From positions 1 through 45,087 of the IMG/VR virus record IMGVR_UViG_3300023184_000225: DNA of 45,087 bases. One strand, written 5' to 3'. Both the position numbers and the translations under genes were made by a program. Each line of letters begins with the position of its first letter. Position 1 is the first letter of the stretch. Below are positions 1-45,087 of the stretch, one piece after another. The notes below the pieces were generated by a model. The model was not told where the DNA came from and did no database searches. It saw only the letters and a program-made list of their open reading frames with translations. Origin of the DNA: a virus.

Positions 1-1700
1 TAGGTGTATTCAGAGTTTTCGTGGATACGACTTTCAGCCACTGGCACACCAGCATGTTTAAGCATGGCATCAAGTTCTGCGTTTTCGGCCATGCCTCTTT
101 TTCTAATGGCTGGATTGGTAGCATCACCGTAGCCGCCTTGTTTTGCCCAGTCATAAGGTTCTACTTCGTCTGGTGTAACTCTGGCTCCTTTGCCAATTGC
201 TTGTTTAACTCCGGCAACTCTTTTGCCTTGAAAGTTAGCATACGGATTGCCTTCTGGTCCTTTTAGTCGAGCAGCCACGCCACCTGCCCAGCCAGCTTGG
301 CCAGCTGCTTTTCTAGCATAACTGCTCAGTGTTGCTGGACTCAATTCATCCAACTGATCTTCTGCCACAGCTGGTTCAGGAGCAGTGCCCGGTGCTTGTT
401 GTCCAGCAGCAGGTGCCACTGGCTGTTGTTGGTCAGCAGCAGGGGTGGTGTTCATTTGAATGCCAAGTTGTTGCAGTCGGGCCTGCACATCTGTGTCATC
501 CCAGATATTAGCACGAGGATCTTGGTCAGCCAAGTCAGACAGAATGTCAAACAATACATCATCGCCAATCACATCATACAGTTGTTCTTTGGCATTGGTA
601 GCGTCTGGACCAACAATGAGTTCTTGACTCATGAGTCTATCCAATTTGGTTTGTGCTTCTGGAGTGTCTGGCAAGGACCAGGTGCCCTCCATTACATTAT
701 TTGCCCAATCTTCAAAAATTTGTGCTTCTTTCATGGTATTTGTTTCCTGTTGTATTCTTGCTAACATTGGCAAGGCTTGTTCTATTCTGGGATCAATGCG
801 AGTTTCCACAAATAGATTTTTTAAATCTTCGACTACCAATTCTGAATCAGAGATATCAGCAGGAGACCAAGATTCAAAATATTGATTGTATCCGTGTGAT
901 GAGGATAGTGTTTTGAGATTACGCTGTAGGTTAGTGTAATACATGTTGGTTTCAGTCACAAGCTCGCCAGCAACACCTTCAAATACTTTTTTCTGGTTGG
1001 CTCTACGAAACTGTGACAGCACATTCAGTTGTTCAACTATTTGTGAAATGTGTTGACCACGAATGTCATAAGGATTGCCGCCTTGTTTCACATGTTCAAC
1101 CATGGCTCTACCACCTGCCAGCTTTTTAAATGGCAGTTTGAATCGCTCACCGTCGGCTGTTTCAATAAACAAACTTTCTACATAACGGAAACGAGCATCG
1201 TTTTCTTCAAGATTGCGATTGTGTTTGATCATCAGTCTGGCTTGTGTTGGCTCTCCGGCATAGCTGATTTTCTTGTTGCCATAGTAGCTTTCAAACAATC
1301 CTTCTTTGATTGCTGCCATGCCAGCCATGGTGTATTTGAGTCTGTTTATATTGTCCAGTTTAAACCCGCCACGTATTTTGCTGTTGCGCACAGCAAATGA
1401 TTTTAGTTGTTCTAAAAATTGGTACCATTCGGTTTTGTCTTCTGCGTCCATTCCGCGGCCAAGATTGTCACCGTAAAACACTGTCATCCCGTTGTCACTG
1501 CTCAACAAGATCACAACTGTGCCGTAGTTCTTGCCAGACTGCGCTACCCAGTTAAACGTAAACATGTCAGCGGCGCTGGGATCAGGTGCACCAGTTGCAT
1601 CCACAGGCGGTTTGCCGGTGTTTATATCCAGAGATTCTGGATTAAAGTTACGAGTGATCAAAAGATCGTTAAGCGCCTGAGACGGTGATGAAGTTACCAT
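1..1700 (-). CDS. Large virion-associated protein, C-terminus outside the window (partial)
   Basis: The minus strand is open from an ATG at 1700 to the left edge, giving 566 codons without a stop; the end of the gene is missing. I do not recognise a named family. The first ~390 residues look globular (an early stretch with FYGDN, then KLDNINRLKYTMAG and RFRYVESLF). A Pro/Gln/Ala-rich linker follows near residues 415-445, and then a segment beginning LSPATLSSYARKAAG that resembles C-terminal pieces of other T4-like aquatic phage structural proteins. Near the edge it carries LDAMLKHAGVPVAE, a motif shared with the 903-aa protein in this window. It lies directly downstream of gp17. A late-promoter-like box CATAAATA is 7 nt before the ATG and there is no Shine-Dalgarno. 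A structural or head-associated role is inferred from position only. Confidence 0.7.
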   Translation of the reverse strand, partial: MVTSSPSQALNDLLITRNFNPESLDINTGKPPVDATGAPDPSAADMFTFNWVAQSGKNYGTVVILLSSDNGMTVFYGDNLGRGMDAEDKTEWYQFLEQLKSFAVRNSKIRGGFKLDNINRLKYTMAGMAAIKEGLFESYYGNKKISYAGEPTQARLMIKHNRNLEENDARFRYVESLFIETADGERFKLPFKKLAGGRAMVEHVKQGGNPYDIRGQHISQIVEQLNVLSQFRRANQKKVFEGVAGELVTETNMYYTNLQRNLKTLSSSHGYNQYFESWSPADISDSELVVEDLKNLFVETRIDPRIEQALPMLARIQQETNTMKEAQIFEDWANNVMEGTWSLPDTPEAQTKLDRLMSQELIVGPDATNAKEQLYDVIGDDVLFDILSDLADQDPRANIWDDTDVQARLQQLGIQMNTTPAADQQQPVAPAAGQQAPGTAPEPAVAEDQLDELSPATLSSYARKAAGQAGWAGGVAARLKGPEGNPYANFQGKRVAGVKQAIGKGARVTPDEVEPYDWAKQGGYGDATNPAIRKRGMAENAELDAMLKHAGVPVAESRIHENSEYT

Positions 1701-1707
1701 AGTGTTA

Positions 1708-1715
1708 TATTTATG
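1708..1715 (-). promoter_or_regulatory. T4-type late promoter box CATAAATA
   Basis: CATAAATA on the minus strand differs by one base from the T4 late consensus TATAAATA. It lies 7 nt before the ATG at 1700. With T4 spacing, transcription would start about 2 nt before the ATG. Confidence 0.6.
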
Positions 1716-3284
1716 TCAATGAAGCACAGATATGAAAGGCATGGGCTCAATTATTGTGTCTCCGTGATCCCTCAACTGCGTTTCTACGTCTGAATAATAG
1801 CTCTGTAAAACAGTCATCATACGCACTGCCAATATGCTGGCCATTATAAGATCGTCTGTTTCGCCAATTTTTGCAGCATATCCCAGTCCTGATGCCACAA
1901 ATGTTTTTAATTCACTTATTAAACTTCTAGAATTAACAGTCATACGCCCTGATTCTATTAGATTTTTCAATTTAGAACAGGCACTCAGTTTGGTTTTGTT
2001 GGTGGTATTGAACCCTTTTCTAAAGCGTCTAGAAGTTGAGCTTGCAGTGTCGCTTAAAAAATATCCCGGAATGTTTTCTTCACCGTATTCAGCAATGCTG
2101 ATTAGTGCAGCTTCACCAATGGTGTTGTTCTCCACTGAGTAGTAGATGCTTTTGTCATCTTGAACTGTTTCATGCAGATGTTTTATGATATCGGCTAGTA
2201 TGCGTATTTGTTCAGGTATGGGAGTGAGATTGTGTCGCCATTCTCCCACTTGCCGAGTGGTGTTGGCTTCAAAAATTTGTATGGCAGCCGGATCGCCACC
2301 GGTGCCCAAGCTGGGATCCAATGCCACCACATACACTTGATCTTTGCGTATGGGTTCATACCACCGCACCTGTCCAGTTTTGTATGTGGGTTCTTTGCCA
2401 GTTAAATCCAACAGCTTGATTGGAGCAATTAGTGTTTCGTCATTGATAATGAATTCGCAACCCATTTCTCTGCGAAAACGATCTTCGCCTAATGCTGCCC
2501 GTGATTGTATTGCCCAAGTTTCATCTCGGTCTGGATGTTCGTTCCAGTAGCTGCGAAATGCTCTGAATCCATTGATGCCTAGTTCTGTAGCATTGCCATG
2601 ATCATCTTCGCACTTGTTGGCGCCTTTCCACAAGAACGCAAACTGATCTTCGTCTGAGTTAGGAGTTGATGTAATAATTGCTTTACCACCAGTGGCCAGT
2701 GTGGGTGAAATAGAAGTCCAAAACTCTTTGGCAATGGTGGGTCGCACATACGCAAACTCGTCAGCGTACAGCAAGGATATTGACATACCCCGGCCGGTTG
2801 TTTCTGTTGTGGTTGCAGAAACTATGCGTGATCCATTTTCAAAGTCAATTGACCCTTTGTTATAGCTGGTTACACCAGCGCGAATAAAATCAGGACACAG
2901 TTCATATGCGTATCTAATACGTTGCATGATCTCTTGTGCGCCTGTGTACTTGTGTGCAGCAACTAGAATGGTCGAGTCCGGCACAAACATAGCATACCAC
3001 AGCAAGTATCCAGCAGCTGATGTAGACTTACCAGTCTGTCTAGGCATCATTGATATGGAAAACCGATAGTTGTGATATGTGTTGATCAGACGTTTCTGAT
3101 ATTCAAACGGATGATACACCATTTTTCCCTGTGTGGGATGTTGAATGTAGAAAAAATGGTCCATGAAATACGCAGGTCCAGTAACTGGATCTGCGCAGGC
3201 TAGAAAATGTTCCAGTTCCTGATCACTGAATATTTGTTGACGGTGCGGCGATTTAACTAATACGCCTTCTAATGACTTGGCCAT
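1716..3284 (-). CDS. gp17: Terminase large subunit gp17 (DNA-packaging ATPase and nuclease)
   Basis: This is the motor that translocates DNA into the prohead and cuts the concatemer. The 522-residue product has the T4 gp17 layout. Walker A-type PRQTGKST is at residues 81-88, Walker B LLYADE at 171-176, and the coupling motif TSTPN at 205-209. An RNase H-fold nuclease domain follows, with acidic residues D323 (VVALDPSLG), E385 (YYSVENN) and D477/D478 (ETDDLIMA), matching T4 D401, E458 and D542 in order and context. It is shorter than T4 gp17 (610 aa), mainly at the ends. The start at 3284 follows the SGNH gene by 7 nt. A degenerate late box GTTAAATA overlaps that gene's stop codon. Its usual partner gp16 lies about 6.2 kb upstream instead of adjacent. 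Confidence 0.96.
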   Translation of the reverse strand: MAKSLEGVLVKSPHRQQIFSDQELEHFLACADPVTGPAYFMDHFFYIQHPTQGKMVYHPFEYQKRLINTYHNYRFSISMMPRQTGKSTSAAGYLLWYAMFVPDSTILVAAHKYTGAQEIMQRIRYAYELCPDFIRAGVTSYNKGSIDFENGSRIVSATTTETTGRGMSISLLYADEFAYVRPTIAKEFWTSISPTLATGGKAIITSTPNSDEDQFAFLWKGANKCEDDHGNATELGINGFRAFRSYWNEHPDRDETWAIQSRAALGEDRFRREMGCEFIINDETLIAPIKLLDLTGKEPTYKTGQVRWYEPIRKDQVYVVALDPSLGTGGDPAAIQIFEANTTRQVGEWRHNLTPIPEQIRILADIIKHLHETVQDDKSIYYSVENNTIGEAALISIAEYGEENIPGYFLSDTASSTSRRFRKGFNTTNKTKLSACSKLKNLIESGRMTVNSRSLISELKTFVASGLGYAAKIGETDDLIMASILAVRMMTVLQSYYSDVETQLRDHGDTIIEPMPFISVLH

Positions 3285-3288
3285 GATC

Positions 3289-3296
3289 TATTTAAC
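3289..3296 (-). promoter_or_regulatory. Possible late promoter box GTTAAATA before gp17
   Basis: GTTAAATA has two mismatches to TATAAATA and lies 4 nt before the gp17 ATG. It contains the TAA stop of the upstream gene. It is weak on its own and is listed because the same arrangement recurs elsewhere in the window. Confidence 0.3.
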
Positions 3297-4029
3297 GGTT
3301 AATTCGTTCGGCAATATAATCTGCAGCCACAGAGTGAAATTTTGGACCAGCATGATGGCCGCATCGAGACCAATCAACTGGTTGCAATTTGTCCCAATTT
3401 TCTTTGCTTATTTCGGCCATTGAAAATTTATAGTAAGGCACTTTGTTTTTTTCACATACCCATTGCATGGCGTTGGTATTTTTTTCCTGATTCAAGTTGT
3501 AGTTTTCTTCATGAGCATACCATGCGTTTATTGTGGCTTTTATATCAGCAGAACTAACAGGTGCATGTGGAGAACTGACAGCCTGCCATTGATTGTCTAC
3601 ATATACTTCAAACCCGGCTTTTTCGCCGCCAAGTTGGATGACCATTGTTACGTTCAACTGGGAAATGTAATTTTTTAAAACTCGATACATGGTATCCAGA
3701 CACCCAGTGCCAGTTGCTAGATTCCAAATTGGTACATTTATTTTTTTACTCAATTGTTCGGACCATGTTTGAGACTGATGCAATCCTACTCCCACTGTGG
3801 GACTACTGCCCAATATTATAATTCTTTCGGACTGATCAAAATCATCTGTGCGGAATCCGCCACTGTTGAATCTATATTCTATCACACTGTTGTTTGACCA
3901 ACCAGACTGTGTCCAAGTTGGATAAAATGCCGGATCGTTGAGTAATCTTTGAGTCTTGGGACGATCAGTTCCAACCCAATTTAAAGTTAAATTGGCATAC
4001 TGAGAATAATTGTGTAGGCAATGCTCCAT
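3292..4029 (-). CDS. SGNH/GDSL-hydrolase-like protein
   Basis: The 245-residue product resembles SGNH-fold esterases found in aquatic phages. FNSGGFRTDDF (residues 54-64) leads into a first-block motif IILGSSPTVGVGL (71-83), where S75 or S76 is the candidate nucleophile. NLATGTGCLD (103-112) fits block II. A C-terminal H-rich segment RCGHHAGPKFHSVAAD (222-237) fits the catalytic Asp/His block. The block III asparagine is not obvious (IQLGGEKA), so activity is uncertain. The frame is open further, to an ATG at 4143. I prefer the ATG at 4029 because it lies 7 nt after the nuclease stop, whereas the longer form would overlap the nuclease by over 100 bases. A role in modifying cell-surface glycans or lipids is inference. 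Confidence 0.7.
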   Translation of the reverse strand: MEHCLHNYSQYANLTLNWVGTDRPKTQRLLNDPAFYPTWTQSGWSNNSVIEYRFNSGGFRTDDFDQSERIIILGSSPTVGVGLHQSQTWSEQLSKKINVPIWNLATGTGCLDTMYRVLKNYISQLNVTMVIQLGGEKAGFEVYVDNQWQAVSSPHAPVSSADIKATINAWYAHEENYNLNQEKNTNAMQWVCEKNKVPYYKFSMAEISKENWDKLQPVDWSRCGHHAGPKFHSVAADYIAERINR

Positions 4030-4036
4030 CAACAAA

Positions 4037-4849
4037 TTATTCAGCTCGCCCGCACTTTTGTCGTTTGGCGTTGGTGAGTGCGCCAAAGTCCACTGGCCAT
4101 TCTGTGCCAGGTGCAATTTCCTTGGCAGCGGGCGGTAAGGCAAATCTTACTCCAGCATACTCTTGTATCTGCGCAACAGGAGCACGAAACTTGGTCAAGT
4201 CGTTGCCCAAGTTAACATAAGGTTTGACATGTGGAAAAATCCAGCCGGCCACTTGCCCTGTGGCCTGATTAATCACCAGCTTGTAGTAGCCATGTGGCAC
4301 CACAACACCGTTGCCAATTGTAGGGTCATTTGCATTGTACATGGCACCTACAAAGATTGTGTATGGCTGGTTCAGTTGCACAGCCCAACCACGCACTGCG
4401 GTTTCTAACAGTTTCCAAATACCACGGTTGAGACTTCCATGTTGTGGATACATATTGGTCATTAGGAATGATTCGTACTCTACTTGTTGGCTCCATGATA
4501 AGTCGCCATCAGGAGCAGCATGCCCTTTGTCGTAGCCTGTGCCTGCATAGTCGTCTGGTCTTGCACCACCTGGCACTGATTGATCAGCAACAAATGCGTT
4601 TGTTCGTGGAAAGCAGCCTAGTGCGTTTTGTGGCTGTAGAGTGTAAGCGACATAAACAGGAATCTTTGCAGGTGCATCATAGGCCACTAGATATGCTTCT
4701 CTGCAGATGGCATGTGCTAGGCGGGCTGTTTGTGCCCATCCCCAAGGTGAGTGTATCTGACAGGCTTGTGCAGGTAGCGGAGCACGTTGGTCCCAGGCTT
4801 GAGACGACATGCTGACCACAATCAGCAGTATAGCTAATATTTTTTTCAT
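4037..4849 (-). CDS. Secreted DNA/RNA non-specific endonuclease (NucA/EndoG/Serratia family)
   Basis: This is a 270-residue beta-beta-alpha-metal nuclease with an N-terminal export signal. MKK, a hydrophobic run ILAILLIVVSM and SSQAW (residues 1-19) form a typical signal peptide with cleavage near A18. The active-site motif YDKGH is at 106-110 (DRGH in the family), with H110 as general base. N141 in SLNRGIW is the metal ligand and E149 follows. The H-to-N spacing of 31 and N-to-E spacing of 8 match Serratia nuclease (30 and 8). The family cleaves single- and double-stranded DNA and RNA. It sits among head genes, preceded by AAGG at SD distance and a degenerate late box. A signal peptide on a late phage nuclease points to the periplasm or medium rather than genome packaging. 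Destroying competing DNA or nucleotide scavenging are inferences. Confidence 0.88.
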   Translation of the reverse strand: MKKILAILLIVVSMSSQAWDQRAPLPAQACQIHSPWGWAQTARLAHAICREAYLVAYDAPAKIPVYVAYTLQPQNALGCFPRTNAFVADQSVPGGARPDDYAGTGYDKGHAAPDGDLSWSQQVEYESFLMTNMYPQHGSLNRGIWKLLETAVRGWAVQLNQPYTIFVGAMYNANDPTIGNGVVVPHGYYKLVINQATGQVAGWIFPHVKPYVNLGNDLTKFRAPVAQIQEYAGVRFALPPAAKEIAPGTEWPVDFGALTNAKRQKCGRAE

Positions 4850-4874
4850 TGTTGACCTTGTAGTAATGTACGGC

Positions 4875-4882
4875 TATTTACC
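4875..4882 (-). promoter_or_regulatory. Possible late promoter box GGTAAATA before the nuclease gene
   Basis: GGTAAATA (two mismatches to TATAAATA) lies 25 nt before the nuclease ATG and includes the TAA stop of the upstream gene. An AAGG ribosome binding site lies between the box and the ATG. Confidence 0.3.
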
Positions 4883-5264
4883 GTGGGTAGCCAGCAAATG
4901 CTTTTACAGGGCTTGTTTTGTCCACAAAGTCAGGCTCTGTACTAGTGGGTGTAGATACCATTTTCTTGCCACCAGGTGTGTTGGTCATTGCCAATGCTCG
5001 GTCAATTACTTGAGCAACACTTGCAGCCATGCCTTCAATCACACCGTGTTCGCCAAATGCGGTTTCGGCACTCCAAGGAGGTATATTGTCAGTGATACCG
5101 TCGGTGCCGGCGTCGCTTCTGGCACGGGCCAGAGCCACACCAAATCTATAACTGCGATAGGGATCAGCTGCACTCAGCCCTGGAATCACATAAGTGTAAC
5201 GCATGGGATCTGCATACTCGGGTGGCAAGTTGGCTTGCTCGGTAATAAACTCTCGAGCTCTCAT
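4878..5264 (-). CDS. Small protein with capsid-targeting-like N-terminus, paralogue A
   Basis: This 128-residue protein begins MRAREFITEQ. That resembles the T4 capsid targeting sequence MKTYQEFIAEA of internal proteins IPI-III, which prohead protease gp21 cuts after (L/I)xE; here ITE is at residues 7-9. It ends SPVKAFAGYPR. Both ends match the adjacent gene (MRAQEFVTE...SPVKGFSGYPR), while the middles differ, so the two are paralogues or share terminal modules. The start codon overlaps the stop of the upstream paralogue as ATGA, indicating translational coupling. No enzymatic motif was seen. The inferred role is a protein packaged inside the head; direct evidence is only the N-terminal similarity and the morphogenesis context. 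Confidence 0.75.
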   Translation of the reverse strand: MRAREFITEQANLPPEYADPMRYTYVIPGLSAADPYRSYRFGVALARARSDAGTDGITDNIPPWSAETAFGEHGVIEGMAASVAQVIDRALAMTNTPGGKKMVSTPTSTEPDFVDKTSPVKAFAGYPR

Positions 5265-5644
5265 CTTGGATATCCCGAAAATCCTTTTACAGGACTGACT
5301 TTATGAGTATCCGGTGTTTCTAAGCTGCGATGATCACTTATAGTGTGAATGTGCTCTGACCCAATAGTCTTCATGGCACCATGTACCATGTTGTCTTCTT
5401 CTTTGGTATAAGGATGAGCTGTGTTGTATTTTTCAACCCAGCTGGCTGGATCCATTTGGTCTCTTGGTATGGCTTTTGGACTTTTTCCATCATGCATGGC
5501 CATGGCCATCATCATACGATTCATGTGATTGCTACGATCGTAACCGCCATTGTCACGCATGGTATGAGCACCTGGCATAGCATTGTCTGCGCCGCCGGGT
5601 ATTTTACCTTTGCGATCTTCAGTGACGAATTCTTGTGCTCGCAT
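5261..5644 (-). CDS. Small protein with capsid-targeting-like N-terminus, paralogue B
   Basis: The 127-residue product starts MRAQEFVTED and ends SPVKGFSGYPR, pairing it with the downstream paralogue. The middle is Met/His/Asp-rich (HMNRMMMAMAMHDG near residues 39-52) and includes WVEKYNTAHPYTKEED. The frame extends to an upstream ATG at 5764, but that would overlap the previous gene by 119 bases. The ATG at 5644 lies one base after that gene's stop and reproduces the paralogue's start. The predicted gp21-type site would be VTE (residues 7-9), a weaker match than I/L-x-E. Function is unknown; packaging into the capsid is inferred. Confidence 0.7.
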   Translation of the reverse strand: MRAQEFVTEDRKGKIPGGADNAMPGAHTMRDNGGYDRSNHMNRMMMAMAMHDGKSPKAIPRDQMDPASWVEKYNTAHPYTKEEDNMVHGAMKTIGSEHIHTISDHRSLETPDTHKVSPVKGFSGYPR

Positions 5645-5645
5645 G

Positions 5646-5969
5646 TTATCTGCCGTTTGAACCAGCTGTGGCTGACGTTGCTGCGCCAATTGCTGTGGCA
5701 GTAAAGCCTGTACCTGTAATGATGTTGAGATAATTGCCCACACCCACATAATACTGTTGAACACTATTGCCTGGAATCACTATTGCATTTGCATAGATGT
5801 TACCAGTTGCAGTGCTCATACTTGCGTTTGCTGGAACTCCATTTGCTTGAACATAAGTTAATTGCACTGCGGAAACTTGAAAAGTCACATTGGCAGTGGT
5901 AGTGGCAATTTCAACTTTGTCAGTAGTCCAGGCCACGTTTGATACTGCATTGACAACTTGAATAGCCAT
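5646..5969 (-). CDS. Small Thr/Ala/Val-rich putative structural protein
   Basis: This is a 107-residue protein rich in Ala, Thr, Val and Asn, with alternating hydrophobic stretches (VEIATTTANVTFQVSAVQL; later NYLNIITGTGFTATAIG) that suggest an all-beta domain. No enzymatic residues, signal peptide or membrane segment are visible. Its start overlaps the previous stop as TAATG and its stop is one base before the next ATG, so it is embedded in a coupled operon of head-associated genes. A small decoration or fibre-like virion protein is plausible, but I do not recognise the family. Confidence 0.7.
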   Translation of the reverse strand: MAIQVVNAVSNVAWTTDKVEIATTTANVTFQVSAVQLTYVQANGVPANASMSTATGNIYANAIVIPGNSVQQYYVGVGNYLNIITGTGFTATAIGAATSATAGSNGR

Positions 5970-6148
5970 TATGTTAGTCCTTTGTTAAGATCTGTCACGC
6001 CCACAGGGCGAAACAAATTTGTAGTTTGTGTGATCACACCAGGTATCATGGCTGGTTGATTACGTACCTCTGAAGGTGTGGGTGCTGGCGGATGACGTTC
6101 CGCCAGTCGTTTCATTGTGTCAGTATAGTTGTTGTACTGTTGTGTCAT
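5969..6148 (-). CDS. Short hypothetical protein, 59 aa
   Basis: A short open frame begins MTQQYNNYTDTMKRLAERHP, continues with PAPTPSEVRN and ends VTDLNKGLT. It fills the gap between the 903-aa and 107-aa genes exactly: its ATG is one base after the upstream TAA, and its own TAA overlaps the next ATG (TAATG). This end-to-end packing is the main evidence that it is real. The composition is hydrophilic with a proline-rich middle and no membrane segment. Function is unknown; a head-associated small protein is likely from context. Confidence 0.65.
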   Translation of the reverse strand: MTQQYNNYTDTMKRLAERHPPAPTPSEVRNQPAMIPGVITQTTNLFRPVGVTDLNKGLT

Positions 6149-6149
6149 T

Positions 6150-8861
6150 TTAGATATTAAACTTAGAAAATTCTTTCATCAAACTTTCTTCAATTTTTTC
6201 TTCTTCTTTTTCTTTTTTGTCGTCAACAGCTTTGGCCATTGGCTCTTTTTTGTCGTTATCTTTATCCATGTCTAGGAAGTCTGGCTTTTTGGCTTCTTGA
6301 ATGCCAGCAATGTTACGCATGCGGCTCAACATCTGTTCAAAACTTTCTGTAACAGATTCGTCGCACTCGCATGGATCGCAATCGCAAGCTGAACATGTTT
6401 TGTCTTCGTCAAGCTCTTCAGTTTCTTGAGATTCTTCAACTTCTTCAGGCGATGGCTCTTCCATTTCTTCAGTATCTTCCTTCATGGTACGTTCCCATGG
6501 CTTGAGATTGTCTTGCTGAATACCAGCCATTTCCATCATTCTACGAAGTTCTTCGTCACCCATTCTGCTGTCTTGATTGGCAATCACAGGCACAGTAGTT
6601 TGACCAGTTGATTTTGGACCGTTCAAGCCACCGGAGTATTGCATTGCATCAGCACTGCCAGTTTGATCAGTTGGATAGTCTGGATTGTTTTCATCTACTG
6701 CTTCCTGCACATCACCGCAACCACAGTCACTCATACCGCAGGTTTCGCAAGGCTCTTCGCTGTGCCCCATTTCATGACCCATTTCTTGTCCCATTGGCTC
6801 GCCGCCGCCTAGACCTGCTGATTTCAGCATCACAGCTAATTTTATAGCATCTTCGTCTGTAGCAGTAATGGTCAAACTCTTACCGCCTTCAGTTGAGTCA
6901 CTCATGTTCACGCTCATTGATTCGGCAATCATGTTTTCTAATTCACGATTGATTGAGTCATAGATGCCTTTGCCATATGAGAAGCCACTTGAAGCTGTGG
7001 GAGTGTCAGCGCCGCCTTGCTCTTTTACTTTCTTGGGCTTGTCTTCTTTCTTGTCTTTCTTCTCGTCGTACTCAATATCTTTGGCAACTTTCTTGCCGGC
7101 CTTTTCGGCCTTGTCATCTTCAGAGCCACGCTTTTTGCCATGGATACCATCTTTCTTCTTTTCGTCGTACTCAATGTCTTTGGTAACTTTTCGGCCGGCT
7201 CGTTCAGCATGGTTGTCACGCTTGGTAGTTTTTTCTTCGCCTACTGCCATTTCTTCTTCGCCACCTTCTTGATTCTGCATGTAGTCGTCCACAGCAGTCA
7301 TCATGCTTTCAATCTTGGCCAACTTGGATTGTACCCATTCTGGCAAGTTGTCGTTGTCGCCTAGGATCTTTTCCAGGGCCTGTGCATGGCGCACCACAGT
7401 CTTGATGCTGTCTTTGGCCATGTCGCCTTCTTGGTCGTATTCGCCTTTTTCTGCTGGATCAAAGTCATTTTCTTTGGTCATCAACTTGCTCTTGCCTGAT
7501 GGTCCTTTGGCGCCCATCTTGCTGCCTGTACCAGCTGGTCTTCCGCGGCCGCGAGCTTGTGGTTGAGCATCAGACGCGTCATCGGCTCCCACTGAATGTC
7601 CTTGGTCATCCACTCTACGAGTTACTTTACGACCTGTAGCTGTATGTTCGATGTCGTGTTTGTGCCCACGATCAACTGTGCCAACTTTAGGAGCATCAAT
7701 ACGAGGACGCTTGTGTGCTGTGAATGCATTGTCGGCACTGCTTTCGTCAGCTGTTTGTTTCTTGACACCTTTGCGCAACATTTCAAAGTCAGTGGCATCA
7801 AGTTTGCCATTTTGATTGCGGTCTAGTTTTTTCTGGCCGCCACTTAATGCACCCTTGATAGCTTCAGCAGCTACATCACCTAGCATTTCGTCAACTTCTT
7901 TTTTGGCGCCGGCAATCTTGTCGGCAAAAGTAATTTTGTTTGCAGGAGGCGCAAGTTTGGCAAATGACTTTTGCTTAGGTGTCATTGACGCCCCGGCCTC
8001 TGGCAGATTGGGTTCTGCATGTGTACCTTGTGCGGCTTTTATACTGCCTTTGAGACTGGAGATTTGACTACGTAATGGCAAGCCTTTTCTTGGTCCTTTT
8101 TCTACAGGACTGCCGCTGCCGCCGCGCCCAAAGCCCTTGCGTAGTGGATCGTTGTGGTCAAATTCGCTACCGCCTATTTTGCGTTTTCTACCTTCATAGT
8201 CATCGGGTTTTGGATTATAATAGAGCTCATCGGCGTCAGGGCCGTAGGTGTAGTCTAGTGGTTCTACTGTGTACAATTTGTCTTTGTACTTTGGGTCACG
8301 GTATTTGGCAGCTTCGGTTGTTTTTTGTTCTGGCTTCTTGCCTGTTTGTGGCACACCCATCTTACGTTGCAGGTCACGCATCATTTCAGCATCGTCGCCG
8401 TGGCCTAATTTGTTTAACACAGCGCCGCCAACTTTCTTGGCCATACCGCCAACTTTCTTGGCCACATTGCCCATGCCTTCGTCGTATTTGTCGTATCTGT
8501 TGCGAACAGGATCTAATGCCTTGCCTTCGCGGCCGGCTTTGGCCAATGCTTGCATGCCTTCTTTGCCATACTTTTCATATCCTTTGGCAGCACGACTCAT
8601 GCCTTCTTCTTCTAGCTGACCAGCTTTCTTCATCTTTTGGAATTGTGCACCGGCAATCCGTTCGCCTTTTTCACCGCCGCCAGCTTTCTTAGCAAGAGCT
8701 TTGAAACCTGTGGTAGCATTGTTATGCTTGCCCATGTCACGCTCATTTAGTGTTTGTGCTAACTCGCTCTTGGGTTTAGTAGCAGGTACTGAATTCTCTG
8801 CAAGAGTTTGTTTTTGACCTAGGTCGGCCAGTCGTTTGTTTAAGTCGTAAAAAAATGTCAT
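6150..8861 (-). CDS. Large charged virion-associated protein with EF-hand-like loop and Cys clusters
   Basis: This 903-residue protein is highly charged (Lys/Glu/Gly/Asp-rich) and probably largely disordered or coiled. The N-terminal part has Lys-Gly-Ala helices (ALAKKAGGGEKGERIAG; KYGKEGMQALAKAGREG near residues 93-110). An EF-hand/dockerin-like calcium loop LDRNQNGKLDATDF is at ~346-359. A duplicated segment A-E-[RK]-A-G-[RK]-K-V-x-K-D-I-E-Y-D-E-K-K occurs at about 550-605. Two cysteine clusters follow, PCETCGMSDCGCG (~704-716) and TCSACDCDPCEC (~820-831). The motifs LRRMMEMAGI (~774-783) and MLSRMRNIAGI (~843-853) resemble each other. The acidic C-terminus ends SLMKEFSKFNI. An AGAGGAT ribosome site precedes the ATG. 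It may be a head core/scaffold or internal protein; no family name is assigned. Confidence 0.75.
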   Translation of the reverse strand: MTFFYDLNKRLADLGQKQTLAENSVPATKPKSELAQTLNERDMGKHNNATTGFKALAKKAGGGEKGERIAGAQFQKMKKAGQLEEEGMSRAAKGYEKYGKEGMQALAKAGREGKALDPVRNRYDKYDEGMGNVAKKVGGMAKKVGGAVLNKLGHGDDAEMMRDLQRKMGVPQTGKKPEQKTTEAAKYRDPKYKDKLYTVEPLDYTYGPDADELYYNPKPDDYEGRKRKIGGSEFDHNDPLRKGFGRGGSGSPVEKGPRKGLPLRSQISSLKGSIKAAQGTHAEPNLPEAGASMTPKQKSFAKLAPPANKITFADKIAGAKKEVDEMLGDVAAEAIKGALSGGQKKLDRNQNGKLDATDFEMLRKGVKKQTADESSADNAFTAHKRPRIDAPKVGTVDRGHKHDIEHTATGRKVTRRVDDQGHSVGADDASDAQPQARGRGRPAGTGSKMGAKGPSGKSKLMTKENDFDPAEKGEYDQEGDMAKDSIKTVVRHAQALEKILGDNDNLPEWVQSKLAKIESMMTAVDDYMQNQEGGEEEMAVGEEKTTKRDNHAERAGRKVTKDIEYDEKKKDGIHGKKRGSEDDKAEKAGKKVAKDIEYDEKKDKKEDKPKKVKEQGGADTPTASSGFSYGKGIYDSINRELENMIAESMSVNMSDSTEGGKSLTITATDEDAIKLAVMLKSAGLGGGEPMGQEMGHEMGHSEEPCETCGMSDCGCGDVQEAVDENNPDYPTDQTGSADAMQYSGGLNGPKSTGQTTVPVIANQDSRMGDEELRRMMEMAGIQQDNLKPWERTMKEDTEEMEEPSPEEVEESQETEELDEDKTCSACDCDPCECDESVTESFEQMLSRMRNIAGIQEAKKPDFLDMDKDNDKKEPMAKAVDDKKEKEEEKIEESLMKEFSKFNI

Positions 8862-8866
8862 TTTGA

Positions 8867-9475
8867 TTATCCTCTTGGGTGGGCACCAGTAGCTGGTTTG
8901 GGTTGACGCTTGATGTTGGTCATAGGGCTCTTGTTGCCCTGGGGAATTTCATTGGTGGTCTTGGCAGGGGGAGTCTTCTGACCAGCAATAGTAAAATCAC
9001 TACGGTAAGCATTTTTCAACACAGCATGGTCATATGGGCCAGTTGAATAGTCTTTCTTGAGTGCTCGTTGTTCAGCATCGGGAGCAGGATAGTCGGTGTT
9101 GGCCAACAGGTCTTTGTTCTGTGCTTCAATACTTGATATTTCGTTGCTGATGCTTTCATCATACTCACGAGTTTGCATGGCAATGCGGTTGGGATTGAAT
9201 CCCAGTAGCTGTGCCAGCTGTTTGATCTGTGGTTCAATTGCAGGATATCGAAAATTAACATCAACAAATGTCATGCTTTCATTTTCTGCGCCAGGAAAAT
9301 CTTTAATAAGTTTTTGCACTGGTGTGGTTTTTGGGCGTGACATATTGACAACATCAAATTGCGCCATTTTTTCTTCAAGATTTTTAACAAATCCTGTAGG
9401 CACATCACCTAAGATTTTGATCCTGTAGTTGTATGTGCGTTCGCTTTCTACTATGTACTGATGAAATGTTTTCAT
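8867..9475 (-). CDS. Putative internal head protein with capsid-targeting-like N-terminus
   Basis: The 202-residue product begins MKTFHQYIVES, very like the T4 internal-protein targeting peptide MKTYQEFIAEA, with a possible gp21 cleavage site after IVE (residues 8-10). The body (residues 14-95) looks like a compact alpha/beta domain: YNYRIKILGDVP, then TFVDVNFRYPAIEPQIKQLAQLLG. The last ~80 residues are hydrophilic and proline-rich. Similar short proteins starting MKTFxxFI followed by YxYRIK occur in aquatic phages as virion proteins (from memory). It follows gp16 and precedes the 903-aa gene by 5 nt. An AATAAATA late box and AGGA, the latter inside a GGATATCC palindrome, precede its ATG. Confidence 0.75.
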   Translation of the reverse strand: MKTFHQYIVESERTYNYRIKILGDVPTGFVKNLEEKMAQFDVVNMSRPKTTPVQKLIKDFPGAENESMTFVDVNFRYPAIEPQIKQLAQLLGFNPNRIAMQTREYDESISNEISSIEAQNKDLLANTDYPAPDAEQRALKKDYSTGPYDHAVLKNAYRSDFTIAGQKTPPAKTTNEIPQGNKSPMTNIKRQPKPATGAHPRG

Positions 9476-9492
9476 ATGGATATCCTATGTGA

Positions 9493-9500
9493 TATTTATT
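9493..9500 (-). promoter_or_regulatory. T4-type late promoter box AATAAATA
   Basis: AATAAATA (one mismatch to TATAAATA) lies 17 nt before the ATG at 9475 and overlaps the TAA stop of gp16. A ribosome site TAGGAT follows, so a short normal leader is expected. Confidence 0.55.
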
Positions 9501-9978
9501 CTTTTTTACTGTTTGTTCTTCTATCACCAATGAGTCTTTCTAAGATTTCATTGCGATCTAACACATGACCTTGACCGGTATGAGTGGGTATACTGCCGTC
9601 TCCTGCTGTTTGATCAAGTCGAGCTTTTTTCAATTGCAGATCAATCATTTTTAATTTTTTGTTTAGCTTGGCAGTTTTGGCAGTAAGAGCATGTCCCAGC
9701 ATGGCACCGGCCACAGCAAATATTTCAGCAGCAAAACGACTGTCTACATTGTAGCCCAAGTCCATCAAGTTATCAAAGCTGTCTGTGGCTTTTTGCGCCA
9801 GTGCATCCATTTCTTGGTCACTGGCTTCAAGACTTTTTACCATGGGCAAAGCTGCATCTATCTTGTCCATGGTTGAATTTACTTCGGCTATGTATGCTTG
9901 AGTTTGTTCAATAGTAGGCTGTTCAGACTGAACAGGATCGTCAGACGGAAGGTCAAACAGTTCTTCTAATTTACGCAT
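9496..9978 (-). CDS. gp16: Terminase small subunit gp16
   Basis: This is the packaging regulator that recognises DNA and stimulates gp17. The 160-residue protein starts MRKLEELFDLPSDD. It has a central helical hairpin rich in Ala/Leu/Lys, DSRFAAEIFAVAGAMLGHALTAK followed by NKKLKMIDLQLKK, resembling the T4 gp16 oligomerisation core (HMEVFATLMGQM...NREILKLHKDM). Length matches T4 gp16 (164 aa). The frame is open to an ATG at 10101, but that would overlap gp4 by ~90 bases; the ATG at 9978 gives the expected N-terminus. It lies directly after gp4. gp17 is not adjacent but eight genes downstream. Confidence 0.8.
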   Translation of the reverse strand: MRKLEELFDLPSDDPVQSEQPTIEQTQAYIAEVNSTMDKIDAALPMVKSLEASDQEMDALAQKATDSFDNLMDLGYNVDSRFAAEIFAVAGAMLGHALTAKTAKLNKKLKMIDLQLKKARLDQTAGDGSIPTHTGQGHVLDRNEILERLIGDRRTNSKKE

Positions 9979-10010
9979 ACCGTATTTACTCAGAAAACAA
10001 CCACAGTGGG

Positions 10011-10442
10011 CTATTTGCCGCCTTTGTGGAACATTTGATCTTCGGTTATTACTCTGAATACTAGCCCGTTCTTTTTGCACCAGGCCTGGGCTGCTGCCCA
10101 TTTGGCATAGTTTATGGCCACAACAGCACGTTCTCGTGTGCTCATGTTGGATTCAATCACACTTTGTTTTTTGGGTTTGATTTCAATCAGCTCTGCTTTT
10201 ACTTTGTTGTCTTTGGTTTTGTAGGTCATCAGGATGTCAGGTATGTACTGACTCATTTTGCCTGTAAGAGGATTTCTGTAGGGTATTGCAATGCTTTCAC
10301 TGGCCCATTGCAAGACAAAATTGTTGTTATCGCAGAATCTGAAAAATGCATGTTCCCACCCTGACCGATATCTAGGCTGACCCTTGCCCACATATTTGTC
10401 TGGATTGGTGAGAGCGTATATGCCGTTTGCCCAGCGGCTCAT
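10011..10442 (-). CDS. gp4: Head completion protein gp4 (PD-(D/E)xK-like fold)
   Basis: The 143-residue product matches T4 gp4 (gp50/4, 150 aa), needed to finish DNA-filled heads before tail joining. Visible family features are YRSGWEHAFFRFCD (residues 25-38), WASESIAIPYRNP (46-58), YIPDI (66-70) and LIEIKPKKQ (85-93). E30, D69 and E87-x-K89 form a PD-(D/E)xK/TnsA-like nuclease signature. The frame extends to 10538, but the ATG at 10442 overlaps the upstream stop as ATGA and gives the family N-terminus. The intact nuclease residues suggest that DNA-end trimming may be retained, which is inference. Confidence 0.85.
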   Translation of the reverse strand: MSRWANGIYALTNPDKYVGKGQPRYRSGWEHAFFRFCDNNNFVLQWASESIAIPYRNPLTGKMSQYIPDILMTYKTKDNKVKAELIEIKPKKQSVIESNMSTRERAVVAINYAKWAAAQAWCKKNGLVFRVITEDQMFHKGGK

Positions 10443-10801
10443 GATAACACGTTTCTTGCAGTGTAGTAGTTGGAAGTAACTGACGCACCAAACCCCAACA
10501 AGGTGCTGGCGTTTCTCATGCTGTTGAGATAGTAACACAGGGTCTGTGTGAGAGTGATTGAGTCTTGGCCTTCCAACGATGCCAGCACAGTGAGTACGTT
10601 GGTTCTGGTTTCATTGGCAATTCTAAACAATGCCACTGTGAAATTACCGGCTGCTTGATCGGTTGTGAACACACTTTTGAGATAGCTGTACACAACATCA
10701 TACTCTTCGGCATTTACAAACTGTTCGTATTCGTAAAAATTATCAAAAATTCTAACAGTAAGATCTGTGCCTGGATTAACAACATTGACTGTGCCGCCCA
10801 T
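10439..10801 (-). CDS. Conserved-looking small structural protein, 120 aa
   Basis: The protein (MGGTVNVVNPGTDLTVRIFDNFYEY...) appears to be a mixed alpha/beta globular protein with a helical middle (EYDVVYSYLKSVF; FTVALFRIANETRTNVLTVL) and an Asn/Ser-rich end. It follows the gp54-like gene with a strong AGGAGG site and overlaps gp4 as ATGA. I recognise the type from T4-like aquatic phages, where it sits beside tail/head completion genes, but it has no established function that I know of. A baseplate or tail role is inferred from the neighbour. Confidence 0.75.
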   Translation of the reverse strand: MGGTVNVVNPGTDLTVRIFDNFYEYEQFVNAEEYDVVYSYLKSVFTTDQAAGNFTVALFRIANETRTNVLTVLASLEGQDSITLTQTLCYYLNSMRNASTLLGFGASVTSNYYTARNVLS

Positions 10802-10803
10802 GG

Positions 10804-11949
10804 TTATCCTCCTGGCGATCTAGGAAATACAAAACCACCAGACCCACCCGGCTGCTGACGAACAGCAGCTGGTATGCTGTTTCTAATTGCACCTTTGAGT
10901 GCAATGTTGGCTTCTTCGTTGACCACACTCTTGAGATTCACACCTTTGAATGTGTTGACGGCTGTTCCACCTTTTTGTATTGCACCAATAATGCCGGCCA
11001 CGCCACCACTTTGTAAATCTTCCACAATGCCCACACCTGCATCCAACAAGCCGCCTTGCCCCAATACTGATCTAGTAGAACCTGGCCGTGCCAAACTTGA
11101 TCTAATGTTGTCGTAGTGTGCTGGGTCTGCAAACCCTTTCACATTGGTATCTGGTCTTGAGCCGCCAATGGCACCTGAATAGTACTTTACAGTTTCATAT
11201 TCAATGGTCATCTTGTTGCTCATGATGCCGCCGCTTTCAGCATAGCTGTAGGTGTCGTGGTCCCATGTTTTGATCAATGGATTGATCAGTACATAACTGG
11301 CAAACTTGTGTTGGTCCATACCGTATATGGTAATGTCTCTAAAGAATGGTGGCTTGCCTGACGACTGATTGCCACCTGACCCTACACCAGGACCGCCTGC
11401 ATTGCCTTGACTGTATGACTCACCAATAAATCCCCAATCGTTGACTGTGCGGTTGTTGGCATAGATGTCTCTAACGCCGTAGGCAAATCCAGGTTCGTTG
11501 GCTACTGAACCTATACTGCCATTTTGATTGCTGGCCGAACCGTACTGTTGATTGGAATCTTTGTAGTAGTAACTGTAGTAGTTGTACCACATGTTACGAC
11601 TGAGGTCGCCACCGTCATCATGAAATTCAACTTGCACCGGCTGGTAGTTGATTTTCTTTTGGATTACACGTTTGCGATTGTATTGATTGAGTGTTTCAGT
11701 ATCAATTGAGAATGATGGCAACTGAATTGTTTTGACCAACAAACTCAAGGAACTTTTATCACCTTCGGGAAACACCGACGCCAAGGTAGGAACTTCACTG
11801 GTGTTGATGTTAAAGTATACGTGGAATAAGAACTTGTTCCGCGGAGCAAGTTCATATCCATTTGTAAGGAACGTTTTTGAAGCGTGGGCATAATCTTTAA
11901 GACCTTGCCCACCAAAAAATCCTTTGAGAAAATCTTGCCCAAAGGCCAT
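10804..11949 (-). CDS. Tail-tube-fold baseplate protein (gp54/gp48-like)
   Basis: The 381-residue protein is N-terminally like T4-like tail-tube-associated baseplate proteins: MAFGQDFLKGFFGG, HASKTFLTNGYELAP (22-36), NKFLFHVYFNIN (38-49), and KTIQLPSFSIDTETLNQYNR (73-92) followed by KINYQPVQVEFHDDGGD, a signature shared with the gp19 tube fold. A Gly/Ser/Asn-rich loop (~175-200) interrupts it, and MTIEYETVKYYSGAIGG restores the tube-like beta pattern. The C-terminal ~100 residues are Ala/Gly/Val-rich and end in a Pro-Gly tail. It follows gp19 and likely caps or initiates the tube on the baseplate. Whether it corresponds to gp54 or gp48 is uncertain. Confidence 0.7.
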   Translation of the reverse strand: MAFGQDFLKGFFGGQGLKDYAHASKTFLTNGYELAPRNKFLFHVYFNINTSEVPTLASVFPEGDKSSLSLLVKTIQLPSFSIDTETLNQYNRKRVIQKKINYQPVQVEFHDDGGDLSRNMWYNYYSYYYKDSNQQYGSASNQNGSIGSVANEPGFAYGVRDIYANNRTVNDWGFIGESYSQGNAGGPGVGSGGNQSSGKPPFFRDITIYGMDQHKFASYVLINPLIKTWDHDTYSYAESGGIMSNKMTIEYETVKYYSGAIGGSRPDTNVKGFADPAHYDNIRSSLARPGSTRSVLGQGGLLDAGVGIVEDLQSGGVAGIIGAIQKGGTAVNTFKGVNLKSVVNEEANIALKGAIRNSIPAAVRQQPGGSGGFVFPRSPGG

Positions 11950-11955
11950 AAAAGA

Positions 11956-12573
11956 TTATCCCGTTACAACGTCATTTACTGTACGAGCAACAACTGTACC
12001 AATACCAGTACCGTTAGGTGTTTGATTGGCGTTGTCATACTTGATGGTCATTGCAATTGTGGCAGGATCGTTTGAGCTGTATGCCATGTCGCCGTAGTCG
12101 GCCTGTTGCAAATAGCAACCATACAGTTCCCATGTTTCTAACACAATAGCGTCTGATGCGCCATTGCCGCCGTCGAGTACTTCAAAACGTGTGGTGAACT
12201 TGTAGTCAATACCAGAAGCAGCAGATGCCATTTCCATGAAGTCCATTTGTTTCTGTACTTGTTCGCCAACCAATCGAGTAACTGCACCCGATGCGTCATC
12301 ACGCAAGGTGCAAGTGACATCGTTCCATGTGGCACGTCCAGCCAAATGCAATCTACTGTTGTAGATTGGGATTTCAATGTCTTCAAATTGCAAGCTAGGA
12401 CGTTTGAAGTCCATGACTTGTTTTGTCAATTCTGTTCGGGGTGTGCTCACTCCGAAGTTTTCAAATATCACTCTAAAGCGATATTTAAGTTTAGGCATGA
12501 GTAACCCTTGGTTGCTGGCGCTTTGATCGCTAGCCAAGGGCACTGTCATTCTTGTTAATGATGCAACGGCCAT
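11956..12573 (-). CDS. gp19: Tail tube protein gp19
   Basis: This is the major subunit of the inner tail tube, 205 residues starting MAVASLTRMTVPL. It has the T4 gp19-type pattern LKYRFRVIFENFG, LTKQVMDFKRPSLQFEDIEI, and a C-terminal YDNANQTPNG. The frame is open to a start at 12615, but the ATG at 12573 has an ideal AGGAG 8 nt upstream and a CATAAATA late box in front, which decides the start. It directly follows gp18, as in T4, but is separated from it by a strong intrinsic terminator and has its own late promoter. It can therefore be expressed at a higher level than gp18. Confidence 0.9.
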   Translation of the reverse strand: MAVASLTRMTVPLASDQSASNQGLLMPKLKYRFRVIFENFGVSTPRTELTKQVMDFKRPSLQFEDIEIPIYNSRLHLAGRATWNDVTCTLRDDASGAVTRLVGEQVQKQMDFMEMASAASGIDYKFTTRFEVLDGGNGASDAIVLETWELYGCYLQQADYGDMAYSSNDPATIAMTIKYDNANQTPNGTGIGTVVARTVNDVVTG

Positions 12574-12593
12574 AGTGTTATCTCCTATAATGT

Positions 12594-12601
12594 TATTTAT
12601 G
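12594..12601 (-). promoter_or_regulatory. T4-type late promoter box CATAAATA before gp19
   Basis: CATAAATA lies 20 nt before the gp19 ATG, with AGGAG in between, and immediately follows the gp18 terminator. This is one of the clearest late promoters in the window. Confidence 0.7.
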
Positions 12602-12613
12602 AGATCTCGGACC

Positions 12614-12643
12614 AAAAAAAATGGGGTGTTGCCACCCCATTTT
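12614..12643 (-). terminator. Rho-independent terminator after gp18
   Basis: Read on the minus strand, a perfect stem ATGGGGTG/CACCCCAT with a 4-nt loop is extended by A:T pairs and followed by a run of eight T. It lies 18 nt past the gp18 stop and just before the gp19 late promoter. Confidence 0.92.
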
Positions 12644-12660
12644 GTTGTCTAGCGGTGCCG

Positions 12661-15600
12661 TTAAGCTGCCTGAGCAGTGGCCACTGAACCTGCTGCAATT
12701 TCGCCAGTGTTCTTGAGACGGATTGGAATGTAGATGAATTCCACTGCCTTCATTGGCTCAATTGCAATGTCAACCCACAACTCGTTGGCGTCAATTCTTG
12801 CTGGTGTGTTGTTGGTGTCATCGCACACAACCAAGAAGTCATAGATACCACGTTTGGCAATCAAATCAATCATCAAACCATTTACAGAATTTTTAATTTC
12901 ATCTCTGGTGATCTGATCGTTTGGCTCAAACAAGAATTGTTTACCAATTTCTTCAAGTCTTGATCTAATAAAGCATACCAATCGTGCAACGTTAATACGA
13001 TCCAGTGATGTGGTTGGAGCATACACTGTTTTGTTACCAAAGTTTGTGATACCCACACCTGGCACAAACGTAATTGGGTTGATGTCATTCACATACAACA
13101 CATCACGCAGGCCTTGATTCACACCAATGGTCACAAACTCACCAGTTTGTCCGTTGATATAACCAATTGCATCTGCATTGTCAATTACACCGCGACGTGT
13201 GCCAGCTGGTGCCAACCATGGATAGCTCACTTCGTCACTGCGGATGATTGTTCTAACCATCATGTGACTTGGTGCTGTGACCACACTGCTACCGCTTAAG
13301 TCAACAGTTCGGCAACTTGGCCAAAACACACCCAAGTATGGAGAGCTGGTTACCAAGCCGTCGCCTGTTACATAGCCATCACCAGCATTGTTGGTTGCCC
13401 ATGTCACAATGTCGTTACCAGTACCTGGCAAACGCATTGGTGTATCACCAACCACAAACGCAGTGTTGTTTCTTTCGTTGCTGAGTGCAACCATGTTGGT
13501 AATCAACTCAGGATAAGCAGTACATGCAATCAAGTTAAATTGCACTTGTTCTTCTCTAATGGTAACACTGGTGTCAATGCCTGACTTCAATGCTGCCACA
13601 ATCAAAGCACGTTGCGCAAAGCGACCCATGTTTGGTGCGCCATTGTCTTTGTTGCCACTGGCAGTGACCCATGAGTTGGTTTGCAATGGATCCCAGTATG
13701 CTGTGTTTGAAGGTGCTGTTCCTGTTGGAGGCACAGCAATTGCCACATACAACACTGTGTTGTACAACACTGCATCGCCAATGGCATATTGAGTAGTGGC
13801 GCTGTATGTGTCATATGCAAAGTCAGCTGCATTGAAATAATCAGTCTGGAATGACTTAACATTGAATCCAGAACGACGTGTGTTAAACAGCAACATTCCT
13901 GATGGATACAAGGTATAATCAGGAGCATCAACGTCTAGGTAATCACTGGTTAACAAACTCTTGATTGTTGGCAATGCTCCGGTGATAGGATTCACTGTAC
14001 CTGTAGAGCTCCAACGAGCATCTGCAAACAACACACCATTTTCTGTGGTTTGATCAGTATTGTCAATTGTTACCCACTGGTCAACTCCATCCACATTAGA
14101 CCAACGATTGATCACAGGATAGATTTCCAAATTACTGGTATCAATCCACAAGTCACCATAAGCCAGGTCAGTTGTGCCATCACTTTGTGTGGTAGGAGCA
14201 CTGGCGCTAATTTGCGGACCATTTGGATCAGTTAAACTGAGATTGTCGCCGCGCACATCGTTGGTTTCATTTCTGTAACCAACCCAACCGGTGCCACCTT
14301 GAATCATGATGTCAACTTGATTGGTAGCTGAATAATACCAGTAGCGTCCATCAGCAGGATCTTGGTCAATTGCTGTTGAGCTTGCAACGTAATCCAATGC
14401 AACCCATCCGCTCAGCAACAGTTGATTTTCGTCATCAATTACAGAATTTCTGCAACCAGTCACTACGTTGGTGAATCCTGCTGCTGCTACTGGTGTTCCA
14501 AATGTGTTTTGCAACACAATTACACCGCCGATGCTTTGTGTAAACACAATATATCCATCGCTGTTAACGGATGCACTCACACCGGGCACATTGGCAGCAC
14601 TCACAGCCTGTATGAAAGCAGCAACAGTGGTGCCACCCAAGGTAACAGTAACTGGAGAAGTCAATGTGGTGCTGTTAGCAGTGGATGTTTGAATGGTAAA
14701 TGTGTTACCGTTTACAAATACTGGAGCATCATTATCACCTGTCACAACAGTTGCGCCAAGAGTTAGTCGTTCAAATACCTGCAAGGTATAGGTGTTGTTG
14801 TAGGGATATTGTGTGTCACCACTGTCTTCTGGAGTCACGTTATATTGAGTATAAGTTGATCCAGCTGGAATATTTTTACCACCACCTGATGCATCATATG
14901 CTGCATTTGCTGACCAGTCATCTGCGTATACCAGTGCTGTTTGTTGAACAAAAGCACCTAACGGAGCTGAATATTTCTTCACTACCATTGATGTGCCAAG
15001 GTTGGAAGCAGTTATCTTGTTCCAAACTGATCCAGTTGGACGTGGTTGAGTGTCAGTGGTTCTCCAACGTGGTACTGTGTAGTTGGGACTTTGTTGTAGA
15101 GTAGGTGCATAGTATGTTTCGTCGGCAGTCAATCCCAAAGTAGTTAACAAGCCAGCAGTACTACCGGTACTAGAAATCACAATAAGTCCATCATTTGCAG
15201 TTGATCCATCTGCGGTAGCAGTGGCATCTGCAAACAATTGCAGTTTGTTGTCAACTACTGCTGAGTATACACCAATAATGGCAGCAGAGTTAATGGCTGC
15301 ACTCAATCCAGCAATGTCATTATTTGGTGATACAGGCACAGTTACTGTGTCGCCGTTGATCACAATAGTGTTACTGGCAGTCAAATCAGACACCACTGCA
15401 TTTTGACCAATTATGGTAGGCCAACTCAGTTTCCAATCATTGCCGCCAACTGGCACCCAAGTGTTGTACAAATTGTACAGTGTACTAGCAGTAGTTTGAG
15501 CACTAGTAGCTGCACCATTTTTGTAGTAGATAGGATTGGCTGTGTTGGTTGCAACCACAGCATAATCACCAATGCTGCCATAACTGGTTGATGGTACATC

Positions 15601-16116
15601 ACCTGTTAGGTCTGTGGTATCAGTAATTACTCCTGGCACTTTGTTAGTAAATGCAGCAGTAGTTGAGTTCCATTCAAAAATTCCCCACAGAGTATTTGCG
15701 GTATCTAACCAGTATGCGCCGTTGTTTGGTTCACCAGTAGGGCGCACCAAAGAAGCTGTGAGTTCGGTTAGGTCAATATCACAACGTTGCACATACGCAC
15801 GATTGGTAATGCCCAGTGCTGAATAAGCAGCAAGCAGTCCATATTCGTTAAGCTCATATCCATTGATCGGAGTACCAGTAGTGGTCTTGTAGAAGAACGG
15901 ATTGCCAAATGTAGCAGTTAAATCACGTTGACTGGTGATTAAATATGCTTTGTTAGCATTGGCTGCGGTGGTACCCGCGGCTACACCAACTCCCGAACCC
16001 GAAGCTTTATTTTGCGCTGTGGCAATTAAAAAATACGGTACTGAATTAGTAGCTGATGAAATGTAATTGCTTTCATCGATGATAGAGACTTGTACGCCTG
16101 GTGAAACTAGTGCCAT
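12661..16116 (-). CDS. gp18: Contractile tail sheath protein gp18, enlarged
   Basis: The N-terminus (MALVSPGVQVSIIDESNY) and C-terminus (FEPNDQITRDEIKNSVNGLM, then WVDIAIEPMKAVEFIYIPI) are characteristic of T4-type sheath subunits. At 1151 residues it is far longer than T4 gp18 (659 aa). The extra sequence lies between about residues 120 and 800 and is Thr/Ser/Asn-rich beta structure. It includes two segments resembling flagellar-hook 'IN' motifs: ~248-335 (INGDTVTV...AINSA...LLTTLGL) and ~470-548 (FTIQTS...VSAANVPGV...IVLQN). These presumably form outward-facing insert domains on the sheath. A GATAAATA late box and AAGGAG precede the ATG, and a strong terminator follows. Confidence 0.93.
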   Translation of the reverse strand: MALVSPGVQVSIIDESNYISSATNSVPYFLIATAQNKASGSGVGVAAGTTAANANKAYLITSQRDLTATFGNPFFYKTTTGTPINGYELNEYGLLAAYSALGITNRAYVQRCDIDLTELTASLVRPTGEPNNGAYWLDTANTLWGIFEWNSTTAAFTNKVPGVITDTTDLTGDVPSTSYGSIGDYAVVATNTANPIYYKNGAATSAQTTASTLYNLYNTWVPVGGNDWKLSWPTIIGQNAVVSDLTASNTIVINGDTVTVPVSPNNDIAGLSAAINSAAIIGVYSAVVDNKLQLFADATATADGSTANDGLIVISSTGSTAGLLTTLGLTADETYYAPTLQQSPNYTVPRWRTTDTQPRPTGSVWNKITASNLGTSMVVKKYSAPLGAFVQQTALVYADDWSANAAYDASGGGKNIPAGSTYTQYNVTPEDSGDTQYPYNNTYTLQVFERLTLGATVVTGDNDAPVFVNGNTFTIQTSTANSTTLTSPVTVTLGGTTVAAFIQAVSAANVPGVSASVNSDGYIVFTQSIGGVIVLQNTFGTPVAAAGFTNVVTGCRNSVIDDENQLLLSGWVALDYVASSTAIDQDPADGRYWYYSATNQVDIMIQGGTGWVGYRNETNDVRGDNLSLTDPNGPQISASAPTTQSDGTTDLAYGDLWIDTSNLEIYPVINRWSNVDGVDQWVTIDNTDQTTENGVLFADARWSSTGTVNPITGALPTIKSLLTSDYLDVDAPDYTLYPSGMLLFNTRRSGFNVKSFQTDYFNAADFAYDTYSATTQYAIGDAVLYNTVLYVAIAVPPTGTAPSNTAYWDPLQTNSWVTASGNKDNGAPNMGRFAQRALIVAALKSGIDTSVTIREEQVQFNLIACTAYPELITNMVALSNERNNTAFVVGDTPMRLPGTGNDIVTWATNNAGDGYVTGDGLVTSSPYLGVFWPSCRTVDLSGSSVVTAPSHMMVRTIIRSDEVSYPWLAPAGTRRGVIDNADAIGYINGQTGEFVTIGVNQGLRDVLYVNDINPITFVPGVGITNFGNKTVYAPTTSLDRINVARLVCFIRSRLEEIGKQFLFEPNDQITRDEIKNSVNGLMIDLIAKRGIYDFLVVCDDTNNTPARIDANELWVDIAIEPMKAVEFIYIPIRLKNTGEIAAGSVATAQAA

Positions 16117-16141
16117 GGTGGCTCCTTTTAAAACTTACAGA

Positions 16142-16149
16142 TATTTATC
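16142..16149 (-). promoter_or_regulatory. T4-type late promoter box GATAAATA before gp18
   Basis: GATAAATA (one mismatch) lies 25 nt before the gp18 ATG, with an AAGGAG ribosome site in the leader. It is back-to-back with a plus-strand TATAAATA at 16201. Confidence 0.65.
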
Positions 16150-16200
16150 GTAGAAGCCCAAAACACCGGTGGTTGCTGAGCCCTACTTAGTAGGTTTGCT

Positions 16201-16208
16201 TATAAATA
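16201..16208 (+). promoter_or_regulatory. Exact T4 late promoter TATAAATA
   Basis: This is a perfect TATAAATA followed by CTAGC and then the ATG of the HNH-like gene. With T4 geometry (box at -13 to -6), +1 falls on the A of the ATG, predicting a leaderless transcript. Confidence 0.7.
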
Positions 16209-16213
16209 CTAGC

Positions 16214-16561
16214 ATGATTAGACCAATGTGCTTGAGTTGCAACCAAAGATTTAGGGCAATTGCATACCATACTGAAACCAAAACACAGTATAGAAAGCTG
16301 TGCGACCATTGCATTAGACGCAAGAAGAAAATACCACTGCCAGACGCATTGTGGAAACGTGCAGGATACAAGAAAAAAACCACATGCGACCGATGTGGTT
16401 TTAAATCAAGATATGCCAGTCAACTGTTAGTTTTTCATGTGGATGGCAATATGAAAAACACCACGCTCACAAATCTCAGAACAATTTGTTTGAATTGTGT
16501 TGAGGAAGTCAAACGCATGGACTTGCCCTGGGCACAAGGCGATCTACAAGTTGATCGTTAG
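16214..16561 (+). CDS. HNH-like zinc-binding protein
   Basis: The 115-residue protein has four Cys pairs: C6-x2-C9, C30-x2-C33, C58-x2-C61 and C92-x2-C95. The second half, CDRCGFKSRYASQLLVFHVDGN, then NLRTICLNC, is the classic HNH-nuclease core: a zinc knuckle, H75-x-D-G-N, N87, and a second zinc knuckle. The usual first catalytic His is replaced (VFHVDGN has one His), so it may be a DNA-binding rather than cleaving version. The ATG at 16214 is preferred over a GTG at 16169 because a perfect late promoter sits 5 nt before it. The gene runs opposite to its neighbours and its stop overlaps the dNMP kinase stop by 4 bases. It may be a free-standing homing-type gene or a late regulatory factor. 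Confidence 0.8.
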   Translation: MIRPMCLSCNQRFRAIAYHTETKTQYRKLCDHCIRRKKKIPLPDALWKRAGYKKKTTCDRCGFKSRYASQLLVFHVDGNMKNTTLTNLRTICLNCVEEVKRMDLPWAQGDLQVDR

Positions 16562-17193
16562 GTGTTTGCCAGTGTTTTGACCTGTTGGTACAAGTCGTCG
16601 AGAGTGCCATTGTTGTCTAGCACAGCATCAAAATCAGTTCCTACCCATGCAGTTTCTGACGCATGAATACCTAGCTTTTCTAACTTGCGCTGACTTAGTG
16701 CCCAGGTTGAATTGCCGTTAGCGCCACGATTAACACTCACAGCTGAGTTATACCAAGGGGGCTCGGTGCCGCGCACCACACGGATCACACGCCCACCGGC
16801 GTTTTTGATAGCTAGAATTTCGTTGGGGAAGCGGCAGTCTGAAATTACTACATCATCTTGGCTGTGTCGTAGTTTGTTTTCCAAGCTGGCAATCCAAATG
16901 TCATCATGAAAGCCGGCTCTGCACACTTCTGTACCCCAGTATTGCAAGATCCAACGTGGTGTTAGTGTGGGCATGCCCAGTCGTTCTGCCCACCATGGAT
17001 CCACACGCTCGCGCCATTCACGAGCTTGTTTTGTGCGCCCTTCCAGCATGGTTCTATCCCATCCAAACACTTGTGCCACAGCATCTTTTAGTGTGCTTGC
17101 AAAACTTTCTCTGCGAAAGTGATGCAAATTTACCAGATAGTCAGCAATGGTGTCCTTACCAGACCCAATAAATCCACAGATGCCAATGATCAT
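16558..17193 (-). CDS. Deoxynucleoside monophosphate kinase (T4 gp1-like)
   Basis: The enzyme phosphorylates dNMPs (including those recovered from host DNA) to dNDPs for phage DNA synthesis. The 211-residue product has a P-loop G7-FIGSGKDT at the N-terminus and an N-terminal core IADYL...FASTLKDAVAQVFGWD. WILQYWGTEVCR (~81-92) resembles the dNMP-binding helix region, DVVISDCRFPNE (~112-124) is a Walker B-like strand, and the C-terminus has a VLDNNGTLDDLYQQV tail, as in T4 gp1 (VITNDGSLEELFSKI). It overlaps the exonuclease gene as ATGA and so is co-expressed from the upstream sigma70 promoter. This makes it a probable early or middle gene embedded among late genes. Confidence 0.88.
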   Translation of the reverse strand: MIIGICGFIGSGKDTIADYLVNLHHFRRESFASTLKDAVAQVFGWDRTMLEGRTKQAREWRERVDPWWAERLGMPTLTPRWILQYWGTEVCRAGFHDDIWIASLENKLRHSQDDVVISDCRFPNEILAIKNAGGRVIRVVRGTEPPWYNSAVSVNRGANGNSTWALSQRKLEKLGIHASETAWVGTDFDAVLDNNGTLDDLYQQVKTLANT

Positions 17194-17711
17194 TTCAACT
17201 CCCGAACGTTGAGGTATTTAAGTGTATTTTGTAACATGCCAATTTGTCTGCGGCAGTCTTCTAACGCATGGTGTGTGGCTGGGGGCATGGGTTGATCGGG
17301 CCATAATGAGAACACTGTGCGGCTGTCTCGTACCATGTAGTACTGCCAGGGCAAGGGTTTGTTATAGCTTTTGTAGGCATGTTCCAGGATGTTCATGTCG
17401 TATGTGGGGCCTTGGGCCCACACACGCTTGGCGTGCCAAATTAGTCGGCCCAAGCCGTCCAATGCTTGATCCAGTGGGATTCGATCTTCTTCAGCAAATG
17501 CTTCGTCACGCACCACAGCAGGTTGCGTGGCCCACCATTCTATGGTGCCTTGCTGTATGCTACGAGTTTCTTGGCTTTCCAAAGTGACTCTGGCATAGAA
17601 TGATTGCTCGTAATAGCCAGAGCCAAACGGATCAAACGCCTGAGCGGCAATGGTAAGAATAGTAGTGTCAGGGCCTGTTCCCAAGCCCTCAAGATCAATC
17701 ATCAAGTCCAT
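17190..17711 (-). CDS. dexA: DexA-like 3'-5' exonuclease (DEDDh fold)
   Basis: The 173-residue RNase H-fold exonuclease resembles T4 DexA (MFDFIIDFETMGSG...IAFDP...STIEWWKNQ). Matching features are MIDLEGLGTG with D6/E8 (Exo I), AAQAFDPF (22-29), GTIEWWATQP (55-64), YDMNILEHAY with D105 (Exo II) and HHALED with H147 or H148 and D152 (Exo III). It is shorter than T4 DexA (227 aa). Coupling to a dNMP kinase suggests a salvage pair: degraded nucleic acid gives dNMPs that the kinase recycles. A good sigma70-type promoter lies 6 nt upstream of the ATG and no ribosome site is visible, so the transcript may be leaderless; M4 is an alternative start. Confidence 0.85.
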   Translation of the reverse strand: MDLMIDLEGLGTGPDTTILTIAAQAFDPFGSGYYEQSFYARVTLESQETRSIQQGTIEWWATQPAVVRDEAFAEEDRIPLDQALDGLGRLIWHAKRVWAQGPTYDMNILEHAYKSYNKPLPWQYYMVRDSRTVFSLWPDQPMPPATHHALEDCRRQIGMLQNTLKYLNVRELK

Positions 17712-17717
17712 TTGATG

Positions 17718-17746
17718 ATTATAACAGATTTATGACTGGTTGTCTA
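17718..17746 (-). promoter_or_regulatory. Sigma70-type promoter TAGACA-N17-TATAAT
   Basis: On the minus strand, TAGACA at 17746-17741, a 17-nt spacer and a perfect TATAAT at 17723-17718 precede the exonuclease ATG by 6 nt. This looks like a host-polymerase early promoter. It predicts +1 at or next to the ATG. Confidence 0.7.
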
Positions 17747-17753
17747 TGCTGTG

Positions 17754-18521
17754 TTAACCAATAACCCAGGTCAAGGGCTGTGATCCATCAACATAGTTTA
17801 CCAATTGTAAAATTAACGAATCAATTTCGGCTTTGGCTTCGGCCTTTAGTGCGGCGCCATTTAGAGTGCCGCCACCTTGTGGTCCGGCGATAGTGCCAAA
17901 TTTTTCACGAGCTTCACCAATGATCATTTTACAGGCAGCTACCATGTAGTCACGGATCCATTGGTTGATTTGATAGTCACTCAAGAGATTGACTTCAGGT
18001 TTTAGATTGTATGTCCATAACAACACTGTTTCGCCACCACCAACTGGATTGCGCATCAATTGCAATTTCTTTGTGACAGGGTTCCAGGTGTAAACATAGA
18101 ACCCACCAAACATCCTGGCAGCTAGTTCTACATATTGACTGTAAAAATCGTATGTGGCCAAGCCGCCTGCTTGGTTGAAATTGATCAAGTACACATTCAT
18201 TTGTGCTTGGCTAAACGGATCAAAGTTTGAACCTTGTCCAGTGACGCCGGCGCCAAACGTTCTGCGAAACACTTGTCGTACACTTTGAACTTCTTGTGGC
18301 AGTGTGTAGATGTTCATGTTGTCCACCAACTTCATGAAGCTGTAGCTTTCTTCATAGGCATTGTTGGCTCGTTGGCGGTAAGTGCCAATTGTTCTTGTGT
18401 ACGCGGCTTCGTAGTGAGCTGGATCTAACTCGAGATCAACAATCTGATCACCTAAAGTTAGGCCCACATACTCAAACAACGAATTTTTTAAAGTGATTAA
18501 ATCTAATGCAGTTTCTGCCAT
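17754..18521 (-). CDS. gp13: Probable neck protein gp13-like
   Basis: The 255-residue protein (MAETALDLITLKNSLFEYVG) has a helical N-terminal part with LDPAHYEAAYTRTIGTYRQRANNAYEES. It continues EVQSVRQVFRRTFG, NVYLINFNQAGGLATYDFYSQ and MFGGFYVYTWNPVTKKLQLM, and ends in a helical REKFGTIAGPQGGGTLNGAAL region. This resembles a virion protein of T4-like aquatic phages usually placed with neck genes. The length is near T4 gp13/gp14. With gp14 and gp15 about 2 kb away on the opposite strand, gp13 is the likeliest assignment, but homology to T4 gp13 is not demonstrable by eye. A late-type GGTAAATA box and an SD inside a hairpin precede it. Confidence 0.6.
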   Translation of the reverse strand: MAETALDLITLKNSLFEYVGLTLGDQIVDLELDPAHYEAAYTRTIGTYRQRANNAYEESYSFMKLVDNMNIYTLPQEVQSVRQVFRRTFGAGVTGQGSNFDPFSQAQMNVYLINFNQAGGLATYDFYSQYVELAARMFGGFYVYTWNPVTKKLQLMRNPVGGGETVLLWTYNLKPEVNLLSDYQINQWIRDYMVAACKMIIGEAREKFGTIAGPQGGGTLNGAALKAEAKAEIDSLILQLVNYVDGSQPLTWVIG

Positions 18522-18539
18522 AGGGACTCCTGGTCCCTA
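18521..18539 (-). promoter_or_regulatory. Hairpin enclosing the ribosome site of the gp13-like gene
   Basis: A perfect 7-bp inverted repeat TAGGGAC/GTCCCTA has the 5-nt loop CAGGA, which carries most of the AGGAG ribosome site. The last stem base is the A of the ATG. It could act as a translational operator or thermosensor-like control; this is inferred from geometry alone. Confidence 0.5.
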
Positions 18540-18547
18540 TATTTACC
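18540..18547 (-). promoter_or_regulatory. Possible late promoter box GGTAAATA before the gp13-like gene
   Basis: GGTAAATA (two mismatches) lies 18 nt before the ATG and contains the TAA stop of the 378-aa gene. It is identical to the box before the secreted nuclease. Confidence 0.35.
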
Positions 18548-19679
18548 AGCTCTTAATGATGATCAAGTTCTCTGTGCCACGGGCATTCCATGCAGTTTCT
18601 GTGGCTTTGATATCCTTAAATGCTTTACGAGCAGCCGGCTTGCCTGCACCCACAATGCCCTTGAGCTGTTCTGCTGGCTTGCGCAGTGTCTTTTGTACTG
18701 TTTCCACAGTTGAAAATCCAATGATTGAGTTGTTCTTTACAGTGAAAGACTGTGTGTGGCTGTCCGCCACCAGGTGGATGAGCTTGCGTTTTTTGCTGTC
18801 ATACAACCAGGCTTCACTTTTGTCCACAAGGCTTGCAGCCGGCTGACTCTTGAGTTTGAGCTCTGCAAATTCTGCCAGAATCTTAAACTTGGCTGCTCGC
18901 TTTTCGGGTGGCACTGCCTTGACCTTGCGTGGCTTGCGTTCCACTTTCTTGATCTGCACATAAGCACCGCAGTCGTTCACAACGGCTTCGCAAAACTTTA
19001 TGACATTGCGAAGTTGTATTTTGGAAAGGTAACTGTAGGCTTCTACCAATTGTGCATCCTTGCCCTCAACCACTGCTTCGAACTCTGTGAGTTTGCGCTT
19101 CCAGTTGTCGGCAATTTGACTGATCATTTGCGGTGCTACATTAAGCCCACGCATGATTGTGACAGGCTTGAAGTCCGCTGTCATTTTGGCACCGCTCAAC
19201 ATAAACTCGTCAAACATGCCATCCAGTTCACCGTTGCACTCTGACGCTTTTTCGCGCAGTCTGTCTTGAATAGTAATTCTTGGTGTAGCATCTTCTACTA
19301 CTGCTTCGGGCGCAACTTCGTTTTGCTTGCTGTCCAGTATTTCTCGCAATTGGTTTTGCAATTTGAGTTGTTCTGCATCATGCAATTCCAAGCCCACCAT
19401 GCTCATGCGGCACAGCCAGCCTGTGGTCAGTCGAATTGCTGAGTCTGGGATTCCTTTGAGCAGTCGCACATCAGATTTGCGATCATGTGCTTCCAAATAG
19501 TTCACAATCATGTCCCGGGCATCTTTTTTGCCGTAGAAATAGTTGTACCAGGAAAATGCTTTGCTCAATCGGCTGGTGCGATACTCTGTGGGCTGGACCT
19601 GCCAGGTTGGCTCCATGCCCAAGATGTTGGTGTCGGAACTGCGGGGGTTTAGCAGTTTGATTTTGAATGTGGTGCTCAT
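18543..19679 (-). CDS. Unrecognised 378-aa phage protein
   Basis: The protein begins MSTTFKIKLLNPRSSDTNIL and ends WNARGTENLIIIKSW. It appears largely helical and basic in the middle (VERKPRKVKAVPPEKRAAKF, ~248-267), with FSWYNYFYGKKDARDMIVNYL (~42-62) and ATPRITIQDRLREKA (~130-144). The C-terminus KATETAWNARGTENLIIIK looks conserved among T4-like aquatic phages, but no function is known to me. The basic segment may bind nucleic acid. It has an AAGGA ribosome site, lies 8 nt after the 96-aa gene and is probably transcribed from the sigma70 promoter at 20006-20034, so early expression is likely. Confidence 0.75.
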   Translation of the reverse strand: MSTTFKIKLLNPRSSDTNILGMEPTWQVQPTEYRTSRLSKAFSWYNYFYGKKDARDMIVNYLEAHDRKSDVRLLKGIPDSAIRLTTGWLCRMSMVGLELHDAEQLKLQNQLREILDSKQNEVAPEAVVEDATPRITIQDRLREKASECNGELDGMFDEFMLSGAKMTADFKPVTIMRGLNVAPQMISQIADNWKRKLTEFEAVVEGKDAQLVEAYSYLSKIQLRNVIKFCEAVVNDCGAYVQIKKVERKPRKVKAVPPEKRAAKFKILAEFAELKLKSQPAASLVDKSEAWLYDSKKRKLIHLVADSHTQSFTVKNNSIIGFSTVETVQKTLRKPAEQLKGIVGAGKPAARKAFKDIKATETAWNARGTENLIIIKSW

Positions 19680-19687
19680 GTGTGTCC

Positions 19688-19978
19688 TTACTTATTTGTA
19701 GTTAAATTTCGGCAGAGGTCAAACAAACGCATGGCACGTTTGAGTTCAAAGTTTTTGTGGTTGTACATGTATTTGCGTTTGCGTTCTGCAATGTCCAATG
19801 CCTCCATCAATTGCCATTTGGTGTTAAAATCTGACTTCATCAAAATTTTATTCATGTCAACAATGTCCAGGCTGTACTCCAGCCATTTTTCCGTGGCTTT
19901 TATTTTGTCATAGGGCAATACAGCCTTGGACTTGTTGGCAGTAGAGTACTTTGCAACAAAATTTGCTGCCTTTTGCAT
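19688..19978 (-). CDS. Small basic hypothetical protein, 96 aa
   Basis: MQKAANFVAKYSTANKSKAV starts a mostly helical, Lys-rich protein with KATEKWLEYSLDIVDMNKIL and FNTKWQLMEALDIAERKRKYM. No catalytic motif is seen. The start at 19978 is chosen over an upstream one at 19999 because an AGGAG site lies 5 nt before it. That site is inside the palindrome TACAGGAGCCTGTA, which touches the ATG. A strong sigma70-type promoter lies 27 nt upstream. It is probably a small early protein acting on the host; this is inference from promoter type and size. Confidence 0.7.
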   Translation of the reverse strand: MQKAANFVAKYSTANKSKAVLPYDKIKATEKWLEYSLDIVDMNKILMKSDFNTKWQLMEALDIAERKRKYMYNHKNFELKRAMRLFDLCRNLTTNK

Positions 19979-20005
19979 ACAGGCTCCTGTAGTGAACAAG
20001 TGTGT

Positions 20006-20034
20006 ATTATAGCATGTTAGGATTTATTGGTCAA
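20006..20034 (-). promoter_or_regulatory. Sigma70-type promoter TTGACC-N17-TATAAT
   Basis: TTGACC at 20034-20029, a 17-nt spacer and a perfect TATAAT at 20011-20006 on the minus strand. It is near-identical over its full length to the promoter at 20299-20327. It drives the 96-aa and 378-aa genes and overlaps the end of the 91-aa gene. Confidence 0.85.
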
Positions 20035-20292
20035 TTGGGCAGAAAGTAGTACTAAAGTAAGATCTGATTCCCGGCGGAATGTGATCCAAAACGGGCGAAG
20101 GCCGCGACCATTAGCCTTGCCAAAATATGCATGCCAGTCATTGTCGGGCATGTAACCTCGGCTTCCTAGTTTGGCATCGCATATTTTTTCAAGAGGAACG
20201 CCTTCCCCAAGCCAAGTATCACAGCGCACAGCAATCACATGCCCGTGATTTTTGTATTGGCGGAATCTGCGGTTTAGTTTTACTACTTTCAT
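20017..20292 (-). CDS. Small hypothetical protein, 91 aa
   Basis: The protein starts MKVVKLNRRFRQYKNHGHVIAVRC and includes WLGEGVPLEKICDAKLG, DNDWHAYFGK and RPFWITFRRESDL. It is basic, with several aromatic residues, and may be a small alpha/beta fold. I do not recognise it. A TTG start two codons upstream (20298) is possible, but the ATG at 20292 is preferred. A sigma70-type promoter ends 6 nt before this ATG and there is no ribosome site, so a leaderless mRNA is predicted. Its 3' end contains the next promoter. The pattern suggests an early gene. Confidence 0.65.
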   Translation of the reverse strand: MKVVKLNRRFRQYKNHGHVIAVRCDTWLGEGVPLEKICDAKLGSRGYMPDNDWHAYFGKANGRGLRPFWITFRRESDLTLVLLSAQLTNKS

Positions 20293-20298
20293 ACCCAA

Positions 20299-20327
20299 AG
20301 TATAGCAGGTTGGGAATTATTGGTCAA
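20299..20327 (-). promoter_or_regulatory. Sigma70-type promoter TTGACC-N17-TATACT
   Basis: TTGACC at 20327-20322, a 17-nt spacer and TATACT at 20304-20299 on the minus strand, 6 nt before the ATG at 20292. It is a near copy of the promoter at 20006-20034, sharing TTGACCAATAA, the AAC core and TGCTATA. Confidence 0.8.
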
Positions 20328-20333
20328 CCTATA

Positions 20334-20341
20334 ACTAAATA
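20334..20341 (+). promoter_or_regulatory. Possible plus-strand late promoter box ACTAAATA
   Basis: ACTAAATA (two mismatches to TATAAATA) lies 4 nt before the ATG of the 54-aa HNH relic. It is the only candidate late promoter seen upstream of the plus-strand gp14-gp15-Nudix series. Confidence 0.35.
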
Positions 20342-20345
20342 CTGC

Positions 20346-20510
20346 ATGATCTTCAATGACAGCAAATACACACGTTGGTACAATCAAATTATCGAACGAG
20401 CAAAGTTTCGAATTTTGCCACGAGATGTTTATACAGAGAACCATCATATTATTCCCCGGAGCCTTAGAGGAGACAATAGCATAGACAAAATAGGAGAACA
20501 AATTGCCTAG
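20346..20510 (+). pseudogene. Truncated HNH endonuclease remnant (54 aa)
   Basis: The frame reads MIFNDSKYTRWYNQIIERAK followed by RDVYTENHHIIPRSLRGDN and stops soon after, at residue 54. The N-terminal part and E-x-HHIIPRSL-x-GDN are the hallmark of phage HNH homing endonucleases. Those normally continue with a L-x-x-L-T-x-x-EH-x-x-x-H segment that is absent here in all frames before gp14 begins. The last 8 bases overlap the gp14 start region. It is best read as a decayed or deleted homing endonuclease, or a short leader peptide coupled to gp14. Confidence 0.6.
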
Positions 20511-21885
20511 ACTTTCCATGTACAGGCCTAACCGGACGGCCGACTATCAATATTTTGACAAGATTATCGCCGAACAATATACTGTAGGAGGCGTCGATTG
20601 TTACTTGCACAAATACATGGGCCCAATCACAGACGGCCCAGGATATGCAGAAGGCAATAATGATGCCACATTGCCAATTTACAATGAAAGCAATCCGCTG
20701 TTTATTGAAGATTTGCTGTTGTTAGAAAACAGAGATCGCAAGTACGATCCTGATGTGTATGTCATGCGTGGTGTGTACAACACACAAGACATTGACTTTG
20801 ACTTGACGCAATTTGGTTTGTTTTTGAACAACGACACTATCTTTATCACGTTCCACTACAACAGAATGATTGATACCATGGGTAGAAAACTCATGAGTGG
20901 TGATGTATTGGAGCTGCCAAACTTACGTGATTATAATCCATTGGATTCAACCATACCCAGAGCACTGCCAAAGTTTTATGTGATACAAGATGCGGCATTT
21001 GCAAGTGAAGGCTTCAGTCAAACTTGGTTGCCACACTTGTGGCGTGTGAAGGCCACTCCCATGGTTAATGCACAGGAATACAATGAAATTACCAAGGAAC
21101 CTTTTGAACCAATCAACATCTGGGACGATGGAAACTTTTACCCTGGAGGCACCACAGTGCTAAGTGGAGATACCTATTACATCAGCAACAAAAATGTGCC
21201 ACCTGGAACGGACATTACCAATACAGAATACTGGACTGAAAAATCAAACCCTGCTACACTAGCAGACCGAATGAGTACCAGACCCAAAGATCTCCAAATC
21301 AACGATGCCATCCTGGTGCAAGCCGAAGCTGAAGTTCCAAAGTCAGGATTTGACGTTGTGAAATTTTACATTGTGGCCACCAACCCCGATGGCACTCCTG
21401 CCAATCCCAACTCAGCCACTTACACTGCTGACTACACATTCAGTGATGGATCAAGAACCGTGGCCAACGAAGGCAACAGTCCACGTGGAGATGGCTATAC
21501 TGCTGGCTACTTGACCGGCGATGGCAAAACTCCCAATGGTTTGCCGGTCACTGCTGGTGTTAACTTTCCAGTCACTCCATTGGCTGGACAGTATGCATTG
21601 AGACTGGATTACTTTCCCAATAGACTGTTTAGATTCAATGGAAGATCATGGGTTAAGATTGAAAGTGATGTTCGTACACAACTCACTCCGGGATCAAACA
21701 ACAATACTTTACGCTCCAGCTTTGTGAACAATACATACACTGTGAATACTACAGACCTTGGTCCAATCCCCAGCAGACAAAGTCTCAGCGAAGCGTTGCA
21801 ACCCAATATGGCCAACGGCGATCAAGGTGGAGATTTGGAACCAAATCCATATCCGCCAACACAACCAGGACAGAGATCAAGTTAA
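20503..21885 (+). CDS. gp14: Neck protein gp14-like
   Basis: The 460-residue protein shows the T4 gp14 pattern: an N-terminal VGGVDCYLHK (T4 MRGVECYYVPR), then FGLFLNNDTIFITFHYNRM (T4 FGMQVQDEVTLSINPNLF) and MSGDVLELPNL (T4 KEGDLIYFPM), followed by WRVKATPM. It is longer than T4 gp14 (256 aa) because of a C-terminal half with Gly/Asn/Pro-rich spacers. The start is TTG at 20503, supported by AGGAG with 6-nt spacing; the next ATG (20518) is too far from it. gp14 joins the filled head to the tail. It is followed after one base by gp15, on the plus strand, whereas the other morphogenesis genes are on the minus strand. Confidence 0.75.
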   Translation: MPRLSMYRPNRTADYQYFDKIIAEQYTVGGVDCYLHKYMGPITDGPGYAEGNNDATLPIYNESNPLFIEDLLLLENRDRKYDPDVYVMRGVYNTQDIDFDLTQFGLFLNNDTIFITFHYNRMIDTMGRKLMSGDVLELPNLRDYNPLDSTIPRALPKFYVIQDAAFASEGFSQTWLPHLWRVKATPMVNAQEYNEITKEPFEPINIWDDGNFYPGGTTVLSGDTYYISNKNVPPGTDITNTEYWTEKSNPATLADRMSTRPKDLQINDAILVQAEAEVPKSGFDVVKFYIVATNPDGTPANPNSATYTADYTFSDGSRTVANEGNSPRGDGYTAGYLTGDGKTPNGLPVTAGVNFPVTPLAGQYALRLDYFPNRLFRFNGRSWVKIESDVRTQLTPGSNNNTLRSSFVNNTYTVNTTDLGPIPSRQSLSEALQPNMANGDQGGDLEPNPYPPTQPGQRSS

Positions 21886-21886
21886 C

Positions 21887-23293
21887 ATGGCACAGATGTT
21901 TTTTTTCGACGAACAAATACGCAGATACCTGCTACAGTTCACACGCATGATCAGCTTGTTTGAAATTGAGTATGGGCGCAACGAACAAGGCACTAGAGAC
22001 CTAATTCGTGTGCCAGTACGCTATGGTGATGCCACACGACAAGCACAAACCATCATGCAGCAGAACTCTGCAAACTCTTTGCCAAGCACACCACTCATGA
22101 CATTTTACATTGCAGGACTGGACTATGATCGTCCAAGGATGCAAGAGCCTTATCACGTGAACAAGATGCAGGTGCGCCAACGCACATATGATCAGTCAAC
22201 TGACACATATGAAACCACACAAGGCAATGCGTTTACGATTGAAAGACTGATGCCAGTGCCATACAAGATGACCATTAACTTGGACATCTGGACATCAAAC
22301 ACCAATCAAAAAATGCAGTTGTTTGAACAAATTGCCACACTGTTCAACCCAGCATTGGAAATACAAAGCTCCGACAACTACATTGACTGGACTTCATTGA
22401 GTGTGGTGGAATTGGAACGTGTGCAGTGGTCATCAAGACAGATACCACAAGGCACAGAAAATCCCATTGACATCATGACACTGACATTTAACATTCCAAT
22501 TTGGATTTCGTCTCCGGCCAAAGTTAAAAAATTGGGTGTGGTGGAACGCATTATTGCATCAATTTACGATGCCAATGGTGATGCCAGCAATGCAGTTTTG
22601 GACAATGATCTGCTGCTGGGAACCAGACTCAAAGTCACACCATTTGGATATCAAGTGTTGTTGATGGATGGACAACTGCAAGTGTTGCAACCTTATGCTG
22701 TGATCAGCCAACCCAATACCAGCCTGGCTCCGTTTACATTCCCTGTGGTAGAAGCCACACAGATTACCTGGCCCACTGTGATTGAAGCATATGGTGTGTT
22801 GCGTCCCGGAATCAGTTATATTACACTAGACAATCCCTGGGATCCAGACAGTTCAATTGTGGGCACAATATCTATAAACCCTGCTGACGATCGATTGATT
22901 ATTTTTAATGTGGATCCTGATACCACACCACAAAACACACTAGACCCTATAGACTCTGTGATCAATCCACAGACGTCAGCACCCGAAGATGGCTTGGATT
23001 CAAGCCTAACTGGACAGCGATACCTGCTCACACAAGGCACAGGCAACACCAACAACATGCAGAACCCCTTGGCCTGGCAAGGTACCAGCGGACAACCCTT
23101 GTTGGCCAATGCCAATGACATCATTGAGTACAACGGCACACGATGGGTTGTGGTGTTTGACAGTCAAAATCTAGCAGATGTGCAGTATGTGACCAATCTT
23201 ACCACTGGCATACAGTACAAATGGACCAGCACAGAGTGGGTGAAAAGCATTGACGGATTGTATGCGGGAGGCTCGTGGAATCTGATATTATAA
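21887..23293 (+). CDS. gp15: Tail completion and sheath stabiliser protein gp15
   Basis: The N-terminus FFFDEQIRRYLLQFTRMISLF, then LIRVPVRYGD, matches T4 gp15 (FYNSSFRRYATLMGDLFSNI, IRVPITYAS). The region PVPYKMTINLDIWTSNTNQKMQLFEQ matches PSPIKMIYELSIFTRYEDDMFQ. gp15 caps the tail and forms the head-docking ring. It is 468 residues, against 272 in T4; the extra sequence is a C-terminal extension ending in a beta-rich segment, DIIEYNGTRWVVVFD, with WTSTEWVKS. The ATG at 21887 follows the gp14 stop by one base. Its end overlaps the Nudix gene start. Confidence 0.88.
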   Translation: MAQMFFFDEQIRRYLLQFTRMISLFEIEYGRNEQGTRDLIRVPVRYGDATRQAQTIMQQNSANSLPSTPLMTFYIAGLDYDRPRMQEPYHVNKMQVRQRTYDQSTDTYETTQGNAFTIERLMPVPYKMTINLDIWTSNTNQKMQLFEQIATLFNPALEIQSSDNYIDWTSLSVVELERVQWSSRQIPQGTENPIDIMTLTFNIPIWISSPAKVKKLGVVERIIASIYDANGDASNAVLDNDLLLGTRLKVTPFGYQVLLMDGQLQVLQPYAVISQPNTSLAPFTFPVVEATQITWPTVIEAYGVLRPGISYITLDNPWDPDSSIVGTISINPADDRLIIFNVDPDTTPQNTLDPIDSVINPQTSAPEDGLDSSLTGQRYLLTQGTGNTNNMQNPLAWQGTSGQPLLANANDIIEYNGTRWVVVFDSQNLADVQYVTNLTTGIQYKWTSTEWVKSIDGLYAGGSWNLIL

Positions 23294-23715
23294 AAGCAGT
23301 GGGTGTGTGGTTCTACTGTGCTAGAACTCAGCGTTATCTTTATCTGCTGAGGAACGATTCAAAGTATCCCAACACCTGGGGGCTGGCTGGTGGCAAGGCC
23401 GAACCTGGTGAAAACTTACTGGAGTCTGTGGAAAGAGAATGCACAGAAGAACTGGGCAGCATGCCTGAATGTCACAAACTTGTGCCTATTGAAAAATTCA
23501 CTTCACCAGATGGCATGTTTGAATATCATACTTTCTGGTGCCAAGTTGACTATGAGTTTGTGCCGGAGCTCAATCATGAGCACTGGGGATATGCCTGGAT
23601 TGCGTCCGGACATTGGCCTAGACCATTGCATCCTGGCCTGTGGAACACAGTGAATTTACAAGCAGTGCAACAGAAACTAACTGCTATGGAATCAGCAGAA
23701 CTGTTGGTCAGTTAA
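23275..23715 (+). CDS. Nudix hydrolase
   Basis: The 146-residue protein has a complete Nudix box G40-x5-E46-x7-R54-E55-C-x-E58-E59-L-G61, the metal-binding loop that hydrolyses nucleoside diphosphates linked to another group. The flanking strand RYLYLLRNDSKYPNTWGLAGG is typical. Substrates cannot be told from sequence; phage Nudix enzymes act on ADP-ribose, dinucleoside polyphosphates or oxidised dNTPs. The start is GTG at 23275, overlapping the gp15 end by 19 bases and preceded by GGGAGG. It ends tail-to-tail with the fibre gene, the two stops sharing TTAA. Confidence 0.92.
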   Translation: MESDIIKAVGVWFYCARTQRYLYLLRNDSKYPNTWGLAGGKAEPGENLLESVERECTEELGSMPECHKLVPIEKFTSPDGMFEYHTFWCQVDYEFVPELNHEHWGYAWIASGHWPRPLHPGLWNTVNLQAVQQKLTAMESAELLVS

Positions 23716-26700
23716 AATAGCATGAACATGTTTCCGGTGGCGCCACCAGGAAATAACCAACCAGTATTGTTGCCTTGATCTACGTTGGTTGGATCGGTTG
23801 CATTCCATATTGCGCCACCAGTTGCAGCACTGTCTTTGATGCTCAAGTAGGTGACTAGAAATGTGCCGCTTGCAGCAGATATTGTGGCCTGAGAACCACT
23901 GGTACTAGATTGCAAATACTTCATTGTAGTACCGGTAGTAACAAATGAACCCACAATATTGGTAGTACCGCTAAAGAACCTTATAATGCCACCATTGGTA
24001 ATTGTTAATGCTCTTAAACTTGACATGACTAATGCATCTTGAAAATTGAGTGAGTTTGTACCCACAGTGGTAAATGTAATTGGAAAATTAATAGTTCTGC
24101 CACTGGTTGTTACGTTTCTTCCAGTGGTAGGAGCAAACGTCAATGCAGATGTGGTGCTGGTAGTATTGACTGAACCACCCAAGACAAGATTACCATATAA
24201 CGTTAATCCTGTGCCTGTAGAGAGTGTTCCTGCCCAACCGTCACTGAGACTCATGTCTTTCCATGCACCTTGTATTGCAACTGTGTCTGTTGCAGCAGGA
24301 TTAATATAGATATTGCGAGCGGCATTAGTGTCCACGTTATTAGTAGAGATCGCTATCAGATACGTATCAGCTGCTGTAAAGTTTGTTAGTATAATAGTCC
24401 GAGTACCAACTGCACCTGCATATGACAAATTGAAATATAATGAAGTACTAAGAGTAAGATTTGTCGCATTTAATTGCATTATAGTTGCATTGTTGGTGGC
24501 AATTGTCCAACCAGCGCCCAGCAGTGAGTTGTTTCCACTAACTTCTCTAACGCCTGACCCCGAACTGTCCAAACTAGTACATGTAATTGCAACATAACCC
24601 TCTAGATAAATGCCGCCTGTAGAGTGAGTAAATGTACTACACCCAATAGCATTCTGAAAACTCGTGGTGCCAACTATTGATGCTCCTGACACTGCACCCG
24701 ACACCTGTAGGGTTCCTAGAGTTTTACTGTTACCGTAAACATTTTGTGTTCCTTGTGATTTTAATATAACATTGAGACCGGTATACGTGCCTGTTGAAAA
24801 AAGCTGAACAGTATCTCCATAAATCTGTATCGAAGAGCCTGTCACAGTTGACGTCCCCCCGGTAAAATTAAGAGAGTAAATTTGACTGCTAGTACTAAAA
24901 GTTACTGCACCAGACCCTGCTGGAAAAGTAAATGTAGGCAGTCCAGTAAATCCAGATGAAATGTTGTTTGTACTGCAACTGCTGATAGTAGCAGTTGCAT
25001 TAAGTGATCTTGTGAACCCACCCGAGCCTGTTATTGTAAAATTGGCTGCATCAGGAGCATTGTAGATTACAGTTGCTGCTGTGGTTGATATTAGCGGGCA
25101 CTGAGAAGAGCCCAACGCCAATGTTCTTGTGTAAACAGAAGGCGAGGGCACCGTGAACGTAGTCATGGATAATGTGTTATCGTTTGTTTGTAAAGTTCCA
25201 TATGTCAGTGTGAGTCCACCTGCTGAGGCTGTGCCACAGGTTAACGCACCACTCAATGATAGAGTTGATCCTGGTGCATTTACTGTTAATGAAGCAATTA
25301 TTCTGCTATTTGTAGTAAGGGTATCTGTTCCACCTGAGCCATAATAGGTCATGGTCACTAGTGACCATGAGCCAGTTCCAAGTGTTGCATTGCCATACAG
25401 AAAGAATGACGTAGTGGGAAAAGTTGTGGTGGCACTCCCAAACTCTAGCTTTTTAAAATGACTGCCACCAAGATCAAGCGATGCAGTAGACATAGTGCCT
25501 GTTGCTGTGTAGGGTGCCGCTGTGGTAGCTGATGCTCCTGAGGTTGTGCCCCATGTGAGTATGCCGCCTGAGTTATTTGATTGTCCAAACCCACCTGCAC
25601 CAGTGGAATCAAAATTATCAATAGTGGTAGCATTCAGCTTTGCGGTTGCTGTGGTCTGATTAAGCAATATACGATACACATCAAAATCAATACCTCGGAC
25701 GTTGGTATAACTGCTTCTAAACATGCCCACAAAAAAGTCTGCTGACAGCTGAATGCGACCTTTTACCAATTGAACTACATTAGTACTACCAGATGTTGTC
25801 GGAGGGTTGGTTATCAACATTGTGGTTTGTGTGCCATTGGTAGCTTGAGGCAATATTATACCAATACCATCTGAAAGACTTTTACTCTGAGCATTAAATG
25901 TAGCCGTGGTTGTGTCTTGGTCAACAAATCGATAAAACGTCATCAATAAACTGCCGTAGGTGCCAGTGGCATTAAAAGTACAGTCTCCTGCTATAAACAC
26001 ACCAAATCCGCCAGCTCGACTAGTGGTAGTGAGAGTGCCAGCACTGGCCGGTGTTCCGGTGTACCCTGTAAAATCTAAATTGTTTACTGTGCAGTATATG
26101 TTTAAAGTGAGAGCAGCAGAGCCGCCTGTAATACTGAGATTTGGTGCGTTATATGGATACATTTCTGACGCATTATCAACAGCAGTTCCAATTGCCATTG
26201 TAGTAGTGACTCCCATACTACGACGGAATCCACCTGTTGCTCCTGCTGCTATGGCATTGTAAGGATTGGCACGCGGGCAATCGCACCGCCAGTTTGTTCC
26301 AGAAATATTAACCGCAGTATCACCAGCAACAGTACCTATTAAAGTGAAACTTCCTCCTGTTCTAAAATACACATCTCGTGCGCTCACAACACTGGAGGCA
26401 GTGTATCTAGAAAGAGACCAGGTATACCCATTTAAGTCAATCGCGCCTGCTGTGTGGGTGATGCCGGCAGTGGTATTATTCTGAGTGACGTTGCTGTTCA
26501 ACGTCCATGTACATCCAACACCATTAAATATGATTACTGATCCCGGCCAAGCAATTCCGTTATGATTTATAGTGCCGCCGTTCAGGCCGGCATTATTAAG
26601 AAACTGTGTGGTTCCTGTACCCGTTATGGCAAAGTTTGTTGCACTGTTATACCATGAGCCATTGATATTCATAGATGATGTGCCGCGTGCTAATGTGCAT

Positions 26701-26915
26701 ACGCCATCTGCGGCAAAACTAATGCTTCGACAATTTACTGTAGCCGACACTGTGATAGTAAATGCCCCAGTTCCTGTGTTGGAGTTGGCGTCAATATAAA
26801 CATCATCGTTAGCAGTTGGTAGTGAAGCGCCGCCTGCGCCGCCAGATGTAGCAGACCAGTTGGTAGTGGTAGTAGCCCAAGTGCCTGTGCCGCCTCTCCA
26901 ATATCTATCTGCCAT
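23712..26915 (-). CDS. Beta-rich tail fibre / adhesin, 1067 aa
   Basis: MADRYWRGGTGTWATTTTNW followed by SATSGGAGGASLPTANDDVYID is the typical opening of aquatic-phage fibre proteins. The C-terminus LSIKDSAATGGAIWNATDPT, NVDQGNNTGWLF is the matching end. Between them lie repeating Thr/Ser/Asn/Gly-rich strands with a beta-helix look. There is no catalytic motif and no module shared with the giant repeat fibres. It is last in the fibre operon, 11 nt after the 58-aa gene, with AAGGA before the ATG. It likely makes a separate receptor-binding spike or fibre; this is inferred from its end signatures. Confidence 0.8.
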   Translation of the reverse strand: MADRYWRGGTGTWATTTTNWSATSGGAGGASLPTANDDVYIDANSNTGTGAFTITVSATVNCRSISFAADGVCTLARGTSSMNINGSWYNSATNFAITGTGTTQFLNNAGLNGGTINHNGIAWPGSVIIFNGVGCTWTLNSNVTQNNTTAGITHTAGAIDLNGYTWSLSRYTASSVVSARDVYFRTGGSFTLIGTVAGDTAVNISGTNWRCDCPRANPYNAIAAGATGGFRRSMGVTTTMAIGTAVDNASEMYPYNAPNLSITGGSAALTLNIYCTVNNLDFTGYTGTPASAGTLTTTSRAGGFGVFIAGDCTFNATGTYGSLLMTFYRFVDQDTTTATFNAQSKSLSDGIGIILPQATNGTQTTMLITNPPTTSGSTNVVQLVKGRIQLSADFFVGMFRSSYTNVRGIDFDVYRILLNQTTATAKLNATTIDNFDSTGAGGFGQSNNSGGILTWGTTSGASATTAAPYTATGTMSTASLDLGGSHFKKLEFGSATTTFPTTSFFLYGNATLGTGSWSLVTMTYYGSGGTDTLTTNSRIIASLTVNAPGSTLSLSGALTCGTASAGGLTLTYGTLQTNDNTLSMTTFTVPSPSVYTRTLALGSSQCPLISTTAATVIYNAPDAANFTITGSGGFTRSLNATATISSCSTNNISSGFTGLPTFTFPAGSGAVTFSTSSQIYSLNFTGGTSTVTGSSIQIYGDTVQLFSTGTYTGLNVILKSQGTQNVYGNSKTLGTLQVSGAVSGASIVGTTSFQNAIGCSTFTHSTGGIYLEGYVAITCTSLDSSGSGVREVSGNNSLLGAGWTIATNNATIMQLNATNLTLSTSLYFNLSYAGAVGTRTIILTNFTAADTYLIAISTNNVDTNAARNIYINPAATDTVAIQGAWKDMSLSDGWAGTLSTGTGLTLYGNLVLGGSVNTTSTTSALTFAPTTGRNVTTSGRTINFPITFTTVGTNSLNFQDALVMSSLRALTITNGGIIRFFSGTTNIVGSFVTTGTTMKYLQSSTSGSQATISAASGTFLVTYLSIKDSAATGGAIWNATDPTNVDQGNNTGWLFPGGATGNMFMLF

Positions 26916-26926
26916 TTAAAATTTCC

Positions 26927-27103
26927 TTAAAGCGGGTTAACAGAAAACTCTTCTGAAAAACAATGTCTAAACCACTCCGAGACTCTTTTTAGTTTTTCAG
27001 CTTCAATCTCTTCTTCAGTCCTGATCTGATCATCTGGGTATACAATACAATCTGTATATGGACCGTATTTTGTTTCAATTGTGTATTTGACTTGTTGCAT
27101 CAT
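26927..27103 (-). CDS. Small acidic protein between fibre genes, 58 aa
   Basis: The short frame MMQQVKYTIETKYGPYTDCI, then VYPDDQIRTEEEIEAEKLKR, ends FSEEFSVNPL. It looks like a beta-strand pair followed by a charged helix. Two adjacent ATGs (27103, 27100) are possible, and AGAGG favours the second. A longer frame to 27148 would overlap the upstream fibre gene and is rejected. It fits the gap between two fibre genes with 11-nt spacing on both sides. It may be a fibre assembly helper or a small host-directed protein; no family recognised. Confidence 0.6.
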   Translation of the reverse strand: MMQQVKYTIETKYGPYTDCIVYPDDQIRTEEEIEAEKLKRVSEWFRHCFSEEFSVNPL

Positions 27104-27114
27104 GCCCTCTTTAA

Positions 27115-27819
27115 TTAAGTCTGTGTGCTTACTGCAATTACATCCCATCGAGTGTTTGTTGAATTATACACACACCCTACATAGACCATTTTGTTGGCTG
27201 TGGTTGCGGTTGGCAGAGTTACCCCAATGGCAGTATATGTAGCGTTCCAGGTAAGAGTCCTAGAAGTGTTGTTGTCTATAATTCTAAACAATATTTTATT
27301 TCCATCCACAGGGCTACCTGTGGGTGCATTGATGGTTAGATTGGCAGCCAATGCTGTGTAGTTGTATTGATCGTACACAGCAATGTTTGGAGTAACCGAC
27401 GCATTTGATGTGGTGGTAATGGTTCGCGGATTGATCAATCCCACAATGCCACCAACAGCACTGATATTCCCAACAGTGATATTGCCAGTGGCTGAGATCA
27501 ATCCGGCTGTTAGGATATTGCCACCAGTCACATTACCTGTAACCGATACCACAGCACCTGTATGACTGGCCACGTTTACTATATTTGTAAACATACCGTT
27601 GTTAGCAGTAACGTTACCAGTTACCGATACTACAGCACCTGTGTGGCTGGCCACGTTTACTATATTTGTAAACATACCGTTATTGGCTGTGACGTTGCCA
27701 GTTGCTGAAAATAGCCCAGCGGTAAGCAAATTGCCACCCGTTACGTTGCCCACGGCTGTGACAAACGTGTCTATTGTGATGTTGCCGTAAATTCTTGTAC
27801 CGGATTCTAGTTTTGCCAT
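27115..27819 (-). CDS. Short fibre protein with shared repeat modules, 234 aa
   Basis: The N-terminus MAKLESGTRIYGNITIDTFV leads into three copies of the module ANNGMFTNIVNVASHTGAVV or its variant with GGN(L/I)LTAGL, the same 27-residue units as the giant fibre. The C-terminal domain (~145-234), with YNYTALAANLTINAPTGSPV, then GNKILFRIIDNNTSRTLTWN and VGCVYNSTNTRWDVIAV, is a common aquatic-phage fibre end domain. An AATAAATA late box lies 7 nt before the ATG with no ribosome site. It is likely a short tail fibre or fibre-tip segment; assembly with the larger fibres through the common module is plausible. Confidence 0.8.
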   Translation of the reverse strand: MAKLESGTRIYGNITIDTFVTAVGNVTGGNLLTAGLFSATGNVTANNGMFTNIVNVASHTGAVVSVTGNVTANNGMFTNIVNVASHTGAVVSVTGNVTGGNILTAGLISATGNITVGNISAVGGIVGLINPRTITTTSNASVTPNIAVYDQYNYTALAANLTINAPTGSPVDGNKILFRIIDNNTSRTLTWNATYTAIGVTLPTATTANKMVYVGCVYNSTNTRWDVIAVSTQT

Positions 27820-27826
27820 AGTTGTG

Positions 27827-27834
27827 TATTTATT
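27827..27834 (-). promoter_or_regulatory. T4-type late promoter box AATAAATA
   Basis: AATAAATA lies 7 nt before the ATG of the 234-aa fibre gene, the same spacing as the box at 1708. It predicts a 2-nt leader and provides an internal late promoter for the distal fibre genes. Confidence 0.55.
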
Positions 27835-27845
27835 ATCTGTGCTTG

Positions 27846-29318
27846 TTATGAATTAAATGGTCCAGAAGCAGTCCAGGCAACTGTATTATTGTTGGTCACT
27901 GCGAATGCGTTTGGGCTGTTGTCCGTAATAAAGTTGGCGGAGTCAATCACATTCAACAACAACTGTGTGTTGGTGATAGATGCCAACACTGACTGTGGTG
28001 GAGTAAATGTTGTGGTATATAATCCTTCACCTTTGAGTATTCTAAAATTGCTAATATAGCCGTTTGACACTGCACCTGCATTATAGTTTGCCCCAATTCG
28101 TATGGCTGCTGTTGCAATATTTTGTGTGTCTGTGTATGTTGAGCCAGACTGAGTTCCATTGACATACATTTTGGTCACACCAGAAATTCTAACATACGCA
28201 ATATGATACCATGTGTTAAAACTCAACGAAGATCCGGTAATTTGATTTACCCCCTGAGGTCTATACACCGGCACAGGTGGATTGCCTGATATATTCATAT
28301 TAAGTCCATTGCCAGTTTGAGTTGTTCTAGAATCGTAAAAGTTAATTCCTGTTGATGAGGCATTGACATAAAACCAACATTCTATAGTAAAATCGCCTGT
28401 GCCGTACCCAAATGCAGCATTACTGGCTATGCTTAGGTATTGACCTGCTGTGTCGTTGAACGCAATGGCACCGGCAGTCAAACTGACTTCGTCAAAATCA
28501 GCTGCAACTTGCAGGATACCAGTACTGGTCAGTCGTTGTGGAGTGTTCACAGTAAACGGTTCGCCTGATCCACTGGTTGGTGTGCTGACTTTGGTCACGG
28601 TGAAATTGTTTGTGCTATAGTCAAAAAATGCACCACCTGTGTAGGGCGTGGGCAACAGCAGTTGCGTGCCGGTAACATTTCCTAACGGTGCTGATGGTAC
28701 TGGAATGGTTGCTCCTGTGTACATGCCTGCACCTGTTATCAGTCTAAAATTTGAAATAGATCCTGCCAGGCCGTTGGTTCCTCCGACTCTACATCCCACA
28801 CTGTAGTTTGCAGTAGGAGCACCAAATGATGTGGCGTCTGTTTGATTGATGGTTCTGGTTCCGTTAAAGTATGCTTGTACTGTGGTGCCTGTGCGAGACA
28901 CTGCCACATGGTTCCAAGCGTTGGTTGGTATACTGGCATCTGCCACAATCAAGTACGATGTTCCGCCATAGGCATCATAACTCAGGCCCGAACTTGATCC
29001 GCGTTTTAAAATTCTAAAAGTGGTATTGGTCTGCGATTCCCAAAAATCAATTTCTGTTGATGGCACCGAAGACAGGTAAAAGAAAAATTCAACTGTGAAG
29101 TCTCCAGGCAAGGCAAATACAGAACTGTTGCCAACTGTGACACCTTGACTGCCTGACAGTATCCAGCTACCCGGCACAAAAGAAATTTCGTCAAATTGTG
29201 CGGCATAAACAACAGTTGATGTGGTACGAAATGTTGCTGGAGAGATAGAAGTTTCCTCGTCAAACTCGCCGCTGACTAATAATGACCCGGATGATATTAT
29301 TCTTGAAGCTGTTGCCAT
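27846..29318 (-). CDS. Double LamG/concanavalin-like lectin-domain protein
   Basis: The 490-residue protein has two LamG-type jelly-roll domains, ~40-215 and ~280-470. Each shows the family run: FTVEFFFYLSS, WNHVAVSRTGTTVQAYFNGT and ISNFRLITGAGMYTG in the first; FTIECWFYVNASS, WYHIAYVRISGVTKMYVNGT and ISNFRILKGEGLYTT in the second. Each is preceded by a short copy of a linker (SGSLLVSGEFDEETSISP; TGILQVAADFDEVSLTAG). LamG domains bind carbohydrates, so this is a likely receptor-binding protein for a surface glycan. It begins 1 nt after the giant fibre stop and has no own ribosome site, suggesting coupled translation. Confidence 0.85.
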   Translation of the reverse strand: MATASRIISSGSLLVSGEFDEETSISPATFRTTSTVVYAAQFDEISFVPGSWILSGSQGVTVGNSSVFALPGDFTVEFFFYLSSVPSTEIDFWESQTNTTFRILKRGSSSGLSYDAYGGTSYLIVADASIPTNAWNHVAVSRTGTTVQAYFNGTRTINQTDATSFGAPTANYSVGCRVGGTNGLAGSISNFRLITGAGMYTGATIPVPSAPLGNVTGTQLLLPTPYTGGAFFDYSTNNFTVTKVSTPTSGSGEPFTVNTPQRLTSTGILQVAADFDEVSLTAGAIAFNDTAGQYLSIASNAAFGYGTGDFTIECWFYVNASSTGINFYDSRTTQTGNGLNMNISGNPPVPVYRPQGVNQITGSSLSFNTWYHIAYVRISGVTKMYVNGTQSGSTYTDTQNIATAAIRIGANYNAGAVSNGYISNFRILKGEGLYTTTFTPPQSVLASITNTQLLLNVIDSANFITDNSPNAFAVTNNNTVAWTASGPFNS

Positions 29319-29319
29319 T

Positions 29320-32300
29320 TTACAAGAACACTGTGTCTAAACTTGAGGCATTGTTGTTATAGTATGTATACACTCTTATGCCCGAGGCATTGGCCCAAGT
29401 GACTGAGTCAGCATTACCAATATTCACATTGCCTTCAACGTTTATGTTACCTGATGCCGAGATCAATCCAGCAGTGATAATATTACCGCCAGTCACGTTG
29501 GCTGTGACTGATACCACAGCACCTGTATGGCTGGCTACGTTTACGATGTTGGTAAACATGCCATTGTTAGCTGTAACGTTACCAGTTACAGAAACAATAC
29601 TACCTGTATGGCTGGCTACGTTTACGATGTTGGTAAACATGCCATTGTTAGCTGTAACGTTACCACTTGCACTGACCAAGCCAGTTACATATAAACCTGC
29701 TGTGGCAAAAGTAGCCACAGCAGGTGTACCAGCCACCCCAACTGTAACGTTACCACTGGCTGCCACAACAACATTACTGGTACCGTTTGTAATAGATGCG
29801 CCACCGCTGGCAGTAATACCAGTTAATGCTGATCCGTTACCAAATATAAAACCACCAGCGATATTACCAGTGGTACTAACACTGTTGCCTGTCACACTGG
29901 CTATGGCAATTTGCCCACCTGCTGAGATCAATCCGCCAGTTAGGATATTACCACCAGTTACGTTACCTGTGGTTGATACTGGATTGCTGCCCAATGCAGC
30001 CAAGTTAGCCACAACGTTGGCATTACCATAACTTGAAGCAATGCCAGTTAACAGTGCGCCATTTCCAAATATAAAACCACCAGCAATATTACCAGTGGTA
30101 CTAACACTGTTGCCTGTCACACTGGCTATGGCAATTTGACCACTTGCTGAAATAAATCCAGTTACCAGTAAATTTGCACCTGAGTAAACATTACCACTTC
30201 CGTTGGGAGTAAGATTGATATTGCCATTTGTAGCGGCACTTTGTAGTTCTAAATTGCCTGTGTTATCAGTGATAACGCCAGTGACAATAATATTGCCGCC
30301 TATAATATTGCCAGTCACGCTCAAACTGGTACCAGTGGCCGCTCCAATATTGGGTGTGGTCAAGTTGGCCGATGCTTTGACTGAAATTTGATTTGAACCG
30401 TTGATGGCAGTGGTCACTCCATCAACACAGGCACTAAACTGTGTGCCAGTCAAACTCAATCCATCGCCAGCGGTGTAAGTGGTAGCGCCACCAATTTGTG
30501 AGAACAATATATTGCTGGTACCAATTGCCGTGACTGTTTCAACTTGCAACCATTGAGTGTTGTCGTTAACTGTTCCAGCTGACACAAAGAACACGTCACC
30601 ACCTGCCCATTCTGGCACAGTGTCTTCGCCCACAGTACGAGTAATAACTGTGCTATTAGAATAAGCATAGATTCCATTCCAGGCAGCATTGGCTTCGTTC
30701 TTGATCAAGATTCTATTGTTGGCCACAGCAATATTAACACCGTCAATCACAGTGTATGTGTTACCACTCATAACCAAGTTGGCACCAACACCACTGGTAC
30801 CATTGTTGTAGACTATTGATGCTCCGGTAAATGTAGACGCTAGACTGGTAGTAGTGGCAGCATTTACCGGTGCATGATAATGAATATTTGATAAAGCCGC
30901 ATCAACGTAGGCCTTGGTGGCAGCATCTTGTGCTTGGCTCGGATCTGCAAGATTGATAATCCATCTGTTGTTGACATCAACGTTGCCAGTTGGTAGCAAG
31001 TTTATTGCACCAGTTGAAGTTATGGTTATATTTGTACCAACAATGGCATTGGAGTTGATGTTGGCCCCAGTAATATTACCGCTTGCGCTAACAACTGATC
31101 CTAATAGGCTTGCACCAGTCACTGTACCAGTTGAGCTGATCAGTCCACCAGTTAACAAATTACCACCGGTAATATTAGCGGCACTTGTGATTGTTCCTGT
31201 GGCCGATATCAGTCCACCGGTTAATAAATTGCCACCAGTGATATTACCAGTACTACTTAATGAAGTCAGTACGCCAACCGAAGTGATATTGGCCTGTGAG
31301 TTGGCAGTGACATATTGTACTGTGCCAGCTGACGTGGCGTATGTTGCATTAGCCACTGTGCCTGTTACATTAGCACCTGTTATGCTGGTCAACAAACTAC
31401 CATCACCAATGATGTAACTACCAGTAATATTACCAGTACTACTTAATGAAGTCAGTACGCCAACTGAAGTGATATTGGCCTGTGCGTTGGCAGTGACATA
31501 TTGTGCTGTGTTAGCAGTACCAGCACTACCTGTTGTTGCAGCGTAGGTAGCATTGGCCACAGTGCCTGTGACATTAGCGCCAGTCAAGCTGGTCAATGCA
31601 GAACCGTTTCCAATGATGTAGTTGCCAGTGACATTGGCTGTGGTAATTATTGGTCCAGTCAACGATACCAAATTGCCTGTGTATGTGGGCAGATAATTGG
31701 CCACAACTGCATTTGAGTATGATCCCGATATGCCTGTCAACAATGCGCCATTACCAATAAAGTAATTGGCACTAATATCTACATTTCCGCCAGCAGTGAT
31801 TGATCCGGCGGTTATTAAATTGCCACCAGTTATATTGCCAGCAGCTGACACAAGTCCGGCAGTGATCAAGTTGGCGCCAGTGACATTGGACGCTGTGCTC
31901 ACTGGTCCAGTTAAGGATATCAAATTGCCTGTGTATGTGGGCAGGTAGGCAGCAACATCCGTATTTGAATACATTCCAGTTAGTTGACTACCATTTCCAA
32001 TGAAGTGACTACTAGTCACGTTACCAGTTACTGATAATGAAGTTAATATGCCAACTGAAGTAATATTAGCCTGTGCGTTGGCAGTGACATATTGAGCTAG
32101 ATCAGCACTGCCTGCTGTGGTGGCATATGTAGCATTGGCTACTGTACCTGTAACATTAGCACCAGTCAAGTTGGACAACGCGGAACCATTACCAATGATA
32201 TAGTTGCCAGTTATGTTGGCTGTTGTGATAACTGGACCAGTTAATGATACCAAGTTACCTGAATAAGTGGGCAAGTAGTTGGCTACATTGGCATTTGAGT

Positions 32301-35300
32301 ATGTGCTGCCTGCTGATATACCGGTCAGTTGTGATCCATTGCCAATAAAGAATGATCCTGAAGTAACAACAATATTGCCAGTGGCAGATATCAATCCGCT
32401 AGTTATCAAGTTACCACCAGTTATGTTGGCTGCTGACGTGATTGTTGATGTGGCGCTAATCAATCCATCAGTTAACAAGTTGCCGCTGGTAACATTACCA
32501 GTTACTGATAATACAGTTAACGTACCAACTGATGTAATATTAGCTTGTGCATTGGCTGTGACATATTGTGATAGACCAGCATTGCCAGCTGCGGTGGCAT
32601 AAGTGGCATTGGCCACAGCACCTGTAACATTGGCACCGGTCAAACTGGTCAATTGCGACCCGTTACCATAAATGTAACTGCCAATTACAAAGCCAACAGC
32701 ACTGATTAATCCACCGGTTAGTAAATTACCACCTGTTATGTTGGCTGTGACAGAAATCAATCCATTTGTTAGCAAATTACCAACTGTGGCATTGCCAGTT
32801 GCGGATAACAGTCCATCAGTTAGAACATTTCCACCAGTTACATTACCTGCGGCTGTGAGCAGTCCATTGGTTGATATATTGCTGCCAGTGATATTACCGG
32901 CAGCTGACATCAGCCCGTTAGTTATTACATTGCCGCCTTGGACCAATCCATTTGTTAACAAGTTACCACCAGTTATGTTACCAGTGGTTGATACTGGATT
33001 ACTGCCCAATGCAGCCAAGTTGGCCACAACATTGGCATTACCGTATGTTGACCCAATACCAGTCAGTTGTGAGCCGTTACCAATAAAATAATTGCCAGTG
33101 ATGTTAGCCGCTGCGGATATTAATCCGCCTGTTAATAAGTTGCCACCGGTTACGTTAGCACTTGCGCTCACTGTGTTGGCAGTGATTACATTGGCACCGG
33201 TTAAATTGCCGCCGGACCCGCTGCCTGTAATAACATTTCCACCAGTAATATTACCACTTACGCTTAACACACCTGTTACATACTCGCCTGTTGTGGCAAA
33301 CACAGCAACATTTCCGGTTCCGCCCACACCAACTGTGACATTGCCACCTGAGCTAACAACAGTGACGTTTGAGTTTCCACTATTGATATTGGCTACACTT
33401 GTAATCACACCTGTCAACAATGCGCCATTACCCAAGATATAATTGCCAGTTACATTGCCAGTTGCAGATACCAATCCGGTAGTAGTAATATTACCAGCAA
33501 TTACATTACCAGTTGCACAGAGTGTGGTAGCAGAAATAACATTAGCACCTGTTAGATTACCACCTGATCCATTACCTGTGACAATATTACCAGCAGTTAC
33601 GTTGCCAGCTGCTGATACTTGTCCACCTGTTAGGATATTGCCACCGGTTATGTTAGCAGTAGTAATGACCGGGCCGGTTAGCGATACTAAATTGCCTGTG
33701 TATGTGGGCAGGTAGTTGGCCACAACTGCATTTGAGTATGTGCCTGCAATGCCAGTTAACTGCGATCCATTACCAATGAAGTAATTGCCAGTGATGTTGG
33801 CTGTAACTGATACCACAGCACCTGTATGACTAGCCACATTCACAATTGTGGTGAACATGCCATTGTTGGCAGTGACGTTGGCAGTTGCGCTATAACTGGC
33901 TGCTTGGCTAGAGCTGCCTATTGACAATATACCAGCAGTTAAGATGTTACCGCCGGTGACGTTACCACTTGCGCTGAATGCGCCGTTGTTTTGGGTAATG
34001 CCAGTACCAGTTGGAGTCAAAACTATGTTTGCATTGTTTGCTGTACTGGTAACAAGATGGTCACCAGTGTCATAAAAACCACCAGCAACTATGATATTAC
34101 CAGCAAAGATATTTCCAGTTGCTGATATAATGCCAGCAGTTAAAATATTGCCACCGGTAATGTTGGCACTAGCACTTACAGTATTTGCCGTGATAACATT
34201 GGCACCTGCAATGTTGCCTCCTGTTCCACTACCAGTGGTAAGATTGCCAGCAGTGATATTACCACTTACACTTAGTACGCCAGTTACATACTCGCCTGTG
34301 GCGGCAAATACAGCAACGTTGGCAGTCCCACCCACTCCAACTGTGACATTGCCCCCTGAACTCACAACAGTGACGTTTGAATTGCCACTGTTGATATTGG
34401 CCACTGATGTAATCACACCAGTCAACAATGCACCATTACCCAAGATATAATTGCCAGTTACGTTACCAGTAACTGATACCACAGCACCTGTATGACTGGC
34501 CACATTCACGATCGTGGTGAACATGCCATTATTTGCAGTTACATTACCGCTTGCGCTATAACTAGCTGCTTGGCTAGAGCTACCTATTGACAATATACCA
34601 GCAGTTAAAATATTGCCACCGGTTATGTTGGCACTAGCACTTACAGTATTTGCCGTGATAACATTGGCACCTGCAATGTTGCCTCCTGTCCCACTACCAG
34701 TGGTAAGATTGCCAGCAGTGATATTACCAGTTGCAGATATCAATCCACCTGTTAGTACATTACCGCCAGTGACATTGGCTGTGGTAATAACTGGGCCAGT
34801 TAGCGACACCAAATTACCCGAGTATGTTGGCAGGTAGTTGGCAACATCAGCATTTGAATATGTGCCTGCAATACCAGTCAGTTGCGAGCCGTTACCAATG
34901 AAGTAATTGCCGGTAATGTTGCCACTTGCACTTACCACACCTGTTACAAACTGGCCGGTGGTAGCAACTACAACCACATTGCCTGTGCCGCCCACACCAA
35001 TGGTTATATTGCCACCTGAGCTCACAACTGCAACGTTTGATGTGCCGTTAGAAATGCTTGTGCTACTGCCGCCGGCAATGCCAGTCAACTGCGAGCCGTT
35101 ACCAATGAAGTAATTGCCGGTAATGTTGGCTGCTGCGGATATCAGTCCGCCTGTTAATAAGTTACCACCAGTTATGTTACCAGTTGCAGTGATCAATCCA
35201 CCAGTTAATAAGTTGCCACCAGTGATATTGGCAGTGGTAATAACCGGTCCGGTCAGTGAAACCAAATTACCCGAGTATGTGGGCAAGTATGCTGCCACGT

Positions 35301-38300
35301 TGGTGTTTGAATATGTGCCTGCTATGCCTGTTAACTGCGAACCGTTACCAATAAAGAAATTGCCAGTTACATTGCCAGTTGCACTAATCAATCCAGCAGT
35401 TAGGATGTTGCCACCAGTGACATTAGCACTGGCACTGACTGTGTTGGCGGTTATTACATCAAGCCCTGATATATTGCCGCCCGATCCACTACCCACCACA
35501 AGGTTGCCACCACTGATGTTGCCGCTGACTGATACAATACCACCAGTAAAACTGGCTGTGTTTACAATTGTGGTAAACATGCCATTGTTGGCAGTGACGT
35601 TGCCTGTAACTGATACCACAGCACCTGTGTGACTGGCCACGTTCACGATTGTGGTAAACATGCCATTGTTAGCAGTAACATTACCACTTGCACTGTAACT
35701 GGCTGCTTGACTTGTGCCACCTATTGACAATGTTCCAGCAGTTATGATGTTACCACCAGTGATATTGCCACTTGCACTTAGTACGCCAGTTACATATTCT
35801 CCAGTGGTGGCAAAAACAGCTACGTTTGATGTGCCACCTACTCCAACTGAGACATTACCACCTGAGCTAACAACTGTGACGTTTGAGTTTCCACTATTGA
35901 TATTGGCCACACTTGTGATCACACCGGTCAACAATGCACCATTGCCCAAGATATAATTGCCAGACACATTGCCGGTTGCTGAAACTAGGCCAGCAGTTAA
36001 GATATTGCCACCAGTGACGTTAGCACTTGCACTCACGGTGTTGGCAGTTATTACATTGAGTCCTGAAATATTGCCGCCTGATCCACTACCCACCACAAGG
36101 TTGCCAGCGGATACGTTGCCAGTTGCTGAGATCAATCCACCAGTTAGGATATTGCCACCAGTGATGTTGGCTGTGGTAATGACCGGTCCAGTCAATGACA
36201 CCAAGTTGCCTGAGTAGGTGGGCAGGTAATTGGCCACATCTGCGTTTGAGTATGTGCCTGCAATGCCAGTTAGCTGTGAACCGTTACCAATGAAATAACC
36301 AGCAGTTACATTACCTGTGGTTGATATTGGATTGCTTCCTAATGCAGCCAAGTTGGCCACAACATTGGCATTGCCGTATGTTGACACAATACCTGTCAGC
36401 TGTGAACCGTTGCCAATAAAGAAGTTGCCAGCAACATTGCCGGTTGCTGAAATCAATCCACCAGTTAGAATATTACCACCAGTGACATTGCCCGCAATGG
36501 TTGATGTAGTGGCAATGTTCATGGAGTTGACGTATGCAGCACCCCAGTAGTTACTCACGCCACCTAAGGCTAAACTGGCATTTGCAGCAGGGGTCAGTCC
36601 AATATTACTTTGCCAGCTGGTGGTAGAATTGTTGAATCTCCAAAAAGCAATAGTGGTCCCACCAATGTCAATACCAGCACCGTCCACGTTGGCTGCTGTG
36701 GATTGATTGTTGGCCAGTGTTATTGATTTATCGTTGGTTGTTACTGCATTGGAATTGATAAACGTAGTATTGCCGTTTACAACCAAATTGCCTGTAATTG
36801 TGGCATCATTGTTGATTAATAAATTGGCACCGGTGATATTACCAGTTGAAGAGATCAATCCAGCGGTCAACAAGTTGCCGCCAGTTATGTTGGCACTGGC
36901 GCTTACAGTATTTGCCGTGATTACATTGGCACCTGCAATGTTGCCGCCTGACCCGCTACCAGTAACAAGATTTCCACCGGTAATGTTACCAGTTACTGAT
37001 ACCACGGCACCTGTATGACTGGCCACGTTTACGATGTTGGTGAACATGCCATTATTGGCTGTAACGTTACCACTTGCGCTGTAACTGGCTGCTTGGCTTG
37101 TGCCACCAATTGATAGTGTTCCAGCAGTTAACAAATTACCACCAGTAATATTGCCACTTGCACTCACTACACCAGTTACATATTCGCCTGTGGTAGCAAA
37201 TACAGCAACGTTTGATGTGCCACCAATGCCAACAGTAACATTGCCACCTGAGCTAACGACTGTGACGTTCGAATTGCCACTGTTGATATTAGCTACTGAT
37301 GTAATCACACCAGTCAACAATGCACCATTACCAAGAATATAATTGCCAGTTACGTTGCCAGTCGCAGATACTAATCCAGCAGTAGTAATATTACCAGCAA
37401 TTACATTACCACTTGCACTGAATGTTGTGGCAGAAATAACATTGGCCCCAGAAATATTACCACCAGATCCAGCGCCAGTAACAAGATTTCCAGCGGTAAT
37501 GTTGCCAGCTGCTGAGATCAATCCAGCAGTTAACAAGTTACCACCAGTGATGTTGGCTGTGGTAATAACTGGACCAGCCAACGAGACCAAGTTGCCTGTG
37601 TATGTGGGCAAGTAATTGGCCACAGTAGCATTTGAGTATGTTCCGGATATGCCAGTTAACTGTGAGCCGTTACCAATAAAGTAACTGCCAGTGATATTGG
37701 CCGTGGCTGAGATCAGGCCACCTGTTAAGATGTTACCACCGGTTACGTTGGCCGCCGAAGTAATTGTTGACGTGGCAGAGATCAATCCAGCGGTGATAAT
37801 ATTACCGCCAGTTACGTTGGCAGTTGCAGAAATTACTCCGGCTGTTAAAATATTACCACCGGTTACGTTGGCTGTTACTGATACCACGGCACCTGTATGA
37901 CTGGCCACATTCACAATGTTAGTAAACATGCCATTGTTAGCAGTGACATTGCCACTTGCGCTATAACTGGCTGCTTGGCTTGATCCACCAATTGATAGTG
38001 TGCCGGTAGTTATCAAATTACCACCAGTGATATTACCACTTACACTTAGCACACCAGTTACATATTCTCCAGTGGTTGCAAATACAGCAACGTTGGCAGT
38101 CCCGCCCACTCCAACTGAGACATTGCCACCTGAGCTAACAACTGTGACGTTTGAGTTTCCACTATTGATATTGGCCACACTTGTGATAACACCGGTTAAC
38201 AATGCGCCATTGCCCAAGATGTAATTGCCAGTTACATTGCCAGTTACCGAAACAACAGCACCTGTATGACTGGCTACATTCACGATTGTGGTAAACATGC

Positions 38301-39135
38301 CATTATTAGCTGTTACGTTACCACTTGCACTAAATGTGGTGGCAGAAATAACATTGGCACCAGTTAGATTACCGCCCGATCCATTGCCTGTAATAACATT
38401 GCCACCGGTGATGTTGCCGGTTGCTGATACCACGCCGCTTGTTAGAATGTTACCACTTGTAACATCGCCAGTGACTGACAATGCAGTTAATGTGCCAACA
38501 CTTGTGATGTTGGCTTGTGCATTGGCAGTGACATATTGAGCTGTGTTAGCTGTATTGGCACTGCCAGCTGATGTAGCATAAGTTGCATTGGCCACAGTGC
38601 CTGTGACGTTAGCCCCTGCTAAACTGGTCAACAAACTGCCATTACCAATGATATAGTTACCAGTAACGTTTGAAGTAGTAACAACTGGCCCAGTCAATGA
38701 TACCAAATTGCCCGAGTATGTGGGCAGATAATTAGCCACGTTGGCATTTGAATAACTACTACCAGCAGATATACCAGTTAAAAATGCACCGTTACCTAAT
38801 ATATAATTGCCAGTGATATTGCCGCTTGCACTTACTACACCAGTTACATACTGTCCTGTGGTGGAAAACACAGCCACATTACCAGTGCCACCAATGCCAA
38901 TTGTGGCATTTCCGCCTGAACTTACTACAGTAACATTTGATGTTCCTGAGCTGATTGAATTGCTACTGACAGTAACACCTGTTAGTAAACTACCATTTCC
39001 AATGAAATAATTTGCTGTGGCTGCATTACCAAGATTTGCGTTGCCTGCAACAACATTCCCTACTGCCGTGACATTCCCAAAAGTGTAACTTTTTGTGGTA
39101 TCTAAGTTAAACGGTTGCAGTCGTGTTATTGCCAT
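29320..39135 (-). CDS. Giant modular repeat fibre protein, 3271 aa
   Basis: After MAITRLQPFNLDTTKSYTFG the protein is nearly all repeats of a few modules: GN(V/I)TGGN(I/L)LTAGLISAT; GNYFIGNGSQLTGI; YSNANVANYLPTYSGNLVSL; ANNGMFTNIVNVASHTGAVV; a ~45-residue unit with NSNVTVVSSGGNVTVGVGGT and FATTGEYVTGVLS; and QYVTANAQANITSVGTLT. Two non-repeat inserts stand out: ~768-878 (GNLVVNGNTTFINSNAVTTN, FWRFNNSTTSW) and ~2720-2890 (NLADPSQAQDAATKAYVDAA, then NNRILIKNEANAAWNGIYAY), a recognised phage fibre domain. It ends in a short C-terminal cap. This is most likely a very long trimeric tail fibre. A GATAAATA box lies 19 nt upstream. Confidence 0.88.
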   Translation of the reverse strand: MAITRLQPFNLDTTKSYTFGNVTAVGNVVAGNANLGNAATANYFIGNGSLLTGVTVSSNSISSGTSNVTVVSSGGNATIGIGGTGNVAVFSTTGQYVTGVVSASGNITGNYILGNGAFLTGISAGSSYSNANVANYLPTYSGNLVSLTGPVVTTSNVTGNYIIGNGSLLTSLAGANVTGTVANATYATSAGSANTANTAQYVTANAQANITSVGTLTALSVTGDVTSGNILTSGVVSATGNITGGNVITGNGSGGNLTGANVISATTFSASGNVTANNGMFTTIVNVASHTGAVVSVTGNVTGNYILGNGALLTGVITSVANINSGNSNVTVVSSGGNVSVGVGGTANVAVFATTGEYVTGVLSVSGNITGGNLITTGTLSIGGSSQAASYSASGNVTANNGMFTNIVNVASHTGAVVSVTANVTGGNILTAGVISATANVTGGNIITAGLISATSTITSAANVTGGNILTGGLISATANITGSYFIGNGSQLTGISGTYSNATVANYLPTYTGNLVSLAGPVITTANITGGNLLTAGLISAAGNITAGNLVTGAGSGGNISGANVISATTFSASGNVIAGNITTAGLVSATGNVTGNYILGNGALLTGVITSVANINSGNSNVTVVSSGGNVTVGIGGTSNVAVFATTGEYVTGVVSASGNITGGNLLTAGTLSIGGTSQAASYSASGNVTANNGMFTNIVNVASHTGAVVSVTGNITGGNLVTGSGSGGNIAGANVITANTVSASANITGGNLLTAGLISSTGNITGANLLINNDATITGNLVVNGNTTFINSNAVTTNDKSITLANNQSTAANVDGAGIDIGGTTIAFWRFNNSTTSWQSNIGLTPAANASLALGGVSNYWGAAYVNSMNIATTSTIAGNVTGGNILTGGLISATGNVAGNFFIGNGSQLTGIVSTYGNANVVANLAALGSNPISTTGNVTAGYFIGNGSQLTGIAGTYSNADVANYLPTYSGNLVSLTGPVITTANITGGNILTGGLISATGNVSAGNLVVGSGSGGNISGLNVITANTVSASANVTGGNILTAGLVSATGNVSGNYILGNGALLTGVITSVANINSGNSNVTVVSSGGNVSVGVGGTSNVAVFATTGEYVTGVLSASGNITGGNIITAGTLSIGGTSQAASYSASGNVTANNGMFTTIVNVASHTGAVVSVTGNVTANNGMFTTIVNTASFTGGIVSVSGNISGGNLVVGSGSGGNISGLDVITANTVSASANVTGGNILTAGLISATGNVTGNFFIGNGSQLTGIAGTYSNTNVAAYLPTYSGNLVSLTGPVITTANITGGNLLTGGLITATGNITGGNLLTGGLISAAANITGNYFIGNGSQLTGIAGGSSTSISNGTSNVAVVSSGGNITIGVGGTGNVVVVATTGQFVTGVVSASGNITGNYFIGNGSQLTGIAGTYSNADVANYLPTYSGNLVSLTGPVITTANVTGGNVLTGGLISATGNITAGNLTTGSGTGGNIAGANVITANTVSASANITGGNILTAGILSIGSSSQAASYSASGNVTANNGMFTTIVNVASHTGAVVSVTGNVTGNYILGNGALLTGVITSVANINSGNSNVTVVSSGGNVTVGVGGTANVAVFAATGEYVTGVLSVSGNITAGNLTTGSGTGGNIAGANVITANTVSASANITGGNILTAGIISATGNIFAGNIIVAGGFYDTGDHLVTSTANNANIVLTPTGTGITQNNGAFSASGNVTGGNILTAGILSIGSSSQAASYSATANVTANNGMFTTIVNVASHTGAVVSVTANITGNYFIGNGSQLTGIAGTYSNAVVANYLPTYTGNLVSLTGPVITTANITGGNILTGGQVSAAGNVTAGNIVTGNGSGGNLTGANVISATTLCATGNVIAGNITTTGLVSATGNVTGNYILGNGALLTGVITSVANINSGNSNVTVVSSGGNVTVGVGGTGNVAVFATTGEYVTGVLSVSGNITGGNVITGSGSGGNLTGANVITANTVSASANVTGGNLLTGGLISAAANITGNYFIGNGSQLTGIGSTYGNANVVANLAALGSNPVSTTGNITGGNLLTNGLVQGGNVITNGLMSAAGNITGSNISTNGLLTAAGNVTGGNVLTDGLLSATGNATVGNLLTNGLISVTANITGGNLLTGGLISAVGFVIGSYIYGNGSQLTSLTGANVTGAVANATYATAAGNAGLSQYVTANAQANITSVGTLTVLSVTGNVTSGNLLTDGLISATSTITSAANITGGNLITSGLISATGNIVVTSGSFFIGNGSQLTGISAGSTYSNANVANYLPTYSGNLVSLTGPVITTANITGNYIIGNGSALSNLTGANVTGTVANATYATTAGSADLAQYVTANAQANITSVGILTSLSVTGNVTSSHFIGNGSQLTGMYSNTDVAAYLPTYTGNLISLTGPVSTASNVTGANLITAGLVSAAGNITGGNLITAGSITAGGNVDISANYFIGNGALLTGISGSYSNAVVANYLPTYTGNLVSLTGPIITTANVTGNYIIGNGSALTSLTGANVTGTVANATYAATTGSAGTANTAQYVTANAQANITSVGVLTSLSSTGNITGSYIIGDGSLLTSITGANVTGTVANATYATSAGTVQYVTANSQANITSVGVLTSLSSTGNITGGNLLTGGLISATGTITSAANITGGNLLTGGLISSTGTVTGASLLGSVVSASGNITGANINSNAIVGTNITITSTGAINLLPTGNVDVNNRWIINLADPSQAQDAATKAYVDAALSNIHYHAPVNAATTTSLASTFTGASIVYNNGTSGVGANLVMSGNTYTVIDGVNIAVANNRILIKNEANAAWNGIYAYSNSTVITRTVGEDTVPEWAGGDVFFVSAGTVNDNTQWLQVETVTAIGTSNILFSQIGGATTYTAGDGLSLTGTQFSACVDGVTTAINGSNQISVKASANLTTPNIGAATGTSLSVTGNIIGGNIIVTGVITDNTGNLELQSAATNGNINLTPNGSGNVYSGANLLVTGFISASGQIAIASVTGNSVSTTGNIAGGFIFGNGALLTGIASSYGNANVVANLAALGSNPVSTTGNVTGGNILTGGLISAGGQIAIASVTGNSVSTTGNIAGGFIFGNGSALTGITASGGASITNGTSNVVVAASGNVTVGVAGTPAVATFATAGLYVTGLVSASGNVTANNGMFTNIVNVASHTGSIVSVTGNVTANNGMFTNIVNVASHTGAVVSVTANVTGGNIITAGLISASGNINVEGNVNIGNADSVTWANASGIRVYTYYNNNASSLDTVFL
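29521..29664. repeat. 81-bp tandem duplication in the giant fibre gene
   Basis: 64 bases starting at 29521 recur exactly from 29602, an offset of 81 bases (27 codons). They encode consecutive copies of the ANNGMFTNIVNVASHTG module. Exact identity at synonymous sites implies a recent duplication. A diverged pair of the same module with the same period is at 27555-27680 in the 234-aa gene. Confidence 0.9.
33250..38980. repeat. ~170-210 bp dispersed repeat (SGGNVTVGVGGT module)
   Basis: Copies encoding NSNVTVVSSGGNVTVGVGGT and ATTGEYVTGVLS are near 33250-33420, 34270-34430, 34920-35070, 35770-35940, 37150-37320, 38040-38210 and 38820-38980. Further copies are near 29660-29820, 42630-42770 and 44140-44300, the last two in other genes. 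Protein is more conserved than DNA, since many differences are silent. Confidence 0.85.
34140..34728. repeat. Near-identical 124-bp direct repeat pair, offset 465 bp
   Basis: Bases 34140-34263 and 34605-34728 are identical except for two substitutions. They encode a GSGTGGNIAGANVITANTVS-type module. The copies are much closer than typical module pairs in this gene, indicating recent duplication or gene conversion. Confidence 0.9.
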
Positions 39136-39154
39136 AGAATTTTTGCTCTTTTGA

Positions 39155-39162
39155 TATTTATC
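39155..39162 (-). promoter_or_regulatory. T4-type late promoter box GATAAATA before the giant fibre gene
   Basis: GATAAATA, identical to the box before gp18, lies 19 nt before the ATG at 39135 in the only sizeable gap (73 nt) of the fibre cluster. Confidence 0.6.
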
Positions 39163-39208
39163 TTATTATTCTGGTATTGTGTGTGCCAGACTAACAATTA
39201 TAAATTAC

Positions 39209-39559
39209 CTATGCATTCTCCACCCAAGATAGGGTATCTTCATTCCATGTGTATTCTTTGCCATCATCAGGCATCACAACTGGCGCATCCCACCAACATG
39301 TAGTTTCATTCAATACCCAACTGTTGTATGGTTTTGGTGGTATGAATGCATCACGGATTGAATCGTAAGTGAATCCTATACCAGCATAATTTTTTCTCAA
39401 TGGTGTGCCTCCTAAAACATGCACACCACCGCGTGTGTTATAACTGGTTTGTACAAAAGAACTTGGATCGCCAAACAACCCAGTATCCACTGTTGGTTGA
39501 TCTATCACTATTACTCTAGTGACAATATTGTTTTCATCTATTTGCGCAAAATGTGACAT
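39209..39559 (-). CDS. Small conserved phage protein near fibres, 116 aa
   Basis: MSHFAQIDENNIVTRVIVID, followed by RKNYAGIGFTYDSIRDAFIP, then PPKPYNSWVLNETTCWWDAP and DGKEYTWNEDTLSWVE, is a pattern common in T4-like aquatic phages, usually near fibre or structural genes (from memory). It looks like a small beta-rich domain with many Trp/Tyr residues. No enzymatic motif. An ideal AAGGAG site precedes the ATG, and it lies 9 nt after the glycine-rich gene. Possible roles include fibre tip or fibre-assembly factor; function is not established. Confidence 0.8.
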   Translation of the reverse strand: MSHFAQIDENNIVTRVIVIDQPTVDTGLFGDPSSFVQTSYNTRGGVHVLGGTPLRKNYAGIGFTYDSIRDAFIPPKPYNSWVLNETTCWWDAPVVMPDDGKEYTWNEDTLSWVENA

Positions 39560-39568
39560 TTTTTCTCC

Positions 39569-40468
39569 TTAACATGTAAAACTTCCCGAAGCACGGAAAG
39601 TGTAGTATTTGTACCCGCCAGACGTGACAGGTCCAGTAAAATCTGAACAAGATATTGATTGTAAATTGGGGCTGGTATCTAAAAATCGCATGACGTAAAT
39701 GCCGCTGCCGCCGGCGCCACCTAGTGCAGTACCGGCGCCGCCGCCACCACCGCCACCGCCTTGATTAGTGCCACCATCTCCGCCTGTGCCTGTGTTAATT
39801 ACTTCGCCACCGCCACCACCTCCACCTGATCCACCCGGTGCGGCTCTAGAGTTTGCACCGGGAAAATATGCACCGCCACCACCACCACCACCACGAGTGA
39901 CACCATCCAGCCAAGTTGATCCATTTCCGCCTGTACCAGCTGGTGCAGCAGTGGTTGGTACTAGCACACCATTACCACCAACAGCACCCGCACCACCACC
40001 ACCACCACCTCCGCGATTGGTACCCCCAGCCCCTGCGCCACCATTGTTGCCTTGCCCGGCAGTACCGCCACCACCAGCAGCAGTAGTTCCACCACTTGAT
40101 CCACCACCTGATCCACCACCAACGCCGGCATTACCAGCAGTTGCAGTAGTGCTTGAGCCGCCACCGCCACCGCCACTCACAGATGCGGTTGTGATGTCTG
40201 ATCCTGACAAGCTAGATGAGCCACCAGTGCCGCCTGGGGGGTTAGTTGGGCCACCACCCGCTGATCCGCCACCGCCCACAGTAAAAGTATATGTTATACC
40301 TCTGGTTAAAGTTTGAGAAGTGTACGATGTATATCCGCCGGCTCCACCGCCACCACCTCTTCTGCCACCGCCACCGGCTCCTCCAGCAACCAGTAAGAAA
40401 TCCACTGTGAGAGGCCCAGTTGGCGCAGATGGTGCCACAATATACGGATTAAGTAACATTCCCGACAT
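39569..40468 (-). CDS. Glycine-rich probable tip adhesin, 299 aa
   Basis: A short N-terminal part, MSGMLLNPYIVAPSAPTGPL, and the strand TVDFLLVAGGAGGGG lead into ~200 residues of Gly runs separated by short Ser/Thr/Ala/Asn segments. Then GIYVMRFLDTSPN closes the domain, followed by SCSDFTGPVTSGGYKYYTFR and a C-terminal ASGSFTC. The hydrophobic-strand, Gly-rich body and closing strand layout matches phage glycine-rich adhesins, in which poly-Gly helices form a receptor-binding sandwich (Salmonella phage S16 gp38 is the known example). It sits between two long fibre genes, fitting a detachable fibre tip. Two Cys residues occur near the end. Confidence 0.8.
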   Translation of the reverse strand: MSGMLLNPYIVAPSAPTGPLTVDFLLVAGGAGGGGRRGGGGGAGGYTSYTSQTLTRGITYTFTVGGGGSAGGGPTNPPGGTGGSSSLSGSDITTASVSGGGGGGSSTTATAGNAGVGGGSGGGSSGGTTAAGGGGTAGQGNNGGAGAGGTNRGGGGGGGAGAVGGNGVLVPTTAAPAGTGGNGSTWLDGVTRGGGGGGGAYFPGANSRAAPGGSGGGGGGGEVINTGTGGDGGTNQGGGGGGGGAGTALGGAGGSGIYVMRFLDTSPNLQSISCSDFTGPVTSGGYKYYTFRASGSFTC

Positions 40469-40470
40469 TA

Positions 40471-42990
40471 TTATGTTCTCGTATAATAAAGGGTCACTTT
40501 TAATCCAGTTGCTCCTGTGCCTGCGACATCAATGTCTATGCTTATTTGATCATCATCTGCCAGAGTGGTTGTGGATAGCACTGCTGGCGTTGCAGCGGTC
40601 ACACTGGTTGTTTCGTTGGCATCAATGGTCAGTAACGTGCTAAAAATAGAATTACCATTTTTGTTAATATCTATTGTGGGAATGCCCGATGTACTTGCAA
40701 CACTCAATGATGCTCTGGGAATTTGATACAGAGTCATTGCATACGGAGCTCTAAATATAACTTTGGCTACACCTGTTGTGATTGGTGTTGATTCATCGCT
40801 TACCGCAGTTATCATGAACAACTGCGGTTTTACGTTGGATAAGAAACTGCCATTACCATTGAAGTTGTTGGCAGTTACGTTACCCGTGACCGAAACAATA
40901 CTACCTGTATGACTGGCCACATTCACAATCGTGGTAAACATGCCGTTGTTGGCATTAACGTTGCCGGCTACATTAACGTTGCCAGTGGCACTAACAAATC
41001 CACTTGTTATACTATTGCCACCAACATACAATGTCTTGGCAATGCCGGCGCCGCCTGTTACCAAAAATGGAGCATTGGTACTAGACGACGACTCAGATGA
41101 GTTATTGGCAACCACGCATCCGTTTGCTGTGAAGTAAATGTCGTCTTGGTTGACCCCTGGTGTGTCATTTGTTACAGTAAGTTCTAATCGTGTGTTTTCG
41201 CCAGTCACTGCGTAATATTGAATAAATGCCTGATCGCCTGAGCCGCCGCCAGGATTAGGTGGAAACACAATGCCTTTGGTAGTGCCAGTTCCTGTACTAG
41301 GTGTGATAACGTTAGCAAATGTGGCGTTATTAGCAGTTACATTCCCAGTTACCGAAACCACAGCACCTGTATGACTGGCCACGTTCACAATATTTGTGAA
41401 CATGCCATTGTTGGCAGTTATGTTACCCGTGACCGAAACAATACTACCTGTATAGCTGGCTGTATTCACAATCGTGGTAAACATGCCATTGTTGGCAGTG
41501 ATATTGCCAGTTGAACTTACAATACCACTTGTTAGTAAATTACCACTTGTGACGTTACCAGTGGTTGATACTGGGTTTGATCCCAATGCTGCCAAATTAG
41601 CCACAACATTGGCATTGCCGTATGTTGATGCGACTGTGATACCTGTTAACTGTGATCCATTACCAATGAAGTAATTGCCGGTGATATTGCCAGTTGCGCT
41701 TACTGTACCACTGGTCAACATGTTGCCGCCAGTAACATTACCAGTGGTTGATACCGGATTACTTCCCAATGCAGCCAAGTTAGCCACAACATTGGCATTG
41801 CCATATGTGGCTGGTAATCCTGTCAGCTGACTGCCGTTACCTAAAATATAAGCGCCAGTGATGTTACCGCCTGCAGATATCAGGCCGCCTGTTAACAAAT
41901 TACCGCTGATGGTATTTCCAGTTACACTTAGTACGTTTGATGTTTTATTAAATGTAAATGCTGCGGAGCCGCCAAACAATCCAATATCGTTAAATTGTAT
42001 TTGTGTGTTTGATCCACCCGGAGTAGTTCCACTACCAGTTACACCACCAGTAATTGTGGTAACTTCAATTTGTGATCCTGCTTCTGGAGGACTGCTAAAA
42101 ATAATGTTAGCAACACTGAGACTGTATGAATTGCGCAGTAAAATTGCGCCGTTATAGTTTACTGTTGTGGCGTCAATACCTGATGGCGTAGTGCTCAAAG
42201 TATAAGTGGTTGTGCTGCCGTCACCTGTGAAATCATCTACCACAATAGAAGTTGTAGCAATACCACTCAACAATGAACCATTACCAATGAAGTAACTGGC
42301 AGTGATATTGGCGGTGGTAATGACTGGACCGGCCAATGAAACCAAATTGCCTGTGTACGTGGGCAAATATGCCGCCACGTTAGCATTTGAATAGTTAGTA
42401 ACAATACCAGTCAGTTGGCTGCCATTACCAATGAAGTAATTGCCAGTGATATTGCCAGTTGCGGATATAATTCCGTTGTTTATTATATTGCCGGCACCAA
42501 TATCTCCTGTGCTTAGACTTCCACTGGTTACATTACCTACTATGCTGAGTGAGTTTGCATATACAGTTCCTGTGCCCGATACTGTGCCCGATCCAAAGAA
42601 CAAATTGCCGCCGGTGACGTTGCTAGAGACACTTAAAACTCCAGTTATGTATTCGCCGGTTGTGGAAAAAACAGCAACATTACCTGTACCGCCAATGCCA
42701 ATTGTGACGTTGCCATTGACTGTGGGAATGTTTACATTGCTGGTACCATTAGCAATGTAAGACGCACTTAATGCAGATATACCAGTAAGCTGACTGCCGT
42801 TACCAAATATGTAATTGCCAGTGACATTACCTGCCGCGCTAATATTGCCGTTGACCGCAATGGTGTTGGCCGTTATTATATTAGCAGTGGATAGTATCCG
42901 AGTCCAGGCATTCGTGCTGTTAGCGTACTGGTAGGTAACGCTATTAACAATCGCGGTCTGCCCGTTTGTCGGCGCTGTCGGAAAGGCCAT
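40471..42990 (-). CDS. Repeat-module tail fibre, 839 aa
   Basis: The N-terminus MAFPTAPTNGQTAIVNSVTY, then TNAWTRI, is a common aquatic-phage fibre attachment segment. The body has the same modules as the giant fibre (GNYFIGNGSQLTGI; NVVANLAALGSNPVSTTGNV; ANNGMFTNIVNVASHTGAVV). There are unique inserts at ~235-310 (DDFTGDGSTTTYTLSTTPSG, a beta domain) and ~560-650 (KGIVFPPNPGGGSGDQAFIQ, a fibre domain). The C-terminal ~120 residues (MITAVSDESTPITTGVAKVI...) form a non-repeat cap. It starts 9 nt after the upstream fibre gene with AAGGAT, and its stop overlaps the next start region (TAATAATG). It is a probable side or long tail fibre subunit. Confidence 0.85.
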   Translation of the reverse strand: MAFPTAPTNGQTAIVNSVTYQYANSTNAWTRILSTANIITANTIAVNGNISAAGNVTGNYIFGNGSQLTGISALSASYIANGTSNVNIPTVNGNVTIGIGGTGNVAVFSTTGEYITGVLSVSSNVTGGNLFFGSGTVSGTGTVYANSLSIVGNVTSGSLSTGDIGAGNIINNGIISATGNITGNYFIGNGSQLTGIVTNYSNANVAAYLPTYTGNLVSLAGPVITTANITASYFIGNGSLLSGIATTSIVVDDFTGDGSTTTYTLSTTPSGIDATTVNYNGAILLRNSYSLSVANIIFSSPPEAGSQIEVTTITGGVTGSGTTPGGSNTQIQFNDIGLFGGSAAFTFNKTSNVLSVTGNTISGNLLTGGLISAGGNITGAYILGNGSQLTGLPATYGNANVVANLAALGSNPVSTTGNVTGGNMLTSGTVSATGNITGNYFIGNGSQLTGITVASTYGNANVVANLAALGSNPVSTTGNVTSGNLLTSGIVSSTGNITANNGMFTTIVNTASYTGSIVSVTGNITANNGMFTNIVNVASHTGAVVSVTGNVTANNATFANVITPSTGTGTTKGIVFPPNPGGGSGDQAFIQYYAVTGENTRLELTVTNDTPGVNQDDIYFTANGCVVANNSSESSSSTNAPFLVTGGAGIAKTLYVGGNSITSGFVSATGNVNVAGNVNANNGMFTTIVNVASHTGSIVSVTGNVTANNFNGNGSFLSNVKPQLFMITAVSDESTPITTGVAKVIFRAPYAMTLYQIPRASLSVASTSGIPTIDINKNGNSIFSTLLTIDANETTSVTAATPAVLSTTTLADDDQISIDIDVAGTGATGLKVTLYYTRT

Positions 42991-42999
42991 TATCTATCC

Positions 43000-45087
43000 T
43001 TATAGTTTGCCAATTACAATTTCAATTATGCCTTCGCCGCCATTAAAGTCTTCCAATGCTTTACCAATTATAGTACCAACTTTGGGATTTGCAACAGTAA
43101 CTGCTCGGGCTTTTCCATTTCCTGCAGAAACCATCATGTCTCCTTTGCGTACTACTCCTGTTACTTTGGTCGGCACACGACCAACCAAAGCTAATGTGAC
43201 CACATACTTGCCAGTTAGTCCTGCATTCATCAAGTAGGCTGGGGCAGTTGAAACTACTCCAGCAACTCGATTGCTGGAATCCACGGTACTTAGTGTAACT
43301 TCGCTATTGCCTCCAAAATCTACAACTGTGCCTGGTTCGTATGTGGCATCGGCTGTGTAATTTTCTGCCAAGTCAGAATACACTGCTGAAGTTGAAGCTG
43401 CCCAAACTCTGTTGAAGTAGCTGCTGCTGGAACCAATATTACCAACACCGTTACCTGCACCATTAACAATTGCAGTTGCTGCACCAGCTGAGTTAACTGT
43501 GACACTGTTTCTAAACACACCCACGTTACCATTGAAGCTGGTAGCATAAGCATTTCGGAACTCTTGACTGCTGGAACCAATGTCATATACTGTGTTGGCG
43601 TTGACCAACATGCTGCCTGAAATTGATACATTAGCTACCACTCCGCCTGCAAATGCTGGACTTGAGACGTCAACCCAGTAATCACTTGTGCCATCATTTA
43701 GGTATTCATACAGTACATCAGTAACTGTATTGTACCATTGCCATCCATCTTGCGGTGATGCTGGTGGTGTGGTAGATGCAGTATAGTTAACTCCAAACAA
43801 TACTGCTGTGCCGTTGGCATATCGATAAGTGTTTGCCAATATGCTGTTGCCATACACGTTGCCTGTGGCCGATACCAGTCCAACTGTTAAGACATTGCCG
43901 CCTGTAATATTGCTAGTAGCACTTACTGTACCACCTGTGGCCAAGTTACCACCTGTGATTGTGGCAGTTGCAGAAATCAAACCACCTGTTAAGACATTGC
44001 CACCTATGACATTGGCAGTTGCACTTACCAGTCCACCTGTTAGGATGTTGCCACCATCAATATTAGCCGATGAAGTGATTGTACTTGTGGCTGAGATCAA
44101 CCCGCTTGTTAGAATGTTGCCACCTATAACATTGCCACTTGCACTTAACACACCATTAATGTATTCGCCTGAGGTAGCAAACACCGCCACGTTGCTTGTG
44201 CCATCTACGCTAATTGCCACATTGGCATTGGCCGCGTAAATGCTAACATTTGATGTGCCGTTATTGATGTTGGCAACTGATGTGATTACTCCAGTTAAGT
44301 AATATCCGTTACCCAAGATGTAATTACCAGTCACATTACCAGTTGCAGACACCGCACCAGCTGTAAAAATGTTACCAGCAGTTAAATTGCCAGTTGCTGA
44401 TACTAGACCGCCTGTCAATAAGTTAGCACCAGTGATGTTGGCTGAGCTGGTGATTGTGCTGGTTGCACTAACAAGTCCACCAGTTAACACATTACCACCA
44501 GTTACATTGCCGGTTGCGGTGATCAATCCGCCAGTAACCAAATTGCCACCTGTAATTGTGGTAGTTGCTGATACCAATCCACCTGTGATCAAATTGCCAC
44601 CAGTTATGTTGGCTGTTGCTGATACTATACCACCGGTCAGTACATTGCCACCAGTTATGTTGCTGGTAGCACTTACTGTGCCACCTGTAGCTAAGTTGCC
44701 ACCAGTGATAGTATCTGCTGATGTGATTGTACCGGTTGCTGATACCAATCCACCAGTTAGAATATTACCACCAGTTATGTTAGCTGAGCTGGTGATTGTA
44801 CTTGTGGCTGAGATCAACCCACCAGTTAGAATATTACCGGCAGTAGCATTGCCAGTTGCAGATATCAATCCAGCTGTGAGTAGATTACCTGCGTCAACGT
44901 TACCAATAACAGAGAATGTGGTTGATACTACCAAGTTATTGGCATACACATTGCCTACAGCCGATACATTCAAGCCATATACATTGCTGCCTGCTGATAC
45001 CATACCAGCTGTTAGGATGTTGCCACCTGAAATATTTGCTGCTGAAATGATGTTGCTGGTTGCACTTACCAATCCACTAGTAGTCAA
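43000..45087 (-). CDS. Repeat-module tail fibre with Peptidase_G2-like C-terminus (partial, N-terminus outside window)
   Basis: At least 695 residues; the true start is beyond the right edge (the frame is open to the last base). The first ~390 visible residues are shared repeat modules (ITGGN(V/L)LTGGLVSATGN). Next comes a fibre middle, NYTASTTPPASPQDGWQWYN, with YEYLNDGTSDYWVDVSSPAF, and then NTVYDIGSSSQEFRNAYATS. The C-terminal ~140 residues, YSDLAENYTADATYEPGTVV, RVAGVVSTAPAYLMNAG and RVPTKVTGVVRKGDMMVSAG, match the Peptidase_G2-type intramolecular chaperone/autoprotease domain of phage fibres. The domain may drive trimerisation and then be cut off. It is first of the visible fibre cluster. 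Confidence 0.85.
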   Translation of the reverse strand: MTTSGLVSATSNIISAANISGGNILTAGMVSAGSNVYGLNVSAVGNVYANNLVVSTTFSVIGNVDAGNLLTAGLISATGNATAGNILTGGLISATSTITSSANITGGNILTGGLVSATGTITSADTITGGNLATGGTVSATSNITGGNVLTGGIVSATANITGGNLITGGLVSATTTITGGNLVTGGLITATGNVTGGNVLTGGLVSATSTITSSANITGANLLTGGLVSATGNLTAGNIFTAGAVSATGNVTGNYILGNGYYLTGVITSVANINNGTSNVSIYAANANVAISVDGTSNVAVFATSGEYINGVLSASGNVIGGNILTSGLISATSTITSSANIDGGNILTGGLVSATANVIGGNVLTGGLISATATITGGNLATGGTVSATSNITGGNVLTVGLVSATGNVYGNSILANTYRYANGTAVLFGVNYTASTTPPASPQDGWQWYNTVTDVLYEYLNDGTSDYWVDVSSPAFAGGVVANVSISGSMLVNANTVYDIGSSSQEFRNAYATSFNGNVGVFRNSVTVNSAGAATAIVNGAGNGVGNIGSSSSYFNRVWAASTSAVYSDLAENYTADATYEPGTVVDFGGNSEVTLSTVDSSNRVAGVVSTAPAYLMNAGLTGKYVVTLALVGRVPTKVTGVVRKGDMMVSAGNGKARAVTVANPKVGTIIGKALEDFNGGEGIIEIVIGKL

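Follow-up and report, generated by a model that had tools for sequence, protein, structure and literature searches.

Relatives of the jumbo T4-like phages carry a nuclease gene that is unusually strongly conserved and that recurs in a slot directly upstream of the terminase large subunit gene (TerL). Sequence comparisons indicate that the product is very probably exported. Enzymes of this type (PF01223) are well known; their broad and strongly preserved use by these phages is little described. The copy analyzed here lies on a 45-kb virus contig (IMG/VR record IMGVR_UViG_3300023184_000225), and "the window" refers to this whole stretch of 45,087 nucleotides. Features of the window are listed in Table 1.

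Table 1. Positions of the nuclease gene, its predicted functional sites and neighbouring genes in the window.
Feature	Position	Strand	Evidence
Terminase large subunit (TerL), conserved neighbour marking the slot	1716..3284	-	
Downstream gene, no assigned family, likely start ATG 4029 just past the nuclease stop	3292..4029	-	
Nuclease gene (270 aa, ATG start, stop 4037-4039)	4037..4849	-	PF01223 E 2.9e-39
C266, invariant in the window lineage	4052..4054	-	69/69; missing from lineage B with C79
E149, active-site acid	4403..4405	-	invariant
N141, family metal-ligand position	4427..4429	-	invariant
D107-K108-G109-H110 catalytic motif; H110 general base by homology	4520..4531	-	invariant 69/69
C79, invariant in the window lineage; probable partner C266 (predicted pairing)	4613..4615	-	69/69; missing from lineage B together with C266
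C49, invariant	4703..4705	-	same alignments as C30
C30, invariant; probable disulphide with C49 (predicted pairing)	4760..4762	-	kept with C49 in lineages A and B, GN1, XaC1, Muenster
Signal peptide, residues 1-18 (MKKILAILLIVVSMSSQA), predicted cleavage before W19	4796..4849	-	rule passed 69/69
AAGG, ribosome-binding-like site, 6 nt 5' of the nuclease ATG	4856..4859	-	direct read
Upstream co-oriented gene, capsid-targeting-like N-terminus MRAREFITE	4878..5264	-	
Tagged gene, true start at internal MRAQEF	5261-5764	-	
Tagged gene	8867-9475	-	

Family, active site and predicted fold

Scanning IMG/VR gave 243 confirmed stretches that encode relatives of the nuclease, and 80 loci were kept. Together with the window these yielded an alignment of 69 distinct proteins. 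The window protein matches the profile of the DNA/RNA non-specific endonucleases, PF01223, at 135.5 bits (curated cut-off 23), as well as PHROG 14168, "nuclease" (1.2e-34). Its matches in the PDB are chains of EndoG, NucA and the Serratia nuclease; a search of NCBIfam gave no match. A preliminary description of this DNA had read D107-K-G-H110, N141 and E149 as a complete NucA/Serratia-type site, and these residues, K108 among them, are where it placed them and are invariant in the alignment. Across a set of 45 phage and cellular sequences D107, G109 and H110 are invariant, as are N141 and E149. At position 108 the window protein has Lys where the common DRGH motif has Arg. We consider it very likely that the enzyme is active.

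An AlphaFold model based on the alignment of 45 phage and cellular sequences (pLDDT 92.5, pTM 0.88) predicts the beta-beta-alpha-metal fold of NucA, the Serratia nuclease and EndoG. A Foldseek search with the model retrieved EndoG (E 3.5e-18) and Anabaena NucA (1zm8; rmsd 2.4 Å over 214 columns). Profile match and predicted fold thus agree with the earlier view of the protein as a non-specific nuclease. A first model, from a shallow alignment (pLDDT 77.5), rendered the catalytic loop poorly and was replaced by the one described here.

Predicted export

All 69 homologues passed a crude rule for the features of Sec/SPase I signal peptides, which is not a trained predictor. For comparison, the rule was passed by 6 of 896 internal 36-mers from window proteins and by 13.6% of sequences in which the same residues had been shuffled. 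Five of the 90 ORFs of at least 80 amino acids in the window passed; four of these are plus-strand ORFs that match no predicted gene, which leaves the nuclease as the only predicted gene to pass and bears out the signal peptide that had been proposed for it. The residue at position -1 of the predicted cleavage site is A in 66 of the 69 proteins and S in 3, and W19, at +1, is invariant. Conservation is lowest in residues 1-20 (0.54-0.64), while the block 131-150, in the active site, is 99-100% conserved. That the sequence drifts and a signal peptide is nevertheless found in all 69 proteins suggests that selection acts on the property of export and not on the letters.

Cysteines 30, 49, 79 and 266 are also invariant among the 69 proteins. 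From the joint presence or absence of each pair across lineages we infer probable disulphides C30-C49 and C79-C266. Export of an active enzyme, as the preliminary description proposed, is well supported by this comparative evidence, which comprises the signal peptide kept despite drift, the four cysteines, the active site and purifying selection.

Conservation and selection

Distinct relatives are 75-94% identical to the window nuclease, and the dN/dS ratio, with a median of about 0.1 over 287 unsaturated pairs, indicates purifying selection. At 27 terminase-linked loci the nucleases averaged 78.9% pairwise identity, against 73.6% for the terminases, and of the two proteins the nuclease was better conserved in 262 of 351 pairs. 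In most phages where the nuclease holds its 75-94% identity to the window, TerL identity is down to 56-79%; the low value, 56%, was seen in long records that carry both genes. Two loci (L003 and L004) share 94% of nuclease residues with the window and only 77-78% of terminase residues, which suggests that the gene has been exchanged between phages. In 19 records that bear the nuclease, it is the sole PF01223 gene in every case.

No relative of the nuclease was found when the single protein was scanned against 84,980 cellular species. A search with a seven-row alignment found cellular relatives that are 29-44% identical, mostly from Bacteroidota.

The slot upstream of the terminase

The nuclease gene lies directly upstream of the terminase in many relatives and in other gene neighbourhoods in the remainder. 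A search based on the terminase revealed a PF01223 nuclease upstream in 15 of 44 loci that had at least 4 kb of upstream sequence. Ten of these nucleases belong to the lineage of the window copy, lineage A, and five to a second lineage, B, that is 30-37% identical to it. The lineage B set consists of ten sequences upstream of TerL (L183, L184, L196, L200, L226, L228, L232, L241, L243 and L248) with an N-terminus of the form MKK...AQINxQCPQF. All ten have D-R-G-H, N and E, and the signal-peptide rule was passed by each of the nine that reach their start. By this rule both of these deeply separated lineages are exported, and they share the same slot.

In the phylogenetic tree lineage A and lineage B each form a monophyletic group (support 1.0). 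The node that joins them has support of 0.0, and other phage sequences, as well as two from cells, branch close to them or between them, which makes either separate acquisition or an old divergence possible. Half of the long terminase-bearing records (8/16) have a PF01223 gene and half (8/16) have none, including records of 317 and 340 kb, indicating that the nuclease is common but not essential.

The phage, its neighbouring genes and expression

The window contains genes for a tail sheath, tail tube, head closure protein and baseplate wedge, and its T4-type terminase is about 50% identical to those of PA5oct and Phosso. These features indicate that the window phage is a relative of the jumbo T4-like phages. 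By our reading of the IMG/VR sample origins, related phages come mostly from lakes and other fresh water. The gene downstream of the nuclease has an alternative TTG start at 4143 that would make it overlap the nuclease gene. Its motif GSSPTVGVG looks SGNH-like, but no family match supports that label, which we rejected.

Genes adjoining the nuclease have the N-termini MRAREFITE, MRAQEFVTE and MKTFHQYIVE, which resemble what we take to be the T4 capsid targeting sequence, MKTYQEFIAE. The capsid targeting sequence takes internal proteins of T4 into the prohead (PMC3012670). Of 855 ORFs near nuclease loci, 63 begin exactly with a start of the MRAxEF type, a motif that occurs internally nowhere in 231,483 residues; its designation as a head-targeting tag is by resemblance to T4, not by experiment. 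None of the 80 nuclease copies has a capsid-targeting-like start such as T4-type internal head proteins carry. The phage appears able to mark proteins for the head yet leaves the nuclease unmarked, which argues against packaging of the nuclease in the head. An internal head protein, a case that the preliminary description named as refuting it, is therefore disfavoured.

The same description called the gene late, and the one feature that suggests late expression is its position in the head and packaging block. The T4-type late promoter TATAAATA occurs in the window at or below the frequency expected by chance and, not being enriched, lends late timing no promoter support. In the Yersinia phage YerA41 the single particle-marked entry named "Endonuclease", g167, is classed as "middle"; we infer that this is the homologue of the window nuclease.

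Comparison with known systems

The window protein is like the solved members of PF01223 in score, fold and the catalytic D-x-G-H, N and E, and two of them, the Serratia nuclease and NucA, are also exported. It is unlike them in having DKGH in place of DRGH, in its identity of about 25% and in being phage-encoded. Closer in setting are the nucleases of the Klebsiella jumbo phages RaK2, K64-1 and Muenster, known only from their annotation as "Periplasmic DNA/RNA non-specific endonuclease". These share the family, the signal peptide and T4-like jumbo phages as carriers, and Muenster also has DKGH, but they are 25-34% identical and located in another gene neighbourhood. The nucleases of YerA41 and GN1 have the signal peptide, the equivalents of C30 and C49 and the active site; they are about 30% identical, and in GN1 the gene is near tail-fibre genes and does not adjoin the terminase. 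The Sinorhizobium jumbo phage Phosso, whose terminase is among the nearest named ones (49.5%), also encodes an exported PF01223 protein, which differs in being 28-30% identical and in its location in a tRNA-rich region. Exported PF01223 nucleases were also found in Xanthomonas phage XaC1 and Flavobacterium phage immuto, and the signal-peptide rule was passed by all six distant phage proteins examined.

Prophage DNases of Campylobacter jejuni (CJE1441 of CJIE4, dns of CJIE1 and cje0566 of CJIE2) are likewise exported and borne on mobile elements, though the CJIE elements are integrated and temperate, unlike the window phage. CJE1441 is a PF01223-like protein with a signal peptide that is about 24-29% identical to the window nuclease. 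It has been shown experimentally to break down extracellular DNA and to disrupt biofilm, and loss of natural transformation has been linked to the exported DNases of the CJIE elements (PMC4372405). As a general rule the preliminary description is right to have phage nucleases acting in the cytoplasm, yet exported relatives from phages and prophages had already been annotated and one of them, CJE1441, tested.

The YerA41 homologue is annotated as phage-particle-associated. The particle preparation held 63 phage proteins, polymerases and helicases among them, so the presence of the nuclease may reflect contamination or incidental binding. Its ORF (L083 7986-8688) is split into two annotated genes, compared with the single GN1 ORF (L082 7986-8741). 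Each half carries a particle-associated or structural annotation, and the split may be an assembly error.

Proposed role and alternatives

We propose that the protein is a His-Asn-Glu metal-dependent, sequence-non-specific endonuclease that would be synthesised as a precursor for Sec export while virions are being made. Its signal peptide would move it out of the cytoplasm, the site of phage DNA replication and packaging; SPase I would cleave after A18, and two disulphides would then form. Activity would be mainly periplasmic, so that the phage's own cytoplasmic DNA is spared; a periplasm is assumed here. The enzyme would degrade DNA, and probably RNA, in the periplasm and in the lysate after burst. 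Its most likely selected role would be to destroy DNA passing through or stalled in the periplasm of the infected cell, such as superinfecting genomes and other incoming DNA, with the clearing of host DNA released at lysis as a by-product or second role. We are evenly divided between belief and doubt about this explanation as a whole, and hold its central element, exclusion of DNA in the periplasm as the main role, somewhat more tentatively.

In T4-infected E. coli, the host's periplasmic endonuclease I degrades superinfecting T-even DNA. A phage whose host has no such enzyme could gain by bringing one. Against exclusion it can be said that DNA crosses the periplasm within a contractile tail, so that incoming DNA would be exposed less often. 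Literature searches on "periplasmic nuclease" with superinfection exclusion, and on endonuclease I with superinfecting T4, returned nothing usable, and no phenotype in superinfection, lysis or biofilm was found for members of the nuclease lineage.

Among the possible roles we favour exclusion of incoming DNA over clearance at lysis, followed by scavenging and then by a role in the virion. If the main value of the nuclease came at or after lysis, it would cut host DNA that is sticky, or the extracellular DNA of aggregates, so that large virions can diffuse. This is conceivable but we doubt it. An exported, disulphide-stabilised enzyme would persist outside cells, the nuclease gene mostly runs in the same direction as structural genes, CJE1441 removes DNA-dependent biofilm, and the mechanism is workable in any host. 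A cytoplasmic nuclease would be released at lysis anyway and would suffice for host DNA, however, and the universal signal peptide thus favours a role before lysis, unless the cytoplasmic form harms the phage. Yet the signal peptide may equally be a means of keeping the phage's own DNA safe, and so it is not decisive between these roles. No lysis genes were recognised adjoining the nuclease in the window. A nutritional role, in which the enzyme digests outside DNA and RNA and so provides nucleosides and phosphate that the infected cell imports for phage DNA synthesis in poor lake water, strikes us as improbable. It fits purifying selection on the nuclease and the high nucleotide demand of related phages, which are jumbo-sized and come from many environmental samples; it would require phosphatases and transporters, none of which were recognised adjoining the gene, and diffusible products would bring little gain to a single infected cell.

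We have little belief in a nuclease that is built into the particle, whether in tail, baseplate or head, to act as the phage enters the cell. The particle annotation in YerA41 makes a virion-bound fraction possible and the window gene sits among head and packaging genes, but every complete copy has a signal peptide, the tag found on neighbouring proteins is lacking from all copies, the gene shifts between neighbourhoods as core structural genes do not, and the YerA41 particle list includes many replication enzymes. The idea that the gene is a host-derived passenger of no benefit to the phage is highly improbable. PF01223 nucleases are common in bacteria, but the nearest cellular sequences found are distant (29-44%), the phage clade has full support, and constraint over the 69 variants is strong (dN/dS about 0.1); we rejected the idea on account of this constraint.

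If the nuclease does clear DNA from the periplasm of infected cells, competing phages would be kept apart by a general barrier that does not depend on sequence, and DNA from lysed neighbour cells would likewise be prevented from transforming the cell. The high identity of the nuclease (75-94%) relative to that of the terminase (down to 56%), together with two lineages at one slot, suggests a function that is important in lakes. Such a function has hardly been tested in lytic phages. The broader notion, that a periplasmic DNase widespread in freshwater jumbo T4-like phages is a nuclease-based superinfection barrier, by which the phage loads the periplasm with an enzyme able to cut whatever DNA enters, with two lineages filling the role at the same slot, is one that we offer as a speculation and would not expect to hold in full.

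Other features of the nuclease neighbourhood

The shared tag, MRAxEF[ILV]xE, resembles the capsid targeting sequence of T4 and includes a presumed site of the prohead-protease type. Its carriers are unrelated proteins, an M23 peptidase and a GH19-like protein among them, and the tagged set is a possible list of head-packaged, injected proteins in these phages. One locus, L020, has five tagged ORFs (4390-5037, 5037-5420, 5421-6407, 10955-11656 and 11657-12586). The last is a HAD-like phosphatase-type protein with homologues in, for example, L018, L067 and L078; these proteins have the MRAxEF start and lack the presumed protease-site E. That residue is absent from its usual position in 13 of the 63 tagged proteins, about a fifth.

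In one group of these jumbo phages a conserved cassette lies just upstream of the nuclease. One of its products is YqgE/AlgH-like (PF02622), another is HNH-like and the third is a small membrane protein resembling YbaN/DUF454, the latter two labelled by eye. The cassette is located at 7744-8292, 8362-8874 and 8853-9287 in L020, and its order is kept in L018, L023, L025, L028, L048 and L067. In many relatives, among them L003, L004, L006, L008, L011 and L034, the insertions between the nuclease and TerL comprise at least one radical-SAM/SPASM-like gene (cluster 5, by eye) and relatives of the downstream gene of the window. The stretch between nuclease and TerL therefore looks like a hot spot for accessory genes.
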